Source: Calothrix anomala FACHB-343 (GTDB taxonomy: Bacteria; Cyanobacteriota; Cyanobacteriia; Cyanobacteriales; Nostocaceae). Taken from it: a stretch of 64,000 bases of DNA. Shown in pieces: positions 1 to 64,000 of this stretch (position 1 is its first letter; the number at the start of each line of letters is the position of its first letter). The position numbers and the translations under genes are program-made. Under the pieces are notes generated by a model. The model was not told the DNA's origin and made no database searches. It was given only the letters and a program-made list of their open reading frames with translations. Location: NCBI RefSeq assembly GCF_014696435.1, contig NZ_JACJQG010000001.1, positions 1 through 64,000 of the forward strand, given 5' to 3'.

Positions 1-149
1 TCTGTGTCAAGTAGAACAAGGTTTTTGTTCATTGTTTGGATGAATTTTTTACTGCTTTTTGCCTTTTTATTTCATTGTTTAGCATAACAAGTCCTAAAGA
101 ACCAAAAAAATTGAGTAATGAACATTTATAAACAATTTCTCATTTAAGC
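1..149. other. AT-rich leader upstream of the first gene
   Basis: Very AT-rich sequence before the first glycosyltransferase. I see no gene, no clear terminator and no convincing promoter in it. It could be the gap to an upstream gene of the same polysaccharide cluster, which continues out of the window. Confidence 0.4.
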
Positions 150-1430
150 GTGAAAAAGAAAAATATTTCTATAAAAGTGTGTGTTTGCACTTCCTACCGA
201 GCAGATCGTGAACCCCGTGCACCGCGTCACGCTGCTGCTATTGCACAACTTGGTTCAGAGTTTGAAGTAACTTTCATCGAGTGTGCATCTATGGGGGAGT
301 CAGCAAGTTATTTAAAACAGTTAGATAAAATACCAAATATTAAACTGCGTACACATTTCTACCCACATCGTAAATCAAGCATCATAGCTTTATTGTTGAA
401 TCGACTCTGGAACCGCACAGCCCAGATGCTATTTCAGGCTTTTGAATTATTGTTACCAGCTGCTTTCAGTACAAATGTCATAGGGCTTGAGCAAATTTTG
501 AATGAGGTGCAGGCTGACATATATTTAGCACACAACATTGATACATTACTTCCATGTGCACAGGTTGCTAAACGCCTTGGTGCATTGTTGATGTTTGATT
601 CAATGGAATTTCATGCAGATATGGGAGACTCTCAAACAAAACTAGAACAAAAAATGATCCGTACTTTAGAGTCTAAGTGGCTTTCAAATTGCAAACTGGT
701 TCTTGCTAGTAGCGAACAAATGGCTGATGAGATTGCTAAAGAGTATGGAATTAGGCGACCCCTCCCACTTTATAATGTGCCCAGCATTGAACCTAGCCTA
801 CCACCTAAGAATACCAAACAATTCACACTTTACTGGCGTAATTCTGTTATCGGATTAAGTCAGCGTGGCCTTGACGAAGCTTTATTAGCGTTATCACAAC
901 TACCTGAAGATATTACACTTCATCTACAAGGAAGGCTCCCACTCGATGGAGGGAAAGCATTAAAAACTCGAATTGCTAAACTCAACATAACTCAGCGAGT
1001 CATCATCCATCCCCCCTATTTGCCAGAAGAAGCAATCAAGATGGCAGCTACTTATACAATTGGCTTGTGCCTGGAACGCAAAGGTGTACGAAACCATGAT
1101 TTAACAGTATCTAATAAAATGTTCGACTATATGATGGCAGGATTATCAGTAATTGCAAGTGACTTACCAGGTTTAAGGCATATTATTGAGCGATCAAATG
1201 GTGGACTGTTATTTGAAGCTGGATCAGCCGATGATTTAGCAAAGCAAATTATGACTTTATACAACAACCGTTCATACCTTCAAGAGTTAAGCACAAATGC
1301 TCGTAATTTTGCCTTGTCTGAAGGAAATTGGAGAGTCGAGATGGAGAAACTTACCCAAGCTTTTAGTGTAATTTGTGACCAAAAATATATATTACCTATC
1401 AGCCAATCTGTGGCAGAAATAGCTAGCTAA
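150..1430 (+). CDS. GT-B fold glycosyltransferase (group 1/GT4-like)
   Basis: A 426-residue protein of the size and two-domain layout of GT-B glycosyltransferases, which transfer a sugar from a nucleotide donor to a lipid-linked glycan at the inner face of the plasma membrane. The C-terminal half carries the donor-side signature: KMFDYMMAGLSVIAS followed by a Gly/Glu-rich stretch ending in AGSADDLAKQI, as in GT4 enzymes. The N-terminal half contains MFDSMEFHADM, a pattern common in polysaccharide-cluster enzymes. The start is GTG at 150; no in-frame ATG lies close by. It is the first of 13 same-strand genes whose products all fit glycan assembly. Donor and acceptor cannot be read from the sequence. 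Confidence 0.8.
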   Translation: MKKKNISIKVCVCTSYRADREPRAPRHAAAIAQLGSEFEVTFIECASMGESASYLKQLDKIPNIKLRTHFYPHRKSSIIALLLNRLWNRTAQMLFQAFELLLPAAFSTNVIGLEQILNEVQADIYLAHNIDTLLPCAQVAKRLGALLMFDSMEFHADMGDSQTKLEQKMIRTLESKWLSNCKLVLASSEQMADEIAKEYGIRRPLPLYNVPSIEPSLPPKNTKQFTLYWRNSVIGLSQRGLDEALLALSQLPEDITLHLQGRLPLDGGKALKTRIAKLNITQRVIIHPPYLPEEAIKMAATYTIGLCLERKGVRNHDLTVSNKMFDYMMAGLSVIASDLPGLRHIIERSNGGLLFEAGSADDLAKQIMTLYNNRSYLQELSTNARNFALSEGNWRVEMEKLTQAFSVICDQKYILPISQSVAEIAS

Positions 1431-1481
1431 AACTTTGTCAATCTTAATACCCTTAAGCAGTTTATTAGAAATAGTCTAGAA

Positions 1482-2312
1482 ATGATTTCACAGTTACTTC
1501 AACAAAGTATTTCATTTGTTCCCTGGAAATGGCGTAGCCGCATCAAGGATGTGCCTTTGATTGCCTCATTTCAGCGCAGGCTAATCAACCAGTTTCTCAA
1601 TGAACAAAAGTTTCTCCATACTATCAATGCTGGCCCTGCCTGCGGACTAAGCTATCCAGTTCATTTACCACAAGATAAATCAATTTGGATAGGAACTTAT
1701 GAAGTAGAGTTTGCTACTGCTTTAGCAGAAGCTGTTACTCCTGGAGATGTGTGTTATGACATTGGCGGTTTTCGAGGTTTTTTTAGCGCGGTGCTTGCTT
1801 TAGCTGGTGCCAAAAACGTGTATATTTTTGAACCTTTGCCTGATAATTGTCAACAAATTCGGGCAGTCATGGCTGCAAATCCTAACTTGTTGTCAATGAG
1901 TCTCCAAAATATTGCAGTAGGCGATCAAAAAGGCGAAGCTGAGTTTTTAGTTATGCCAGAAGCTAGTATGGGAAAGCTTTCTGCTAGTTCTTTTCAGGTA
2001 AATGCGCAGGAAAATGAAAAGATTACTGTGCAGATAGATACATTAGATAACCTTGTTCAGTCTGGTCAACTAGAAAAACCGAACTTAATTAAAATTGACG
2101 TTGAAGGTGCGGAAATTTTAGTCTTACATGGTGCGATTGATACATTACAAAAATGTAAGCCACAACTATTTATAGAAATTCACTCTCGTGAATTGGCTCA
2201 TGAATGCAACCTATTATTAACAAGTATTGGTTACAATGTAACTGTTATGGAAACTCATAAAAAACCAGATTTTGTTACTGAACCAGAAGTTTGTCATTTT
2301 TTGGCTAAATAG
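1482..2312 (+). CDS. FkbM-family SAM-dependent methyltransferase
   Basis: A 276-residue methyltransferase of the FkbM family, which methylates hydroxyl groups of sugars or polyketides with S-adenosylmethionine. The SAM-binding motif I is DVCYDIGGFRGFFSA (about residues 90-104), followed by the acidic ribose-binding strand VYIFEPLPDN. The diagnostic FkbM segment LIKIDVEGAEILVLHGA appears near residue 205 and is followed by PQLFIEIHS. Motif I has a Gly-Phe where most family members have Asn-x-Gly, a mild deviation. It sits 51 bp after the first glycosyltransferase and probably O-methylates a sugar of the glycan made by this cluster. A second FkbM gene closes the cluster at 15.4 kb. Confidence 0.85.
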   Translation: MISQLLQQSISFVPWKWRSRIKDVPLIASFQRRLINQFLNEQKFLHTINAGPACGLSYPVHLPQDKSIWIGTYEVEFATALAEAVTPGDVCYDIGGFRGFFSAVLALAGAKNVYIFEPLPDNCQQIRAVMAANPNLLSMSLQNIAVGDQKGEAEFLVMPEASMGKLSASSFQVNAQENEKITVQIDTLDNLVQSGQLEKPNLIKIDVEGAEILVLHGAIDTLQKCKPQLFIEIHSRELAHECNLLLTSIGYNVTVMETHKKPDFVTEPEVCHFLAK

Positions 2313-2340
2313 GGTAAGTACTTAGACGAAAACATTTACA

Positions 2341-2413
2341 GTCATTGCGAGCGGAATGAAGCAATCCCAGCCCTTGTGATTGTTGCATTCCGCTTTGCTC
2401 CATTTGCAATGAC
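2341..2413. repeat. Imperfect inverted repeat with GTCATTGC ends
   Basis: The element starts with GTCATTGCGAGCGGAATGAA and ends with the inverted GCAATGAC; further imperfect pairing runs inward (GGAATG with CATTCC). Palindromes beginning GTCATTGCGAGCG are widely dispersed in bacterial genomes. It lies between the FkbM and acyltransferase genes, so transcription could be attenuated here or the element may be a non-autonomous insertion. Confidence 0.6.
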
Positions 2414-2514
2414 TTTGTGTAATTAATTCTGTCTGACTACTTAAACAGAATCTAGTTAGAACAATCGATTATGCCTTCTAATAAAAAAGTGTTCTTTTAT
2501 TCAAGAAATAATAA

Positions 2515-3702
2515 ATGATGAGTTTAAATAGGGTAAATTATGTAAACAAAAAAAAATTAAATTCCTTACAGATATTAAGAGGAATTGCTGCGCTGCTTGT
2601 AATTCTTATTCATGGAACAGGTGTGGTCGAAACAGCCTTTAATGAAAATTATCTTGACCAGTATTTTTACATGGGTAACTGTGGTGTAGATATCTTTTTT
2701 GTGCTGAGTGGATTTATTATTTTTTATTCTAACTATAATTTGATTGGTGATCCTTCTAAATTTGTCAGCTTTATCAGAAAAAGAATTATTAGAATTTATC
2801 CTATTTACTGGATAGTAACCTTAAGTATTTTACCCGCTTATGCAATCATTCCTTCATTTGGACAGGGGGATGAATTGAATTTCAATGTTATTCTTACTTC
2901 ATTATTTTTAATACCTAACTATAGATCACCAATCCTAGTTTCTGGATGGACATTAATTCATGAAATGCTATTTTATTTAATTTTTGGTTTGATTATAGTA
3001 TTAAAACCTAAACTTTCAAAAAGTATAATAATTATTTGGTCAACTATCATATTAGTACTTTTTATTTACAATTTTTATGCAATTGAAATTAATATACAAA
3101 ATCCTGTTATAAGATTAGTAACACATCCTCAAAATATAGAATTTTTGCTCGGATGTCTGGCTGCAAAAATAGTAATTAACACCTTAAACAATGTGAAAAA
3201 GATATCTACAAGAACAATTGTTTTAATTAAATTGAATGTGCTTTTTTGCGCTTTGATCATAATCATGTCAGGTTTTGCAAGATACTATAATATAAAAATT
3301 TTCAATTTATTAACTGGTGTTCATGTATTAATATATGGCATCACCTCAATGATTTTAATCTTATGTCTTGCTTTTCTTGATGTATTGAATAAAAATGTTT
3401 ATTCAAAGGATATTAATTATGATAAAGTCAGAAAAAATACAGGAGTAAGTCTAATTAATCGCTATGTATTATTTTCTGGTCTGATACTTTTGGGAGAAGC
3501 ATCATATTCAATTTATTTAACACATGGCCCAGCTATTTCGGCTTTATCAAAAGCTATGAAACATTTCAAAATACATGAATTAATAGGTGGATTTTGGGCA
3601 TCAAATATTTTGTTTATGCTTGTGGTCGCTTCAGGAGTGATTACATATTTATATGTTGAGTTACCAATGTTAAATTTTCTAAAAAAACGTTTTACAAACT
3701 AA
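2515..3702 (+). CDS. Acyltransferase 3 family membrane protein (O-acetylase-like)
   Basis: A 395-residue polytopic membrane protein of the acyltransferase 3 family, which moves acetyl or other acyl groups onto extracellular or membrane-bound sugars. The opening LRGIAALLVILIHGTG and the following GVDIFFVLSGFIIF are the family's two signature segments; the His in the first is the putative catalytic residue. About ten hydrophobic segments follow, and YSIYLTHGP near residue 330 is the usual late motif. The start is ATG at 2515; another ATG lies one codon downstream. The gene is very AT-rich with no HIP1 octamer, unlike most of the window, so it may have been acquired separately. Its likely job is to O-acetylate the cluster's polysaccharide. 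Confidence 0.85.
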   Translation: MMSLNRVNYVNKKKLNSLQILRGIAALLVILIHGTGVVETAFNENYLDQYFYMGNCGVDIFFVLSGFIIFYSNYNLIGDPSKFVSFIRKRIIRIYPIYWIVTLSILPAYAIIPSFGQGDELNFNVILTSLFLIPNYRSPILVSGWTLIHEMLFYLIFGLIIVLKPKLSKSIIIIWSTIILVLFIYNFYAIEINIQNPVIRLVTHPQNIEFLLGCLAAKIVINTLNNVKKISTRTIVLIKLNVLFCALIIIMSGFARYYNIKIFNLLTGVHVLIYGITSMILILCLAFLDVLNKNVYSKDINYDKVRKNTGVSLINRYVLFSGLILLGEASYSIYLTHGPAISALSKAMKHFKIHELIGGFWASNILFMLVVASGVITYLYVELPMLNFLKKRFTN

Positions 3703-3745
3703 GTTTAAGTAACAGTTATAATTCCTTTTCTGTAAAAATAAAGCC

Positions 3746-5047
3746 TTGACTCATCGAGTTCTAATTATTAGCCCCCACTTTCCACCCATTAATGCAGCTG
3801 ACCATCAAAGGGTGCGCATGTCCTTGCCATACTTTAAAGAATTTGGTTGGAAACCTCACATTCTTACGGTAAGACCAGAATTTATTGAAGGTGTTAACGA
3901 TTCACTACTAGCAAAAACTATTCCTCAGCATATCCCAGTTACCTATACCAAAGCATTACCATTTCAATATACTAAACATCTGGGGATAGGTAGCTTGGGA
4001 CTGCGGTGTTTTCCCTATTTACTGCAAGCAGGCGATCGCCTCCTTAGCCAAACAAAATTTGATTTAATTTATTTTTCTACAACTGTATTTATTACTATGG
4101 CTTTGGGTGCTAGATGGTATCGTCGCTTTAATATTCCTTACGTATTAGATTTTCAAGATCCTTGGCTAAGTGATTACTACGAAAAATCAGGATTAAGCCC
4201 ACCAGGCGGACGTTTGAAATATAAATTTTCTCAACTACAGGCAGAAATATTAGAACCTATAGCGGTGAGTAATGTTAATCACATAATTAGTGTTTCACCA
4301 GAATATCCAAAAACTTTACAACAGCGTTATAAACATCTCAAGGCAGAACAATTTACAGTTCTACCTTTTGGTGCACCAGAGTCTGATTTTGAACAACTCC
4401 CCTCTTTAAATATTCAGCAGCAAATATTTAATCCCAAAGATGGTAAACGCCATTGGGTTTACGTAGGGGCAGTAGGTAATATTATGTCATTTGCATTGCG
4501 GGTTTTGTTTTTAGGCATTCAATCACAGCGTCGTCAAAACCCTGAAGTTTGGGAATCCATTAAATTACATTTTGTGGGTACTAGTTACGCATCCGATCAC
4601 CGAGCTGTCAAAACAGTAGAACCCATAGCCAAAGAATTAGGGGTTGCTGATTTGGTAGAAGAATATCCTTACCGTATCCCTTATTTTGAAGCCCTACAAA
4701 CCTTAATAGATAGTGATGCTATTTTATTAATTGGTTCTGACGATCCAGGTTACACAGCTTCTAAACTTTATCCATGTATTTTGGCAAAAAAGCCAATATT
4801 AGCTATTTTCCATCAACAGAGTTCCGTGATAAAAATTCTTAATAAATGTCGTGCAGGTCGGGCTATAACTTTCACTTCAGGCAACCAACCTGGTGATTTA
4901 TTAAATCAGATAACTGCTGAACTTAATTGGTTTCTGTCCTTACAAAAAGGGTATCAACCGGAAACAGACTGGTCAGCTTTTAAAGCCTATACTGCTAAAG
5001 AAATGACGCGACAGCAATGCTGTATTTTTGACTTAAGTCTAAATTAG
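3746..5047 (+). CDS. GT-B fold glycosyltransferase
   Basis: A 433-residue glycosyltransferase-like protein. The N-terminus reads VLIISPHFPPINAADHQRV, the usual opening of group-1 transferases in which a Gly/Pro-rich loop contacts the acceptor. LDFQDPWLSDYYEKSG near residue 130 is typical of a subset of these enzymes in capsule clusters. The C-terminal donor domain is recognisable but less conserved (GSDDPGYTASKLYPCILAKKP). The start is TTG at 3746, chosen because translation from it begins directly with the conserved first beta strand. It most likely adds one sugar to the repeat unit; which one is unknown. Confidence 0.75.
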   Translation: MTHRVLIISPHFPPINAADHQRVRMSLPYFKEFGWKPHILTVRPEFIEGVNDSLLAKTIPQHIPVTYTKALPFQYTKHLGIGSLGLRCFPYLLQAGDRLLSQTKFDLIYFSTTVFITMALGARWYRRFNIPYVLDFQDPWLSDYYEKSGLSPPGGRLKYKFSQLQAEILEPIAVSNVNHIISVSPEYPKTLQQRYKHLKAEQFTVLPFGAPESDFEQLPSLNIQQQIFNPKDGKRHWVYVGAVGNIMSFALRVLFLGIQSQRRQNPEVWESIKLHFVGTSYASDHRAVKTVEPIAKELGVADLVEEYPYRIPYFEALQTLIDSDAILLIGSDDPGYTASKLYPCILAKKPILAIFHQQSSVIKILNKCRAGRAITFTSGNQPGDLLNQITAELNWFLSLQKGYQPETDWSAFKAYTAKEMTRQQCCIFDLSLN

Positions 5048-5206
5048 TACGAACTAGAAGCAATCAGATTAACAACTTACTTGAAATTAGCTTTTTTTGT
5101 TTTTTCTTTCTAATCAGTCATTATTGTGAAATTCATCAGTAAGTAGGTGGGCGGGAAAATTTATAACTATGTCATTTCTATTTTTGACTAACAAGGTTTC
5201 TACTAA

Positions 5207-6412
5207 ATGGATTTAAGACAAATAGTTAATTTAAATAGTACGGAGAATCAGCAGTTATGTCTGGATAAAATTCGGGTATTGGTATTACTTGGTGGCTCAG
5301 AATTATTCGGACATGAGCGTGCAACTATTGAAATTTTCCGAACTCTCAGTGAAATTGGGCTTAAAGTTCGTTTTGTGATTAGTAGTCGATTGGGGCTTGA
5401 AAACATTGCACCTTACTTAGATAAGTTGAGCTTAGAATGGATTCAAGTACCTTTTGGTTATCACTGGTACTATTTGCAATGCGCGCCTACTAATCTTTGG
5501 GGAGTTTTAGCGACCAATATTTTAATTTGGCGCGAAGTACAACGCTGGCAACCAACACATCTTTACACTGGAAACTGGTTAAGTCTAAGCTATGCAGCAC
5601 CATTTATTTTATTGTCGCGTTTACCTTTTGTGTATCGTGCAGGAGATGAAATTCATTCTTCCAAAAAAGTCCATCAATGGTTTAATCGTCTGATTTTTCA
5701 TCGTGTAAGCTTTTTAGTATGCAATTGCAAATTTTTAGCAGATAAAATTTCTCAAAAGCTGCCTTTTCTTGATCCAGTAGTTATTTACAACTCCCCTCCT
5801 TATCGTCCAGAGAAAAGTATCAATTCTATTGAAATACCCAAGCTTCCTCAAAGTGCTACTTTAATATTATATGTTGGTCAAATCTCTGAACATAAGGGTG
5901 TACCACTACTGATAAAAAGTATGATTAAACTCATACTCAGGGGGCAGAATGTGGTGCTGTGGTTAGCTGGCAATGCTAGGTGGAATCCTGAGTTAATAAG
6001 GCAATTACGAACTGAAGTAAAAGATGCAGGCTTAGAAGAGCGAATTTGTTTTTTAGACTACGTTGAAGACACTCAAAAATTATTTGAGCTTGCAGATATC
6101 CATGTTTGTCCATCTATATGGGATGAACCCTCTCCCAATGTTGTATTTGAGGCAAAGCAAGCTGGTGTACCTTCAGTTGTGTTTCCTGTTGGTGGTATTC
6201 CCGAACTCATCGAACATAAAGTAAATGGTTATATTTGCAAACAAGCAACGGTAGATGCTCTTGTGGAAGGACTCACCTACTTTTTGGAGCATCCAAAAGA
6301 GCGGTATCAAGCTGCTGAAGCAGCCCGTGCAAGTTTACAACTACAATTCAGTCAAGAAAAATTTCAACAACAATGGGCGAAAATTTTTATCCAATCTTGT
6401 AAGAATAAATAA
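5207..6412 (+). CDS. Glycosyltransferase family 4
   Basis: A 401-residue GT4 enzyme. The donor-binding C-terminal domain is well conserved: LILYVGQISEHKGVPLLIK, then the E-x7-E region in EPSPNVVFEAKQAGVPSVV with GGIPELIEHKVNGY after it. The N-terminal domain contains VLVLLGGSELFGHERATIE, a Gly-rich acceptor-side loop. The reaction expected is retaining transfer of a hexose or similar sugar from a nucleotide donor to a lipid carrier-linked oligosaccharide. ATG start at 5207. It belongs to the same-strand glycan cluster and lies 65 bp before the polymerase-like membrane gene. Confidence 0.88.
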   Translation: MDLRQIVNLNSTENQQLCLDKIRVLVLLGGSELFGHERATIEIFRTLSEIGLKVRFVISSRLGLENIAPYLDKLSLEWIQVPFGYHWYYLQCAPTNLWGVLATNILIWREVQRWQPTHLYTGNWLSLSYAAPFILLSRLPFVYRAGDEIHSSKKVHQWFNRLIFHRVSFLVCNCKFLADKISQKLPFLDPVVIYNSPPYRPEKSINSIEIPKLPQSATLILYVGQISEHKGVPLLIKSMIKLILRGQNVVLWLAGNARWNPELIRQLRTEVKDAGLEERICFLDYVEDTQKLFELADIHVCPSIWDEPSPNVVFEAKQAGVPSVVFPVGGIPELIEHKVNGYICKQATVDALVEGLTYFLEHPKERYQAAEAARASLQLQFSQEKFQQQWAKIFIQSCKNK

Positions 6413-6477
6413 TAGGTTTTTATCTTTTGAAAATCATAGTTTATGAAAATTCTAAAAATATTAAATAATTTTTTGTT

Positions 6478-7968
6478 ATGCATAACTTAGATATTAATTC
6501 TCACAGTAAACAAAATAGCAATATTTTTAGTTTGCTGGTTTGCATTGTTTTTCTATTAATATTACTATTTTTCGTACCATTTCAAAACTGGGGGTTGACA
6601 ATACTAGCATTTTTGGTGCTAGCAGGTTTATTTAAGCTGTTTGGTCTCAATTCTATACTTTCATGTGCATTAATGGCTTCTGGTTTTCAGTGGTTGCAAG
6701 CGGGAATGGATATTTTTAGAGCCAATACAGCAGGTATTTCTCTTAATGAATTTACCGGACTACCATATCATGCAGAGGCATGTGCTTTGTCATTACTAGG
6801 AGTATTAGCTTTTGCTTGTGGTATAAGAGTTGGGTATGGCTTAAATCCACTACCTAAGTTTTCATCTGCTTTAGACAATCTTGTAATGCTATCGCCAAGA
6901 AAAGTGGCAATTACCTCTGTTGTGGTTTTGCTGTTATCTTTTTTGCAACCTGTACTAGTGAGACTGCTTCCTAACTTGTCTCAAGCTTTTTTAGTTATTT
7001 TAGTTTTTAAAGAAGCTTTAATTTTTTTATTAACCCTTACAGTATTTTCAACAATTAGAGGATTTGTTTGGTTATCCATAGTTATTGGAACTAACATTTT
7101 AATTGGGTTATTTAGTTATTTTAGTACATTCAAATTTTCTTTTTATTGGCTGATATTATCTATTCTTACAATAAAAACTTTCTCTCAAACTAAACGTATA
7201 TTAATATTGTCGCTTCTTTTATCTATTACATTAATTTTTGGTTTATATTGGACATCTATTAAGGTTCAGCAACGGGCTTTTTTAAATCAAGGCAGTTCAC
7301 AACAAGTTATTCAAGTTTCTTGGCAACAAGGGCTAAATAATATTTTTAGTTTAGTAAATAAAACTAGTTTTAAAGATATTTATACAGCATCAGATAAGCT
7401 TGCTCAAAGGATTGGTTACACTCGATTTTTTGCAATAGTAATTGATCGAGAGCATAATTTGATGAATCCGAAAGGTGAAATTATTTGGTGGCAAGCTATT
7501 GAACATATTTTAGTACCGCGAATTCTCGACCCCAATAAGGCTGCTCTTGATGATTCGGCTCAAACTAATCTTTATACAGGTCTTGGAGTTGCAGGAGTAG
7601 ATCAAGGAACATCAATCAGTTTAGGTTATATAACTGAAAGCTATATTGACTTTGGCTCTTGGGGTATGTTTTTTCCTATCTTTATACTAGGCTGGCTTTA
7701 CGGTAAGTTTTTTGGAATTTTAACAACCAATAAATTTCCCCAACCACTGGGCTTTGCTTGCGCCTGTATTATAGTAGTAATTGCTGGTAGTGCAATTGAA
7801 ACTAGCGCTGTGAAACATCTGGGCGGACTTGTGGTTAGATATTTATCCACGGTTGCTGTATTAGTTTTTTATGGTCGTAAAATAATGGTTTTTCTCAGTC
7901 AGCCTAGTGCATATTTACCTTATACTTACAGTCAGCAAAGGACTGAATTAGATAGATTTATAAAATAA
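6478..7968 (+). CDS. Multi-spanning membrane protein, probable O-antigen/exopolysaccharide polymerase
   Basis: A 496-residue protein with roughly ten to twelve hydrophobic segments and a large hydrophilic loop between about residues 255 and 375. Such a loop, flanked by membrane spans, is typical of Wzy polymerases and O-antigen ligases, whose sequences are otherwise poorly conserved. No enzyme motif can be named. As the only polytopic protein here besides the acyltransferase, and surrounded by glycosyltransferases, it is the best candidate for polymerising repeat units at the periplasmic face. No Wzx flippase or Wzc/Wza export genes are visible, so those must be elsewhere or upstream of the window. 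Confidence 0.6.
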   Translation: MHNLDINSHSKQNSNIFSLLVCIVFLLILLFFVPFQNWGLTILAFLVLAGLFKLFGLNSILSCALMASGFQWLQAGMDIFRANTAGISLNEFTGLPYHAEACALSLLGVLAFACGIRVGYGLNPLPKFSSALDNLVMLSPRKVAITSVVVLLLSFLQPVLVRLLPNLSQAFLVILVFKEALIFLLTLTVFSTIRGFVWLSIVIGTNILIGLFSYFSTFKFSFYWLILSILTIKTFSQTKRILILSLLLSITLIFGLYWTSIKVQQRAFLNQGSSQQVIQVSWQQGLNNIFSLVNKTSFKDIYTASDKLAQRIGYTRFFAIVIDREHNLMNPKGEIIWWQAIEHILVPRILDPNKAALDDSAQTNLYTGLGVAGVDQGTSISLGYITESYIDFGSWGMFFPIFILGWLYGKFFGILTTNKFPQPLGFACACIIVVIAGSAIETSAVKHLGGLVVRYLSTVAVLVFYGRKIMVFLSQPSAYLPYTYSQQRTELDRFIK

Positions 7969-8077
7969 TGGTAAATATTTTCGGAGTAGATATAACAATT
8001 TCCTTACTTTAATTACAAAAGTCGGATAGTAAATATGTAAAATTTATCTCTATTTGCGTATAGCCTACTTTATTTAA

Positions 8078-9247
8078 ATGAAAAAACTGGCAATTGTTAC
8101 TTCTCATCCAATTCAATACTATGCTCCTTGGTTTCGATATTTAGCTAATATTGGATGTTTATCTATCAAAGTTTTTTATCTTTGGGATTTTGGTGTAAAA
8201 CAACAGGTTGATGAGGGTTTTGGTCAAGCTTTTCAATGGGATATTCCATTATTAAATGGCTATGAATATGAATTTGTAACTAATGTTAGCCCCAATCCTG
8301 GTACTCATCACTTTTGGGGATTACAGAATCCATCTTTAATATCACAAGTGAGAGCTTACAATCCAGATGCGGTTTTGTTGATGAGTTATAACTACGCTAG
8401 CATTTATCGCTTGCTCTGGAATTGGAATACCCATAATATACCTTTATTATTTCGGGGTGATTCCCACCGCTTATTACCTATAAAAGGAATAAAAGCTTTT
8501 GTGCGTAGGCAGTTTATTACTCAAATTTATCGGTATTTTGCCGCTTGTTTATATGTGGGTAAAGCTAATTATGAATACTTTCAATATCATGGTGTATCTA
8601 AGAATAATTTGTTTTTTTCTCCCCATGCAATTGATAATGATCGCTTCTCCACTCAAGCTAGAACAGCCAAGCAACAAGCCATTACCTGGAAGCAAGAACT
8701 TGGAATTCGTCAAGACCATGCAGTAATTCTATTTGCAGGCAAATTTGAAGAGACAAAACGTCCCATAGATTTGCTTCAAGCTTTTTTACAAGCCAAGCTT
8801 GATAATGTATCACTGTTATTTGTAGGAGCAGGAATCTTAGAAGATGATCTTAAATCTCAAGCAGCAGGACAGGAAAATATTTACTTTGCTCCATTTCAAA
8901 ACCAATCTTTAATGCCACGAACTTACGCAATTGCTGATTTGGTTGTACTACCTAGTTATGGAGAAACTTGGGGACTGGTGATTAATGAGGCAATGTGTTT
9001 AGCTCGCCCAGTAATTGTCAGTAATCATGTAGGTTGCTCTCAAGACTTAGTTCATCCTGGTAAAAATGGGTTAATTTTTTCTGCGGGTGATGTTTCTGCA
9101 TTGGCTGATAGTTTACAAGCAGCATTTTCTGACAGAAAAAGCTTGCAGCAATGGGGAGAAACAAGCCGTAGGATTATCTCTAAATATACTTATATGGAAG
9201 CTACTCAGGGACTAACTCAAGCAATAGATCACATTTTAAAAAAGTAA
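8078..9247 (+). CDS. Glycosyltransferase family 4
   Basis: A 389-residue GT4 enzyme. The N-terminus KKLAIVTSHPIQYYAPWFRY is a recognisable opening of a GT4 subgroup. The donor domain has VILFAGKFEETKRPIDLLQAF and the nucleotide-sugar motif SYGETWGLVINEAMCLARPV (Glu-x7-Glu), then GCSQDLVHPGKNGLIF. ATG start at 8078. It belongs to the polysaccharide cluster; the 370-bp gap downstream is filled with palindromic repeats, so the cluster may be read as at least two transcripts. Confidence 0.88.
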   Translation: MKKLAIVTSHPIQYYAPWFRYLANIGCLSIKVFYLWDFGVKQQVDEGFGQAFQWDIPLLNGYEYEFVTNVSPNPGTHHFWGLQNPSLISQVRAYNPDAVLLMSYNYASIYRLLWNWNTHNIPLLFRGDSHRLLPIKGIKAFVRRQFITQIYRYFAACLYVGKANYEYFQYHGVSKNNLFFSPHAIDNDRFSTQARTAKQQAITWKQELGIRQDHAVILFAGKFEETKRPIDLLQAFLQAKLDNVSLLFVGAGILEDDLKSQAAGQENIYFAPFQNQSLMPRTYAIADLVVLPSYGETWGLVINEAMCLARPVIVSNHVGCSQDLVHPGKNGLIFSAGDVSALADSLQAAFSDRKSLQQWGETSRRIISKYTYMEATQGLTQAIDHILKK

Positions 9248-9360
9248 ATATATAGTTGTTATTTAATTATATTTTAAATTAGCTATAGGAATCCGATTTG
9301 ATTTCTGAAAAAATCTAAGTATATGTAGTGGACTGACACGACTAAAATGATGCATTAGGC

Positions 9361-9455
9361 GTAGGTTGGGTTGAGGCTTTGCGAAACCCAACAAGGATCT
9401 ATGTGTTGGGTCTCATTCTTCACTACGTGACGCTAACGCGAACGACCCAACCTAC
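9361..9455. repeat. Palindromic repeat, GTAGGTTGGGTT family, copy 1
   Basis: The element begins GTAGGTTGGGTTGAGG and ends with the inverted ACCCAACCTAC, with internal AACCCAACA and TGTTGGGT arms, giving a long cruciform-like fold. Related copies lie at 19782-19874 and 45227-45305, with a degraded half copy at 45359-45430. In this copy the right arm is interrupted by a GC-rich segment (around ACTACGTGACGCTAACGCGA) absent from the 45.2-kb copy. Confidence 0.75.
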
Positions 9456-9490
9456 AAAATTTATTGCACTATTTTAGCCTTGCCACGCCA

Positions 9491-9569
9491 GTAGGGTGCG
9501 TTACACTTCGTGATAACGCACCGTATTATGGGAGTTGGTGCGTTGCGCTGCGCGACAACACACCCTACG
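9491..9569. repeat. Palindromic repeat with GTAGGGTG ends
   Basis: A second, different element in the same intergenic gap. It starts GTAGGGTGCGTTA and ends CACCCTAC, with internal TAACGCACC and GGTGCGTTGCG arms that can pair. A short hairpin with the same GGTGCGTTG core lies between mdnA and mdnB at 55957. Confidence 0.65.
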
Positions 9570-9629
9570 TATTTGTTCAAAAATCAAATATGAATCCTAT
9601 ATTAACTTTCAAACTATTTGATTATCAAT

Positions 9630-10805
9630 ATGCAGAATCAGAGTAACAATCTATCATTTCATCTTTGGATGCCAGAAATATTTAAATTTAAAGGAGGGAT
9701 TCAAGTATACTCATTATTTTTTCTTCAAGCTCTAAAAAATATCTACCCAAATGCTAAGTACGATGTTTTTTTGAAGAATGATATCCAACCATTACCTAAT
9801 TTATCTAGCTTAAATTCTACCCAGCTTCACTGCACTGGTTTTGTGCCTTTACCACTAAGAACACTTATATTTGCAATTAAGCTAATTTTTACAGGTTTAT
9901 GGAAAAAGCCTAGTCTAGTAATTGCTTGCCACATCAATTTTATTGTGGGAGCATATTGGTTGAAGCGTATATTAGGTATACCTTACTGGGTAATCACTTA
10001 TGGTATAGAAGCTTGGGGTATTCAAAGTACTCATGTGAACCAATATCTACATCATGCAGACCGAATTTTGTCTATCAGTAGTTATACACGCGATCGCCTG
10101 ATTAAAGAACAAAATCTTGATCCTAATAAAGTTTTTCTTTTGCCATGCCAATTTGATCCCAATAATTTTAAACCTACATCGAAACCACTTTATTTACTAA
10201 ACCGATATGGATTAGAAGCAAAACAGAAAGTCATTTTAACTGTAGCTAGACTATCAGAGGTAGAACAGTATAAGGGTTACGATCAAGTTCTGAAGGCAAT
10301 GCCACAAATTCGTGAACTTATTCCTGATGTTCACTATATTATTGTTGGTAAAGGTAACGATAAATCAAGAATTGAAGAGTTGATTATTCAATTAAAATTA
10401 CAAGATTGTGTGACATTAGCTGGTTTTATTCCTGATTCTGAACTTTGTGATTACTACAATCTGTGCGATATTTTTGCAATGCCTAGCAAAATGGAAGGGT
10501 TTGGTATTGTCTACTTAGAAGCATTAGCTTGTGGTAAACCAGTGCTAGGAGGTAATCAAGATGGTTCAATTGATGCTCTTGATCATGGTAAATTAGGTGC
10601 ATTGGTTAACCCTGATGATGTAAAGGAAATTGCTGATAGCATAATTCAAATTTTACAGGGTAAATATCCTAATAAATTAATTTATCAACCAGAATATTTA
10701 CGCCAAGAAGTAATTAATCTGTTTGGATTTGATAGATTTCAAGAAACATTAAAAAAATACATGGAAGAGAATTTTAAGCAAAAATTACATATTTATAAAT
10801 TCTAA
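9630..10805 (+). CDS. Glycosyltransferase family 4
   Basis: A 391-residue GT4 enzyme. I chose the ATG at 9630 because it places the family opening (LSFHLWMPEIFKFKGGIQVY) near the N-terminus; a TTG four codons upstream is less likely. The GG-x-Q loop contacts the acceptor. The donor domain shows VILTVARLSEVEQYKGYDQV and PSKMEGFGIVYLEALACGKP, then GALVNPDDVKEIADSI. The Glu pair in EGFGIVYLE is the expected catalytic and nucleotide-binding pair. It probably adds one sugar to the repeat unit of the cluster's polysaccharide. Confidence 0.87.
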   Translation: MQNQSNNLSFHLWMPEIFKFKGGIQVYSLFFLQALKNIYPNAKYDVFLKNDIQPLPNLSSLNSTQLHCTGFVPLPLRTLIFAIKLIFTGLWKKPSLVIACHINFIVGAYWLKRILGIPYWVITYGIEAWGIQSTHVNQYLHHADRILSISSYTRDRLIKEQNLDPNKVFLLPCQFDPNNFKPTSKPLYLLNRYGLEAKQKVILTVARLSEVEQYKGYDQVLKAMPQIRELIPDVHYIIVGKGNDKSRIEELIIQLKLQDCVTLAGFIPDSELCDYYNLCDIFAMPSKMEGFGIVYLEALACGKPVLGGNQDGSIDALDHGKLGALVNPDDVKEIADSIIQILQGKYPNKLIYQPEYLRQEVINLFGFDRFQETLKKYMEENFKQKLHIYKF

Positions 10806-10982
10806 TATTTTAGAAATTATTGTTAAATATGTTATAAATAAACATTTTATATTTATCTACTTTTCTGGACTTAGATAAAATAATATTCTTGCAAAATTAT
10901 TTATGATTGATTTTTACATCAGAAATTAAAATAAATTTTTCATGCTTTTATATCATCAAATAAGCAAAAGCTAATTTTATAT

Positions 10983-12773
10983 ATGTGTGGTATTGCTGGA
11001 ATTCTTAGATTTAATTACCATGATGAACACTTGGAAACCCAAATTAAACGGATGCAAATTGCATTGCAACACCGTGGCCCCGATGATACAGGTATTTATA
11101 TTTCAAGCGATCAACAAGCAGCCTTAGCTCACACTCGTCTTTCTATTCTTGATCTTAGCTCTGCTGGACATCAACCTATGTCTACTAGTGATGGGCGCTA
11201 TTCAATTACTTTTAATGGAGAAATCTATAATTTTCAACAACTGCGACAGAATTTAATTTCCCAAGGTGAAACGTTCTATTCCCAAACAGATACAGAAGTA
11301 ATCCTAAAACTTTATCAAAGAATGGGTTCTGATTGTGTCCATCATTTACGCGGCATGTTTGCCTTTGCAATTTGGGATGATTTAGAAAAAACTTGTTTTT
11401 TAGCTCGCGATCCTTTAGGTATTAAACCACTTTACTATTGGCAATCTGGTAGAACTTTAGTATTTGCTTCCGAACTTAGAGCTATTTTAGCATCTGGGTT
11501 GCCTAAAGTTGATTTGAATATAGATGGTTTATATGGCTATTTGGTTACTGGTTCAGTTCCCGAACCATACACATTAATTGCAGATATTCATTGTTTAGCT
11601 GCTGGAAATTGGCTATATTGGCAAGGTGGAAATGCATCAAAAAAACAGTATTGGCAAATTAACTTTACTCCTAGTGATATTTCACCCGTAGAAGCTCAAG
11701 AAATTGTACAAAATGCTTTATTAGATTCCATTAAAAATCATTTTATTAGTGATGTTCCTGTAGGTATTTTTCTTAGCGGTGGTATTGACTCAACAACAGT
11801 TCTGGCTTTAGCAACAAAAACACAAACAGAACAGTTGCATACTTATTCCATTGCTTTTGCAGAATCAGAATGGAATGAAGGAGAAATTTCCCAAAAAATA
11901 GCCGACCATTTTGGTGCAAAACATACAGAGTATAAAGCTACATTATCTTTTGCTAAAAATTTATTGCCTACATTTTTAGGTGCAATCGACCAACCTAGTA
12001 TTGATGGCTTCAATACTTTTTGTGTATCTAAAATTGCCCATGACAGTGGTATGAAGGTAGTTTTATCTGGGTTAGGTGGGGATGAAACTTTTGGCGGATA
12101 TCAATCATTTCAAAAAGTTCCTCAGATGCTGAAATGGAGTAAACAAATACAAAAATTTCCTAGTTTCAGCAAGAGTTTAGGTATGGGATTAGCACAATGG
12201 GGAAACGTTCCTAAGATGAAGCGCTTAGGCGACTTCTTATATCAACCACCTAGTATTAATTCAGCTTATCGCAGTTTTAGAGGAATTTTTTCTCATACAG
12301 AAGCTTGTGCGATTATTCAGCAATGGCTAGGAGTTTCAAGTAACTCAAATCTTCCAAATTTTAAAAATGCTAATTTTTTAACCCCAGAAGATGAAGTTAG
12401 TTTTTTAGAACTGAGTTGTTATATGCGTAATCAGTTACTGCGAGATAGTGATGTGATGAGTATGAATTGGGGGCTAGAATTACGTGTACCTCTGGTAGAT
12501 AAAGTCTTATTAGAAACAGTAGCATCAATTCCTAGTCAAATTCGTTTAGCTCAGGGTAAAAAACTATTAATTCAATCTGTACATGAGTTACCTGAATGGG
12601 TCATTAATCGTCCTAAGCAAGGGTTCTTTTTTCCATTTGAAGAATGGATGAGTGGTGAGTTTGGTTATTGTTTCCCAAATATGAAAATTCCCCACAATAT
12701 ACCTGTTAAACCTTGGTATCGTCGCTGGAGTTTGGGAATTCTCAAATATTGGTGGGAGCAAGTTAGTGCATGA
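10983..12773 (+). CDS. asnB: Asparagine synthase (glutamine-hydrolysing), AsnB type
   Basis: A 596-residue AsnB-family amidotransferase with both domains. The N-terminus is MCGIAGI, so after Met removal Cys2 is the class II glutaminase nucleophile; the ammonia-channel and glutamine-binding residues follow in QHRGPDDTG and FNGEIYN. The synthetase domain has the PP-loop SGGIDST at about residues 266-272 and GLGGDETFGGY near 362. Asn synthesis from Asp, Gln and ATP is the default reading. Homologues inside glycan clusters often amidate a uronic acid or another carboxyl instead, and that fits this position. Its stop overlaps the next glycosyltransferase start (ATGA at 12770), so the two are translationally coupled. 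Confidence 0.88.
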   Translation: MCGIAGILRFNYHDEHLETQIKRMQIALQHRGPDDTGIYISSDQQAALAHTRLSILDLSSAGHQPMSTSDGRYSITFNGEIYNFQQLRQNLISQGETFYSQTDTEVILKLYQRMGSDCVHHLRGMFAFAIWDDLEKTCFLARDPLGIKPLYYWQSGRTLVFASELRAILASGLPKVDLNIDGLYGYLVTGSVPEPYTLIADIHCLAAGNWLYWQGGNASKKQYWQINFTPSDISPVEAQEIVQNALLDSIKNHFISDVPVGIFLSGGIDSTTVLALATKTQTEQLHTYSIAFAESEWNEGEISQKIADHFGAKHTEYKATLSFAKNLLPTFLGAIDQPSIDGFNTFCVSKIAHDSGMKVVLSGLGGDETFGGYQSFQKVPQMLKWSKQIQKFPSFSKSLGMGLAQWGNVPKMKRLGDFLYQPPSINSAYRSFRGIFSHTEACAIIQQWLGVSSNSNLPNFKNANFLTPEDEVSFLELSCYMRNQLLRDSDVMSMNWGLELRVPLVDKVLLETVASIPSQIRLAQGKKLLIQSVHELPEWVINRPKQGFFFPFEEWMSGEFGYCFPNMKIPHNIPVKPWYRRWSLGILKYWWEQVSA

Positions 12774-13942
12774 AAATTCTCCATGTAATTCCGTCTGTTG
12801 CTTCAGTTAGAGGTGGCCCTAGTCAGGCAGTGTTAGAGATAGTGAAAGCACTCAGAGATGGCGATATTGATGCAGAAATTGTTACTACTAACGATAATGG
12901 ACTGGATCTGCTCGATGTTCCTCTAGGAAAACGCACTCAATATCAACAGGTTCCAGTCTGGTTCTTTCCCCGCTTCTCTCCTCAACAGCACGCCATTCGA
13001 GAGTTCGCTTTTTCCAGAAAGTTAACCACTTGGTTATGGCAGATGATACATGAGTATGATTTGCTACATATTCATGCTATCTTTTCCTATGCTTCTACCG
13101 CCGCAATGGCGATCGCTCGTCTCAAGGGAGTTCCTTATATTGTTCGCCCTTTAGGACAACTGGGTGAATGGTCTTTGCAACAAAGCACTCGTAAAAAGCA
13201 GATATATCTTAAGCTTATAGAAAAAGATAATCTTAATTATAGTCAATATATTCATTTCACATCAGAGCAAGAACAGCAAGAAGCTAGGAAATTAAATTTA
13301 ATTGCTCCTAGCTTTATTTTGCCTCACGGTCTTACTATTGTTAATAATATTCCTAATGCTCGCCAGCAGTTACGACAACATCTTAAACTTCCTACAGATG
13401 AACCGATAATTTTATTTTTATCTCGTCTACATTCTAAAAAAGGTTTAGATTATTTAATTCCAGCTTTAGGGAAACTATCTGACTACCGTTTTACTTTGGT
13501 ATTAGCCGGTAGTGGTTCTCCAGATTATGAAACTGAAGTTAAATCTTTGTTAGTTTCTCATGGTATTCAAAACCGCACTCATTTTACAGGATTTGTCAGC
13601 GGAGAAATAAAAGATTTATTGATCCAAGGTGCAGACTTATTTACGCTCACATCTTACTCAGAAAATTTTGGGGTAGCAGTCATGGAAGCTTTAGGTGCTG
13701 GTGTTCCTGTGGTAGTTACTCCTGGTGTTGCTGTAGCTGATATGGTAGCAAAGGAAAAAATAGGCTATGTTGCAGAGTTGGATATAGATGCGATCGCTTC
13801 TGCTATACAACAAGCTCTAGATTATCCTGAGGAAGCAAAGCATAGAGGCGATCGCGCTCGTCAATTTCTCTTAAAAGATTATACATGGGAGCGTGTAGCC
13901 TCAAAATTGATTGCAATTTATCAAAAAATAATTAAAAACTAA
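12770..13942 (+). CDS. Glycosyltransferase family 4
   Basis: A 390-residue GT4 enzyme. The acceptor loop is VIPSVASVRGGPSQAVLEI at the N-terminus. The donor domain includes IILFLSRLHSKKGLDYLIPA and TSYSENFGVAVMEALGAGVP with the Glu-x7-Glu pair. The start overlaps the asnB stop by four bases, pointing to co-translation and a shared pathway with that amidotransferase. Unlike the AT-rich first genes, this one carries several HIP1 octamers. Confidence 0.88.
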   Translation: MKILHVIPSVASVRGGPSQAVLEIVKALRDGDIDAEIVTTNDNGLDLLDVPLGKRTQYQQVPVWFFPRFSPQQHAIREFAFSRKLTTWLWQMIHEYDLLHIHAIFSYASTAAMAIARLKGVPYIVRPLGQLGEWSLQQSTRKKQIYLKLIEKDNLNYSQYIHFTSEQEQQEARKLNLIAPSFILPHGLTIVNNIPNARQQLRQHLKLPTDEPIILFLSRLHSKKGLDYLIPALGKLSDYRFTLVLAGSGSPDYETEVKSLLVSHGIQNRTHFTGFVSGEIKDLLIQGADLFTLTSYSENFGVAVMEALGAGVPVVVTPGVAVADMVAKEKIGYVAELDIDAIASAIQQALDYPEEAKHRGDRARQFLLKDYTWERVASKLIAIYQKIIKN

Positions 13943-13985
13943 CCTAATTCTAGTTTCTCTTGCTATCAAATATCAACCTTAATTT

Positions 13986-14636
13986 ATGACGCTTATGATT
14001 ACTAATGAATATGAATATTCCTATGCTGATGCTGAACTTGGACATCATCATGCCTATCTTACTAAACCTTTATTAGATCTAATAGCTGAATCTGCTTCTA
14101 TGACTTTTAGAGAACGTCCTTTGCGGATTTTAGACATTGGCTGTGGTAATGGTAGTTTAAGCAACTTCATTGCAAATAATGGTTATGAAGTTGTTGGTAT
14201 TGAAGAATCTGAGTCTGGTGTAAAATTTGCGAGCCTTGCTTTTCCCAATTGTCGGTTTATTCAAGGAAGCATTTACAATCTTCCTTATCAAGAACTAGAA
14301 GAGAAATTTGATATTGTAATTGCTTCTGAGGTAATTGAGCATTTATTTTATCCCAAAGAATTAGTTAGAAATGTTAAAAAATGTCTCAAAGCTAATGGAC
14401 GTTTAATTATTACCACTCCTTATCATGGTTACCTCAAGAATATTATGCTTGCTGTTTCTGGCAAAATGGATAAACACTTTACAACTCTCTGGGATGGTGG
14501 ACATATCAAGTTTTTTTCTGTAGCAACAATGAATGAGCTACTTCAATCAGAAAACTATACAGACATCAAATTTAAGTTTGCAGGTAGATTTCCCTATTTA
14601 TGGAAATCAATGTTATCTTCTAGCACTCCAATGTAG
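13986..14636 (+). CDS. Class I SAM-dependent methyltransferase
   Basis: A 216-residue class I methyltransferase. Motif I is ILDIGCGNGSLSNFIANNG (about residues 40-58), followed by the acidic strand end VVGIEES. IVIASEVIEHLFYPKELVRN is the post-II region seen in the UbiG-like methyltransferase_11/23 group. ATG start at 13986, with a second ATG three codons later. It lies between a GT4 and a GT2 gene in the polysaccharide cluster, so a sugar or lipid-carrier intermediate is the likely substrate. Confidence 0.85.
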   Translation: MTLMITNEYEYSYADAELGHHHAYLTKPLLDLIAESASMTFRERPLRILDIGCGNGSLSNFIANNGYEVVGIEESESGVKFASLAFPNCRFIQGSIYNLPYQELEEKFDIVIASEVIEHLFYPKELVRNVKKCLKANGRLIITTPYHGYLKNIMLAVSGKMDKHFTTLWDGGHIKFFSVATMNELLQSENYTDIKFKFAGRFPYLWKSMLSSSTPM

Positions 14637-14666
14637 TTACCATATTCAACTCTATATAAACATACA

Positions 14667-15434
14667 ATGCTAGAAAAAATTACCCCTCTCATTCTCACTT
14701 ATAATGAAGCTTCCAATATTAATTACACACTTCGGCAACTTACTTGGGCAAATCAAATTGTAGTTATTGACAGTTACAGCACAGATAAAACTCTAGAAAT
14801 TTTAGAATCTTATCCTCAAATAAAAATTTATCAAAAAAAGTTTGATTCCTTTGCATCTCAGTGTAACTATGGTTTAGAAAAAATCCCATCTGAATGGGTA
14901 CTATCTTTAGATGCTGATTATGTATTAACTGATGAGTTAATTAAAGAAATTCAAGCCCTATCAACAGATACAGATGCAGACAGTTACAGCATAAAATTTA
15001 AATATTGCATTTTTGGAAAGCCACTACGCGGAGCGCTACTTCCACCTCGCAAAGTGTTATATAAAAAAGAAAAAGCAATTTATGTAGATGATGGACATGC
15101 TCACCGAGTCAGTATCAAGGGAAACTCTAGATTACTATCTGGTTACATTTATCATGACGATCGCAAACCCTTAAGCCGTTGGTTATGGGCACAGGATCGC
15201 TACATGCTGATTGAAGCTAAAAAATTGCTAGAAACTCCCAATAACGAACTCAGCTTAGGCGATCGCATCCGTAAACAGAAAGTTCTTGCACCGATAATTA
15301 TATTAGTTTATTGCCTAGTTATTAAAGGTGGTATTCTTGACGGTTGGCGTGGTTGTTATTATGCATTCCAACGCGCATTAGCTGAAATTCTTTTAGCCAT
15401 TTATCTAATTGAAGCAGAAAAATTAAGGATATAA
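14667..15434 (+). CDS. Glycosyltransferase family 2
   Basis: A 255-residue inverting GT-A glycosyltransferase. The opening TPLILTYNEASNINYTLRQL and the metal-binding DXD-type motif in LSLDADYVL (about residue 80) are diagnostic of GT2. The segment IYHDDRKPLSRWLWAQDRYM is typical of the WaaE/KdtX-like branch, which adds glucose to lipopolysaccharide core sugars. Hydrophobic C-terminal stretches suggest membrane association. It is the only GT2 enzyme of the cluster and lies 6 bp from the following FkbM gene, so the two are surely cotranscribed. Confidence 0.88.
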   Translation: MLEKITPLILTYNEASNINYTLRQLTWANQIVVIDSYSTDKTLEILESYPQIKIYQKKFDSFASQCNYGLEKIPSEWVLSLDADYVLTDELIKEIQALSTDTDADSYSIKFKYCIFGKPLRGALLPPRKVLYKKEKAIYVDDGHAHRVSIKGNSRLLSGYIYHDDRKPLSRWLWAQDRYMLIEAKKLLETPNNELSLGDRIRKQKVLAPIIILVYCLVIKGGILDGWRGCYYAFQRALAEILLAIYLIEAEKLRI

Positions 15435-15440
15435 TAATTT

Positions 15441-16343
15441 ATGAGTAATATATTTGCTGTCAGCACTTTGCGCTATATCTGGTCGCATCCCAACTGCAAA
15501 AATCAACGAATTAAATCTATTTTCAAATTTATAGGCTGGCAATTTTATAAACGCTTAACTCATAAATATCTTGATATAGAACTGATATCTAATATTAAAA
15601 TTCGCTGCCATCCTGATAGCTATTCGGCTGCGGCGGCATTATACTGTGGGCTATATGACTATGATGAAATGAATTTTCTGTTACGGTATTTAAGAGGCAG
15701 TGATTCATTTTTAGATATTGGTTCTAATGTAGGTATATATACACTTTTAGCAGCTTCTAAAATTAAATCTGGTTTAATATATAGCTTTGAAGCACTCCCT
15801 AAAAATTATTCTCGCTTAACACAAAATATTGAATTAAATCAATTACAGCAGGTTAAACCATATGCAATAGCAGTTTCTGACTTTACTGGCACTACTGCTC
15901 TTAATCTGGCTGAGGGAGATTCTATGCCATTTATGACCGATCAAGTGACTGATAACACAATTAAAGTACCTACTGACACTCTTGAAAATCTACTAAAGTA
16001 CGAATCGTCTGCTAATCTTACATTAGCCAAAATAGATATTGAAGGAGCAGAAATTTTAGCTTTCAAGGGAGCGGTTTCTTTACTAAAAAAACAGCGTCCT
16101 TATGTTTGGATTATGGAAATAAATGATGCAGTAAATAATTTTGGGCTGCAAAAGCAGGATGTTGTAAAATTTCTACAAGATTATGGTTATAGTTTGTATC
16201 AATATGATGCTGATACTAACCAAATACATTCAATTACACTTGCACAACAAAAAGGCAATAACGTTTTAGCAATCGCAGATTCTGCCATAGATTTCGTACG
16301 CGATCGCCTGAATGAAAAATCATTAGCAAGTTCGCCTGTCTAG
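15441..16343 (+). CDS. FkbM-family SAM-dependent methyltransferase
   Basis: A 300-residue FkbM methyltransferase. Motif I is FLDIGSNVGIYTLLAASK, followed by YSFEALPKN; the family hallmark LAKIDIEGAEILAFKGA lies about 100 residues on, with VWIMEIND after it. It keeps the canonical G-x-N-x-G loop that the first FkbM protein of the cluster lacks. The start is six bases after the GT2 stop. It is the last gene that clearly belongs to the polysaccharide cluster and probably O-methylates a sugar. Confidence 0.87.
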   Translation: MSNIFAVSTLRYIWSHPNCKNQRIKSIFKFIGWQFYKRLTHKYLDIELISNIKIRCHPDSYSAAAALYCGLYDYDEMNFLLRYLRGSDSFLDIGSNVGIYTLLAASKIKSGLIYSFEALPKNYSRLTQNIELNQLQQVKPYAIAVSDFTGTTALNLAEGDSMPFMTDQVTDNTIKVPTDTLENLLKYESSANLTLAKIDIEGAEILAFKGAVSLLKKQRPYVWIMEINDAVNNFGLQKQDVVKFLQDYGYSLYQYDADTNQIHSITLAQQKGNNVLAIADSAIDFVRDRLNEKSLASSPV

Positions 16344-16459
16344 CATTACTCAGTTTAAGTAATTGATGTGAAATGCGATCGCACTCATCCCGGCTTTAAT
16401 CAATCCAAGTCTGTATAATATAAGAAATCGACCCTGCTAGCGATCGCCTAAATCAGACC

Positions 16460-17248
16460 ATGACAGTTCTCCAAGGTCACCCGGCAAATGCCCTACCACC
16501 GATTACCTGGCAGAAACTACCTGCTGATTTTCCTTTGCCCGATGAACCTGTGGAAAGTAATCTACAACCCCTGTTAGCCGCCGCCTTGCGAGAATCCCTA
16601 GAATTAGCAGGTTTGATTCTCGAATCAATGTTGATTGCTTCTAATTTTGGTATTTGTGCCACCGTCGGTGACAAAACTATCATTAAAGCGCCCGATTGGG
16701 TTTATGTCCCATCGGTTCATCCCTTACCTGCAGGAGAAATTCGCCGCAGCTATACTCCCCATGCAGAAGGAGACAAGCCAGCTTTAGTCATGGAATTTAT
16801 CTCCGCCACTGAGGGAGGAGAATATTCAATTAATCCCCATTATCCTTATGGTAAGTGGTACTTTTACGAACAGATTTTAAAAATTCCCGTATACGTAATT
16901 TTTCATCCGCAAATCGGAGTATTAGAAACTCATTTATTAGAGCAGGGTAAGTATCAACAACAATCCCCAGATGAAAACGGACGCTTTTGGATAGAAGCCT
17001 TGGGTTTATTTTTAGGGGTGTGGATGGGGAAAAAAGCAGAATTAGAAGGCTACTGGCTACGCTGGTGGGATCGATCTGGTAATTTATTACCTTGGGGAAG
17101 TGAGTTAGTAGAACAAGAACGTCAACGTGCAGAACAAGAACGTCAACGTGCAGAACAGGAACGTCAACGTGCAGAACAAGCAGAACAAAAGGCTGGTAAA
17201 TTAGCACAAAGACTGCGAGAACTGGGGATTAATCCTGAAGAAATTTAG
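16460..17248 (+). CDS. Uma2-family (DUF820) putative nuclease with a coiled-coil tail
   Basis: A 262-residue Uma2/DUF820 protein, a PD-(D/E)XK-fold family that is greatly expanded in cyanobacteria and of unknown biological role. The putative active-site elements are KAPDWVYVP (Asp) and ALVMEFISAT (Glu), in the expected order and spacing. The tail from about residue 215 is a charged coiled coil with three perfect seven-residue repeats (ERQRAEQ), encoded by three 21-bp tandem repeats at 17111-17173. Variable numbers of such units are common in these paralogues. It has HIP1-rich flanks and no clear link to the glycan cluster. Confidence 0.8.
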   Translation: MTVLQGHPANALPPITWQKLPADFPLPDEPVESNLQPLLAAALRESLELAGLILESMLIASNFGICATVGDKTIIKAPDWVYVPSVHPLPAGEIRRSYTPHAEGDKPALVMEFISATEGGEYSINPHYPYGKWYFYEQILKIPVYVIFHPQIGVLETHLLEQGKYQQQSPDENGRFWIEALGLFLGVWMGKKAELEGYWLRWWDRSGNLLPWGSELVEQERQRAEQERQRAEQERQRAEQAEQKAGKLAQRLRELGINPEEI

Positions 17249-17270
17249 CTTTTTTCCCAGGATATAACAG

Positions 17271-17828
17271 TTGTATAGACAAATCAGAAAATATTGGCTA
17301 TTAACTTTAGCCACAATGATTGTGGTGTTGTTGAGTGTAATTCCTCTCCGAATTGCGATCGCATCTTACCAAGCCCCCTACCCTCAAGCTATTCTTACCC
17401 TTGGTGGCGGTTCAGAGAGAGAAAAATTTACTGCTCAATTTGCCCAAAAACATCCTAATCTTGAAATCTGGGTTTCTAGCGGTATACCTCCGAAGCAAGC
17501 CCGTGACATATTTCATAACGCAGATATCCCAAACAGCCGCCTTCACCTCGATTACCGTGCTGTGGACACAGTTACTAACTTTACTTCTCTCGTCTCAAAT
17601 TTCAAACAACACCAGATTCACCATCTCTATCTAATTACTTCCAATTATCATATGCCGAGAGCAAAAACTATAGCTATTATTGTTCTCGGTAGTCAAGGCA
17701 TTACTTTCACTCCTGTATCTATCTTCTCCAATAAACCTCAAGAATCAATCTTCCACATCCTTCGCGATAGTGGTCGTTCTGTTTTGTGGATTATTACTGG
17801 ACGTACTGGAGCTAGTTTCAAACCTTAG
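17271..17828 (+). CDS. YdcF-like (DUF218) membrane-anchored protein
   Basis: A 185-residue DUF218/YdcF-type protein. One N-terminal membrane anchor (about residues 9-32) is followed by AILTLGGGSEREKF, the Gly-rich nucleotide-binding-like loop of the family, and by LITSNYHMPRAKTIA near residue 130, the conserved Ser-x-His-x-x-Arg motif. Family members have been linked to cell-envelope or vancomycin-resistance phenotypes, with no defined reaction. The TTG at 17271 is used because it keeps the whole basic-plus-hydrophobic anchor; an ATG at 17316 would remove half of it. It starts 22 bp after the Uma2 stop. Confidence 0.7.
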   Translation: MYRQIRKYWLLTLATMIVVLLSVIPLRIAIASYQAPYPQAILTLGGGSEREKFTAQFAQKHPNLEIWVSSGIPPKQARDIFHNADIPNSRLHLDYRAVDTVTNFTSLVSNFKQHQIHHLYLITSNYHMPRAKTIAIIVLGSQGITFTPVSIFSNKPQESIFHILRDSGRSVLWIITGRTGASFKP

Positions 17829-17892
17829 TTTTACCTAGGGGTTAAAAGTAGTATCACCTTAAACGTAACTAATAAATCATAGTAAAACTCAC

Positions 17893-19629
17893 ATGAATAT
17901 CCTCGGAATTAATGCTTACCACGGCGATGCTTCAGCTTGTCTAATTCAAAATGGTCAGCTAGTAGCAGCAGTTGAAGAAGAAAGATTTAATCGAGTTAAA
18001 CATTGGGCGGGTTTTCCGGCTGAATCTATTCGCTATTGTTTAAAAGTAGGCGGAATTAGTGCCACAGATTTAGAGCATGTAGCTTTATCTTTTAACCCTA
18101 AAGCTAATCTTAATCGTAAGTTATTATTTACGCTGCAACAACGTCCATCACTTTCTTCACTCCTCGATCGCTTCAACAAACAAAGTAAATCTGCAAGTTT
18201 GAAGGAACAGTTAGCAGCCGCTTGCTACATTCAACCAGAAGATATTCATGCTCAGATTCATACATTAGAACACCATACAACTCACTTAGCCTGTGGGTTT
18301 TTAGTTTCTCCCTTTGAAAAAGCGGCTATCTTATCTGTTGATGGCATGGGGGACTTTGTGAGTACCCTGTCAGCAGCAGGCGAAGGTAACCATTTAGAAT
18401 ATTTCTCTCGCACCTATTATCCTCACTCTATTGGTTATCTGTACAACGCCATTACCCTTTACTTAGGCTTTCCAGCTTATGGCGATGAATATAAAGTGAT
18501 GGGATTGGCTCCTTATGGAGAACCAGAATATTTAGAAGCTTTCCGGCGAATTATTTATCCTCACGGAGATGGTTTTGAACTGAATTTAGATTATTTCACT
18601 CACCATGAGCAAGGTATTGCGATGACATGGGATGGTGGGATACCCAAGGTTGATGCTTTTCATAGCCAAGAGTTAGAAAAATTACTCGGCCCGGCGCGTC
18701 AACCTAATTCAGAACTGACAACAAAGCATCAAAATATAGCTGCTTCTGTGCAAGCGGTGACGGAAGAAATCATTTTTCATTTACTGAATCGATTAAGCGA
18801 TCGCTATAATAGCGAAAATCTCTGTTTAGCGGGCGGTGTAGCGATGAACTCCGTTGCTAATGGTAAAATTACGCAAAATACACCCTTTAAAAATGTCTAT
18901 ATTCCTGTAGGTGCGGCTGATAATGGTACTTCTATTGGAGCCGCCTTTTTTGTTTGGAATCAAATTCTTAAGCAACCGCGCCAGTTTGTTTTAGATCATG
19001 CATATTGGGGTTGTGAGTTTTCTGATGAAGAATGTTTATTAGCATTGCAGGCTCACGATCTACAACCATTACACTTAGAAAGAGAAGCGTTATTAAACTT
19101 AGTTGTTGATACCATAAGTGAAGGCAAAGTAGTTGGCTGGTTCCAAGGGAGAATGGAGTTCGCGGCTAGAGCTTTGGGTAATAGATCCTTAATTGCCGAT
19201 CCGCGTCGTGTAGATATGCGGGATATTATCAACCTCAAAATCAAATTTCGGGAAAAGTTTCGTCCCTTCGCTCCCAGTATTCTTGAGGAACGGATAGGTG
19301 AATACTTTGAAATTGATGAGCCTGCTCCTTTCATGGAAAAAGTCTTTAAAATCCGTCCAGAAAAGCGAGAAGAGATTCCGGCTGTTACCCATGTGGATGG
19401 TACTGGTAGGTTACAAAGTGTCAGTCGTCAAACCAATCCCCTGTATTGGGACTTGATTAATACTTTCGCTCAACGCACTGGGGTTCCCCTAATCCTTAAC
19501 ACTTCCCTAAATGAAAATGAACCCATTGTTCGGACTCCTACAGAAGCTATTTTATGCTTCTTGAGAACTCACATGGATGCCTTAGTCTTGGGTTCTTATT
19601 ATATTGAACGCAAAGATATCAAATCATAA
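17893..19629 (+). CDS. Carbamoyltransferase (NodU/TobZ family)
   Basis: A 578-residue O-carbamoyltransferase, which uses carbamoyl phosphate and ATP to carbamoylate a hydroxyl group, usually of a sugar. It opens with ILGINAYHGDASACLI and VAAVEEERFNRVKHW, the ASKHA-like ATPase core with the conserved His, and continues with SVDGMGDFVST. The C-terminal carbamoyltransferase domain contains GVPLILNTSLNENEPIVRTP. Length and layout match NodU/TobZ and not HypF, since no acylphosphatase or zinc-finger part is present. Lying 1.5 kb past the polysaccharide cluster on the same strand, it may decorate that glycan. Confidence 0.85.
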   Translation: MNILGINAYHGDASACLIQNGQLVAAVEEERFNRVKHWAGFPAESIRYCLKVGGISATDLEHVALSFNPKANLNRKLLFTLQQRPSLSSLLDRFNKQSKSASLKEQLAAACYIQPEDIHAQIHTLEHHTTHLACGFLVSPFEKAAILSVDGMGDFVSTLSAAGEGNHLEYFSRTYYPHSIGYLYNAITLYLGFPAYGDEYKVMGLAPYGEPEYLEAFRRIIYPHGDGFELNLDYFTHHEQGIAMTWDGGIPKVDAFHSQELEKLLGPARQPNSELTTKHQNIAASVQAVTEEIIFHLLNRLSDRYNSENLCLAGGVAMNSVANGKITQNTPFKNVYIPVGAADNGTSIGAAFFVWNQILKQPRQFVLDHAYWGCEFSDEECLLALQAHDLQPLHLEREALLNLVVDTISEGKVVGWFQGRMEFAARALGNRSLIADPRRVDMRDIINLKIKFREKFRPFAPSILEERIGEYFEIDEPAPFMEKVFKIRPEKREEIPAVTHVDGTGRLQSVSRQTNPLYWDLINTFAQRTGVPLILNTSLNENEPIVRTPTEAILCFLRTHMDALVLGSYYIERKDIKS

Positions 19630-20085
19630 ATTTGGCATTTGATTGTCTGGGATGGGGAGCCAGTACCGTGGACTGGTTTCCCGATTTGAAGCAATGACTG
19701 TAGGGGCAGGTTCACAGATATGCTTACATCAAATGTAACTATTAGCTATTGAAGCGATCGCTGAATTTCCTACCTAATTTGGTAGGTTGGGTTGACGTAA
19801 GGAAACCCAACACCAAAATCTAGGTTAAGCTTTCAAGATCCTTGTTGGGTTAAGCGCAGCGCAACCCAACCTACATCTGCTAGAGGCTAAGGATTAGGAG
19901 ACAAATGACCAATGACTAATAGATATTTTAAATAAAATTATCACATTGAATATTTAAGTAATAAAACTCAATAATACTGCTGTTTTTATCCCCAGTTGCA
20001 CTTAGTTTGTAAAGGATAATTGATAAGTGTTGTCAAACTCATGCCTACAGCTCGACACTAGAAATACAACACAGCAATTATTCTT
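19630..20085. other. Intergenic region with palindromic repeat and remnants
   Basis: No gene seen. It contains a fragment (TAGGGGCAGGTTCACAGATA at about 19702) shared with the inverted repeat at 54.8 kb, then the GTAGGTTGGGTT element at 19782-19874. The last 200 bp are AT-rich and probably hold the promoter of the small membrane-protein gene, but I could not place it. Confidence 0.5.
19782..19874. repeat. Palindromic repeat, GTAGGTTGGGTT family, copy 2
   Basis: Starts GTAGGTTGGGTTGACG and ends AACCCAACCTAC; internal AACCCAACA and TTGTTGGGTT arms pair. It has the same ends and length class as the copies at 9361 and 45227. Confidence 0.75.
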
Positions 20086-20577
20086 ATGCATACTATTTCT
20101 AACGTTCAATTTAAGCAGTCCTTTTGGCGACCTGCTGTCCTATTAACTTTAGGCTTTTGGCTGGGTGCTAGCCTACTTTTAGATTGGGTAATTATGCCTA
20201 GCCTATACATTTCTGGCATGATGACTCAAGCTAGTTTTTCTACAGTTGGCTATGTGATTTTTTGGAACTTTAATCGTGTGGAATTATTGTCGGCTGCTGT
20301 AGTATTAACTGGTGTACTAGCTTTAAGCCAAACCCATCTCAACTGGCGGCACAAGGGTATTATTTTATCTGTGCTACTGCTAGTTATAGCTTTGCTTGAT
20401 ACTTATTTCTTAACGCCACAGATGAGTGCGATTGGTGTACATCTCAATGCATTTGATGCGGAAACTACTATTCCCGCAGCGATGAATTTGCTCCACGGTA
20501 GTTATTGGGTATTGGAAGTTATCAAACTGATAGCTGGTGGTTTGCTTTTAAACTGTTGCTGGAAACAGGAAGCTTAA
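20086..20577 (+). CDS. Small four-span membrane protein (possibly DUF4149-like)
   Basis: A 163-residue membrane protein with four clear hydrophobic spans at about residues 16-37, 62-80, 91-109 and 135-156. Conserved-looking polar residues sit within the spans (WNFNRVE, LDTYFLTPQM). The number of spans and the Asp/Asn/Arg pattern recall DUF4149-type proteins, but I am not certain. No function can be given. It is a single-gene unit: a repeat-rich gap lies before it and two strong palindromes follow, the first overlapping its stop codon. Confidence 0.6.
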   Translation: MHTISNVQFKQSFWRPAVLLTLGFWLGASLLLDWVIMPSLYISGMMTQASFSTVGYVIFWNFNRVELLSAAVVLTGVLALSQTHLNWRHKGIILSVLLLVIALLDTYFLTPQMSAIGVHLNAFDAETTIPAAMNLLHGSYWVLEVIKLIAGGLLLNCCWKQEA

Positions 20578-20594
20578 GATTGCAATCTTAAGCT
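20571..20594. terminator. Perfect 24-bp palindrome overlapping a stop codon
   Basis: AGCTTAAGATTG followed by its exact inverse CAATCTTAAGCT, including the TAA stop of the small membrane protein. No loop separates the arms and there is no strong T-run. It probably acts with the next hairpin as a bidirectional terminator between convergent genes. Confidence 0.5.
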
Positions 20595-20618
20595 ATTATC
20601 TTCAATAAAATTAACCAA

Positions 20619-20653
20619 AATTAGGGGGTACAACATTGTTGTGCCCCCTAATT
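20619..20653. terminator. Bidirectional hairpin between convergent genes
   Basis: A 17-bp stem (AATTAGGGGGTACAACA against TGTTGTGCCCCCTAATT, one mismatch) with a one-base centre. It lies between the + strand membrane-protein gene and the - strand GDT1 gene and is AT-flanked on both sides, consistent with termination in both directions. Confidence 0.65.
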
Positions 20654-20688
20654 GATATATGGTAATTATTTTGCGAGTTTTGTATTGA

Positions 20689-20976
20689 CTATGCTGATTC
20701 TTCGGAATCGTTAAAAAATAACAAGCGTGCAGCGAGTATCGCAAATCCTACAGCCGCGATCGCTTTTAGTAACCTTGTGGGTAAAACCTCTGCAACGGCT
20801 CCCCCGGCTAATGCTCCCAATAAGCTAGTTAATATGAGAGCAATAGCAGTAGCAAAAAACACCGCCCGCCGAGATTGGCTGCGTCCAGAAAGCGCGATCG
20901 CAGCTAGCTGGCTCTTATCACCTAATTCTGATAAAAAAACTGTAATAAAGCTTAGTCCTAAAAGATGCCAATCCAT
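20689..20976 (-). CDS. Half-size GDT1/UPF0016 cation exporter subunit (second gene)
   Basis: A 95-residue protein with three membrane spans and the family motif SELGDKSQ (E-x-G-D-K-[ST]-Q) near the N-terminus. GDT1/TMEM165 proteins usually contain two such repeats and move Mn2+ (or Ca2+) out of the cytosol; cyanobacterial Mnx is an example. Here each repeat is a separate gene, so this protein should pair with its neighbour to form a full transporter. I set the start at the ATG at 20976: the longer reading frame begins inside a heptamer repeat array and would add an unrelated 19-residue stretch. It follows its partner on the - strand after a 78-bp gap. Confidence 0.82.
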   Translation of the reverse strand: MDWHLLGLSFITVFLSELGDKSQLAAIALSGRSQSRRAVFFATAIALILTSLLGALAGGAVAEVLPTRLLKAIAAVGFAILAARLLFFNDSEESA

Positions 20977-20983
20977 ATTATTT

Positions 20984-21051
20984 GTTGACGGTTGACGGTT
21001 GACGGTTGACGGTTGACAAATGACAAATGACAAATGACAAATGACAAATGA
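20984..21051. repeat. Heptanucleotide tandem repeat array
   Basis: About five units of GTTGACG, then about five of ACAAATG, filling the gap between the two half-size GDT1 genes. On the - strand the array would lie in the leader of the downstream subunit gene. Confidence 0.85.
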
Positions 21052-21054
21052 CTA

Positions 21055-21483
21055 TTAACCAACTACTACATCCCAAAACAGCATGATGGAAATGAGCAAT
21101 AACATCACACCTGCTGATTTCTCTACGGTTTTGGGACTTAGCTTAGTGGCGATCCATCCTCCTAAGAGGACTCCTAATAAGCTGGTGGTGATTAATGCTG
21201 CTGCAGAACCCATAAACACTACCCAAGGCGCGTGAGATTCTGCACTCATCAATAAGGTAGATAGCTGAGTTTTATCACCGATTTCTGCAAGAAAAATGGT
21301 GATGAAGGTAGTACCAAAAATCATTGCTACTGATTCTGGCTTTTTGGGACTATCGGCGACTACAGGCTGAAGTGGCTCAAGGGTTGCTGTTGTGACGTTA
21401 ATATCGGTACTATCTTGTAGTTCTAGCTGGTTTTCAGTCTGAGAGATATTAGAAAGGCTTGGTGGTGCAGAATCAAGTTTCAC
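21055..21483 (-). CDS. Half-size GDT1/UPF0016 cation exporter subunit (first gene)
   Basis: A 142-residue protein made of a Ser/Thr/Gln-rich N-terminal extension of about 50 residues and one UPF0016 repeat with three membrane spans. The signature is AEIGDKTQLSTLLMS, where the acidic residue and the Asp-Lys pair line the cation path in the family. It precedes the second half-size subunit on the same strand. The two would form a two-protein version of the Mn2+ exporter that protects the photosynthetic cell from manganese overload. The N-terminal extension is absent from the partner and has no known role. Confidence 0.82.
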   Translation of the reverse strand: MKLDSAPPSLSNISQTENQLELQDSTDINVTTATLEPLQPVVADSPKKPESVAMIFGTTFITIFLAEIGDKTQLSTLLMSAESHAPWVVFMGSAAALITTSLLGVLLGGWIATKLSPKTVEKSAGVMLLLISIMLFWDVVVG

Positions 21484-21553
21484 GGGCAGTAGTTTGATTT
21501 CTAGATTGTTTTCATATTTCTCTCATTTTCTCAGATTGTTGTAATAAATTGCA

Positions 21554-21660
21554 AGAGACGTGATGAATCGTATATTTGCCAGAGACGCGATGAATCGTAA
21601 TATTTTCCAGAGACGCGATGAATCGTAATATTTTCCAGAGACGCGATGAATCGCGTCTGT
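21554..21660. repeat. Four tandem ~28-bp repeats ending in a palindrome
   Basis: Units starting AGAGACGCGATGAATCGTAA begin at 21554, 21581, 21609 and 21637. The last unit closes as AGACGCGATGAATCGCGTCT, a near-perfect inverted repeat that could terminate transcription of the Cys-cluster gene's antisense side. Single related copies occur at about 22060 and 41894. Confidence 0.75.
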
Positions 21661-21665
21661 ACAAT

Positions 21666-22016
21666 TTAAAAACCGACGGCTTTGTTGAAGCGGATCAGTT
21701 CTAAACTGCGATCGCCATATACCCCTTCTATTTGTTGGCGACAGCAGTCAATGGCAAAATCGTTTAACTCTTCCGGCTCAATACCATACATATCTTGAAA
21801 TATTTCGGCTTCGACGCGGCAAAAACGCGGGCGATTGGCGTAGATGCGGCATTCTCGCGTGATATGGTCAAAATTCACGCACCATCCGCCTTCACCCACC
21901 ATGCTCATATAAAGTTCGAGTTCTGCTGGTGTCAGATAATCTTCTATCTCTGGACGATCTGCTGGATCAAGATTACAGCAGGCTCCACATTGCTTAATAC
22001 ATTGCCAAGTTGTCAT
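21666..22016 (-). CDS. YkgJ-family cysteine-cluster protein
   Basis: A 116-residue YkgJ/CxxCxxCC-type protein. The cysteines lie in CIKQCGACC near the N-terminus, then GGWCVNF, RECRIYANRPRFCR and DCCRQQ, the pattern expected for a zinc or Fe-S site. Its role is not established in any organism I know. I use the ATG at 22016; the alternative TTG three codons upstream lies in a tandem-repeat array. It is the only gene between the GDT1 pair and psb30. Confidence 0.85.
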   Translation of the reverse strand: MTTWQCIKQCGACCNLDPADRPEIEDYLTPAELELYMSMVGEGGWCVNFDHITRECRIYANRPRFCRVEAEIFQDMYGIEPEELNDFAIDCCRQQIEGVYGDRSLELIRFNKAVGF

Positions 22017-22062
22017 GATAGTCAATAGTCAATAGTCAATGGTCAATGGTCAATGGTCAGAG
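22017..22062. repeat. Heptanucleotide tandem repeat array
   Basis: Units of AGTCAAT and GGTCAAT repeated about six times directly upstream of the Cys-cluster gene start, then a single AGAGACGCGATGAA unit. The array must lie in or near the promoter/leader of that gene. Confidence 0.8.
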
Positions 22063-22188
22063 ACGCGATGAACCCTTGTCTGTACAATAGTCATTTGTCT
22101 TCCTTGTCCCCCTTGTCTCCCTTGTCCTCCTTGTCCCCCTCTACTCCCTAGCCCCTAGCCCCTCACCTTACATTTTTGTGTTTTTTTC

Positions 22189-22194
22189 TATAAT
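22189..22194 (+). promoter_or_regulatory. Possible -10 element upstream of psb30
   Basis: A perfect TATAAT about 105 bp before the psb30 start. No good -35 box at 16-18 bp is visible, so this is a weak call. Confidence 0.3.
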
Positions 22195-22297
22195 TTTGTT
22201 AAGTAAATTAAATCTGACGCTCCTTCGCCGGATATGATCGATTGCGGGTTTTGCAATTTGACGTTATTGAATTTTTTAAGACAATCGGGAGGATAAC

Positions 22298-22420
22298 ATG
22301 TTTGAGGCTCTAGCCAATATCAATTGGGAAGTTATTTTTCAACTACTTTTTGTTGGTCTCATTGTCCTTGCTGGGCCAGCTGTAATCTTTGTCCTAGCAT
22401 TTCGTAACGGCGATCTGTAA
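22298..22420 (+). CDS. psb30: Photosystem II protein Psb30 (Ycf12)
   Basis: A 40-residue one-span membrane protein, too short for standard gene-length cut-offs. Its start [20 protein letters not shown] and end AFRNGDL are the Psb30/Ycf12 pattern, a peripheral low-molecular-weight subunit of photosystem II near cytochrome b559 that stabilises the complex. A clear ribosome-binding site (GGGAGGA) lies 6-7 bp before the ATG. It is a single-gene unit, followed by the hairpin at 22442. Its presence shows that the host performs oxygenic photosynthesis. Confidence 0.93.
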
Positions 22421-22441
22421 TAGTACTGCGTTACTGAAGTT

Positions 22442-22463
22442 CAGAGCAGCTCAAGCTGCTCTG
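22442..22463. terminator. Hairpin between psb30 and recJ (convergent)
   Basis: CAGAGCAGCT and AGCTGCTCTG form a perfect 10-bp stem with a two-base loop, about 20 bp after psb30 and 20 bp after the recJ stop on the other strand. Confidence 0.7.
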
Positions 22464-22482
22464 AGGTTCGATGTCTGAAAAT

Positions 22483-24621
22483 TCAGGATTGATTGTGCAG
22501 TACGGATAAAGCCTGAAGTGCGGCTTGAATGATGTTGTCATACTGTGGTTGACAGATATCAATTTCTTGGGCATCTTCACGGCTATTGCCGAGTAAACCA
22601 ATTGTATGTCCTGGTTGCATCACTAAAACTTTGCCTTCAGGATTTTTAATTCTCAGTTCTGGTAAGGAACCTGGGTGAAAAATACCACAACTGTACTGGC
22701 GTTGTTTGTACTCAAAGGTGGTTTTTAAGGGACGGGGTGAGGAAGTTCCAAATAGGTGAGACTGGGTTGTTAGGCGCAGTCCTATAAGTTCCATTTCAAT
22801 GGTGGTATTGCCATTAAAGTTATTTTCTCGCAATTTATAAGCAATATCGACTCGCGGGGGTAGGGGGTAGTAGTCGCGCCACCGCCAAGCGATCGCTTTA
22901 ATTTTATACTGTTGTCCGTCGATAGTTTGGGCAAGTGTGAGTTTGATATGTCCTTTCCCAACTATTTGCTGTTCGACTACTTGCACATTCGGCGTCCAGA
23001 AGACTGGATCGGGATTATCGATACCGCAGGGATGCAAAGCATTGATCTGTTGGTAAAGCTGGTAATTGATTTCACTAAAATTGACTTGGGTGTCAATTTT
23101 CAATAATGGCTTGAGGTGCTGGGGTTCTAAGCATTGATTTGCAAATTCAATTAAACGCGATCGCATTTTTGCCAAATTTTCTACAGATAAAGAAAATCCT
23201 CCAGCAGCTTTGTGTCCGCCATATTTACCTAATAAATCGTCACAAGCTTGTAAAGCTTCAAATACGTGAAATTCCGGAATTCCTCTGGCGGAACCGCGAA
23301 TGTGTGTATCATCTTCATAAGTAGCAATAAATACAGGCACGCCATAGCGTTCTACCAAACGGGAAGCGACAATTCCGATTACACCATGATGCCACTTTGG
23401 CTGAACAACTAATAATACGCGATCGTCTGGGAGTGATGCGATAAATTCAGTTTCCACATAAGCGATCGCTTCTTGTTCAATTTGCTCACACATTTCCTGG
23501 CGCTGTTGATTCACCGATTCACACTGCATTGCTCTTTCCAGCGCGATTCCCATATCATCTGTGGTGAGTAAATCAATTACAATCTGCGGATCGCCAATTC
23601 TCCCGATCGCATTAATTCTCGGCCCCAAACGAAAGCCAATATCCTCCGGCTTTAACGATTTTGGATTTTGGATTTTAGATTTTGGATTGGTATCAACTTC
23701 TTCTGAATTTTGTTCTTCTGAATTTTGAATTTTGAATTTTGAATTTTGAATTGTTTCACTCCCCTGAACTCCCGCCATTTGAATCAACGCCTGTATCCCT
23801 GGTAACCGGGATTTAGGTAAAAGCTGTAAACCGCGTTTTACCCAGCGACGGTTGACGCCGGTTAAGGGAGCCAAATCTGCGATCGTGCCCAAGGTAAATA
23901 ATGCTAACATCGGCTGAACTAAACCCCTAGTTTCGCCTAGCTGTTGTGCTAGGGATACCGCCAGAATATAAGCGACACCAACACCCGCAACGCCGCGATA
24001 GGGTGAAGATTCAGCGATTAATTTCGGGTTGAGAATAGCATTTGCGGGTGGTAATTGTTGGGGAATGTCATGATGATCGGTGACAATTACCTTTAATCCT
24101 AGTTCTCTAGCTCTGGCGATGGGTTCATAAGCGGAAATTCCATTATCAACGGTGAGAATTAAGCCTACGCCTTCGCTGTGGAATTCTTCCACAATGCGTT
24201 TATTAATGCCATAACCATCATGCATCCGGCTGGGGATAGCATAATCAACTTTAGCACCTAGAGCCTGGAGACTGCGCAATAGTAAAGCGGTGCTAGTCAT
24301 TCCATCCGCGTCATAATCACCGCAAATAGCAATTTTTTCTGCTGAGGCGATCGCATTTTGCAATAACTCCACACTCAGCGCCAAATCTGGGAATTCTTCT
24401 AATGGCGCAGGTAAAACTAGAGATTCTGGATCTAAAAAAGCTTTTGCTGCTTCTAGGCTTTCAATACCCCGGTTAATTAAAAGCTGGCTAATAATAGGTG
24501 ATATTTGACTGGATAAAGCCAATTTATGGGCAAATTCCGTTTTTTGCGGGTAAATTTGCCAACGCTGATTAGGTAAGCGTCTGTGAGGTTTTGACGTTTC
24601 TGAGCGAGCAATGTCTAGCAC
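22483..24621 (-). CDS. recJ: Single-stranded-DNA-specific 5'-3' exonuclease RecJ
   Basis: A 712-residue RecJ, the 5'-3' ssDNA exonuclease of recombination and mismatch repair. The DHH-domain motifs are AICGDYDADGMTSTALLL (about residue 97), LTVDNGIS, VTDHHDIPQQLP and GFRLGPRINAIGRIGD; the DHHA1 part is HGVIGIVASRLVERYG with GKYGGHKAAGGFS. All metal-binding Asp/His residues appear present. Between the DHH domain and GFRLGPRINA there is a low-complexity stretch of about 33 residues (289-322) encoded by heptamer repeats. The start is GTG at 24621. It converges on psb30. Confidence 0.93.
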   Translation of the reverse strand: MLDIARSETSKPHRRLPNQRWQIYPQKTEFAHKLALSSQISPIISQLLINRGIESLEAAKAFLDPESLVLPAPLEEFPDLALSVELLQNAIASAEKIAICGDYDADGMTSTALLLRSLQALGAKVDYAIPSRMHDGYGINKRIVEEFHSEGVGLILTVDNGISAYEPIARARELGLKVIVTDHHDIPQQLPPANAILNPKLIAESSPYRGVAGVGVAYILAVSLAQQLGETRGLVQPMLALFTLGTIADLAPLTGVNRRWVKRGLQLLPKSRLPGIQALIQMAGVQGSETIQNSKFKIQNSEEQNSEEVDTNPKSKIQNPKSLKPEDIGFRLGPRINAIGRIGDPQIVIDLLTTDDMGIALERAMQCESVNQQRQEMCEQIEQEAIAYVETEFIASLPDDRVLLVVQPKWHHGVIGIVASRLVERYGVPVFIATYEDDTHIRGSARGIPEFHVFEALQACDDLLGKYGGHKAAGGFSLSVENLAKMRSRLIEFANQCLEPQHLKPLLKIDTQVNFSEINYQLYQQINALHPCGIDNPDPVFWTPNVQVVEQQIVGKGHIKLTLAQTIDGQQYKIKAIAWRWRDYYPLPPRVDIAYKLRENNFNGNTTIEMELIGLRLTTQSHLFGTSSPRPLKTTFEYKQRQYSCGIFHPGSLPELRIKNPEGKVLVMQPGHTIGLLGNSREDAQEIDICQPQYDNIIQAALQALSVLHNQS
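23655..23755. repeat. Heptamer repeats inside the recJ coding region
   Basis: Units of ATTTTGA / ATTTTGG run through about 100 bp of recJ without breaking its frame. They encode a low-complexity Asn/Ser/Lys/Gln-rich stretch (IQNSKFKIQNS). The same heptamer forms arrays in non-coding DNA at 37899, 41822 and 45467. Confidence 0.85.
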
Positions 24622-24860
24622 AATTCACAATAAAAGTTATTCTTAACCCTCATAACTCATAGCGCAAACTGCTCAATTTTGCTAGTTATTTGCATCATTA
24701 AATTAACAAATGTAAAAGACTTACAGCCTTTAGCGTTAGTCAACAACTTATTCATGGGAATAATAAATTTGTCTCAACGTGCTTACAGCAACTTTTGTAA
24801 GTTCAGCGTTATCAAAGGCTAGAAACGCAAAAATCAATTTACATTATCTTGTCAGTAAAA

Positions 24861-27800
24861 ATGGCTACAGAGAATCTTAAACCCCTTATTCCTGGTTATC
24901 AAATTAGCTCTCAACTTTATGCAAGTTCTTGCACGAGTGTATATCGAGCTATCCGCGAGCAGGATGGACTTCCAGTAGTCATTAAACTTCTGAATTCTCA
25001 ATTTCCTAGCTTTAATGAATTACTCCAATTTCGCAATCAATATACCATCAGTAAAAATCTGCGTATTCCCGGTATTGTTCATCCATTAGCGTTAGAAAAT
25101 TATGCTAATGGTTATATTTTAGTGATGGAAGATGGAGGAGAAATTTCTTTAAGAGAATATATTAAAATTACAAATCTCTCCTTAAGGGAATTCTTGCAAA
25201 TTGCTATTCAATTAATTAACATTCTTCAGTCATTGCACCAAAATAACGTAATTCATAAAGATATCAAACCAGCAAATATACTGATTAACTGCCAAACCAA
25301 ACAAATTCAATTAATAGATTTTAGTATTGCTTCCTTACTACCCAAAGAAACTCAAGAAATTAACAATCCCCATGTTTTAGAAGGAACTTTAGCTTATATT
25401 TCTCCTGAGCAAACAGGGAGAATGAATCGGGGAATAGATTATCGCAGTGATTTTTATTCTCTTGGTGTTACCTTATATGAAATATTAGCTGGTGAGTTGC
25501 CATTTCTCTCAGAAGATCCATTAGATCTGCTGCATTGTCATATCGCGAAAACACCAACTGGCTTGGAATGTAGAGAAAATATCCCGCAGGTAATTGCGGA
25601 GATTGTGATGAAATTAATGGCGAAAAATGCCGAAGATAGATATCAAAGTGCTTTGGGATTAAAGCATGATTTAGAAACTTGTTTAGCCCAACTGCAAGAT
25701 ACAGGCGAGATTCAATATTTTACAATTGGGCAGAGGGATGCGTGCGATCGCTTCCTAATCCCAGAAAAATTATATGGGCGAGAGCAAGAAGTCACCACCT
25801 TATTGCAAGCCTTTGAACGTGTCGCCAATGGCACATCAGAAATAATGCTAGTGGCGGGATTTTCGGGTATTGGGAAAACTGCGGTAGTCAATGAAGTTCA
25901 CAAACCCATTACCCGTCAGCAAGGGTATTTTATCAAAGGTAAATTCGATCAATTTAATCGTAATATTCCCCTATCCGCTTTTGTGCAAGCCTTGCGGGAT
26001 TTAATCGGGCAATTGTTATGTGAGTCTGACAGCCAACTCCAAGGATGGAAAAGCAAATTTTTGGATGTTTTGGGCGAAAATGGGCAAGTTTTAATTGAGG
26101 TGATTCCCGAATTAGAAATCATTATTGGGAATCAACCCCCAACGCCAGAATTATCGGGAACAGCCGCACAAAATCGCTTTAATTTATTATTCCAAAAGTT
26201 TATTTCTGTTTTTACTACAAAAGAACATCCCTTAGTCATATTTCTCGATGACTTACAATGGGCAGATTTAGCATCTTTACATTTAATTAAGCTAGTGATG
26301 GCAGATAATGGACATCTGCTGTTGTTGGGTGCTTACCGAGATAATGAAGTTTCGCCAGCACACCCATTGATGCTGACAGTAGAGGAATTGCTGAAAGCGG
26401 GGACAACAATTCATACAATTACCCTGAAACCCTTGGCTGTAAGCGATATCAATCACTTAGTTGCGGATACTTTGCAATGTTCCACCGCCCAAACCCATCC
26501 TCTCACAGAATTAATCGCCCGTAAAACCCAAGGTAACCCCTTTTTTATTACCCAGTTTCTCAAAGCTTTATCGGAAGATGGGCAAATTACCTTTAATCGT
26601 AACCAAGGTTATTGGGAATGTGATATCGCGCAAATCAACGCTTTATCTCTTACCGATGATGTAGTAGAGTTTATGGCACTGCAATTGCAAAAATTGCCGC
26701 CAGAAACCCAAAATGTGTTGAAATTAGCCGCTTGTATCGGCAATACTTTTAATTTAACTACCTTAGCGATCGCATCTCAACAATCGTCAACTTATACCGC
26801 TACAGCTTTATGGAAAGCTTTGCAAGAGGGGTTAATTTTACCCACCAGTCAGACTTATAAATTCTTTCAGGTAGAAAACGCCGCACAAACTCTAGAAACG
26901 CAGTCTGTTAATTTAACTTATCGCTTTCTCCACGATCGCATTCAACAAGCTGCTGACAAACTCATTGCAGAAGCGGATAAATCAGCAACCCATTTGAGGA
27001 TTGGGGAGTTATTACTATCTCACACTTCCGCCGAGCAACTAGATTCACATATATTTGAAATTGTCAATCATTTAAATGCAGGCATTGATTTAGTTACCCA
27101 GCCAGAGAAAAAGCTAGAAATAGCGCGACTAAATTTAATTGCTGGGTGTAAAGCCAAAAATGCGATCGCCTATGATGCGGCAGTGAAATATTTTACCCAA
27201 GCAATTGATTTACTACCCCCTGATGCTTGGGCAACACAATACACATTAACCTTAAATTTGCATCACGAGCGCTTAGAAGCAGCTTGTCTGAACTTAGACT
27301 TTGACAAGCTAGCAGTATGGGGTGAGATTGTCTTGCAATCTGCGACTTCTTTACTCGATACTATTAAAGTCCATGAAACTCAAATCATGGCATTGCGGTC
27401 TCAAGGTAAATTGCAGCAGGTAGTTGAGACTGGGTTACAAGTGCTAAAATCCCTCGGCGTGGAATTTCCCCAACAGCCAACTATGGCAGATATTGGTGCA
27501 ACTGCCGAGCAAACAAGGCAACTTTGGCAAGGGCGTACACCCATGAGTTTGCTAGATTTGCCAGCGATGAGCGATGCGCAGCAACTTGCAGTTATGCAAA
27601 TTTTGACAAAACTGATGGCTGCTGCATACATTGCCGCACCGACGCTGTTACCGCTACTTGTCTTTAAAGAAGTTGAGATTTCTATCCTGTTTGGGAATGC
27701 GCCGATTTCCATCTTTGCCTATGCAGACTATGGATTGATGCTCTGTAGTTTCATGGGCGATATTGATGCTGGGTATGAATTTGGACAACTGGGATTAAAG

Positions 27801-30800
27801 TTATTAGAAAAGCTGCAAATGAACGCCTTTAAAAGCAGGGCTTACTTTATTTTCAACAGCTTTATTCGCCACTGGAAAGAACCGTTGCATCACACGATTC
27901 CCTCTCTTTTAGAAGGCTATCAAAATGGGCTAGAAAACGGAGACTGGGAATGCGTAGCGTTGAATTTAATGATCTACGGACATTATAGTTATTGGAGCGG
28001 TCGAGAATTAACTGATTTGGCTAAAGAAATGGAGGCTTATCGCCAAGCTATCAGCCAAGTCAAGCAAGAAGCACCACTAAAATATCATGAGTGTTACCAG
28101 CAAACAATTATTAACTTATTGGGTGACAATGAAGTTCCCTATTGTTTACAAGGTAAAGTCTTCGATGCCAGCCAAATCTTACCTCATTTTCAAGCTAAGA
28201 GCGATCGCGGGGGATTATTTCATCTTTCTTTATGCCAAGCTAGTCTGAATTACCTGTTTGGAGAATACGAAGCAGCCTTGCAAGCAGTAGCCATAGCAGA
28301 AGAATTCAGCGATGCCGGCATTGGCTATGTGATGATTGCGATCCAAGTATTTTATGATGCTTTAATTCATCTGGCAATTTATGAGGATGCTGAGGCTGAC
28401 AAAAAATTAGCGATTCTTGAGCGAGTTAATACCCATCAAGAAAAACTCCAAAATTGGGCAACTCGTACCCCCTTCAATCATCAACATCGCTGGGAACTAG
28501 TAGCAGCAGAACGCGATCGCATTCTAGGGCAATTTGCGGCGGCAATTGAGCATTATGAATTAGCGATTAATGGTGCAAAAACCCACGGTTATCTGCAAGA
28601 CGAAGCAATCAGCAACGAACTAGCAGCGAAATTTTACCTAAATTGGGGTAAACAGAAGGTAGCCGCCGTTTATATGCAAGAAGCCTACTATTGTTATGCT
28701 CGTTGGGGTGCAAAAGCCAAAACTGAGGATTTAGAAAATCGCTATCCCGATTTACTGCGCCCCATTTTTCAGCAAGCAGCACACACTTTGAATCCGTTGG
28801 AAACTCTAGCTTCGATGACGGGGCTGAATTTCTCACATCATACCGCGACCACAACTAAACTTTTATCCGGCACCAGCGTGAATACAGCTTTAGATTTTGC
28901 GGCGATTCTCAAAGCTTCCCAAAGTCTATCGAGTACGATTCAACTTGATGAATTAATGCACCAACTCACTCGGATGATTCTGCAACATTCTGGAGGCGAT
29001 CGCTGTGCTTTAATCTTACCCAACAGTGAGGGAGAATGGCAGGTAAGAGCCATTGCGACATCTGAAACTACAGAACTTTGTAGCGAACTGTTAGAAGGGA
29101 ATCCCAACTTACCGCTAAAGCTGATACAGTACGTCAAAAATACCCAAGAAGTGGTGGTAATTGACGAACTCAAAACAGATTTACCTGTAATTGATGAATA
29201 TTTAGATCAAAGACAGCCAAAAAGCCTGCTTTGCTTGCCAATTCTCAATCAAGGACATTTAATTGGCATTTTATATTTAAAAAATCACTCCGCTAGAGGT
29301 GTATTTAGCAGCGATCGCATTTTAATTCTTAACTTCCTCTGTACTCAAGCTGCAATTTCTCTAGAAAATGCCCTTCTTTATCAAAATTCGCAAATTTATG
29401 GGCAAAAGTTAGAACAATCTCTAGAACAGTTACACCTCAGCGAAAACCGCTTTCAAAAACTCGCAAATAATATTCCTGGATTGATTTATCAGTTGCGAAT
29501 GAAAGCCGATGGTTCATCTTCTATTTCCTACGTCAGTTCTGGTTGTCAAAATCTTTATGAAGTAGCCGCAGAGGATTTGCTCTCAGGGAAATACAGCTTA
29601 CGTGATTTTGAACATCCCGATGATAGATCTGAAATATTACGCCTCACTCTAGAATCAGCCGCAAATCTCACCCCATTTCAACATCAATGGCGGATTATTA
29701 CACCTAATGGCAATATCAAATGGGTAGAAGCGGTTTCTCAGCCAGAACGCGGTGAAGATGGAGAAATGGTATGGGATGGGATTGTAATTGATATTAGCGA
29801 TCGCAAACTTGCAGAACAAGAGCAACAGCGACTGCTAACAATTGTGAATGCTACCCCAGATATTGTGGGTATTGCTGATGCTCATGGTAATAGTCTTTAC
29901 ATTAATCCAGCCGGAGAGCGAGTTTGGCAAATGCCAGCTGGATTTAATATTTCTGCTATTACCCCAGCGCCAGCGATGGATTTCATCCAAAATATCGCTA
30001 TTCCCACCGCTATCAGCCAAGGAACTTGGAGTGGTGAGTCAGCTATTTTCGACGATCGAGGAAATGAAATTCCGGTATCGCAAGTGATAATTGCGCACAA
30101 AAATACCAACGGTGAATTGGCATATCTATCAACAATTATTCGCGATATTAGCGAGCGTAAACAAGCGGAAACTGCACTGAAGCAAAAATCCCAAGAACTG
30201 GAAACAGCCCTGCAAGAACTGCAACAAGCCCAACTGCAAATGATCCAAAATGAAAAAATGTCTGCACTCGGTAATTTAGTGGCTGGGGTAGCCCATGAAA
30301 TGAATAATCCTCTAGGATTTATTTTTGCTAGTCTCAAACAAGCAAAACCAATCTTGGCAGATATTACCGAACACTTAGAGTTATATCAAAAAACTTTACC
30401 CAATCCCCAGGCAGAAATTCTTGAACATGCAGCAGAAATAGATTTGGATTATAGCTTAGAAGACTTACCCAAAATGCTCGATGCAATGGTAATGGCTTGC
30501 GAGCGATTAAAAAATATCAGCACGAGTTTAAGAATTTTCTCCCGTGCCGATAAGGATTATAAAGTACCCTTTAACATTAATGAAGGCATTGAAAGTACAA
30601 TTTTAATTCTTAAACATCGCCTGAAAGCTAACGCACAACGTCCAGAAATTACCGTAGTTACGGAATACGCTAACTTACCAACAGTTGCTTGTTTTCCTGG
30701 GCAACTTAATCAGGTATTTATGAATATTTTGGCTAATGCTATTGATGCTTTAGATGAATCCTGTGCTGGGCAGAGTTTTGCCCAGATGAAGCTAAATCAG

Positions 30801-31061
30801 CAGAAAATCATTGTGAGAACGACAATTGAAAATAACACGCTTTACGTATCAATTGCTGATAATGCTAAGGGCATGAGTGAGGATGTAAAAACACGAATTT
30901 TTGACCATTTATTTACTACAAAAGCTGTAGGTAAAGGTACGGGATTAGGATTAGCGATCGCCCGCCAAATTGTTGAAGATAAGCATGGCGGAACCATTCA
31001 AGTAAATTCTGTGTTAGGAGAAGGCACAGAATTTATCATTGCTATTCCCATCAACAATTAA
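24861..31061 (+). CDS. HstK-like hybrid Ser/Thr kinase - ATPase - GAF - PAS - histidine kinase
   Basis: A 2066-residue signalling protein of the type first described in Anabaena as HstK. In order: a Ser/Thr kinase domain (about 12-280; HKDIKPANI with Asp134, but DFS at 153-155 where DFG is usual); an AAA/NACHT-like ATPase (Walker A GFSGIGKT at 333-340, Walker B IFLDDLQWAD); a long helical repeat region (about 700-1330); a GAF domain (about 1345-1505); two PAS domains (about 1530-1785); a HisKA domain with H-box GVAHEMNNPLGF (His1812); and a C-terminal HATPase with DNAKGM and GKGTGLGLAI. I use the ATG at 24861 and not the TTG four codons upstream. A close paralogue follows directly. Confidence 0.9.
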   Translation: MATENLKPLIPGYQISSQLYASSCTSVYRAIREQDGLPVVIKLLNSQFPSFNELLQFRNQYTISKNLRIPGIVHPLALENYANGYILVMEDGGEISLREYIKITNLSLREFLQIAIQLINILQSLHQNNVIHKDIKPANILINCQTKQIQLIDFSIASLLPKETQEINNPHVLEGTLAYISPEQTGRMNRGIDYRSDFYSLGVTLYEILAGELPFLSEDPLDLLHCHIAKTPTGLECRENIPQVIAEIVMKLMAKNAEDRYQSALGLKHDLETCLAQLQDTGEIQYFTIGQRDACDRFLIPEKLYGREQEVTTLLQAFERVANGTSEIMLVAGFSGIGKTAVVNEVHKPITRQQGYFIKGKFDQFNRNIPLSAFVQALRDLIGQLLCESDSQLQGWKSKFLDVLGENGQVLIEVIPELEIIIGNQPPTPELSGTAAQNRFNLLFQKFISVFTTKEHPLVIFLDDLQWADLASLHLIKLVMADNGHLLLLGAYRDNEVSPAHPLMLTVEELLKAGTTIHTITLKPLAVSDINHLVADTLQCSTAQTHPLTELIARKTQGNPFFITQFLKALSEDGQITFNRNQGYWECDIAQINALSLTDDVVEFMALQLQKLPPETQNVLKLAACIGNTFNLTTLAIASQQSSTYTATALWKALQEGLILPTSQTYKFFQVENAAQTLETQSVNLTYRFLHDRIQQAADKLIAEADKSATHLRIGELLLSHTSAEQLDSHIFEIVNHLNAGIDLVTQPEKKLEIARLNLIAGCKAKNAIAYDAAVKYFTQAIDLLPPDAWATQYTLTLNLHHERLEAACLNLDFDKLAVWGEIVLQSATSLLDTIKVHETQIMALRSQGKLQQVVETGLQVLKSLGVEFPQQPTMADIGATAEQTRQLWQGRTPMSLLDLPAMSDAQQLAVMQILTKLMAAAYIAAPTLLPLLVFKEVEISILFGNAPISIFAYADYGLMLCSFMGDIDAGYEFGQLGLKLLEKLQMNAFKSRAYFIFNSFIRHWKEPLHHTIPSLLEGYQNGLENGDWECVALNLMIYGHYSYWSGRELTDLAKEMEAYRQAISQVKQEAPLKYHECYQQTIINLLGDNEVPYCLQGKVFDASQILPHFQAKSDRGGLFHLSLCQASLNYLFGEYEAALQAVAIAEEFSDAGIGYVMIAIQVFYDALIHLAIYEDAEADKKLAILERVNTHQEKLQNWATRTPFNHQHRWELVAAERDRILGQFAAAIEHYELAINGAKTHGYLQDEAISNELAAKFYLNWGKQKVAAVYMQEAYYCYARWGAKAKTEDLENRYPDLLRPIFQQAAHTLNPLETLASMTGLNFSHHTATTTKLLSGTSVNTALDFAAILKASQSLSSTIQLDELMHQLTRMILQHSGGDRCALILPNSEGEWQVRAIATSETTELCSELLEGNPNLPLKLIQYVKNTQEVVVIDELKTDLPVIDEYLDQRQPKSLLCLPILNQGHLIGILYLKNHSARGVFSSDRILILNFLCTQAAISLENALLYQNSQIYGQKLEQSLEQLHLSENRFQKLANNIPGLIYQLRMKADGSSSISYVSSGCQNLYEVAAEDLLSGKYSLRDFEHPDDRSEILRLTLESAANLTPFQHQWRIITPNGNIKWVEAVSQPERGEDGEMVWDGIVIDISDRKLAEQEQQRLLTIVNATPDIVGIADAHGNSLYINPAGERVWQMPAGFNISAITPAPAMDFIQNIAIPTAISQGTWSGESAIFDDRGNEIPVSQVIIAHKNTNGELAYLSTIIRDISERKQAETALKQKSQELETALQELQQAQLQMIQNEKMSALGNLVAGVAHEMNNPLGFIFASLKQAKPILADITEHLELYQKTLPNPQAEILEHAAEIDLDYSLEDLPKMLDAMVMACERLKNISTSLRIFSRADKDYKVPFNINEGIESTILILKHRLKANAQRPEITVVTEYANLPTVACFPGQLNQVFMNILANAIDALDESCAGQSFAQMKLNQQKIIVRTTIENNTLYVSIADNAKGMSEDVKTRIFDHLFTTKAVGKGTGLGLAIARQIVEDKHGGTIQVNSVLGEGTEFIIAIPINN

Positions 31062-31151
31062 TCTCATGAACAATTCAAAATTCGCGTATTAAAGAAATTT
31101 TCAGACAGATGCCCTCGATCGCATAACGAGAGCATGAAAATCTCTCTTAAG

Positions 31152-31207
31152 AGTCAATAGTCAACAGTCAACCGTCAACAGTCAACCGTCAAGCGTCAAC
31201 CGTCAAC
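31152..31207. repeat. Heptanucleotide tandem repeat array
   Basis: About eight units of AGTCAAC / CGTCAAC in the gap between the two giant hybrid kinases. A run of AAATCTC-like repeats follows and is overlapped by a longer reading frame, which is one reason for the downstream start chosen for the second kinase. Confidence 0.85.
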
Positions 31208-31314
31208 CAATTTTGGATGCGTGGATTTTATTTAAAATCTCAAATCTCAAATCTAAAATTGGGAATACTAATTTCAGACGGCAAACACCAGCTTCTATTA
31301 TAAGGGATGTTGAT

Positions 31315-34300
31315 ATGACGACTGAAACTTACAATCCGACGATTCCCGGATATCAAATTTGCTCGCAAATATATGCTGGTGCGAGAACTAAGGTGTATCG
31401 AGCTATTCGCGAATCAGATCGAGTTGCAGTAGTCATCAAACTTCTAGCTTGTGAATTTCCCCACTTCCAAGAATTAGTCCAATTTCGCCACCAATATACT
31501 ATTACTAAATCTCTGCAAATTCCGGGTATTTTGCAGCCATTAGCCTTAGAAACATATAACAATGGTTATATTTTGGTGATGGCAGATACAGGAGAAATTT
31601 CTCTGCGGGAATATATTAAAATTCATGATTTATCCTTGAGAGAGTTTTTCAGTATTGCTATTCAATTAACCAATATTCTGCATAATTTACACCACAAGCG
31701 CGCAATTCATAAAGATATCAAACCTGCCAATATTCTCATTAACCCCCAAACCAAACAAGTACAACTAATTGATTTTAGTATCGCTTCCCTATTACCTAAA
31801 GAAACCACAGAAATTAAAAGTCCGAATGTTTTAGAAGGGACATTAGCTTATATTTCTCCCGAACAAACCGGAAGAATGAATCGCGGTATAGATTACCGTA
31901 GCGATTTTTATGCTTTGGGCGTGACATTTTATGAAATATTGACTGGGGAGTTACCATTTAATTGTGAAGATCCCCTGGAATTAATACATTGTCATCTTGC
32001 TAAACAACCCAATGCAATTATCAATCCAGAAATACCGCCAGTAATGGTGAATATTGTCATGAAGTTGCTGGCGAAAAATGCTGAAGATAGATATCAAAGT
32101 GCTTTAGGATTAAAGCATGATTTAGAAACTTGTTTAGCCCAACTTAAAGATACAGGGGAAATTAGCAACTTTCAAATTGCACAACGGGATATATGCGATC
32201 GCTTTCTCATCCCCGAAAAATTATATGGGCGCGAATCAGAAGTTAATACCTTACTCCAAGCTTTTGAACGGGTTGCTAATGGCACATCAGAAATGATGCT
32301 AGTTGCGGGATTTTCCGGGATTGGGAAAACGGTGATTATTAACGAAGTCCACAAACCCATTACCAGGCAAAAAGGGTATTTTATTAAAGGTAAATTTGAC
32401 CAATTTAATCGTAATATTCCCTTCAGTGCTTTTGTTCAAGCCTTGCGCGATTTAATGGGACAATTATTATCAGAATCAGATGCGAAGTTAAAGCAATGGC
32501 GCGAGCAAATTTTGGCGGCGTTGGGAGAAAATGCTCAGGTAATTGTCGAGGTGATTCCCGAACTTGAAAAAATTATTGGTAAACAACCACCCGCAGCCGA
32601 ATTATCGGGAAACGCTGCCCAGAATCGGTTTAACTTACTGTTTCAAAATTTTATTGCTGTATTCACCAAAAAACAACATCCCTTAGTCATATTTTTGGAT
32701 GACTTACAGTGGGCAGATTTAGCTTCTCTACAGTTAATTAAACTGCTGATGGAGGATCGGCAATATTTACTGTTATTGGGGGCTTATCGGCATAATGAAG
32801 TCTCTCCCACACATCCCTTTAGTTTGATGGTAGAGGAATTGCACAAATCGGGTAAAACTGTGAATATTATTAGCCTCGCCCCCTTAACTTGGAATGATAC
32901 AAATCAGTTGGTAGCTGATACCTTACATTGTGCAACAAAGAGAGCGCATCCTTTAAGCGAATTAATTACCGCTAAAACTCAAGGTAATCCTTTTTTTATC
33001 ACCCAATTCCTCAAAGCTTTATATGAAGATGGACAAATTACCTTTAATCATTATCAATGGTATTGGGAATGCGATATTGCTCAAATTAAAGCCCTATCCC
33101 TAACTGATGATGTAGTAGAATTTATTGCCCAACAGTTACAAAAGCTACCCTCAGAAACACAAAATATCCTCAAGTTAGCTGCTTGTATTGGTAACTCTTT
33201 TGATTTAGATACTTTAGCGATTGTTTGCGAATATTCAGCAGCCGATGTGGCGTCAGATTTATGGACAGCTTTGCAAGAAGGGCTGATTATTCCGCAAAGT
33301 CAATTATATAAATTTTATGTCAATTATCAGCAGCCAGAAACTAATAAGCGCAATATCGAAAATGTAGCCTATCGTTTTTTACACGATCGCATTCAACAAG
33401 CAGCTTATTCTCTAATTGCACCAGCCCAAAAGCAAGCTACCCATTTTGATATTGGTACTTTGTTATTAGAAAAATTATCACCCAAAGAAATTGAAGAACG
33501 GATTTTTGAAATCGTTAATCATTTAAATCTTGGGCAAACATTAATTAGTACCATATCGCAAAAAATCGAATTAGCCAAGCTGAATTTATTGGCAGGAACA
33601 AAAGCCAAAGCTGCAACAGCATATGCCGGGGCTTTAAAATATATTACTGCGGGCATAGAACTTTTGCCGGAGAACTGCTGGGAACGTTATGATAATTTAA
33701 GTTTGGCTTTATTTAAAGAACGTACCGAAATTGAATATTTAAACGGCAATTTCGCTCAAGCAGAATCTTGGCTACAACAGACTTTAAATAGGGCAAAAGC
33801 ACCTTTAGAAAAAGCCGAAGTATATAATCTGGCGATTGTCCAATACACTCTACAAGCCAAGTATCCCGAAGCAATTCAAGCCGGGAGAGAAGCATTGGCT
33901 TTAGTGAATATTCATCTCCCAGAAACAGATTTTGAGCGGGTACGAGATGCAGAATTAGCGATGATTCAAGACACCTTAAGCGATCGCACTTTTTCAGCTT
34001 TGCTAGATTTACCGATTGTCACCCAACCAGAGCAAAAAATGGGCATCAAGCTATTAATTAGCATGGGGCCGCCAACCTATCGTTCTCACCAAAAACTTTG
34101 GTCGGTGATTTGTGCTAAGGCGGTAAATTTATGTTTAAAATATGGCAATAGTCCAGAAATTGGCTATATTTATCCGGCTTTTGGCGGTTTGCGCGGATAT
34201 GCACTGAATAATTATCAAGGTACGGGGGAATTGCTCGATGTTACCCTCAAGTTAATGCAGGTATTTAATAATAAATCTGCGGAGAGTGTAGCTTATTTAA

Positions 34301-37290
34301 TGATTGGTAGTTCCTTAAGACATTGGTCTCATCCATTACATACAGCTAGCGAAGATTATCTATCATCCTATCAAGTCGGTTTAGCATCGAGTAATTTACA
34401 ATATGCCGCCTATGCCTTTGGGCATAATATGTATTGTCGCTTTTATCAAAGTATTCATCTCGAACAACTATTGACAGAAATTGCCGAATCTTTGGCTTTT
34501 AGTCAAAAATATAAAAATCAGTGGGCAATTGATTTGTTTATTGGCGGGCAAATTATTATCACTGAATTTATGGGGATAAAATTTGCAATTGACGAAGCTA
34601 ATTATTTAGAAGATTGCCGGACACATAAAAACTGGCAAGTAATTTGTATTTATAATATCCTCAAAAGCCAACTACTTTTAGTTTGCGAACAGCTAGAGGC
34701 TGCATTTAATTATAGCGAACAAGCCGAAGCTGAAATTATCAATGTTGCGCCCCAGGGATTATTACCATACGTACATCATTGTTTTATTCATGCACTTTTA
34801 CTGCTAGCCCGTTATCCCCAACTTACAGAAGCCGAAAAGCCTAATTGTTGGCAGAAAATTTGCCAATATCAACAACAATTAACAGTTTGGGCAGAAAATA
34901 ATCCGGGAAATTTTCTGCATCTGTGCTGTTTAGTGACAGCAGAAAGTTGTCGAGTTTCTGGGGATTTGTTAGCAGCAATAGATAATTACGATCGCGCTAT
35001 TACCCAAGCTAAAGCACATGAATGGTTGCAAGCAGAGGCTTTAGCCAATGAATTAGCAGCCAAATTCTACCTTAACTGGGGTAAAGATAAGATAGCGACA
35101 ACTTACATGCAAGAAGCTTACTACTGCTACGCCCGGTGGGGAGCCAAAGCCAAAACCGACGATTTAGAACAGCGCTATCCTGATTTACTCCGCCCGATTT
35201 TGCAGCAGGTAACGCCCATTTCCAACCCATTGGAAACCTTGGGGATGATTTACAATTCTCAGTTGTCAATTCATGCTTCTAGTGCCACTAGTGGTAATTC
35301 TAGTTCTAGTCTCAATCATCGGCTAGATTTGACTACTGTGCTGAAAGCTTCTCACAGTTTGGCGAGTAAAATTCAACTAGATGAATTAATTTGGCAACTA
35401 ACACAAATTATTCTCCAACATTCTGGGGGCGATCGCTGTGCCTTAATTTTACGCAACAATGATGCGGTATTTGAAGTGAAGGCTATTGTCACCCCCGAAA
35501 CCGCAGAACTTTGTTCTCAAACCCTAGAAGGTAATTCCAAAGTTCCTGTCAAGCTAATTCAGTACGTCAAAAATACCCAAGAAGTGGTGATGATTGACGA
35601 ACTCAAAACCGATTTACCGATAATTGATGAATATTTACAGCAGCAACTCCCAAAAAGTCTGCTATGCTTACCAATTCTCAATCACGGATATTTAATTGGC
35701 ATTTTGTATTTGCAGAATTCTACCACCAGTGGCGTATTTACGAGCGATCGCCTTCTCATTCTCAATTTTCTCTGTATTCAAGCGGCTATTTCTCTGGAAA
35801 ATGCGCGATTATATGAAAAATCTCAAAATTATGCCCAACAGTTAGAACAATCGCTGCAAATATTAGAAACCACTCAAAAGCAGCTAATGCAAGATGAACA
35901 AGCATTACAAAAACAAGCTTTAGCCTTGCTGCAACTGTCGCAAAGTCAAGCTATTAGTCAAGGAAATTTGAGTACAGCTTTCCGAGAATTAACAGAAATT
36001 ACTGCCCAAACTTTACAAATAGAACGGGTAAGTGTATGGCTATTTGATGAACAGCATACGAAAATTACTTGTGTAGATTTATGCCAACTTTCTTGTCTAG
36101 AACATTCACAAGGCTGGCAACTAAAAATAGCAGATTATCCTGCCTATTTCCTAGCAATTAAATCTCAACCAATTATCGCCGCAGATGATGCTTTAACCGA
36201 CCCCCGCACCTGTGAATTTAGGCATGGTTATCTAGATATGTTCAATATTTCATCTATGCTAGATGCTAGTTTTCAAGTAGATGGTAGCATCGGTGGCGTT
36301 ATTTGTTGCGAACAAGTGGGTGAAAAACGTAATTGGACTTCAGCCGAACAAAATTTTATTAGTTCAATTGCGAATTTAATCGCCCTCACCCTAGAATCTC
36401 ACCATCGACAACAAAAAACGCAACAACTCAAACAAGCACTTTTAGATTTAAATCAATCCCAATTGCAAATAGTTCAAAATGAAAAAATGGCATCTTTAGG
36501 TAATTTAGTTGCAGGTGTTGCCCATGAGGTAAATAATCCCATTGGTTTTTTAAATGGTAGTATTAATAACGCTCAAGATTATGTCAAAGACTTACTAGGA
36601 CATCTAGAACTATATCAACAACAATATCCTCAACCAAATACACCAATTCAAGACAACGCCGAAAATATTGATTTGGAATTTTTGATTGCAGATTTACCAA
36701 AACTTCTGGAAGCGATGAAGGGAGCAACCAACCGCATTAAATTGATTAGTCATAGTCTGCGTACCTTCTCCCGTGCTGATACCGATCGCAAAGTCATGGC
36801 TAATCTCCATGAAGGGATTGATAGCACCCTACTCATTTTAAAATATCGTCTCAAAGGTAACGAACACCGTCCGGCGATCGCTATCGAGCAAGAATATGGG
36901 GATATACCACTAATTGAATGCTTCCCCGGTCAATTAAATCAAGTATTTATGAATATTTTAGCCAACGCCATTGATATGTTTGATGAAATGGCTGCAACTC
37001 TCAGCTTTAATGAATTGCAAGCTCATCCTCAAAAAATTACTATCTCTACAGAAGCGATCGCCAACCAAGTTTACATTAAAATCCGCGATAACGGTAAAGG
37101 CATGAGTGCAGAAGTCCAAGCCAAAATCTTTGACCATTTATTTACGACTAAGGGAGTCGGTAAAGGTACGGGGTTAGGATTGGCGATCGCCCGACAACTG
37201 ATTGAAGAAAAACACGGCGGTAGCATAGAAGTTAATTCTGTTTTGGGAGAGGGAACAGAATTTGCGATCGCTATTCCCATCAAAGCTTAA
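31315..37290 (+). CDS. HstK-like hybrid Ser/Thr kinase - ATPase - GAF - GAF - histidine kinase
   Basis: A 1991-residue paralogue of the preceding gene, clearly homologous from the N-terminus through the first GAF domain. The kinase domain has HKDIKPANI (Asp134) and again DFS in place of DFG. Walker A GFSGIGKT lies at about 332-339 and Walker B is IFLDDLQWAD. A helical repeat region is followed by GAF1 (about 1337-1490) and a second GAF (about 1552-1700) where the neighbour has two PAS domains. The HisKA H-box is GVAHEVNNPIGF (His1737), and the HATPase has DNGKGM and GKGTGLGLAI. I prefer the ATG at 31315, preceded by AAGGGAT, because the 34 codons upstream are repeat-derived. Confidence 0.9.
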   Translation: MTTETYNPTIPGYQICSQIYAGARTKVYRAIRESDRVAVVIKLLACEFPHFQELVQFRHQYTITKSLQIPGILQPLALETYNNGYILVMADTGEISLREYIKIHDLSLREFFSIAIQLTNILHNLHHKRAIHKDIKPANILINPQTKQVQLIDFSIASLLPKETTEIKSPNVLEGTLAYISPEQTGRMNRGIDYRSDFYALGVTFYEILTGELPFNCEDPLELIHCHLAKQPNAIINPEIPPVMVNIVMKLLAKNAEDRYQSALGLKHDLETCLAQLKDTGEISNFQIAQRDICDRFLIPEKLYGRESEVNTLLQAFERVANGTSEMMLVAGFSGIGKTVIINEVHKPITRQKGYFIKGKFDQFNRNIPFSAFVQALRDLMGQLLSESDAKLKQWREQILAALGENAQVIVEVIPELEKIIGKQPPAAELSGNAAQNRFNLLFQNFIAVFTKKQHPLVIFLDDLQWADLASLQLIKLLMEDRQYLLLLGAYRHNEVSPTHPFSLMVEELHKSGKTVNIISLAPLTWNDTNQLVADTLHCATKRAHPLSELITAKTQGNPFFITQFLKALYEDGQITFNHYQWYWECDIAQIKALSLTDDVVEFIAQQLQKLPSETQNILKLAACIGNSFDLDTLAIVCEYSAADVASDLWTALQEGLIIPQSQLYKFYVNYQQPETNKRNIENVAYRFLHDRIQQAAYSLIAPAQKQATHFDIGTLLLEKLSPKEIEERIFEIVNHLNLGQTLISTISQKIELAKLNLLAGTKAKAATAYAGALKYITAGIELLPENCWERYDNLSLALFKERTEIEYLNGNFAQAESWLQQTLNRAKAPLEKAEVYNLAIVQYTLQAKYPEAIQAGREALALVNIHLPETDFERVRDAELAMIQDTLSDRTFSALLDLPIVTQPEQKMGIKLLISMGPPTYRSHQKLWSVICAKAVNLCLKYGNSPEIGYIYPAFGGLRGYALNNYQGTGELLDVTLKLMQVFNNKSAESVAYLMIGSSLRHWSHPLHTASEDYLSSYQVGLASSNLQYAAYAFGHNMYCRFYQSIHLEQLLTEIAESLAFSQKYKNQWAIDLFIGGQIIITEFMGIKFAIDEANYLEDCRTHKNWQVICIYNILKSQLLLVCEQLEAAFNYSEQAEAEIINVAPQGLLPYVHHCFIHALLLLARYPQLTEAEKPNCWQKICQYQQQLTVWAENNPGNFLHLCCLVTAESCRVSGDLLAAIDNYDRAITQAKAHEWLQAEALANELAAKFYLNWGKDKIATTYMQEAYYCYARWGAKAKTDDLEQRYPDLLRPILQQVTPISNPLETLGMIYNSQLSIHASSATSGNSSSSLNHRLDLTTVLKASHSLASKIQLDELIWQLTQIILQHSGGDRCALILRNNDAVFEVKAIVTPETAELCSQTLEGNSKVPVKLIQYVKNTQEVVMIDELKTDLPIIDEYLQQQLPKSLLCLPILNHGYLIGILYLQNSTTSGVFTSDRLLILNFLCIQAAISLENARLYEKSQNYAQQLEQSLQILETTQKQLMQDEQALQKQALALLQLSQSQAISQGNLSTAFRELTEITAQTLQIERVSVWLFDEQHTKITCVDLCQLSCLEHSQGWQLKIADYPAYFLAIKSQPIIAADDALTDPRTCEFRHGYLDMFNISSMLDASFQVDGSIGGVICCEQVGEKRNWTSAEQNFISSIANLIALTLESHHRQQKTQQLKQALLDLNQSQLQIVQNEKMASLGNLVAGVAHEVNNPIGFLNGSINNAQDYVKDLLGHLELYQQQYPQPNTPIQDNAENIDLEFLIADLPKLLEAMKGATNRIKLISHSLRTFSRADTDRKVMANLHEGIDSTLLILKYRLKGNEHRPAIAIEQEYGDIPLIECFPGQLNQVFMNILANAIDMFDEMAATLSFNELQAHPQKITISTEAIANQVYIKIRDNGKGMSAEVQAKIFDHLFTTKGVGKGTGLGLAIARQLIEEKHGGSIEVNSVLGEGTEFAIAIPIKA

Positions 37291-37297
37291 CTGCTAA

Positions 37298-37723
37298 TTA
37301 ATACACGTTAATTCGCCCATCACTGAGCATATTCAAAGCGCGATCGCCTGGGTTACGTTTCCCAGGCCGCAATTCCACTCGTAAGGTAGCAAAGTCCGGT
37401 TTAGAAATTGTCGCTTGTAGTGGTAATCCCATATCATCCCAGAAGGCTAGAGAAAGTTTTGGCTGAATCTCGTCACCTTGAAAAAATTGCAATTCCTGTC
37501 CCGGACGTAAGGGAATCGGATCGGTTCCTTGGAGCTTTTCCAGTTTGACTATCCCCAATGTTCTATTTACTACCTCTAAGCGGATAGATTGACCAGGGGT
37601 AAATTGAATTGGTTTCGGGCCGCATTTAGAAGCACAAGTTCCTGCTAAAGTGGAGCTAGGGTGATTAGTTGAGGTAACCAGAACAGTCACGGCAGCTAAG
37701 GCAACTGGCAGTAGTTTAGACAT
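37298..37723 (-). CDS. Secreted protein of unknown function
   Basis: A 141-residue protein with an N-terminal signal peptide (hydrophobic core about residues 4-17, cleavage plausibly near Ala27-Gly28). The mature part starts with TCASKCGPKPIQF, a possible disulphide pair, followed by a beta-rich region and a basic PGKRNPGDRAL segment. I do not recognise the family. It converges on the second hybrid kinase with only 7 bp between the stops. Confidence 0.6.
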   Translation of the reverse strand: MSKLLPVALAAVTVLVTSTNHPSSTLAGTCASKCGPKPIQFTPGQSIRLEVVNRTLGIVKLEKLQGTDPIPLRPGQELQFFQGDEIQPKLSLAFWDDMGLPLQATISKPDFATLRVELRPGKRNPGDRALNMLSDGRINVY

Positions 37724-38115
37724 AACACATAGTATAATTACGTGACTAAAATCATAATCCAGTAAACTGCTTTCAAGCCTCAGCAGATTTTCCCCAATTC
37801 ACAAAAAAATCCTTACCTAGCCCGAATCCGCCTTTGTATATTTTCGTTGGCTATTTAAATTTCCTACTGAATAAATGGGAATTATACAGGTAATACCAAT
37901 TCAAAATTCAAAATTCAAAATTCAAAATTCAAAAAGCCATATCTGGAAGGGTTTTCTGAGTTTAGATGCGTTGCTGAATTTTGGAGGATTGGTATAAGCA
38001 TCTGCTTTTGCAATCAAAAAAATTGCTATATTTGGCATTTTTTAGCGATTAAGGCTGAGAAATTAGCGAATTTTGATAACCATATATTTATCAGCTATTC
38101 CCACTTTTTGGAGCA
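37724..38115. other. Intergenic region between divergent genes, with repeats
   Basis: No gene seen. It separates the secreted-protein gene (-) and the five-GAF kinase (+), so both promoters should be here. About five units of the TTCAAAA heptamer lie at 37899-37935. GGAATTATACAGGTAATACC-type AT-rich tracts flank them, but I could not assign a promoter with confidence. Confidence 0.5.
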
Positions 38116-41100
38116 ATGGAACTCAATTCAACTTCTGCGGCAAATCAACATTTTATGTCAAATACTGACCTACAGGAACAACTAGAGCAACAAAAAGCTT
38201 TGGCTAGTGTGATTGTGCGCATTCGCGAATCTTTAGACTTAGAAACGATTTTTCAAACTACGGTAACATCTGTACTCCAATTGCTCAATGCCGATCGTGT
38301 TGCCGTTTTTCGCTTCGATAGTCAAAAAAATTTGGAAGGTGAATTTATTTGCGAAGAAGTTGCTTCTGGCTGGGAATCAGTTATCGCCGCTAAAGTTTAC
38401 GATCGCTGTTTTGGCGAAAAATTTGCGGTTCAATATCAACAAGGGCGAGTACAGGCGGTTGCTGATATTTTTGCAGCTGAACTGAGTAATTGTCATGTAG
38501 AGATTTTAAGTAAATTTCAAGTCCGCGCCAACTTAGTTGTTCCCCTGTTAAAAGATAAACAAGTGTGGGGTTTGCTGTGTATTCATCAGTGTAGCGAACC
38601 GCGTCAATGGAAAGAATCAGAAATTGAATTTATTCGCCAAATTGCTAATCATTTAACTGTTGCAATTCAACAAGCCCAGCATCTACAGGAAGTACAACTC
38701 CAAGCGACAAAATTAGCACAAGCAGCCCAGCGCGATCGCGTTATTGCTCAGATTGTCGATCAAATTCGTTCCCCGTTGGATATCGAAAGTATTTTTACTA
38801 TGACAACCCAAGCGATCCGGGAACTTCTCCAAGCTGACCGGGTTGCCGTTTTTCGCTTTAATGAAGACTGGACGGGTAACTTTGTTGCTGAATCATTTAC
38901 GGAAGGTTGGACGCCTTTGGTTGGTGTAGATACTGTGATTAGCGATACTTATTTACAGCAAAATCAAGGGGGACGCTACGCTCATAATCATACATTTACC
39001 GTCAATGATATTTATCAAGCAGGATTATCAGATTGTCACGTTATTTTATTAGAGCAATTTCAAGCTAAATCTTTCGCCACGGTTCCCATTCTTCAGGGCG
39101 AGCAATTATGGGGAGTGCTTGCAGCTTATCAAAATTCTACAACTAGAGAATGGCAATCTTATGAAGTCGAATCACTTATAAAAATTGGCACACAAATTGG
39201 CGTAGCCTTGCGCCACCATCAGTTACTACTGCAAGCTAAATATCAAGCAGAGCAACAACAAACTTTAACCAGCGTTATTACTCGCATTCGCGAATCTCTA
39301 GATTTAGATACTATCTTCCAAACTACAGTTAAAGAAGTGCGACAAATGTTGCAAGCCGACCGAGTCGCAATTTTTTGTTTCGAGCCGCAAAAAGGTTGGG
39401 AAGGAGAATTTATTTCTGAAGATGTTGCACCTAATTGGCTGCCAATTATCACCATTAAAGTTTACGACCACTGTTTTGGCAAACAGTTTGTCGAGCGCTA
39501 TCAACAAGGTAAAATTCAAGCTGTTGCAGATATTTATGATGGGGAAATGAGTCAATGTCATATCGATATTTTAGCAAAATTTCAAGTCCGTGCTAATTTA
39601 ATAGTACCGTTGCAAAAACGAGGGATTTTATGGGGGTTTTTGTGCGTCCATCAATGCAGTAATCCTCGCAACTGGCAAACTACTGAAATTGAATTTGTTA
39701 GCCAAGTTGCCGAGAATTTAGGCGTGGCTTTACAACATAACGAACTTTTAGTAGATGCAAGATACCAAGCAGAGCAACAAAAAACATTAACTAGCGTGAT
39801 TGCCAAAATCCGCGAGTCTTTAGATTTAGATAAAATTTTTCAAACTTCTGTTAAAGAAGTACGACAATTACTTAAAGCCAGCCGAGTAGCAATATTTAAA
39901 TTTGACCCTCAACAAGACTGGGAAGGAGAAGTTATCTATGAAGATATCGCTGCCGATTTGACTTCAGCAATTAAAGAAAAAGTTTACGATCGCTGTTTTA
40001 GCAACAAATTTGCACATCTGTATCTCCAAGGCAGAGTACATACAATTGCTGATATTTACGAAGGAGAATTAAAGAACTGCTATATGCAGATTTTGGAAAG
40101 ATTTCAAGTCCGCGCTAATATGGTCGCTCCTTTATTAAAGCAAGGCGAACTTTGGGGATTACTTTGTATTCATCAATGCGATGCACCTCGTTATTGGCAA
40201 CCTTCAGAAATTGAATTTGTCAATCAAATATCCGAGCAGTTAGGAGTAGCTTTAAAACAAGATTCTTATTTAAAGAAATTTCAAAATCAAGCCGCTCAAC
40301 TAGCAGAAGCTACCGAGCGCGATAAAGCAATGGAACGGCAAAAACTTCTAGCTGCAACCATTGATAAAATCCGTCAATCCCTCGATATTCAAACTATTTT
40401 TAAAACCACAACTCAAGCTGTACTAGAATTACTAGAAGTTGAGCGAGTTGCTATCTATCGGTTTAACTCTGATTGGAGCGGTAAATTTGTCGCAGATTCC
40501 TTTAAAGATGGTTGGAAACCCTTTATTCAAGCGCCAACAATACCAATAGAAAGTTTTGTGAATACAGATGATGATAACGAACTTCCACGCAACGAAACTT
40601 TTGTACCCATTCGCCAAGGCGAGCAATTATGGGGATTGTTAGTAGCTTATCAAAATTCCCAACCTCGCTATTGGAAAGATGAAGAAATTAATTTACTAGC
40701 TCAAGTAGGCGTACAATTAGGAATTGCTATTCAACAAGGGGAATTACTCGAACAAACTAAACGTCAAACCCTAGAATTGACTCAAGCTTTACAAGAATTA
40801 AAACAAACGCAATCGCGATTGATTCAGGGTGAAAAAATGGCTGGATTAGGACAACTCATTGCGGGAGTTGCCCATGAAATTAATAATCCTGTTACTTTTA
40901 TTTTTGGGAATCTGACTTATTTAAATGAATATATACAAGAATTAATTAAGGTTATTAATATTTATCGAGAGCATGATTTTTTACTGCCTGATATTCACAA
41001 TAAAATTGAGCAGCAAGAACTAGATTTTATTCTCCAAGATTTGCCAAAAACTATAGAATCCATGAATATTGGAACAGAACGAATTCATCAAATTGTCTTG

Positions 41101-41667
41101 TCACTGCGCAATTTTTCTCGTACAGATGAGGCTGGATTAAAATCAGTCGATATTCATGAAGGCTTGAATAGCACTTTACTAATATTAGCGCATAGATTTA
41201 AAAATAACTCAGAGCGACCAGCTATTAAACTTATCCAAGAATATGGCGATTTACCTTTAGTAGAATGCTATCCAGCACAACTTAATCAAGTGCTAATGAA
41301 TATTTTAAGTAACAGCATTGATGCCTTAGAAGATAAGTATCATGCTATCAAACAAAAGTATTTAGATTTATCAAAACCTTGTCCCGAAATTCCTTTAACG
41401 ATTTGGATTAGTACCCAGATAGTGAATCAACAAATTTTAATTAAAATAGCTGATGATGGTTTAGGAATTCCCGAAGAAGTGCGATCGCACATTTTTGAAC
41501 CCTTCTATACCACCAAGGAAGTTGGTAAAGGTACGGGATTAGGCTTATCTATTAGTCATCAAATCATCGTAGAAAAACATCAAGGTCAAATTCGCTGTGT
41601 CTCTAAACCAGATCAGGGAACAGAGTTTTTCATTGAAATTCCCATCAAACCATTGCAAAAAGTTTAA
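38116..41667 (+). CDS. Five-GAF histidine kinase with cyanobacteriochrome-like domains
   Basis: A 1183-residue soluble kinase with five GAF domains (about 22-190, 205-370, 378-545, 552-718 and 740-880), then HisKA (GVAHEINNPVTF, His920) and HATPase (DDGLGIPEEV, GKGTGLGLSI). The GAFs have the cyanobacteriochrome layout. GAF1, GAF2 and GAF3 keep the bilin-attaching Cys-His pair (126/127, 307/308 and 481/482). GAF1, GAF3 and GAF4 also carry the DXCF motif (Cys98, Cys453, Cys627), which supplies a second bilin-linking Cys in blue-sensing types. GAF4 has Cys-Tyr (655/656), and GAF5 lacks the Cys helix. Bilin binding is inferred. No response regulator gene is adjacent. Confidence 0.87.
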   Translation: MELNSTSAANQHFMSNTDLQEQLEQQKALASVIVRIRESLDLETIFQTTVTSVLQLLNADRVAVFRFDSQKNLEGEFICEEVASGWESVIAAKVYDRCFGEKFAVQYQQGRVQAVADIFAAELSNCHVEILSKFQVRANLVVPLLKDKQVWGLLCIHQCSEPRQWKESEIEFIRQIANHLTVAIQQAQHLQEVQLQATKLAQAAQRDRVIAQIVDQIRSPLDIESIFTMTTQAIRELLQADRVAVFRFNEDWTGNFVAESFTEGWTPLVGVDTVISDTYLQQNQGGRYAHNHTFTVNDIYQAGLSDCHVILLEQFQAKSFATVPILQGEQLWGVLAAYQNSTTREWQSYEVESLIKIGTQIGVALRHHQLLLQAKYQAEQQQTLTSVITRIRESLDLDTIFQTTVKEVRQMLQADRVAIFCFEPQKGWEGEFISEDVAPNWLPIITIKVYDHCFGKQFVERYQQGKIQAVADIYDGEMSQCHIDILAKFQVRANLIVPLQKRGILWGFLCVHQCSNPRNWQTTEIEFVSQVAENLGVALQHNELLVDARYQAEQQKTLTSVIAKIRESLDLDKIFQTSVKEVRQLLKASRVAIFKFDPQQDWEGEVIYEDIAADLTSAIKEKVYDRCFSNKFAHLYLQGRVHTIADIYEGELKNCYMQILERFQVRANMVAPLLKQGELWGLLCIHQCDAPRYWQPSEIEFVNQISEQLGVALKQDSYLKKFQNQAAQLAEATERDKAMERQKLLAATIDKIRQSLDIQTIFKTTTQAVLELLEVERVAIYRFNSDWSGKFVADSFKDGWKPFIQAPTIPIESFVNTDDDNELPRNETFVPIRQGEQLWGLLVAYQNSQPRYWKDEEINLLAQVGVQLGIAIQQGELLEQTKRQTLELTQALQELKQTQSRLIQGEKMAGLGQLIAGVAHEINNPVTFIFGNLTYLNEYIQELIKVINIYREHDFLLPDIHNKIEQQELDFILQDLPKTIESMNIGTERIHQIVLSLRNFSRTDEAGLKSVDIHEGLNSTLLILAHRFKNNSERPAIKLIQEYGDLPLVECYPAQLNQVLMNILSNSIDALEDKYHAIKQKYLDLSKPCPEIPLTIWISTQIVNQQILIKIADDGLGIPEEVRSHIFEPFYTTKEVGKGTGLGLSISHQIIVEKHQGQIRCVSKPDQGTEFFIEIPIKPLQKV

Positions 41668-41933
41668 TTGTTAATTGTTAATGGTCAATGGTCAATAGTC
41701 AATGGTCAATGCTCGGTAGGGGTGGGGTTTCCCCGCCCTTGTATGAGTTTTAATGTTATACCAATTTGAAAAAAGAATGCGACAGATACACAACCTCAAC
41801 GCCTTGTTCTGTCTGGATTCTTAATTTTGAATTTTGAATTTTGAATTTTGAATTGGTATTAGGTTTTAGATTGCAGTTTATGCACCCACCCGTAGAGACG
41901 CGATCGTGTACAATTGTGCAAAATTTACCCATC
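41666..41933. repeat. Intergenic repeat cluster between the five-GAF kinase and sbcD
   Basis: Two heptamer arrays: AATTGTT/AATGGTC units at 41666-41711 and ATTTTGA units at 41822-41854. Between them lies a GC-rich hairpin (GGTGGGGTTTCCCCGCC at about 41720). A single AGAGACGCGATCG unit lies at about 41894. No gene seen. Confidence 0.7.
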
Positions 41934-43187
41934 CTACTCCTGAGTTGCGCCTTCTAGCCAGACTTCCACATCATCAGCAAGTAGCTTCTGCGCAGCTTCT
42001 AGCATTGAGCCGGCGATATCTTTGAGATCTTCGCGATTACTTAAGTAAGTTTTCAATGCTTCAAATGGATCAATGCTACTACTTGCACTCAGTTCGGGAA
42101 TGCGGGGTCTAGCCAACTGACTGACTAATTCTGGTTGAATAGTATAGGTATGAGCAGAACTTAAAGCATCATGCAGGGAAGAGTTATCAATAGCATCTAA
42201 TTGTTCGGAACGAAGTTTATAAATTAACCGGACTACCGCATCTTGAATATCATATTTTGCGATCGCTTTAATTAATGCTGCTTGCGGATCTTCTGCTTTC
42301 GATAAATCTACCTCAATTGTGCGGAAAGTCCGCACGGGTAAAGGACAAAACTCCCAATCTGCTTTACCCGGCGCTAATTCTACAATTACATAACCCTTAG
42401 CTTCTTTTTCTTCGCTAAAATCCACCCGCTCAATACTTCCGGGATATATCACCGGGGGATTATTAGATTTATTCAGATTTTGATGTTTATGCACATGTCC
42501 CAGGGCGACATAATCAAAACAAGGTCTGGTTAATAAAGATAACGGGAGAGTAAAACCTTTCCCTACAGCTAACAAACGTTCGGCTCCCAAAGTTGCATTG
42601 TCAGCCATCAAATGTGCTAACAGTACAGTAGGTACATCCGGATCGAGACGGCGAATTTCTGCTTCTAAAACAACTTGTAACCGATCAGTTAACAGTTGAT
42701 TGACTTCTGCAATTGATAAACCTTCAGTTTCTTGGCGCGTCATTAACGTGGAACGTGTCAGCCAAGGTAGAGTAATGACTTGCACTTTCCCATTGCGGGT
42801 TTGGATATTGTGGGTAGTTAAAGTATCGCCTACCACAAAACCCCGCACTCCCAAGGTGCGGTAAATATTTAAACTCGCGCCTCCCAACCCTTGAGAATGT
42901 TGGTCATGATTTCCCACCAACAGCACCGTCGGAATCTCTGCATCCACCAGACGGCGAAATTGGCTAGCAAAAGCTTCTTGTACATAAGGCGGTGGAGTCG
43001 CATCGGGAAAAGCATCACCACCAAATATGACTAAATCTACCGGATCTGCGATCGCGCGGTCAATACATAAAGACAAAGTATTGACAAAATCCTCCAATCG
43101 TGTATTCAACCCTGTTGTGGGATTAATACGTCCGTGGGAGAAGCTACTCCCCATATGGATATCTGAGAGATGGAGGATTTTGATCAT
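41934..43187 (-). CDS. sbcD: SbcD-like (Mre11-type) DNA repair exonuclease
   Basis: A 417-residue calcineurin-like metallophosphoesterase of the SbcD/Mre11 family, the nuclease that works with the SbcC/Rad50 ATPase on DNA ends and hairpins. All metal-site motifs are visible: LSDIHMGS, FGGDAFPD, VGNHDQHS, LLAHLMADN and LGHVHKHQN. The C-terminal capping and partner-binding part extends to residue 417, the usual SbcD length. No sbcC lies next to it in this window. ATG start at 43187. Confidence 0.87.
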   Translation of the reverse strand: MIKILHLSDIHMGSSFSHGRINPTTGLNTRLEDFVNTLSLCIDRAIADPVDLVIFGGDAFPDATPPPYVQEAFASQFRRLVDAEIPTVLLVGNHDQHSQGLGGASLNIYRTLGVRGFVVGDTLTTHNIQTRNGKVQVITLPWLTRSTLMTRQETEGLSIAEVNQLLTDRLQVVLEAEIRRLDPDVPTVLLAHLMADNATLGAERLLAVGKGFTLPLSLLTRPCFDYVALGHVHKHQNLNKSNNPPVIYPGSIERVDFSEEKEAKGYVIVELAPGKADWEFCPLPVRTFRTIEVDLSKAEDPQAALIKAIAKYDIQDAVVRLIYKLRSEQLDAIDNSSLHDALSSAHTYTIQPELVSQLARPRIPELSASSSIDPFEALKTYLSNREDLKDIAGSMLEAAQKLLADDVEVWLEGATQE

Positions 43188-43190
43188 AAT

Positions 43191-43228
43191 TAGTTAGTTG
43201 TCAGTTGTCAGTTGTCAGTTGTCAGTGG
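43191..43228. repeat. Heptanucleotide tandem repeat array
   Basis: About five units of GTTGTCA between sbcD and the broken four-helix-bundle gene, just reaching the stop codon of the latter. Confidence 0.8.
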
Positions 43229-43658
43229 TTATGATTTTTTCCGGAATCGCCTATGGAGTTGAGATAAGCGTTTAACATAGGTGATAGCTGATCAACCATT
43301 GGTTTAAGCTTATCAACTTGTTCACTTGTCAAAAGATTTCGAGTATAAGCTCGTCGCAACCAGTACCTAGTTTCGTTTAAAGAGCCTCTTGCTATTCTGA
43401 CAAAACGGCGATTTTCCTGAAAGTTGTACCGACCAGTACCCTTCGGGTTCGTCACTTGCTTTATGCCGGGAAACCCGTCCACCGCAGTGACTCACCTTCT
43501 GCTATATTTGCACCGATACTATCTACTGAACGAACAATTTGTTTACCAACGGTATCTTTAGCAAATTCATCCCATTTGCCAACAATATTCCAAATCTCGT
43601 CAGCTAGTTTCTCAGCTAATTGGTAAACTTGTAAGTTCTCAAAATTCGGTTTTGCCAT
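43222..43658 (-). pseudogene. Four-helix-bundle (23S rRNA intervening-sequence type) protein, broken by a 56-bp insertion
   Basis: Two overlapping reading frames encode the halves of one protein of the S23/four-helix-bundle family, which is common in cyanobacteria and of unclear function. The N-terminal half ends VDSIGANIAEG and then reads into foreign sequence that stops after ten codons. The C-terminal half resumes at GRYNFQENRRFVRIARGSL in another frame. Removing 43438-43493 (56 bp) restores one continuous frame of 126 residues, the normal family length, with the expected junction IAEGTGRYNFQ. The gene is therefore very likely inactive unless a truncated product has a role. Confidence 0.88.
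43438..43493. repeat. 56-bp structured insertion in the four-helix-bundle gene
   Basis: The inserted segment contains two small hairpins (CGGG-TTT-CCCG and ACCC-GAA-GGGT) and a TCACT/AGTGA pair. It is flanked by ACC on both sides, which could be a 3-bp target duplication around a 53-bp element. The GAAGGGT hairpin resembles the ACCCTTCGGG segment nested in the element at 48306. Confidence 0.75.
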
Positions 43659-43738
43659 CCATTATATAGTCAGTTGCTATGGAATTATCTTTAAAACTTT
43701 TCCATAGTGTATGTGATGTACTTATACTTTGACCACAT

Positions 43739-43864
43739 ACCACTAACAACTGACTACTTACTACGGACAATGGCCAGTTGTCTTGTATGTGATGTGCTTA
43801 TACTTTGATCGCATACCACTAACAACTGACCACTGACCACTGACCACTGACCACTGACTATTGA
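43739..43864. repeat. Tandem repeats downstream of cysH
   Basis: CACTAACAACTGAC units appear twice, near 43740 and 43818. The second is followed by about five copies of the heptamer ACTGACC. The segment GTGATGT(A/G)CTTATACTTTGA is also present twice (about 43710 and 43789), so a ~79-bp block is directly duplicated. Confidence 0.7.
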
Positions 43865-44590
43865 CTAAATATGAATCCCACATTCAGTTTTGCCGGTTCC
43901 CCGCCAACGTCCAGCGCGTTCGTCTTCACCATCAGCAACTTTGGTGGTGATGGGTTCATCGCCAATGCTGGGATAGCCTTGGTCGTGTAATGGGTTGTAA
44001 ATTACTCCATGTTCAGCTACGTAAGCCCAGCTATCTTGGCGTGTCCAGTTAGCTAAAGGATTAATTTTTAAGCGTCCTTGGCTATCTAATTCGACAAAGG
44101 GCATGTTAGCACGGGTGACTGCTTGGTCGCGACGACGACCAGTAATCCAAGCTACGGTGTTGAGTTCGTCTAAACCCCTCATCAGAGGTTCAATTTTGGT
44201 TACTTGGTGGAATTGGGTAATATCTTTATCCCAAAGTGCTTCACCATATTTTGCAATAAAGGCTTCGCGGCTATCTACATCTGGAGTTTTGTAGGTTTGC
44301 AAATCCAGGTTATAGATTTCTTTGCTTTTCGCAACTAATTCTAAGGTTTGGGGGAAGTGGAATAGGGTATCGAGAAAAATAACTGGGACTGGATGTTTCA
44401 GTTCAGAGTAAAGAATATGGGTAATTATCATGTCATCCACGTTAAAGGCGCTGGTTTGTACCAGTCCTGTGGGGATATTTTCTATAGACCAGGCCAGTAT
44501 CTCTTTAGGAGTGGCAGTTTCAAATTGTTGATTTAACTGCTCTAGATCAAATTCGGTTGTTTGGGTTTTAGAGATCGTGGAAGCTGTCAT
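43865..44590 (-). CDS. cysH: Phosphoadenylyl-sulfate (PAPS) reductase
   Basis: A 241-residue CysH, which reduces PAPS to sulfite with thioredoxin or glutaredoxin in assimilatory sulfate reduction. Evidence is the ATP-PPase-like core (TSAFNVDDMIITHIL, FLDTLFHFPQT), ITGRRRDQAVTRA, and the catalytic C-terminal KTECGIHI. The Cys in that tail is the only cysteine in the protein, so the Fe-S cysteines of APS reductases are absent and PAPS is the expected substrate. No other sulfate-assimilation gene is next to it; the ATG at 44590 faces a 354-bp divergent intergenic region. Confidence 0.92.
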   Translation of the reverse strand: MTASTISKTQTTEFDLEQLNQQFETATPKEILAWSIENIPTGLVQTSAFNVDDMIITHILYSELKHPVPVIFLDTLFHFPQTLELVAKSKEIYNLDLQTYKTPDVDSREAFIAKYGEALWDKDITQFHQVTKIEPLMRGLDELNTVAWITGRRRDQAVTRANMPFVELDSQGRLKINPLANWTRQDSWAYVAEHGVIYNPLHDQGYPSIGDEPITTKVADGEDERAGRWRGTGKTECGIHI

Positions 44591-44944
44591 GATAATTTTT
44601 AGCTAAATGGTTCTTGAACTTCAACAAAATTTATTTTATCCCAAAAAGGTACACAAAAAGGCACATAAACCGCTAGGGAATGAGGTAATTTTAAAGCTAT
44701 TATTTAGTAATAATTGATACTAAATCAGTAGAAATATACTTGACATCAGCAAATCTATATATATAAAGCCCAGACAGTCCTTGCATCTGGATAAATTTCG
44801 GCAATTCAGCAGCCTCTTCTGTAAGTAATCGCTACAGGCTTTACTAAGAAACTTTACGGAATCTTAACTTTTACCGTATTTCTATGGATATAAAATACCA
44901 TCCTGATATTCTTAAAGAATCCTTAACTTGCAGGGATCAAAAAA
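44591..44944. other. Divergent regulatory region between cysH and a small membrane-protein gene
   Basis: No gene seen. It holds the promoter-like pair at 44740 for the + strand gene and must also contain the cysH promoter. The second half has several CTTAAC/TCTTAA tracts with no recognised operator. The leader of the small gene would be about 170 nt, long enough for post-transcriptional control. Confidence 0.5.
44740..44767 (+). promoter_or_regulatory. Sigma70-like promoter upstream of the 34-residue protein gene
   Basis: TTGACA and TATAAA separated by 16 bp, the best housekeeping-type promoter match I noticed in the window. It points towards the small gene starting at 44945. Confidence 0.6.
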
Positions 44945-45049
44945 ATGAACAGTTCAAAAACTCCGGGTTCTTTGGGTGTATCTATAGTTATGGGCGCTTT
45001 AATTGCTTTGACAAGCGCTAGCATTATTACCATCATGAATGCATTTTAA
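44945..45049 (+). CDS. Small one-span membrane protein of 34 residues
   Basis: A tiny gene encoding 34 residues: a polar N-terminus (MNSSKTPGSLG), one hydrophobic span of about 20 residues (VSIVMGALIALTSASIITIM) and a short tail. AGGGA lies about 9 bp before the ATG. A good promoter lies upstream and a hairpin downstream (45085), so it looks like a complete single-gene unit. The size and layout recall the low-molecular-weight subunits of photosystems, cytochrome b6f or NDH-1, but it matches none that I can recall. Function unknown. Confidence 0.6.
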   Translation: MNSSKTPGSLGVSIVMGALIALTSASIITIMNAF

Positions 45050-45084
45050 AAAAAGCCAGCAAATTTTTAGCAAATAAACTTTAC

Positions 45085-45115
45085 AAGCCTTTCTGTGATG
45101 CTGCAGAGGGGCTTT
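45085..45115 (+). terminator. Hairpin after the 34-residue protein gene
   Basis: AAGCCTTTCTG pairs with CAGAGGGGCTT over 11 bp (two G-T pairs) with an 8-base loop, followed by a weak T-rich tract. It lies 36 bp past the stop codon. Confidence 0.5.
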
Positions 45116-45226
45116 AAGGTTTTGTCATTAGTCATTTGTCATTAGTCATTTGTCATACCAATTTAAAAAGACAATGGGACAGACACACAAGCCTAATACC
45201 AATTCCAGAAAAAATGAGACAGATGC

Positions 45227-45305
45227 GTAGGTTGGGTTGAACGGAGTGAAACCCAACAATTACAGGACTTTGGGGTGTTGGGTTTCGTTCCTCAACCCAA
45301 CCTAC
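45227..45305. repeat. Palindromic repeat, GTAGGTTGGGTT family, copy 3
   Basis: Starts GTAGGTTGGGTTGAAC and ends CAACCCAACCTAC with AACCCAACA and TGTTGGGTT inner arms. It is the shortest and cleanest of the three full copies, so it probably shows the uninterrupted form. Confidence 0.78.
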
Positions 45306-45358
45306 ATCCACATCATAATTTTTTGTGAAATGGTATTACCTTGTGTAAACCAAAGAAT

Positions 45359-45430
45359 TACAGGACTTTGGATTGTTGGGTTACCCTGCGGGAAGCCCCT
45401 TTGCGTCTACGTTCCTCAACCCAATCTACG
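45359..45430. repeat. Half copy of the GTAGGTTGGGTT repeat carrying a nested ~27-bp insertion
   Basis: It shares ACAGGACTTTGG and the right arm with copy 3. The arm GTTGGGTT is separated from CGTTCCTCAACCCA by a foreign GC-rich segment (ACCCTGCGGGAAGCCCCTTT and a few more bases) that is absent from copy 3. This is a small element inserted into another repeat. Confidence 0.65.
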
Positions 45431-45591
45431 TGCTACCAAGGACAGGACTTTTAAAACATCCTCTGAAATTTTGAATTTTGAATTTTGAATTTTGAATTTT
45501 AAAATAACGGGAAAGACTACCTTAATGCTTCACCGAGTCTTCCCGTCTCTGCGTCAGCCAAAATCATACCCTTCGCCAAAAATGCTGATGA

Positions 45592-47907
45592 TTATGAGGT
45601 TTCCTTGGTGAATTCAGAGGAGCGGATTTCTGATTGCTCAGAGAATACATTTCTGATTTCTGAGTTGTCTGACTGGTTGCTAACTTTCATGGCGACTACA
45701 TCTTGGTAAGAAAAACTGCGTAAAGATGACATCATAGAATTGATGCGATCGGCATGTAGCTTCATGGTTAAGAGAATTTTCGGTAATTTCTGAATCAGAA
45801 ACTCTAAATTGACGGCTTGGGTGTGATAGCTAATTTCTCCGTTGGGGTGAGGATAGTTCAATTGATATAGGCGCAAAAGTTCCAGCAATTTTTGGATGCT
45901 GTCGCCGATATCGGAAAGATGAGAAGAGATAAAGTTAACAGGGTTTTGAATTTGATGGGCGACACCCAAAGCCCAGATCCCAACGCTGGACATTTTTTCA
46001 CTTTTAATTAGTTGTGCTTGGGTTTTTTGGATTTGCTCTAGGGCTTGTACTAGTTGTTTGGCTTGTTCTGTAGCAGCTGATTCTGCTGCACGACTATTTT
46101 CATATAGTTGTGCGTGCTGAATAGTTAGCACCGCTTCATCAGCGACATTCTGCAACAAATCAATTTCTTCTTCTTGCCAATTTCTTGGTGTAAAACACTC
46201 ATGGGCAATAATTAATCCCCATAATTGGTTACCCATTGAAATGGGGACGATTAAATTTGCTTTTACCTGAAGACTGAGTAAAAATTCTCGATGACAAGGT
46301 GTAATATCTTCTGAGGCTGTATTGTTAATGGCTCTGACTCTACCACGTAAGTAAAGACGGGCAGATTCTTCGGGAAAACATTCTAATGGTGTTTTCAGCC
46401 CTAAAATTGGACGCAAGTTACTGTCTGCATCTTCTACAATAACTTCTCCTTCATCGTCACCAAAAAGTTGATAAATTAATACCCGGTCTGTTTTCAGAAG
46501 TTTGCGCACTTCTTGAACGAGGGTTTGCAAGGTGATTTTATAGTCGAGATTGCGACGTATTTGATCGGAAACTTGCTTAATGACTCTGGTGAGATCTAGA
46601 GATTTTTGTAATTGGGCTGTGCGCTCTGTGACTAATTTTTCTAAATTAGAGTTCAGGGTGTGGACTTGTTGGTACATTTGCTGTTGCTGAATAGCGATCG
46701 CAAATTGATCGGCTATGGCGCGTCCTAAGGATATTTCTTCTGGCTTCCATTCAGGGGCTTGTCCTTTTCTTTCTTCTAGCCAAGCTGCAAAGGAAAGTCG
46801 GGGTAGTCTTTGTCTGTCGCTGGTATCTCGTTCTCCCGCCCACAAAATTTCTTGATTCAATTCAGGACGAAAAATAGTTAAAATCCCGATAAAACTTTGA
46901 CGGTAGCTGAGGGGAATAATTAACATCCCCCGGATTTTAGTTTGTGAGAATAGGGGCGCTAAATCTTGCCAATGGCGTTCTTTATGCAGATCGTTGATTG
47001 CCCAAATGTTACCTATTTTACATTCCCCTAGCCAGTCTTGCCAAAGAGGATGCTGCTCTATAACATTACTTGCTTGTCCTTGGGGTAATGTTGGCTGTTC
47101 GCCGCAGGTGTATAACTCGGCACCTTGTTCTACATAAACTCTGCCGCCACTACCACCAAAAGCAGCAACAGTAGCTTCTAGTGCAGTTTGACATTGAATT
47201 GTTGGTAAGGAATGTAAGAGAGTGGTGATTTGATTGACGATCGCTTCTTGCTGCTTTTCTGCACGTACTTGGTTGAGTAGGTGACTTTGGGCGATCGCTA
47301 CTGCTATGTGATCTGCTGCTTGCTGGACTAATTGCAGTTCCCGTTTCTCAACATTTTTGGGCGTACTGTGGTGTGATACCAACAAGCCCCATAATCTAGG
47401 TTTAGCTAATTGGTCTTTGGGATCGTGATGGACAATAGGCACAACTAGCGAAGACTGCACGCCCATTGCCGTTAGATAATCAATATGGCATTGGTCTACC
47501 GTGCGATAGTAGAGATTTTCACTACTGAGAGATTTACCAGTATCTGGACTATCTAATGGTGACAGCCCAATCCGCCCATTGGCTACATTCACAATTGAAC
47601 GCTGTCGCGCTCGCAGAAACATATCTCGCGCTTCTTGGGGAATGTCAGTAGCCGGAAAGTGTAACCCTAACAGAGATGGTAGACGCTGTTGATGTATAGA
47701 TTCGGCAACTACTTCCCCACTACCATCACGATCAAAGCGATATACCATTACCCGATCTGTCTGCAAAAATGCCCTGATTTCTGTAACACTGGTGGTTAAT
47801 ATCTCTTTTAGTTCCAAAGACTGTCTAATTCGAGATGTTATGCGATTTAGCAAACTATCTTCGGAAATTATTCTGTCTAAATTTTGTGAGTAGTCAGGAT
47901 GATTCAT
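45592..47907 (-). CDS. PAS-less (Cph2-type) phytochrome with an extra GAF and a truncated kinase part
   Basis: A 771-residue photoreceptor. GAF1 (about 15-210) has the phytochrome DIP motif (FPATDIPQEARDMF, Asp88) and a bilin-attachment Cys140-His141 in TVDQCHIDYL. A PHY-like domain follows (about 225-410) with tongue elements WAG at 356-358 and PRLSF at 369-373. No PAS domain precedes the GAF, so this is the knotless group of which Cph2 is the model. After a coiled coil, a third, cyanobacteriochrome-like GAF (about 440-600) has Cys538-His539. The last part is a HisKA-like helix pair with a weakened H-box (GVAHQIQNPVNF, His651). No HATPase follows and the protein ends in a Ser/Glu-rich tail. 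It probably senses red/far-red light and signals through partners. Confidence 0.82.
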   Translation of the reverse strand: MNHPDYSQNLDRIISEDSLLNRITSRIRQSLELKEILTTSVTEIRAFLQTDRVMVYRFDRDGSGEVVAESIHQQRLPSLLGLHFPATDIPQEARDMFLRARQRSIVNVANGRIGLSPLDSPDTGKSLSSENLYYRTVDQCHIDYLTAMGVQSSLVVPIVHHDPKDQLAKPRLWGLLVSHHSTPKNVEKRELQLVQQAADHIAVAIAQSHLLNQVRAEKQQEAIVNQITTLLHSLPTIQCQTALEATVAAFGGSGGRVYVEQGAELYTCGEQPTLPQGQASNVIEQHPLWQDWLGECKIGNIWAINDLHKERHWQDLAPLFSQTKIRGMLIIPLSYRQSFIGILTIFRPELNQEILWAGERDTSDRQRLPRLSFAAWLEERKGQAPEWKPEEISLGRAIADQFAIAIQQQQMYQQVHTLNSNLEKLVTERTAQLQKSLDLTRVIKQVSDQIRRNLDYKITLQTLVQEVRKLLKTDRVLIYQLFGDDEGEVIVEDADSNLRPILGLKTPLECFPEESARLYLRGRVRAINNTASEDITPCHREFLLSLQVKANLIVPISMGNQLWGLIIAHECFTPRNWQEEEIDLLQNVADEAVLTIQHAQLYENSRAAESAATEQAKQLVQALEQIQKTQAQLIKSEKMSSVGIWALGVAHQIQNPVNFISSHLSDIGDSIQKLLELLRLYQLNYPHPNGEISYHTQAVNLEFLIQKLPKILLTMKLHADRINSMMSSLRSFSYQDVVAMKVSNQSDNSEIRNVFSEQSEIRSSEFTKETS

Positions 47908-48599
47908 TCGGTATTTATACCTTGATGTAAAGTATTAAAAGGTAGATGCACCGAACCCTGTATAACAGATCAAGCTTTGTAATCTATCTAATTGAATTAG
48001 ATGCTTACGTATTTACACTGTATTTGCACACATTATAAAATTTTATAGGCATCTGACGCTAAGTTAGCAAGTAAAATATATGTCAATATAATTGTTGAAT
48101 ATGCTCATGCAGCAAGTGTTGCGAATGGATTAAATCTTAGCAGTAATTGCGATGTGATACGTGCATGAATTTTATCAATGAGCAGAATAGAAAATTGGTA
48201 TGCATTGGTCATTGGTATGGTTGTATCGGGTTGCAATGCGATGAGATTTTTCTTCAAAATATCGATTCAAGGGACTTCCAGAGAATAAATTACCCAATTT
48301 ATTCAGGACTTACGCAAAATACCTTTGAAACTCTTATTTCTTCGTGTTCTACCCTTCGGGAACGGCTTCGCCGAACGTGTCTTTGCGGTTCGATTCTTCC
48401 GTAGTTTGTGCGTAAGTCCAATTATTTAAGGAGATTTTTCTTTGCTCCCCCTGCTCCCTGCCCCTCCGCCTTTTTGGTCATTGGTAAGGTTGTATGGGGA
48501 TGCAATGCGATCGCATCCTTATGTAATACGATTCAACTCCATCCTGTTTAACCCTATGATGGCTGGTAGAAATGGGAGTGCAAGCAAGGATGGCAGCAA
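47908..48599. other. Intergenic region with a MITE-like element
   Basis: No convincing gene. The first 250 bp, AT-rich, should hold the promoter of the phytochrome gene. A short frame at 48147-48404 runs into the element at 48306-48419 and lacks any recognisable domain. GTCATTGGTA-TGGTTGTA-GGG-TGCAATGCGAT occurs twice in diverged form (about 48207 and 48477), a direct repeat flanking the element. Confidence 0.55.
48306..48419. mobile_element. MITE-like element with 11-bp terminal inverted repeats
   Basis: Ends GGACTTACGCA and TGCGTAAGTCC are perfect 11-bp inverted repeats 114 bp apart with no coding capacity, fitting a miniature inverted-repeat element. Its centre carries a GC-rich palindromic piece (ACCCTTCGGGAACGGCTTCG) placed between TTCGTGTTCT and GTGTCTTTGCGG, as if a second small element had inserted. 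Confidence 0.6.
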
Positions 48600-48875
48600 A
48601 TGCGATTGATTTTATATAGCAAACCGGGATGTCATTTATGTGAGGGTTTGCAGGAAAAGCTGGAAAAAATCCAAAATCTGACTTTTGAGTTAGAGATCCG
48701 CGATATTACTACAAGTGAAGATTGGTTTTTAGCTTATCAGTATGAAATACCCGTTTTATATCTCGTCAACCCCCAACAGGAAGGCGTGAGCGAGCAACCT
48801 TTACCCCGTCCTTCACCTCGTGCTAGCGTGCAACAGTTGGAGCAAATGCTGCGTAAGTATTTCCCTAATGATTAA
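48600..48875 (+). CDS. Glutaredoxin-like thioredoxin-fold protein
   Basis: A 91-residue glutaredoxin-family (DUF836-like) protein. LYSKPGCHLCEGLQEKL holds a CxxC active site (Cys-His-Leu-Cys) at the end of the first strand, and IPVLYLVNP supplies the conserved cis-Pro. Expected role: dithiol-disulphide exchange in the cytosol, partner unknown. The gene ends 47 bp before murE and is probably cotranscribed with it; the link between the two is not obvious. Confidence 0.85.
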   Translation: MRLILYSKPGCHLCEGLQEKLEKIQNLTFELEIRDITTSEDWFLAYQYEIPVLYLVNPQQEGVSEQPLPRPSPRASVQQLEQMLRKYFPND

Positions 48876-48922
48876 AATAATGCAGAATAAGCCCAAGAAA
48901 AGCGTGCGGCGAGGTTCACAAC

Positions 48923-50416
48923 ATGAAACTGCGGGAATTACTAGCAGCGATAGATTCTGTAGAGCAATTACCTAATCATCAAGCTGTGGCGGATGTAGAA
49001 GTACAGGGATTGAAAACAAATTCCCATGCTTGTGGTGCGGGTGATTTGTTTATTGGTATGCCAGGAACTAGGGTAGATGGTGGAGAATTTTGGCCAAGTG
49101 CGATCGCTTCCGGTGCAGTAGCGGCGATTGTCTCTCCCCAAGCTGCCCAGAAAAATCCGCCTAATAATCAGGCGGTTGTCATTAGCGCTAGTGATATGAC
49201 TCAAGCCTGTGCCCAATTAGCCGGTGCTTTTTACGATTATCCAGGAAAAAAGCTGAAATTAGTTGGTGTCACTGGTACTAATGGTAAAACCACAACTACT
49301 CACCTGATTGAATATCTTTTAAGTCAAGCCAAATTACCCACAGCTTTGATGGGGACTCTCTACACGCGCTGGCCTGGTTTTAGCGAAACTGCGGTACATA
49401 CCACACCCTTTGCGGTGGAACTACAACAACAGCTAGCCCAAGCTGTTGATGCTGGGTGTGAGTATGGCGTGATGGAAGTAAGTTCTCATGCTTTAGCCCA
49501 AGGTAGAGTCTTGGGTTGTGAGTTTGAGGTAGGAGTATTTAGCAATCTCACCCAAGATCACCTGGATTATCACCGGGATATGGAAGATTATTTTGGGGCG
49601 AAAGCTTTGTTATTTAGTCCCAATTATCTCAAAGGGAGAGCGATAATTAATGCTGACGATGCTTATGGCAAAAGATTAATTGCATCGTTAAGTCCAGATA
49701 AGGTTTGGAGTTACAGCGTTAACGATCGCGCTGATTTTTACATGAGCGATCTCAATTATGAACCAAATGGTGTCAGTGGAACTTTACATACACCTAAAGG
49801 AGACATAGCTTTTCGTTCGCCTTTGGTTGGTCAATATAATTTAGAAAATCTCTTAGCAGCTGTCGCCGCAGTTTTACACTTAGGTTTAGATTTGCAGCTA
49901 GTGGCAGCTAGTATACCTGAGTTTCCTGGCGTACCGGGAAGAATGGAACGAGTGCAGATTGCTGACAACCAAGATATTAGCGTGATTGTGGATTACGCCC
50001 ATACACCAGATAGCTTAGAGAACTTGCTGAAAGCTGCTCGTCCGTTTATTCCCGGTAAAATGATTTGCGTATTTGGTTGTGGTGGCGATCGCGATCGCAC
50101 TAAGCGCCCGAAAATGGGAAAAATCGCCGCCGAATTAGCTGATGTAGCGGTGGTAACTTCCGATAATCCCCGCACTGAAGACCCAGACAGGATTATTCAA
50201 GATATTTTGGCAGGTATTCCCGAAACGATAAATCCCACAGTTATTAGCGATCGCGCTACTGCTATTGAGACAGCAATTTTACAAGCTCAACCGGGAGATG
50301 GAGTATTACTTGCTGGCAAAGGTCACGAAGATTACCAAATTCTCGGTACAGAAAAAATTCACTTTGACGACAGAGAACAAGCAAGAGCTGCTTTACAAAC
50401 CAGATTAAAAATCTAA
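48923..50416 (+). CDS. murE: UDP-N-acetylmuramoyl-L-alanyl-D-glutamate--2,6-diaminopimelate ligase
   Basis: A 497-residue MurE, the cytosolic ligase that adds meso-diaminopimelate to the peptidoglycan stem peptide with ATP. The P-loop is GVTGTNGKTTTTHLIEYLL (about residue 113), the carbamylated-Lys region follows (GRAIINADDAYG), and DNPRTEDP near residue 414 is the DNPR motif that selects meso-DAP over Lys. C-terminal GKGHEDYQ is also conserved. Full length, no oddities. A hairpin 6 bp after the stop ends the transcript. Confidence 0.96.
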   Translation: MKLRELLAAIDSVEQLPNHQAVADVEVQGLKTNSHACGAGDLFIGMPGTRVDGGEFWPSAIASGAVAAIVSPQAAQKNPPNNQAVVISASDMTQACAQLAGAFYDYPGKKLKLVGVTGTNGKTTTTHLIEYLLSQAKLPTALMGTLYTRWPGFSETAVHTTPFAVELQQQLAQAVDAGCEYGVMEVSSHALAQGRVLGCEFEVGVFSNLTQDHLDYHRDMEDYFGAKALLFSPNYLKGRAIINADDAYGKRLIASLSPDKVWSYSVNDRADFYMSDLNYEPNGVSGTLHTPKGDIAFRSPLVGQYNLENLLAAVAAVLHLGLDLQLVAASIPEFPGVPGRMERVQIADNQDISVIVDYAHTPDSLENLLKAARPFIPGKMICVFGCGGDRDRTKRPKMGKIAAELADVAVVTSDNPRTEDPDRIIQDILAGIPETINPTVISDRATAIETAILQAQPGDGVLLAGKGHEDYQILGTEKIHFDDREQARAALQTRLKI

Positions 50417-50421
50417 AATTT

Positions 50422-50442
50422 ATGGTGGGCAATGCCCACCAT
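50422..50442 (+). terminator. Hairpin after murE
   Basis: ATGGTGGGC and GCCCACCAT form a perfect 9-bp stem around AAT directly after the murE stop. There is no T-run, so termination may be partial or the hairpin may protect the 3' end. The rest of the gap to 50730 is AT-rich with no gene seen. Confidence 0.55.
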
Positions 50443-50730
50443 CAGGTGTAAAGAATGATAACTATAAAAAATAATTAAAGCAGAGTTTGAAGATATCAAC
50501 AAACTTTAATCGTTAATTGTTAATTCTGAATTTATTTCAACTGCTTGATGCTTGCGACATCATAATGTAAATGATACACTCCATTAGTTTTATATTTCAT
50601 ATTCCAGAATTCATAATTAATATTAATTTTTTTAGCTTTCTGGCAAAAAAAGTAAACATTAGGATGAAAAGCAAAGACAAAATGGTCTTTTCCTCTCTCC
50701 TTCTATACCTCTCCTGGTTGTGCTTGGCTC

Positions 50731-52143
50731 ATGAATGATTCTCTTGCTCAGGATCTGTCGATTTATCAGTTGGCTTTGTCAATGCAAGCGCCTCCCTCAC
50801 CATTACCCCTTAGTCCTGCTACTGTGCTATCAATACTGAGGTCACAAATTGACCTGTTAATTGAGCGACAAATTGTCGCGACTTTATGGGTGAAACTACC
50901 GCCAGGAAAAATTTGGCAAGCAGAATTATGGCGTTATCAGTCTGCTATTGAGAAATCTGTCAATAAATCGGTGACAATTTATGATTGTCAATTAAATGAA
51001 CGGCGCAAACATGAACCCAGAGGGACTGATTTTCAGCCATCACCAGATAAATCGGTAATTAAATTATTCCCAACTAGATATTTACAAAGAGAATATTTCT
51101 TCATCGCCTTATCGCCAGAGTTTAGCAGTTTAATTTTGGCTCATCGACCCCTGAAAAGGCGGAAAACCCAAACCTTAAGGCGGGGAAATAGAAAAACTCC
51201 ACCTTTAGTAGTAATGACAACTGTTGAAGGTAGAATCATTCAACGGGTGCTAGATGGGATTAAACAAGTAGTAACTCCCGAATCCGCATCTACGATCGTT
51301 GCATCTGATGTGATTTGTCCTGATATACCTGAAGCCATACTGGTGAATCAGCTGTTAATTAAACAAGTGCAACGGCAAAATGAAATTGATCGACAAGTGA
51401 TGACAAAGCGAATTGCTAAATTACAGCAGCAAAATCAAAAACTCACAAATAAAGCACAAACCAAAGATGAATATTTAAGCAATGCTTGTCAGGAGTTGCG
51501 GACACCTCTAACACACATGAAAACCGCACTGTCGTTATTAAATTCTCCCACATTGAAACCACCGCAACGGCAACGTTATTTACAAATGTTAAATAACCAG
51601 TGCGATCGCCAAAATTCTTTAATTAGTGGGTTGTTAGATTTAATCCATTTAGATCGCAATTTACAAGAGTCACCTTTAGAAGCTGTATCTTTAGGCGATT
51701 TAGTTCCTGGGATAGTGAGTACTTATCAGCCAGTAGCCCAAGAAAAAGGAATTATGCTCGCCTACACCATACCCACAAACCTACCATCTGTATGGTGCAT
51801 CAATGGCGGGTTAAAGCTGATTGCGATTAATTTATTACATAACAGTATCAAATTTACACCCAATGGCGGACAAGTGTGGGTGCGATCGCGTGTCAATGGC
51901 GATTATGTACAGCTAGAAGTTCGCGATACGGGGATTGGAATTGCAGAAGCAGAGATTCCCAAAATCTTTGACAGCTTTTACCGCGTGCGTTCTGGCACAA
52001 CAGATGAATCTAGCGGCCCTGGTTTGGGGTTAACGGTAACACAACAGTTAATTTTGCGTTGCGGTGGTTTTATCACTGTCAGAAGTAAACCCAATGAAGG
52101 TACAACTTTTATTGTCAATTTACCCCGCGTGCGCGATCGCTAA
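50731..52143 (+). CDS. Histidine-kinase-like protein with Gln in place of the phospho-acceptor His
   Basis: A 470-residue soluble protein. The first 200 residues form a sensory region of alpha/beta type, perhaps related to the cyanobacterial DICT domain (uncertain), followed by a coiled coil (about 205-245). The dimerisation helix reads LSNACQELRTPLTHMK: Gln254 replaces the His expected in H-E-L-R-T-P. The ATPase domain looks intact, with NLLHNSIKFTPNGG, RDTGIGIAEAEIPK and the G2 box SGPGLGLTVTQQ. As written it should bind ATP but cannot phosphorylate itself on the usual His. It converges with the next gene, the stops being only 3 bp apart. Confidence 0.82.
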   Translation: MNDSLAQDLSIYQLALSMQAPPSPLPLSPATVLSILRSQIDLLIERQIVATLWVKLPPGKIWQAELWRYQSAIEKSVNKSVTIYDCQLNERRKHEPRGTDFQPSPDKSVIKLFPTRYLQREYFFIALSPEFSSLILAHRPLKRRKTQTLRRGNRKTPPLVVMTTVEGRIIQRVLDGIKQVVTPESASTIVASDVICPDIPEAILVNQLLIKQVQRQNEIDRQVMTKRIAKLQQQNQKLTNKAQTKDEYLSNACQELRTPLTHMKTALSLLNSPTLKPPQRQRYLQMLNNQCDRQNSLISGLLDLIHLDRNLQESPLEAVSLGDLVPGIVSTYQPVAQEKGIMLAYTIPTNLPSVWCINGGLKLIAINLLHNSIKFTPNGGQVWVRSRVNGDYVQLEVRDTGIGIAEAEIPKIFDSFYRVRSGTTDESSGPGLGLTVTQQLILRCGGFITVRSKPNEGTTFIVNLPRVRDR

Positions 52144-52146
52144 ACT

Positions 52147-53553
52147 TTACCAATCTTTAGCATTAACTTCCAAAGGTAAGAAAATCGTCAAAACTTCCCC
52201 ATATTGCGGACGTTGACGCACAATCAACTTACCGCCAATTGCTTGAAACAAATGCTTAGTCGCCGCAATGTTGAGACTAATTGTCCCGGTTTCTGGTTGA
52301 AACATCAGCAATTGACCCAAAGCTTTACGAATTGGTGGTGTGGGTGTAGTTGGTTTACTTTGATCCTTACACTGTGGCTGTGGTGAGAGTTGTAATTTTA
52401 ATTGATCCCCAGCAGGTATTACATGTACTTGAATATGGCTGCCAGCAGGTAAACTACGGGTAAAATTGTCAATTAAATTAGTCAGAACTCTATCTAACAT
52501 TGTCGGATTACTAACCACCGTTGGTAATTGTTGGGGTAAAACCACATCCAATGTTAAATGGCGACGATCTGCAGCTTGTTGCCAACGGGGAATACTCTGT
52601 TGCAAAACTTGATCGAGAGACATCGCTGTCAATTGCGTCTGTGCAGATTTCGCCGTGTTAGAAGTTTCTAATTCTGCCGCTTTAAATAGCAACTCCATGC
52701 GATCGATTTGTTCCGTACATTCACGATCGATCGTTTCTAAACGACTGATGACATTAGCTGGTAAATCTTTCCGCTTCAGCAGTAACCGTGTCATCGTGCG
52801 AATAGTAGTCAAAGGAGTTCGCACTTCATGGGCAAAAGCTTGCAGTAATTCCACATCTGGGCGAGAAGGAGGAGTTGCAGGCGCAGAAACTGGTGCAGCC
52901 GCCGGGATACTTTCCTTATCTGGTTCTGGCGTTACTTGCAGCAACAACTGGCTAAACTGCATCACAGTGCGATAATCTGGGGCGACTGGGGCATATTTTT
53001 TCACTAATGCATCCAAATCGGCAAAATAATCGGGATTAGTGAGCATTACCCTAGCACCTAAAGCCCGCCAAGCCTGTTCCACTACCTCAGGTTCAAAGGA
53101 AAATAAAAATGATGTTTGGCTGTTGTGTTCTGCTAAAACTAATACTAATTTAAATTTATCTGTAAAAACTAAGCAAAATTTCTCTTTACCCAAGGGATCG
53201 GCAGGCAATAAAGGCAGCACTGATTCATGGAGCGCAACTTCATCAGCCATTTCCGGCGCTGTAGGCATTTCAAAGGGCATCAGCGCCAAAGGATTGAATG
53301 GTTTAGCGGTGAAGGTTACCCTCTGTAAGCTTTGAGTTAATGTTGTTGGGCTAAACAGAGGTGCTGGTGCAGCCAAAACTAATCCTTGGTTAGCATCACC
53401 TGTAGCCGTTGCTAAAGTATTGATGAGCAATTGTTCAGTTGCTGCTAGGCTAGTACGCCACTGCCACTCTGCTTTTGCGGGCGAACATACAGCCACGCTT
53501 GACTGATTTTCAGCTAAAATCTCTCTCAGACTTGGCAATATCCATTCGTACAC
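52147..53553 (-). CDS. Histidine-kinase-like protein with an intact H-box and a degenerate ATPase domain
   Basis: A 468-residue soluble protein. A sensory N-terminal region (about 1-205) is followed by a Pro/Ala-rich linker and a HisKA helix pair with an intact H-box, FAHEVRTPLTTIR (His242). The region matching HATPase keeps an N-box-like NLIDNFTRSLP, but the G1 (D-x-G-x-G) and G2 (G-x-G-L) ATP-lid motifs are missing, replaced by LQLSPQPQCKDQ and TGTISLNIAA. It can probably accept a phosphate but not bind ATP well. The start is GTG at 53553. The convergent neighbour has the opposite defect. Confidence 0.8.
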   Translation of the reverse strand: MYEWILPSLREILAENQSSVAVCSPAKAEWQWRTSLAATEQLLINTLATATGDANQGLVLAAPAPLFSPTTLTQSLQRVTFTAKPFNPLALMPFEMPTAPEMADEVALHESVLPLLPADPLGKEKFCLVFTDKFKLVLVLAEHNSQTSFLFSFEPEVVEQAWRALGARVMLTNPDYFADLDALVKKYAPVAPDYRTVMQFSQLLLQVTPEPDKESIPAAAPVSAPATPPSRPDVELLQAFAHEVRTPLTTIRTMTRLLLKRKDLPANVISRLETIDRECTEQIDRMELLFKAAELETSNTAKSAQTQLTAMSLDQVLQQSIPRWQQAADRRHLTLDVVLPQQLPTVVSNPTMLDRVLTNLIDNFTRSLPAGSHIQVHVIPAGDQLKLQLSPQPQCKDQSKPTTPTPPIRKALGQLLMFQPETGTISLNIAATKHLFQAIGGKLIVRQRPQYGEVLTIFLPLEVNAKDW

Positions 53554-54168
53554 AAGTTCTCACCCCTAGATTGAAAGCAACTGACAACGACTTAAGTAAG
53601 GCATTTCCCTACCTACTTACGAGGTTATAGTCATTTGCGCCCTGGCGACAGTCGTATAACCGAACAATATAGCCGCAATTCCCCCGCGATCGCCAAAATC
53701 GCAACTGAAGATATGAGAGTACGCAACTTTGGCTTATCTGCGAGACGCAAGGCGATCGCTCAATAAATTACTATTGCTTATTTTCCATTAATTACCAATG
53801 CCCAATGCCCAATTATTAAATTTTGCACGATGATGTGCAACTTTGATGTAAACCTGTTAAAATCTATTTTCTGTTGAGAAAACTCAGATAGCCTACCTTG
53901 AAAAAACTACTTAGCGGCTGCTTTTAGCTGTTAATAAACAATCAAGTTTTGGCACAGTCTGACTCATCAGAATCCTGAACTGAAATCAACCAGTAATTCT
54001 GGAATTGGCTGTAATATTCTTGCCTTCAGCAGTTACATGGATTTCAGATTTTTATCACCTGTTTGCTGATTCTGGCACTTGTGTAATTTTAATTGTTTTT
54101 TAACATTTGCTCCTCAACATGACACACACATCAATGACTCGCTTCAAGTAATCAATTTGGAGATTGAT
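53554..54168. other. Intergenic region upstream of the BON-domain gene
   Basis: No gene seen. It holds several HIP1 sites, a short CCAATGCCCAATGCCC direct repeat at about 53797 and AT-rich stretches. The promoters of the - strand kinase and the + strand lipoprotein must both be here, but I could not place them. Confidence 0.5.
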
Positions 54169-54591
54169 ATGAAAAAGCTCATTCCATTTTTAGTTAGCAG
54201 TATTCTTGTAGTTGGTGCTGTTGGTTGTCAAGATGCCAGCAAAAATGCTTCGGAAACTCCCAGCAACACCAATGAAGCCACTCAACCAGCAAAAGAGGCT
54301 TCTGCAAAGACCAAAACTAATGAGAAAACTGCTACAGAAACTGGTAAAACTCCAGTGAAAGAAGCTGCTGCTAATACCAAAACTACTGCTAAAAGTCCCA
54401 TTCTCACCAAATTAGAAGAAAAGATTCCCGGTAGCAAGTTAGTAGTTGAAGAAAAAGATGGTGTAGTCACAGTTAAAGGCACAGTTCCCACTGAAGCTGA
54501 CATCAAGAAAATTGAACCTTTAGTTAAAGAACAAAAAGGTGTTAAGACTGTTAAAGTAGAAGCCCAAGCTGCTGCTAAAAAAGCTCAATAG
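54169..54591 (+). CDS. BON-domain lipoprotein
   Basis: A 140-residue lipoprotein. The signal peptide MKKLIPFLVSSILVVGAVGC ends in a lipobox (VGAVGC) whose Cys20 would be lipidated. A low-complexity Lys/Thr/Ala/Glu-rich linker (about 22-82) follows, then one BON domain (about 85-135) with the conserved Gly in GVVTVKGTVPTEADIKK and GVKTVKVE. BON domains bind membranes or envelope components and appear in osmotic-shock proteins such as OsmY. I use the ATG at 54169, preceded by GGAGATTG, and not the longer frame upstream. A strong terminator follows. Confidence 0.88.
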   Translation: MKKLIPFLVSSILVVGAVGCQDASKNASETPSNTNEATQPAKEASAKTKTNEKTATETGKTPVKEAAANTKTTAKSPILTKLEEKIPGSKLVVEEKDGVVTVKGTVPTEADIKKIEPLVKEQKGVKTVKVEAQAAAKKAQ

Positions 54592-54632
54592 TAGCACGCA
54601 GAAAATCTGAGATTAAAAGGTTGATAACTATC

Positions 54633-54667
54633 AACAGGACTTACCTTTGTGTTAGTCCTGTTTTTTT
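54633..54667 (+). terminator. Rho-independent-type terminator after the BON-domain gene
   Basis: AACAGGACT pairs with AGTCCTGTT (9 bp) around a 12-base loop, directly followed by a run of seven T (continuing into the stem end). It is the clearest intrinsic terminator of the window. Confidence 0.85.
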
Positions 54668-55589
54668 ATTTGCTATGAATTAATCAAAATTGCTAAATAG
54701 TTAGTCATTTGTCATTGGTCATTTGTCATTGGTCATTTGTCATTTGTCATTGTCGCCCGCCTTGGAATAAATTCCAAGGCTCATCGCCCAAGTAGGGGCG
54801 GGTTCACAGATATGCTCCAATAATTCACGACTATCTCGCTTAACCCGCCCCTACTGAAGTAGACTCAAGATTTTGAAGATATTTAGTCATCTTGAGATGA
54901 ATTTGGCTATGAGCAAAGAACTTCAGTTCCTTGCTCATAGCCAATTTCGCATTAAGTTAACACCAATGCGTACCATATTTGCTGACGTTGGGTTTCGTCC
55001 GCAGAATAGAATGCTATGCATAAACTGTGTGAATTTAGCTGTCACTATCATTTTTCAGAATGATAGGTATCAAAACAATAAAAAAAATAAATACTAGCCA
55101 AAATGGCCAGACAAATTACCTAGATATGTGTTTAATTTAATTAGTTTGATGAAATTACTCACAAAATATAAATTTATTCATCTCTAATTGACTAAAAAAA
55201 TCGGCAAAAAATTATTTATTGACCGATTAATTTTTAATTAGATGCTTTTCTGGGTAGAATTTTACCCGATTTAATGTTGTAATTGCACAGCATTAAATTG
55301 GGTAAATGAGTTACTCGCTTCGGGGCATGGCAGTGCCAATGCCCCTACAATCAACGATTATCTGTACGTCACCAACTTGCAATTCGCTGTAAATACATCC
55401 ATATCACATAGTAAACAAATAAAGTTTACTCAACTATTTGTTGCGCCAAATATTACCAAGAAATACATTTATCTAATCTCATTTTATATATTGATGTATT
55501 GCACAGTAGCAGTTAACTAATTATTTATTTTTGCAAATTTACAAGAAGTTTGCGGAATTACATTCTTAACTAACCAAACAAGGAAATTT
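54668..55589. other. Long intergenic region upstream of mdnA, rich in repeats and hairpins
   Basis: No convincing gene over about 920 bp. In order: CATTTGT/CATTGGT heptamers (54703-54752); palindrome GCCTTGGAAT/ATTCCAAGGC (54759-54780); an inverted repeat GTAGGGGCGGGTT...AACCCGCCCCTAC (54792-54854); an AT-rich stretch; a hairpin TTTACCCGATTTAATG/CATTAAATTGGGTAAA (55261-55306); and a GGGGCAT/ATGCCCC hairpin (55322-55345). The 240 bp before mdnA are very AT-rich and must hold its promoter. Confidence 0.6.
55261..55306. promoter_or_regulatory. Long hairpin upstream of the microviridin precursor gene
   Basis: A 16-bp stem with one G-T pair and a 14-base loop, about 285 bp before mdnA. It could end transcription from upstream or act in the mdnA leader; there is no T-run. 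Confidence 0.4.
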
Positions 55590-55934
55590 ATGTCTGACAT
55601 TAAATTACACGATTTAGATTCTCCTGCTGTACCATTCTTTGCTCGCTATCTCGAAGGCCAATATAGCGAAGAGTTATCTGAAGAAGAATTGTCAGGAGTC
55701 GGAGGCGGTATTAGATTTGCTACCAAGAAGTATCCTTCGGATCATGAAAATGGTGGTGGTATTACTAAACCTAGAAAAGACGAAATAGCCGTAACTCTTA
55801 AGTATCCTTCTGATCATGAAGATGGTGCTATAGCTACTAAAAAGTATCCTTCTGATAATGAAGAACTTGTTACCACTCAAAAATATCCATCAGATAATGA
55901 AGAGTCTATTGTAACTATAGACAAAATTAGTTAA
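55590..55934 (+). CDS. mdnA: Four-core microviridin (graspetide) precursor peptide
   Basis: A 114-residue ribosomal precursor. The leader (about 1-40) has the helix motif VPFFARYLEGQ (14-24) that recruits the ATP-grasp ligases, then an acidic LSEEELSGVGGG with a double-Gly site. Four cores follow: TKKYPSDHEN (45-54), TLKYPSDHED (69-78), TKKYPSDNEE (83-92) and TQKYPSDNEE (96-105). In characterised microviridins Thr-Asp and Ser-Glu esters and a Lys-Glu amide form within T-x-K-Y-P-S-D-x-E-E. Cores 3 and 4 have every residue for three rings; core 1 ends in Asn and core 2 in Asp at the amide position. AAGGA precedes the ATG. The ligase genes follow 106 bp downstream. Confidence 0.95.
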   Translation: MSDIKLHDLDSPAVPFFARYLEGQYSEELSEEELSGVGGGIRFATKKYPSDHENGGGITKPRKDEIAVTLKYPSDHEDGAIATKKYPSDNEELVTTQKYPSDNEESIVTIDKIS

Positions 55935-55956
55935 GACTCAACTGAAGATTTTACTA

Positions 55957-55979
55957 GGTGCGTTGTCCTGCAACGCACC
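55957..55979 (+). terminator. Hairpin between mdnA and mdnB, possible attenuator
   Basis: GGTGCGTTG and CAACGCACC form a perfect 9-bp stem with a five-base loop, 23 bp past the precursor stop and 60 bp before mdnB. There is no T-run. It may stabilise the precursor mRNA or reduce read-through so that peptide exceeds enzyme, a common arrangement in RiPP operons. Confidence 0.5.
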
Positions 55980-56040
55980 ATTAATCATTTAATATAATTA
56001 CTAATTCGTAATTAAAAAATACAGTTTAATTAGATGTTGT

Positions 56041-57024
56041 ATGCAACCGTCCCGTGATGTTGTTTTATTACTTACCCACAGTGGGGACTATTTCACTATT
56101 GATAGAGTTGCGGATGCTCTATCTAAACGTGGTGTCAAACCGTTTCGCCTGAATACGGATCAATTTCCGATCGCAGTTCAACTTCAAGCTGATATCAGAA
56201 ATTCTCAAGCTAGTCACAGGCTAGAATATGGTGATGTGTCAATCAGCACAGAACAAGTACAAGCTGTGTGGATGCGGCGAATTTGGCCTGCTCAGTTGAA
56301 CCAAGAATTAGCTCCCCAATACCAACAAGCTTGTATTCGCGAATCTTTAGCGGCTTTGGATGGTTTCTGGGATAGCCTAAAACATGCGCGCTGGGTAGAT
56401 AATTTACAACGAATCAATGCGGCTGAAAACAAGCTACGTCAACTGCGAGTAGCTTCTGAGGTGGGTTTGGTAATTCCGCAAACCCTGGTGACAAATAACC
56501 CTCAACAAGTAAAAGAATTTTTCACGCAGGTAGGGGGAAAGATGGTGACAAAACTATTAACACCTCTTTCCTATAGTATGGAAGGTTCTTCTTTCTTTCT
56601 TTATACCAGTGTTGTGAAAGAGGAAGATTTAGCAGATTTGGCAACTCTGCGTTATTGTCCAATGGTTTTTCAAGAACAAATTCCTAAACAGCAAGAACTG
56701 CGAGTAGTGTATGTAAATGGTCAAGTTTTTGTTGGCGCATTAGACGCAACCAAATATAATGCAGCAACAGTAGATTGGCGCAAAGGAACAGCAGAGACTT
56801 GCGTTTGGCTCAATCATGAACTTCCTGAGGAAATTATTCAGCGTCTTCATGCTTTTATGGGAAAATTTGGCTTAATATTCGGCGCTTTTGACTTGATTCA
56901 AACTCCATCTGGAGAATATGTCTTTCTGGAGGTGAACCCTACAGGTGAATGGGGAATGCTGGAACGAGATTTGCAACTTCCCATATCAGAAGCGATCGCT
57001 GATGCGTTAGTCAAGAGTCCATAG
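56041..57024 (+). CDS. mdnB: Microviridin ATP-grasp ligase, lactam-forming type (MdnB/MvdC-like)
   Basis: A 327-residue ATP-grasp ligase. The N-terminus VVLLLTHSGDYFTIDRVADAL with PFRLNTDQFP matches the MdnB/MvdC branch, which in characterised clusters forms the Lys-Glu amide after the esters are in place. The ATP-grasp core includes KMVTKLLTPLSYSMEGSS (Lys contact to ATP), VFQEQIPKQQELRVVYVNGQ, and the metal-binding EVNPTGEWGMLERD. ATG start at 56041. It lies between the precursor gene and the second ligase, the same A-B-C order as the Microcystis mdn cluster. Assignment to amide formation is by similarity. Confidence 0.92.
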   Translation: MQPSRDVVLLLTHSGDYFTIDRVADALSKRGVKPFRLNTDQFPIAVQLQADIRNSQASHRLEYGDVSISTEQVQAVWMRRIWPAQLNQELAPQYQQACIRESLAALDGFWDSLKHARWVDNLQRINAAENKLRQLRVASEVGLVIPQTLVTNNPQQVKEFFTQVGGKMVTKLLTPLSYSMEGSSFFLYTSVVKEEDLADLATLRYCPMVFQEQIPKQQELRVVYVNGQVFVGALDATKYNAATVDWRKGTAETCVWLNHELPEEIIQRLHAFMGKFGLIFGAFDLIQTPSGEYVFLEVNPTGEWGMLERDLQLPISEAIADALVKSP

Positions 57025-57116
57025 TCAATAGTCAATAGTCAATAGTCAACTGTCAACTGTCAACTGTTAACTGTCAACTGTCAACCGTCAACCGTCAACC
57101 GTCAACCGTCAACCGT
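57022..57116. repeat. Heptanucleotide tandem repeat array between the two microviridin ligase genes
   Basis: About thirteen consecutive heptamers that change stepwise from ATAGTCA through ACTGTCA to ACCGTCA. The array starts right at the mdnB stop and ends 38 bp before the mdnC start, so nearly the whole intercistronic gap is repeat DNA. Confidence 0.9.
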
Positions 57117-57153
57117 AATTAATTTAGATATTTTTTTAGATTTTTTAATTCAA

Positions 57154-58125
57154 ATGAATGTTTTAATTATTACCTATAGCCAAGATAACGAAAGTATCCC
57201 GATGGTGATGGAAGCGATCGCAAATCGGGGAGGTAAAGCATTTCGGTTTGATACAGATAGATTTCCCACAGAGATACAGCTAGATGTGTATTATGGCAAA
57301 AATGAACGCTTGATACTCACCGATGGCGACCAACAGCTAGATTTAAATACAGTATCTGCAGTTTGGTATCGCAGAATTGCGATCGCGGCGCAAATTCCAC
57401 CAACAATGGATACACAACTGCGACAAGCTTCTATGCAAGAATCTCGCGTGACTGTTCTCGGAATGATTGCTAGTATCCGGGGATTTCACCTCGATCCGCT
57501 ACCTCATATCCGTCGCGCTGAAAATAAGCAATTACAAATACAAATAGCTAGAGAAATCGGTTTAGATACACCGCGTACTTTAACCACAAATAACCCCATA
57601 GCCGTCAAGCAATTTGCTGAGGAATGCGAGCAGGGTATAATTACCAAAATGCTTTCTTCTTTTGCAATTTATGATGAGCAAGGACAGGAGAAAGTAGTAT
57701 TTACTAATCCGGTTACACCTGAAGATTTACAACATTTAGACGGGTTACGCTTTTGTCCGATGACCTTTCAGGAGAAAATTCCTAAAGCGCTAGAATTGCG
57801 GACAACGATTGTTGGTAAACAGATATTTACCGCCGCCGTTGATTCTCAAGCTTTGAAAACAGCACAATATGATTGGCGAAAAGAAGGAATCGCCTTACTT
57901 GACGCTTGGCAACCATATCAATTACCAGAGGATGTAGAATCAAAACTGCTGAAACTGATGGCGGAATTGGGTTTAAATTACGGTGCAATTGATATTTTGT
58001 TAACGCCAGATAATCGTCATGTATTTTTAGAAGTCAATCCTGTTGGGGAGTTCTTCTGGCTAGAACGCTGTCCTGGCTTACCCATTTCTCAGGCGATCGC
58101 AGATTTTTTACTAAATAAAAAATAA
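57154..58125 (+). CDS. mdnC: Microviridin ATP-grasp ligase, lactone-forming type (MdnC/MvdD-like)
   Basis: A 323-residue ATP-grasp ligase. VLIITYSQDNESIPMVMEAI and KAFRFDTDRFPTEIQLDVYY match the MdnC/MvdD branch, which forms the two ester bonds (Thr-Asp, Ser-Glu) of microviridins. The core has SAVWYRRIAI, ITKMLSSFAIYD, CPMTFQEKIPKALELRTTI and EVNPVGEFFWLERCPG (metal and ATP site). It is homologous to the preceding ligase over its full length, as expected for this enzyme pair. A strong hairpin 11 bp after the stop ends the operon; no acetyltransferase, transporter or protease gene follows. Confidence 0.93.
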   Translation: MNVLIITYSQDNESIPMVMEAIANRGGKAFRFDTDRFPTEIQLDVYYGKNERLILTDGDQQLDLNTVSAVWYRRIAIAAQIPPTMDTQLRQASMQESRVTVLGMIASIRGFHLDPLPHIRRAENKQLQIQIAREIGLDTPRTLTTNNPIAVKQFAEECEQGIITKMLSSFAIYDEQGQEKVVFTNPVTPEDLQHLDGLRFCPMTFQEKIPKALELRTTIVGKQIFTAAVDSQALKTAQYDWRKEGIALLDAWQPYQLPEDVESKLLKLMAELGLNYGAIDILLTPDNRHVFLEVNPVGEFFWLERCPGLPISQAIADFLLNKK

Positions 58126-58135
58126 CATTTAATTC

Positions 58136-58168
58136 ATATCCCCGAATTCTTCAAGAATTCGGGGATAT
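58136..58168. terminator. Bidirectional hairpin between mdnC and the RTX gene
   Basis: ATATCCCCGAATTCTT and its exact inverse with a one-base centre (33 bp in all) lie between the + strand mdnC stop and the - strand RTX-gene stop. AT-rich flanks on both sides fit termination in both directions. Confidence 0.75.
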
Positions 58169-58203
58169 AATCGCTAATTTATGACAACTAAGAGAGTAAA
58201 GTA

Positions 58204-60915
58204 CTAAGCAACCAAACTAAAATTGCTACTAGCCAGGGTAATATCAGGATTGCCTAAACGAGCAAATTCAAACACTTTGTCTGTACCTAAAAGATTTCCA
58301 TCCTGATTGTAGAATAGGCTACCACTACCTTGACTAAAGACAATCCGTGCATTACTAGCATTAACAAACTCATCATCAGTAACAACCGCAAAGTCGCTTA
58401 AAGCTTGTCCTGCACTATTAGTTACAGCAGTAAAAGTAGCTTTACTCAGAACAATTAAGTCTTCTCCCGCTTCAAAGTTGCTAATGTAATCAACGCCTAA
58501 AGTACTAGTAAAAGCTCCACTACCTTGGAACAAATACTTATCTTTACCAGTTCCCCCAGTCAGAATATCATCGCCCAGTCCGCCCCAGAGGGTATCATCT
58601 CCGGCTAATCCTTGTAGTTGGTCGTTGCCACTACCACCAGTGAGGTTATTATTTAAAGCATTACCTGTGAGACGGTCATTACCTGAACCACCTCTGGCAT
58701 TTTCAATCACATTGTTGGCAGAGAGAATTAATTTGAGATTAGTATTCACCGTTTGCGCTGTGGTGACACCCAAATTCACCCGCACACCTACAGTAGTACC
58801 ATTGAAATCAATGGTATCAATACCACCTGTAGCTGTTTCAGTAATAGTATCAGTCCCTAAAGCTGTATTAGCTACAAAAGCATAGGTGTCATTCCCTGTA
58901 CCACCAGCTAAAGTATTATTGGCACTATTACCTTTGAGGATATTATTGCCAGCATTCCCTGTAGCGTTGATGGCGGCTGTTCCTGTGAGGGTGAGGTTTT
59001 CTACATTAGTTGGCAATGTAGTAGTGACAGCAGCACTGAGGGTATCCGTGATAGTAGTGGTGACAGTACTGGTTGTACCCAGGCTCGCATTGGTAGGAGA
59101 TGTCAGTTTCAGGGTAAAGGTTTCATCTGCTTCACTAATGGAATCATTGAGAATGGGGATATTGATCGCCTTACTGGTTTGTCCTGGGGCAAAAGTCAGG
59201 GTTCCAGTAGTGCTGGTGTAGTCTGAACCTGCTGTAGCTGTACCGTTAGCAGTAGCATAGTTAACAGTGATAGTTTGGCTGCTGGCTTGGGAGAGACTAA
59301 CGGTATATGCAGCGTTTTGTGGACTGATTAAGCCTTCGACTATTGTCTGGCTAGCACTGAGGTTGATGGTGATACCAGAAGGATCGTCATTGGTAATCGT
59401 GCCGGTGACTGCTGTTGTCGTGCCGATGGTGTAACCTGTTCCTGTTGCCAGAGTTAAAGCGACGGTTTCATTAGCTTCAAAGGTGGTGTCTGCGGTGGGG
59501 TTAACAGTGAGAGTGGCTGTACTTGCACCTGCTGCAAAGGTAATGGTTCCTGTGGTAGCTGTGAAACTGGCTGCACCGCTTTGGGTGTAGTCTGTGTTGA
59601 GGGTGGCTGTACCAGCAACGTTATAGTTAACAGTTAAAGCATTAGTTGTGCTTCCAGTTCTGGTGAAGGTGTAAACCAAATTGGCTGTTCCATCTTCGAG
59701 GACACTACTCGGAGATACAGCCAGGGTAATGCTAGAAGGGACATCTAGGGTGAGAGTTTGATCGGAAAACTGGATTCTTTCGAGATCGTATAGTTTATCG
59801 ATGCCATCACGACCAGCCACTGTATCGGTAACTGTATAGACGCCTCCACTACTAGTGACTTGATATTGGGCACGAGTACCTGAGTAAACAGCGATATCAT
59901 TCCCGGTACCACCATAGAGAGTATCATTGCCTGCACCCCCGTCTAAACGGTCATCACCTTGTTCACCAAACAGGACATCATTACCAGCTAATGCGTTGAT
60001 GGTATCATTACCTAAACCACCGAATAATTGATCGGGGTAACTGGTAAAATTACTACCATTAACAGTATCATTGATATTCGCAGCGTTGAAAATGAAATCA
60101 CTGGCTTGTAGTACGTTGGGATTGATGTTTAGGAGTTTGATTTGGGACTGATCGCCACTAAAATAAGTTGTAATCAGTGCATTGTTTTCACCATCATTAC
60201 TAATGAGTAATTTCAGGGTATTCCAATCACTAATTTTCAGGTTTCTGACATCAATTCTGTCTTGTCCTTGAATAAAGTCTATGACGACATCGTTGCCTGG
60301 ATCGTATTGCAAGTTGAAGACATCATTACCTGTGCCACCGTAGAGAGTATCATTGCCTGCACCCCCGTCTAAACGGTCATCACCTTGTTCACCAAACAGG
60401 ACATCATTACCAGCTAATGCGTTGATGGTATCATTACCTAAACCACCGAATAATTGATCGGGGTAACTGGTAAAATTACTACCATTAACAGTATCATTGG
60501 TATTCGCAGTGTTGAAAATGAAATTACTGGCTTGTAGTAGGCTGGGATTAATGTTCAGGAGTTTGATTTGGGACTGATCGCCACTAAAATAAGTTGTAAT
60601 CAGTGCATTGTTTTCACCATCATTACTAATAAGTAATTTCAGGGTATTCCAATCACTAATTTTCAGGTTGCTGACATCAATTTTGTCTTGTCCTCGAACA
60701 AAGTCTGTGACAAGATCGTTACCTTGAGGGTATTCAAATTTAAAGACATCATTACCAGCGCCACCGGATAGGGTATCATTGCCTATACCACCTTCTAAAC
60801 GGTCATTTCCACCTCCTCCAGAAAGTGAATCATTACCACCAGCGCCTTGAATAGTATCATTTTCCGCATTCCCGGTTAAAGTATCGTTATTGTTGGTTCC
60901 TGGAATCAGAGCCAT
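58204..60915 (-). CDS. RTX (haemolysin-type Ca2+-binding) protein with Calx-beta domains
   Basis: A 903-residue, very acidic, Gly/Asp/Asn-rich protein. N-terminal RTX nonapeptide blocks (such as GGAGNDTLYGGTGND) are interleaved with a segment ending in DFIFNAAN. Two Calx-beta domains follow (about 400-510 and 512-620; each ends ...TIT-DD/D), then more RTX repeats and a C-terminal region (LGTDKVFEFARLGNPDITL) of the kind used for type I secretion. There is no N-terminal signal peptide. Ca2+ should fold it after export; adhesion or surface display is likely, with no enzymatic domain seen. The ATG at 60915 is preceded by AAGGAT. No ABC exporter gene is adjacent. Confidence 0.88.
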   Translation of the reverse strand: MALIPGTNNNDTLTGNAENDTIQGAGGNDSLSGGGGNDRLEGGIGNDTLSGGAGNDVFKFEYPQGNDLVTDFVRGQDKIDVSNLKISDWNTLKLLISNDGENNALITTYFSGDQSQIKLLNINPSLLQASNFIFNTANTNDTVNGSNFTSYPDQLFGGLGNDTINALAGNDVLFGEQGDDRLDGGAGNDTLYGGTGNDVFNLQYDPGNDVVIDFIQGQDRIDVRNLKISDWNTLKLLISNDGENNALITTYFSGDQSQIKLLNINPNVLQASDFIFNAANINDTVNGSNFTSYPDQLFGGLGNDTINALAGNDVLFGEQGDDRLDGGAGNDTLYGGTGNDIAVYSGTRAQYQVTSSGGVYTVTDTVAGRDGIDKLYDLERIQFSDQTLTLDVPSSITLAVSPSSVLEDGTANLVYTFTRTGSTTNALTVNYNVAGTATLNTDYTQSGAASFTATTGTITFAAGASTATLTVNPTADTTFEANETVALTLATGTGYTIGTTTAVTGTITNDDPSGITINLSASQTIVEGLISPQNAAYTVSLSQASSQTITVNYATANGTATAGSDYTSTTGTLTFAPGQTSKAINIPILNDSISEADETFTLKLTSPTNASLGTTSTVTTTITDTLSAAVTTTLPTNVENLTLTGTAAINATGNAGNNILKGNSANNTLAGGTGNDTYAFVANTALGTDTITETATGGIDTIDFNGTTVGVRVNLGVTTAQTVNTNLKLILSANNVIENARGGSGNDRLTGNALNNNLTGGSGNDQLQGLAGDDTLWGGLGDDILTGGTGKDKYLFQGSGAFTSTLGVDYISNFEAGEDLIVLSKATFTAVTNSAGQALSDFAVVTDDEFVNASNARIVFSQGSGSLFYNQDGNLLGTDKVFEFARLGNPDITLASSNFSLVA
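59911..60716. repeat. 426-bp tandem duplication inside the RTX gene
   Basis: Two nearly identical copies offset by 426 bp (142 codons): for example TAGAGAGTATCATTGCCTGC occurs at 59915 and 60341. Each unit contains an RTX block, the NGSNFTSYPDQLFGGLGND segment and the ISDWNTLKLLISNDGENN segment. Only scattered base differences are visible, so the duplication is recent or kept uniform by conversion. Confidence 0.88.
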
Positions 60916-61636
60916 AGTTGTAATATCCTTGTTGGGTTTGAAATGATGGAGTGACCTGTAAATTTCATCAAAATCCCCTCCATACCTTTGCAAAAACAGA
61001 GGTAAGTAGTGACACAAAATTATTCATGCGATCGCGCGATCGCATGACAAATACCTGATATTCGGCAAATCAGTAATTTAACGTAAGCCTAGATGCAACC
61101 TTTAAATATTCAATTAGGTACTACACAGGAGTCTAACGAGATTTCCGAAGCAGATGTATAAAGATTGTGTAAATTTACTGGTAAAATGTAGCCTAAATTA
61201 CAAAATATCGCTTATTTCGGCGGCTTTTTCCCGTACCAGAGTAATTATGCGTAAATATACCAGTTATTTCAATAGTTTTAATACTTATATTGACAGTAGC
61301 GACTGTCTTAAAAGTCAAGCGATCGCAAACCAAAAATGCAAAGCGCGATCGCCTGTATGATGATGAACCGCAATCTCAATGACCTTGATCCTACTGACAA
61401 CTGACACCAAGAAAATAGATATATTGGGCACTTAATTGCTACTTAATACGTCACAAATTTTAAGTTGCTGAGTTTGCTTGCATAACTCAGGCAACTCAGG
61501 CGATCGCGAAAATATTTGACAACCAAACATGAAAAGCTCCCTCTCCTAACCCCTAGCCCCTAGCTCCTAGCCCCTAAAGATTTTAATGCACAGGGAATGC
61601 ATAACTACCAGTTAATCAATTCTCTAATAGGCATAA
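60916..61636. other. Intergenic region with no convincing gene
   Basis: About 720 bp. It holds the RTX-gene leader, a double HIP1 palindrome at 61025-61046, and several further HIP1 sites. Near 61548 lies a short CCCCTAGC-type repeat, also seen near 22150. A 68-codon frame at 61154 has no recognisable domain and is rejected. Confidence 0.55.
61025..61046. repeat. Double HIP1 palindrome
   Basis: A perfect 22-bp palindrome, CATGCGATCG plus CGCGATCGCATG, formed by two fused HIP1 octamers, 110 bp before the RTX-gene start. Confidence 0.7.
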
Positions 61637-62959
61637 ATGCTTGTAGACTATATGACTAGTAGATTTAACAATCAAAGCCTGCGCCTGTGGGTAGCTAACG
61701 CATTTTTTAGACCTATGAAACTAATTTTGAAAGTAATTTCTGTTTTTCAAGGTTGGCGACGTAGACAGGCGTCCACTTTTAGTCAGACATTGCGCAAGCG
61801 TCTTTTCCCGATCCTAGTTTTGATATCTTGTATAACGATATTACTGGTAGATAACTTCACTGCTGCGATCGCTCAAGTTCCCCCATTACCCCGCGAAGAA
61901 ATTCGCGGTGTGTGGATGACTAACAATGACATTGACGTTCTCAAGGAACGCGCCAAAGTTACCGAGTCTGTCACCAAACTGCGAAGACTTAATTTCAACA
62001 CCATCTATCCTGTAGTCTGGAATTCAGGCTATGTGATGTATCCTAGTGCTGTAGCCAAGCGTACAGGTATTCAACCCTTTGTGTTGCGAGGTACAGACGG
62101 ACATGATATTTTAGCAGACTTGATTAACCAAGCCCATCGCCAAGGATTACTTGTGATTCCTTGGTTTGAGTTTGGCTTTATGGCTCCACCAACATCAGAA
62201 TTAGTGATGGAGCATCCTAACTGGTTTACCCAAAAGCAAAACGGCGCTCAAACTTCCATTAGTGCAGCTGGGGAAGTGATGTGGCTGAATCCCTTCCATC
62301 CGGAAGTGCAGCAGTTTATTACCAGTCTCGTACTAGAAAACATCAGCCAATATGATGTTGATGGGATTCAGTTTGACGATCACATGAGTTTGCCAGTTGA
62401 ATTTGGCTACGATAAATACACAATTGCCTTGTACAATCAAGAAACTAAGAAAAACCCACCGAAGAATCCAGAAGATCCGGAATGGGTGCGTTGGCGAGCC
62501 GATAAAATCACAGCATTCATGGTAAAACTCAACCAAGCTGTCAAAGCGCAAAAACCTCGCTTAATTTTCTCTGTTGCGCCTAACTACTACGACTTTGCTT
62601 ACAAGTTTCAACTCCAAGACTGGCTCAACTGGATCAAGCTGAATATTGTCGATGAGCTAATTGTGCAAATTTATCGCCCCAATCTCCAAAGTTTTGTGGC
62701 GAATATTTCTCGTCAAGAAATTCAAGAAGCACAAAAATCAATTCCCACCGGTGTGGGGATTATGGCAGGATTGCGTAATAATCCCGTACCAATACAGCAA
62801 ATTAAATCTCAGGTGCGTGCTGCTCAAGAACGAGGTTTAGGGGTGTCTTTCTTCTATTATGAAAGTCTTTGGGATTACCCACAAGAAACATCTGCACAAA
62901 GACAAGAAGCTTTCCAAACCCTGTTTCGCTCTCCTGCACTGCGGGCTAGATTGGAGTAG
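61637..62959 (+). CDS. GH10-like (DUF187/GHL10) glycoside hydrolase, membrane-anchored or secreted
   Basis: A 440-residue protein. One hydrophobic segment (about residues 55-75) after a basic region looks like a signal anchor or an internal signal peptide. The catalytic domain begins at PREEIRGVWMTNNDIDVL and contains FNTIYPVVWNSGYVMYPS, PWFEFGFMAP, VDGIQFDDHMSLP (acidic active-site cluster) and DELIVQIYRPN, the pattern of the GHL10/YddW family of putative carbohydrate or peptidoglycan hydrolases. ATG at 61637; the ATG at 61652 or 61721 would also keep the anchor. Stand-alone gene, convergent with the last one. Confidence 0.87.
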   Translation: MLVDYMTSRFNNQSLRLWVANAFFRPMKLILKVISVFQGWRRRQASTFSQTLRKRLFPILVLISCITILLVDNFTAAIAQVPPLPREEIRGVWMTNNDIDVLKERAKVTESVTKLRRLNFNTIYPVVWNSGYVMYPSAVAKRTGIQPFVLRGTDGHDILADLINQAHRQGLLVIPWFEFGFMAPPTSELVMEHPNWFTQKQNGAQTSISAAGEVMWLNPFHPEVQQFITSLVLENISQYDVDGIQFDDHMSLPVEFGYDKYTIALYNQETKKNPPKNPEDPEWVRWRADKITAFMVKLNQAVKAQKPRLIFSVAPNYYDFAYKFQLQDWLNWIKLNIVDELIVQIYRPNLQSFVANISRQEIQEAQKSIPTGVGIMAGLRNNPVPIQQIKSQVRAAQERGLGVSFFYYESLWDYPQETSAQRQEAFQTLFRSPALRARLE

Positions 62960-63005
62960 TAGCAATTCGCAATTAGTAATTAATCCTCCTTTAATTAGGT
63001 TCGTA

Positions 63006-63038
63006 AAGAGTCCAGAGTTATTTTGACTTTGGACTCTT
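63006..63038. terminator. Bidirectional hairpin between convergent genes
   Basis: AAGAGTCCA and TGGACTCTT pair (9 bp), extended by a G-T and AG/CT pair, around a short T-rich loop. It lies 47 bp after the GHL10 stop and 23 bp past the stop of the convergent - strand gene. Confidence 0.65.
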
Positions 63039-63060
63039 CGCTATATCGATGGTTAATCGT

Positions 63061-64000
63061 TCAACTTCTTTCTCTCATTAAATTTGTATCCCAAGTGTAC
63101 AAGCCAACCTTTTCGGGAACTCTGGAGAATCGCCCTGTACGATAACCTCGCGATAGCTCATTTAGCACCTTACTTTTAATCTCTCGCAGTTCATCCGCAT
63201 CTAGTTCGCCATACAGCCCAGCGATCACTTCCGCTACGGTAAAAACTTTGCCGGAATTTTGCCTTAACAGAGAGGTGATAGCATCAATTAAAAATTGACC
63301 CTCATAAGCTCTGAGCATTGGTACTATTTTTGTCTTGGGAAGAATTATAGGTTTCTTCTTTTTCTGGGAGAGAGTCTTGGTAGATGCGTGACTGTGATTT
63401 GCATTGAGCAACTTCAGATCCAAGGTATAACAACCAGGTTCATCGGGTATGGCTGACCAACTACTACCTTTACCTTGAGTGAGTGAAGATTGGACTCTAC
63501 CTTTAACTATTTTGAAGATACTGGGGTCTAAATCTCCATAGAGCGATCGCACAATGAAATCGATATGACATACTGTACCGCTATATGCCTGCAACACCCT
63601 TTTAATCGCTTCAATCCGATTGATACAGTCTCGATACTCCGGTAGCATCGGAAAGTCCTGTCCTTTGATTGATTGCTCTTTCGCTTCTACAGAGGACTCG
63701 CTAGAATCTGTAGTTGCAGATTCAGACTGTGCAGATTCAGACTGTGCAGATTCCAATTCTTGATCGTTGGCGATCGCAAATGATAACTGCAGTGGTTCCA
63801 ATTTTGGCGAGTCTGGAAGTTCCGAGTCTGGAGATGGAGCTTTAGTGGACTCTAACAAATCGGTATCAGCATCAGCAATACCATTTAGCGATAATATCTC
63901 TTCTGCTTGACGAGCTAATGTCTCATCAGTCACATCAGACTTAACAATTTTGTTGCTGTTATCTAAATTTGACCAGTTAGATAACAAAGCTTCTACATGA
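63061..64000 (-). CDS. Partial gene: protein with two tandem ~70-residue HTH-like domains
   Basis: The reading frame is open to the window edge: codons for His-Val-Glu-Ala precede the TTG at 63987, so the true start is probably outside. The visible 312 residues have an acidic, Ser/Glu-rich disordered first part with a QSESAQSES repeat. Two homologous domains follow: CINRIEAIKRVLQAYSGTVC...IVRSLYGDLD and FLIDAITSLLRQNSGKVFT...IAGLYGELD. Each ends in a G-x-x-S/F-x-x-V/I-P-x-x-x-G-x-Y-T-x-D pattern. Helix-rich units of this kind suggest a winged-helix or HARE-HTH-like DNA or protein interaction, but I do not recognise the family with confidence. Confidence 0.7.
   Translation of the reverse strand, partial: HVEALLSNWSNLDNSNKIVKSDVTDETLARQAEEILSLNGIADADTDLLESTKAPSPDSELPDSPKLEPLQLSFAIANDQELESAQSESAQSESATTDSSESSVEAKEQSIKGQDFPMLPEYRDCINRIEAIKRVLQAYSGTVCHIDFIVRSLYGDLDPSIFKIVKGRVQSSLTQGKGSSWSAIPDEPGCYTLDLKLLNANHSHASTKTLSQKKKKPIILPKTKIVPMLRAYEGQFLIDAITSLLRQNSGKVFTVAEVIAGLYGELDADELREIKSKVLNELSRGYRTGRFSRVPEKVGLYTWDTNLMRERS

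Follow-up and report, generated by a model that had tools for sequence, protein, structure and literature searches.

Class II microviridin precursors are described, in the extracts of two papers drawn on here, as carrying up to five cores together with a double-glycine motif (PMC13039773, PMC7823629), and of their ligases MvdC is the lactam enzyme and MvdD the lactone enzyme (PMC13039773). The one class II biochemical study that we found concerns AMdnA, AMdnB and AMdnC of Anabaena sp. PCC 7120. According to the extract of that study, AMdnC lactonises the three natural cores and also an engineered four-core substrate, and AMdnA contains a quasi-core, TGKLRDE, with a Thr59 that is able to take one ring; AMdnC processed neither of two AMdnA variants without the quasi-core, which is said to act 'in an unclear manner' (PMC5934393).

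The locus described here, from Calothrix anomala FACHB-343, adds a four-core case common to two related species. Like the Anabaena system it combines a multi-core precursor with two ATP-grasp ligases. The comparison rests on the motif and the residue numbers stated in the extract of PMC5934393. By these, Asp51 and Glu53 in core 1 are numbered alike in the two precursors, as is Thr59 in the quasi-core, and the quasi-cores are counterparts (TGKLRDE in AMdnA, TKPRKDE here); the precursors differ in the number of cores (three in AMdnA, four here) and in the number of the core-2 Asp (76 in AMdnA, 75 here). Class I microviridins share the TxKYPSDx(E/D)(E/D) chemistry and the PFFAR leader, but have one core and mostly lack a double-glycine site. 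Plesiocin and chryseoviridin, which are multi-core graspetides, resemble the locus in bearing several ring units per chain and are set apart by their descriptions, which in the extracts present them as distant from or unlike microviridin.

The mdnABC locus

The features below are numbered within the window, by which we mean the whole 64-kb stretch of DNA that was analysed.

55590..55934, plus strand: mdnA, class II microviridin precursor of 114 aa (ORF, PF12559, NF033738)
55590..55709, plus strand: mdnA leader, aa 1-40, with the VPFFARYLE recruitment helix and then the LSEEELSGVGGG double-glycine site (sequence, motif scan)
55722..55751, plus strand: core 1, TKKYPSDHEN, aa 45-54, without an acid at position 10 (sequence; same core in C. 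brevissima NIES-22)
55764..55784, plus strand: quasi-core, TKPRKDE, aa 59-65, with Thr59, Asp64 and Glu65 (position, T-x4-D enrichment over shuffles)
55794..55823, plus strand: core 2, TLKYPSDHED, aa 69-78, complete (sequence)
55836..55865, plus strand: core 3, TKKYPSDNEE, aa 83-92, complete (sequence)
55875..55904, plus strand: core 4, TQKYPSDNEE, aa 96-105, complete (sequence)
55957..55979, no strand: 9-bp perfect hairpin between mdnA and mdnB (sequence)
56041..57024, plus strand: mdnB, ATP-grasp ligase of the lactam branch, MvdC family (TIGR04185, PDB match)
57154..58125, plus strand: mdnC, ATP-grasp ligase of the lactone branch, MvdD family (TIGR04184, PDB match)

The family matches of all three proteins are far beyond chance. 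MdnA matches Pfam PF12559 (Inhibitor_I10) with E 2.7e-28 and 98.4 bits (cut-off 21) and NCBIfam NF033738 (microvirid_RiPP) with 89 bits (cut-off 26). MdnB scores 525 bits against the MvdC/MdnB equivalog model TIGR04185 (cut-off 425), and MdnC 542 bits against the MvdD/MdnC equivalog model TIGR04184 (cut-off 475). Solved homologues include 5ig9, 5ig8 and 7m4s; the best PDB match of MdnB is 7m4s (AMdnB), with E 1.6e-158, and that of MdnC is the ATP-grasp ligase 5ig9_A, with E 1.2e-134. The 5ig9 entry also holds a chain named 'Microviridin' (chain P), to which the mdnA leader has a weak match (E 0.0099). A sequence-only reading of this DNA had proposed an mdnA-mdnB-mdnC microviridin locus made up of a 114-residue precursor with a VPFFARYLE helix and four KYPSD cores, and of two ATP-grasp genes of the MdnB and MdnC branches: the locus is confirmed, with its three genes on the plus strand; the precursor is borne out by the ORF coordinates, both family models and the core positions; and each ligase passes its own equivalog cut-off.

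The genes, cores, leader, double-glycine site and relatives are all read from sequence. The PFFAR leader helix is present as a motif and is the predicted ligase recruiter, and both marks of class II, several cores behind one leader and the double-glycine motif in LSEEELSGVGGG, are found. The DNA copies of the four cores are spaced by 72, 42 and 39 nt, and the residue between Thr and Lys is K, L, K and Q in cores 1 to 4. That same reading described the cores joined by such ligases as T-x-K-Y-P-S-D-x-E-E; T-x-K-Y-P-S-D indeed stands in all four, but the form TxKxPSDx(D/E)(D/E) holds for cores 2-4 alone, core 1 ending in HEN, with Asn in place of the last acid. The element TKPRKDE between cores 1 and 2 had been overlooked. 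The mdnABC genes form a class II microviridin (graspetide) cluster that appears intact.

Relatives and occurrence

Among the loci sampled, the closest relative is that of Calothrix brevissima NIES-22 (L072, identical to L132), which likewise has four cores, a core 1 ending in HEN and a quasi-core, in its case TKPKKDD. Identity to the window is 84% for mdnA, 96.9% for MdnB and 99.1% for MdnC; the two loci differ in cores 2-4 (NEE; KAPSDTDE; GDD) and one linker is longer, so that the ligases barely differ and cores 2-4 do. The downstream neighbours (RTX, GHL10 and the last one) are common to both, whereas the three scanned upstream neighbours had no hit in the 18 kb of C. brevissima NIES-22 that were fetched. 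In the other seven genomes of the genus, PF12559 was found in none among the matches listed at E 1e-4; a weaker match, confined to the leader, occurs in one of these genomes (G359).

In 388 genomes drawn from the larger group that the order represents, PF12559 occurs in 72 at E 0.01, 68 of which exceed the curated cut-off, and in the family it occurs in at least 106 of 218 genomes at E 1e-4. The loci fetched among the matches listed, including 80 of 184 in one search, gave 122 unique precursors, of which 111 are class II-like; precursors were kept if they had a PFF-type leader, rows identical from the PFF motif onward were dropped, and L197, L206 and L209 gave none. The sampled sequences are related, and the p-values given below therefore overstate their independence. 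The 110 class II-like precursors with a counted core have three cores in 64 cases, four in 17, two in 17, one in six, five in five and twelve in one. With 17 of 110 precursors carrying four cores, the locus is ordinary for its class, a kind already known; that multi-core precursors exist in other cyanobacteria, as the sequence-only reading had stated, is in print, including the three-core AMdnA (PMC13039773, PMC5934393).

The twelve-core precursor (L193, 296-1078) lies in a metagenome-assembled genome titled Myxococcus sp. MY1 and is followed downstream by an MdnB-like gene (43% identity) and an MdnC-like one (50%); its core number exceeds the five given for class II in the extract of PMC13039773.

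Core 1 and the lactam

Since core 1 ends in HEN, its Lys is without the usual lactam partner; the usual Lys lactam should not form, and the core should stay bicyclic. Of the 337 cores of the 111 class II-like precursors, nine keep Lys at position 3 (Lys3) without an acid at position 10 (acid10), and 14 are without Lys3. The two residues tend to go missing jointly (Fisher p 6e-10 over the 337 cores, 8e-5 over 136 unique cores), with all nine Ala3 cores being without acid10, while acid10 is retained in the four Arg3 cores and the single Asn3 core. This joint loss fits a lactam between Lys3 and acid10 and its absence in core 1. Lactam-incompetent cores, which lack either residue, are also found more often in first place (14/103) than later (8/216; p 0.002), in a test without single-core precursors and the twelve-core L193. 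The joint loss predicts lactam-free cores inside multi-core arrays, core 1 of the window among them.

In the set of loci examined for MdnB, nine (L077, L078, L079, L086, L099, L115, L121, L131 and L205) show a complete MdnC hit close to the precursor but none for MdnB within the DNA that was fetched, and are possibly lactone-only clusters. Five of the nine bear an Ala3 core or one with a non-acidic position 10; the core of L131 stops before that position. Against a simple rule, five of 34 printed loci with both ligases bear a core without acid10 (the window, L072, L097, L114 and L123), and L175 has an Ala3 core together with both ligases. As mdnB is present in the window, core 1 should simply escape lactam formation.

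Predicted rings and processing

The ring chemistry, the cutting by a C39 peptidase and the inhibitory activity proposed below are carried over from characterised homologues. The leader helix would recruit MdnC, which would form the Thr-Asp and then the Ser-Glu lactone on each core, and MdnB would close the Lys-Glu/Asp lactam. From the residues present we predict two, three, three and three rings on cores 1-4, with 11 waters lost; a Thr lactone on the quasi-core could add a twelfth ring. The loss of two or three waters from each core expected in the sequence-only reading fits these residues, core 1 being predicted at two. Ring counts may fall short of this plan, since core 1 of AMdnA mostly received one lactone in the extract of PMC5934393. 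The cluster type and the ring plan, taken together, are very probably correct.

A C39 peptidase-transporter whose gene lies elsewhere in the genome would probably cut the modified precursor after Gly40. Measured against the double-glycine consensus, LSEEELSGVGGG has Leu at -12 and -7, Glu at -8, Val at -4 and Gly at -2 and -1 if the cut falls after Gly40. A scan of mdnA with the canonical motif, which demands hydrophobic residues at -7 and -4 and is strict, gives one site, at aa 34-40. As this one canonical site lies before core 1, a single cut could release one chain with four heads in place of four peptides: with Gly40 cut alone, the product would be a 74-residue chain beginning at Ile41, its four inhibitor heads having Lys, Leu, Lys and Gln at P1. 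With 11 waters lost, the calculated monoisotopic mass of this chain is about 8079 Da. We put such a single-chain, four-headed product at about an even chance.

The alternative, which was the original proposal, is that a further protease acts in the linkers and splits the chain into four free peptides, the chemistry being unchanged. Some GG is found inside 76 of 227 inter-core gaps in the sample, and GGG directly follows core 1 in mdnA. The canonical pattern, however, occurs in one of the 227 inter-core gaps, a count to be read with the strictness of a pattern that picks up the leader site of 68 precursors out of 111; because it misses many leader sites, it may miss linker sites too. In mdnA itself, cores 2 and 3 are separated by four residues and cores 3 and 4 by three, and both gaps are without GG. 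Release of four peptides is a serious possibility that falls short of an even chance.

The heads of the four-headed chain would, by analogy, target trypsin-like and elastase-, chymotrypsin- or subtilisin-like proteases. In the extract of PMC7823629, the residue that separates Thr from Lys ('position 5') is the main determinant of specificity, with changes at positions 7, 9 and 11 being less important; the same extract suggests that microviridins D-F may fail to inhibit thrombin for want of an indole group, so that the tail cannot be dismissed for all proteases. A possibly new protease specificity had been proposed for this locus on the grounds that no core ends in a WEEW or WEEY tail. This proposal is not supported: Trp occurs at position 8 in 0/337 cores of the 111 class II-like precursors and at position 11 in 6/337 (Tyr at 11 in 35/337), which makes Trp-free tails normal for class II, and the T-x-K residues of the four cores are all common, with K in 80, L in 96 and Q in 63 of the 337.

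The quasi-core

The quasi-core, reported once before, recurs in many but not all precursors of the Nostocaceae. A literature search for a microviridin quasi-core returned PMC5934393 alone, and the back-translated AMdnA quasi-core matched 8 of the 218 family genomes. T-x4-D is found in 38 of 90 gaps of at least 9 aa, as against a shuffled mean of 5.9 and a maximum of 12 in 300 shuffles. T-x5-D, T-x7-D and T-x8-D (13, 13 and 14 gaps) reach or exceed their own shuffle maxima (13, 9 and 12), so that x4 is the largest of several excesses, all of which are inflated by related rows and other decayed cores. When the motif is not required, 25 of the 58 first gaps of at least 10 aa have Thr at -10, and 34 have Asp at -5. 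An initial conservation count (pooled dN/dS 0.35 over T to D and 0.78 after it) was discarded, as the motif requirement fixes Thr and Asp through the choice of rows.

Plectonema radiosum NIES-515 (L074) has TNKFPRDKED beside an intact TNKFPSDKED, and two further loci have TNKFRDKYD (L073) and TNKLRDKHD (L075). These variants suggest that the quasi-core arose from a core by a change of Ser to Arg and loss of Pro.

Could the quasi-core instead be a selected enzyme-recognition or spacing element, and not the remnant of a decayed core? The failure of AMdnC on the two AMdnA variants, reported in the extract of PMC5934393, and the T-x4-D excess point in this direction. Yet the motif is present in 18 of the 44 clusters on an MdnC tree, spread over both of its halves, and missing from the other 26, so that it cannot be required in general; the label changes 11 times on this tree, compared with a mean of 14.2 when it is shuffled (27 of 500 shuffles are as low). 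The codon of the first-gap Asp at -5 is GAT in 34 of 34 cases, without any sign of codons that are old and have diverged. We regard a selected element as doubtful.

Joining the two lines, we speculate that the locus would make one secreted four-headed inhibitor of mixed topology, with a two-lactone head, three tricyclic heads and different P1 residues, and that the quasi-core would have arisen repeatedly by decay of a core (Ser to Arg or Lys, with loss of Pro); part of the family would have retained it as an element with one ring that influences MdnC, the ring closing on the Asp, where for AMdnA the Glu has been proposed. Taken as a whole, this combined reading is unlikely to be right in every part.

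Export and state of the cluster

A linked C39 peptidase-transporter is in print as frequent in class II and not required. None is found here: seven C39 query proteins had no match in the whole 64-kb window, and the nine larger ORFs scanned from 50731 to 63987, one of them matchless, gave no match to an exporter or processing protease family. The RTX neighbour matched a serralysin C-terminal repeat domain and no protease domain. C39 matches number ten in the genome itself; seven are strong, all of them on other contigs. Among 26 stretches of at least 8 kb, the window included, nine have C39 hits (L074, L075, L082, L085, L087, L090, L091, L093 and L129), and in L087, L090, L093 and L129 the C39 gene lies directly beside the precursor on the opposite strand.

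A C39 gene on contig C58 (L069) has 75-79% identity to the C39 genes beside the class II precursors of these four loci. It is the genome's nearest counterpart of those genes, but a dedicated partnership is not shown, as it is not specific to carriers of the cluster: matches of 75-85% (60 residues searched) occur in genus relatives without PF12559 among the matches listed, and C. brevissima, which carries the cluster, has 73% only.

That the cluster is silent or decaying, as a core 1 without acid10, one degenerate core-like element and the lack of a linked exporter could indicate, is highly improbable given that both ligases retain their full length and share 97-99% identity across the two species and that the precursor frame, the leader and three complete cores are intact.

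Intergenic elements and neighbourhood

The hairpin between mdnA and mdnB is possibly an attenuator or an mRNA-stability element. Its exact stem pattern occurs at this place alone in the 9.24-Mb genome, which excludes a dispersed repeat, as judged by that pattern; Rfam has nothing in the window. In C. brevissima NIES-22 the corresponding hairpin has an 11-bp stem, and its loop reads as the reverse complement, as though the element had been inverted. Most of the gap between mdnB and mdnC, in both loci, is filled by heptamer tandem repeats (GTCAACT/GTCAACC; 57008-57113 in the window), and such arrays recur in the window, for example at 20984, 31152 and 43815.

A second, class I-like microviridin locus is present in the same genome on contig C79 (L009, 6807-6947). 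Its 47-aa precursor ends in VPWTFKYPSDLEDQ, and it has its own MdnB- and MdnC-type genes, an NRPS-like ORF upstream and ABC-type ORFs on both sides, the NRPS and ABC labels having been read by eye.

Adjoining the mdnABC cluster, on the minus strand (58204-61017), is a gene for a large RTX/Calx-beta repeat protein with a 426-bp internal duplication at 59896-60806.
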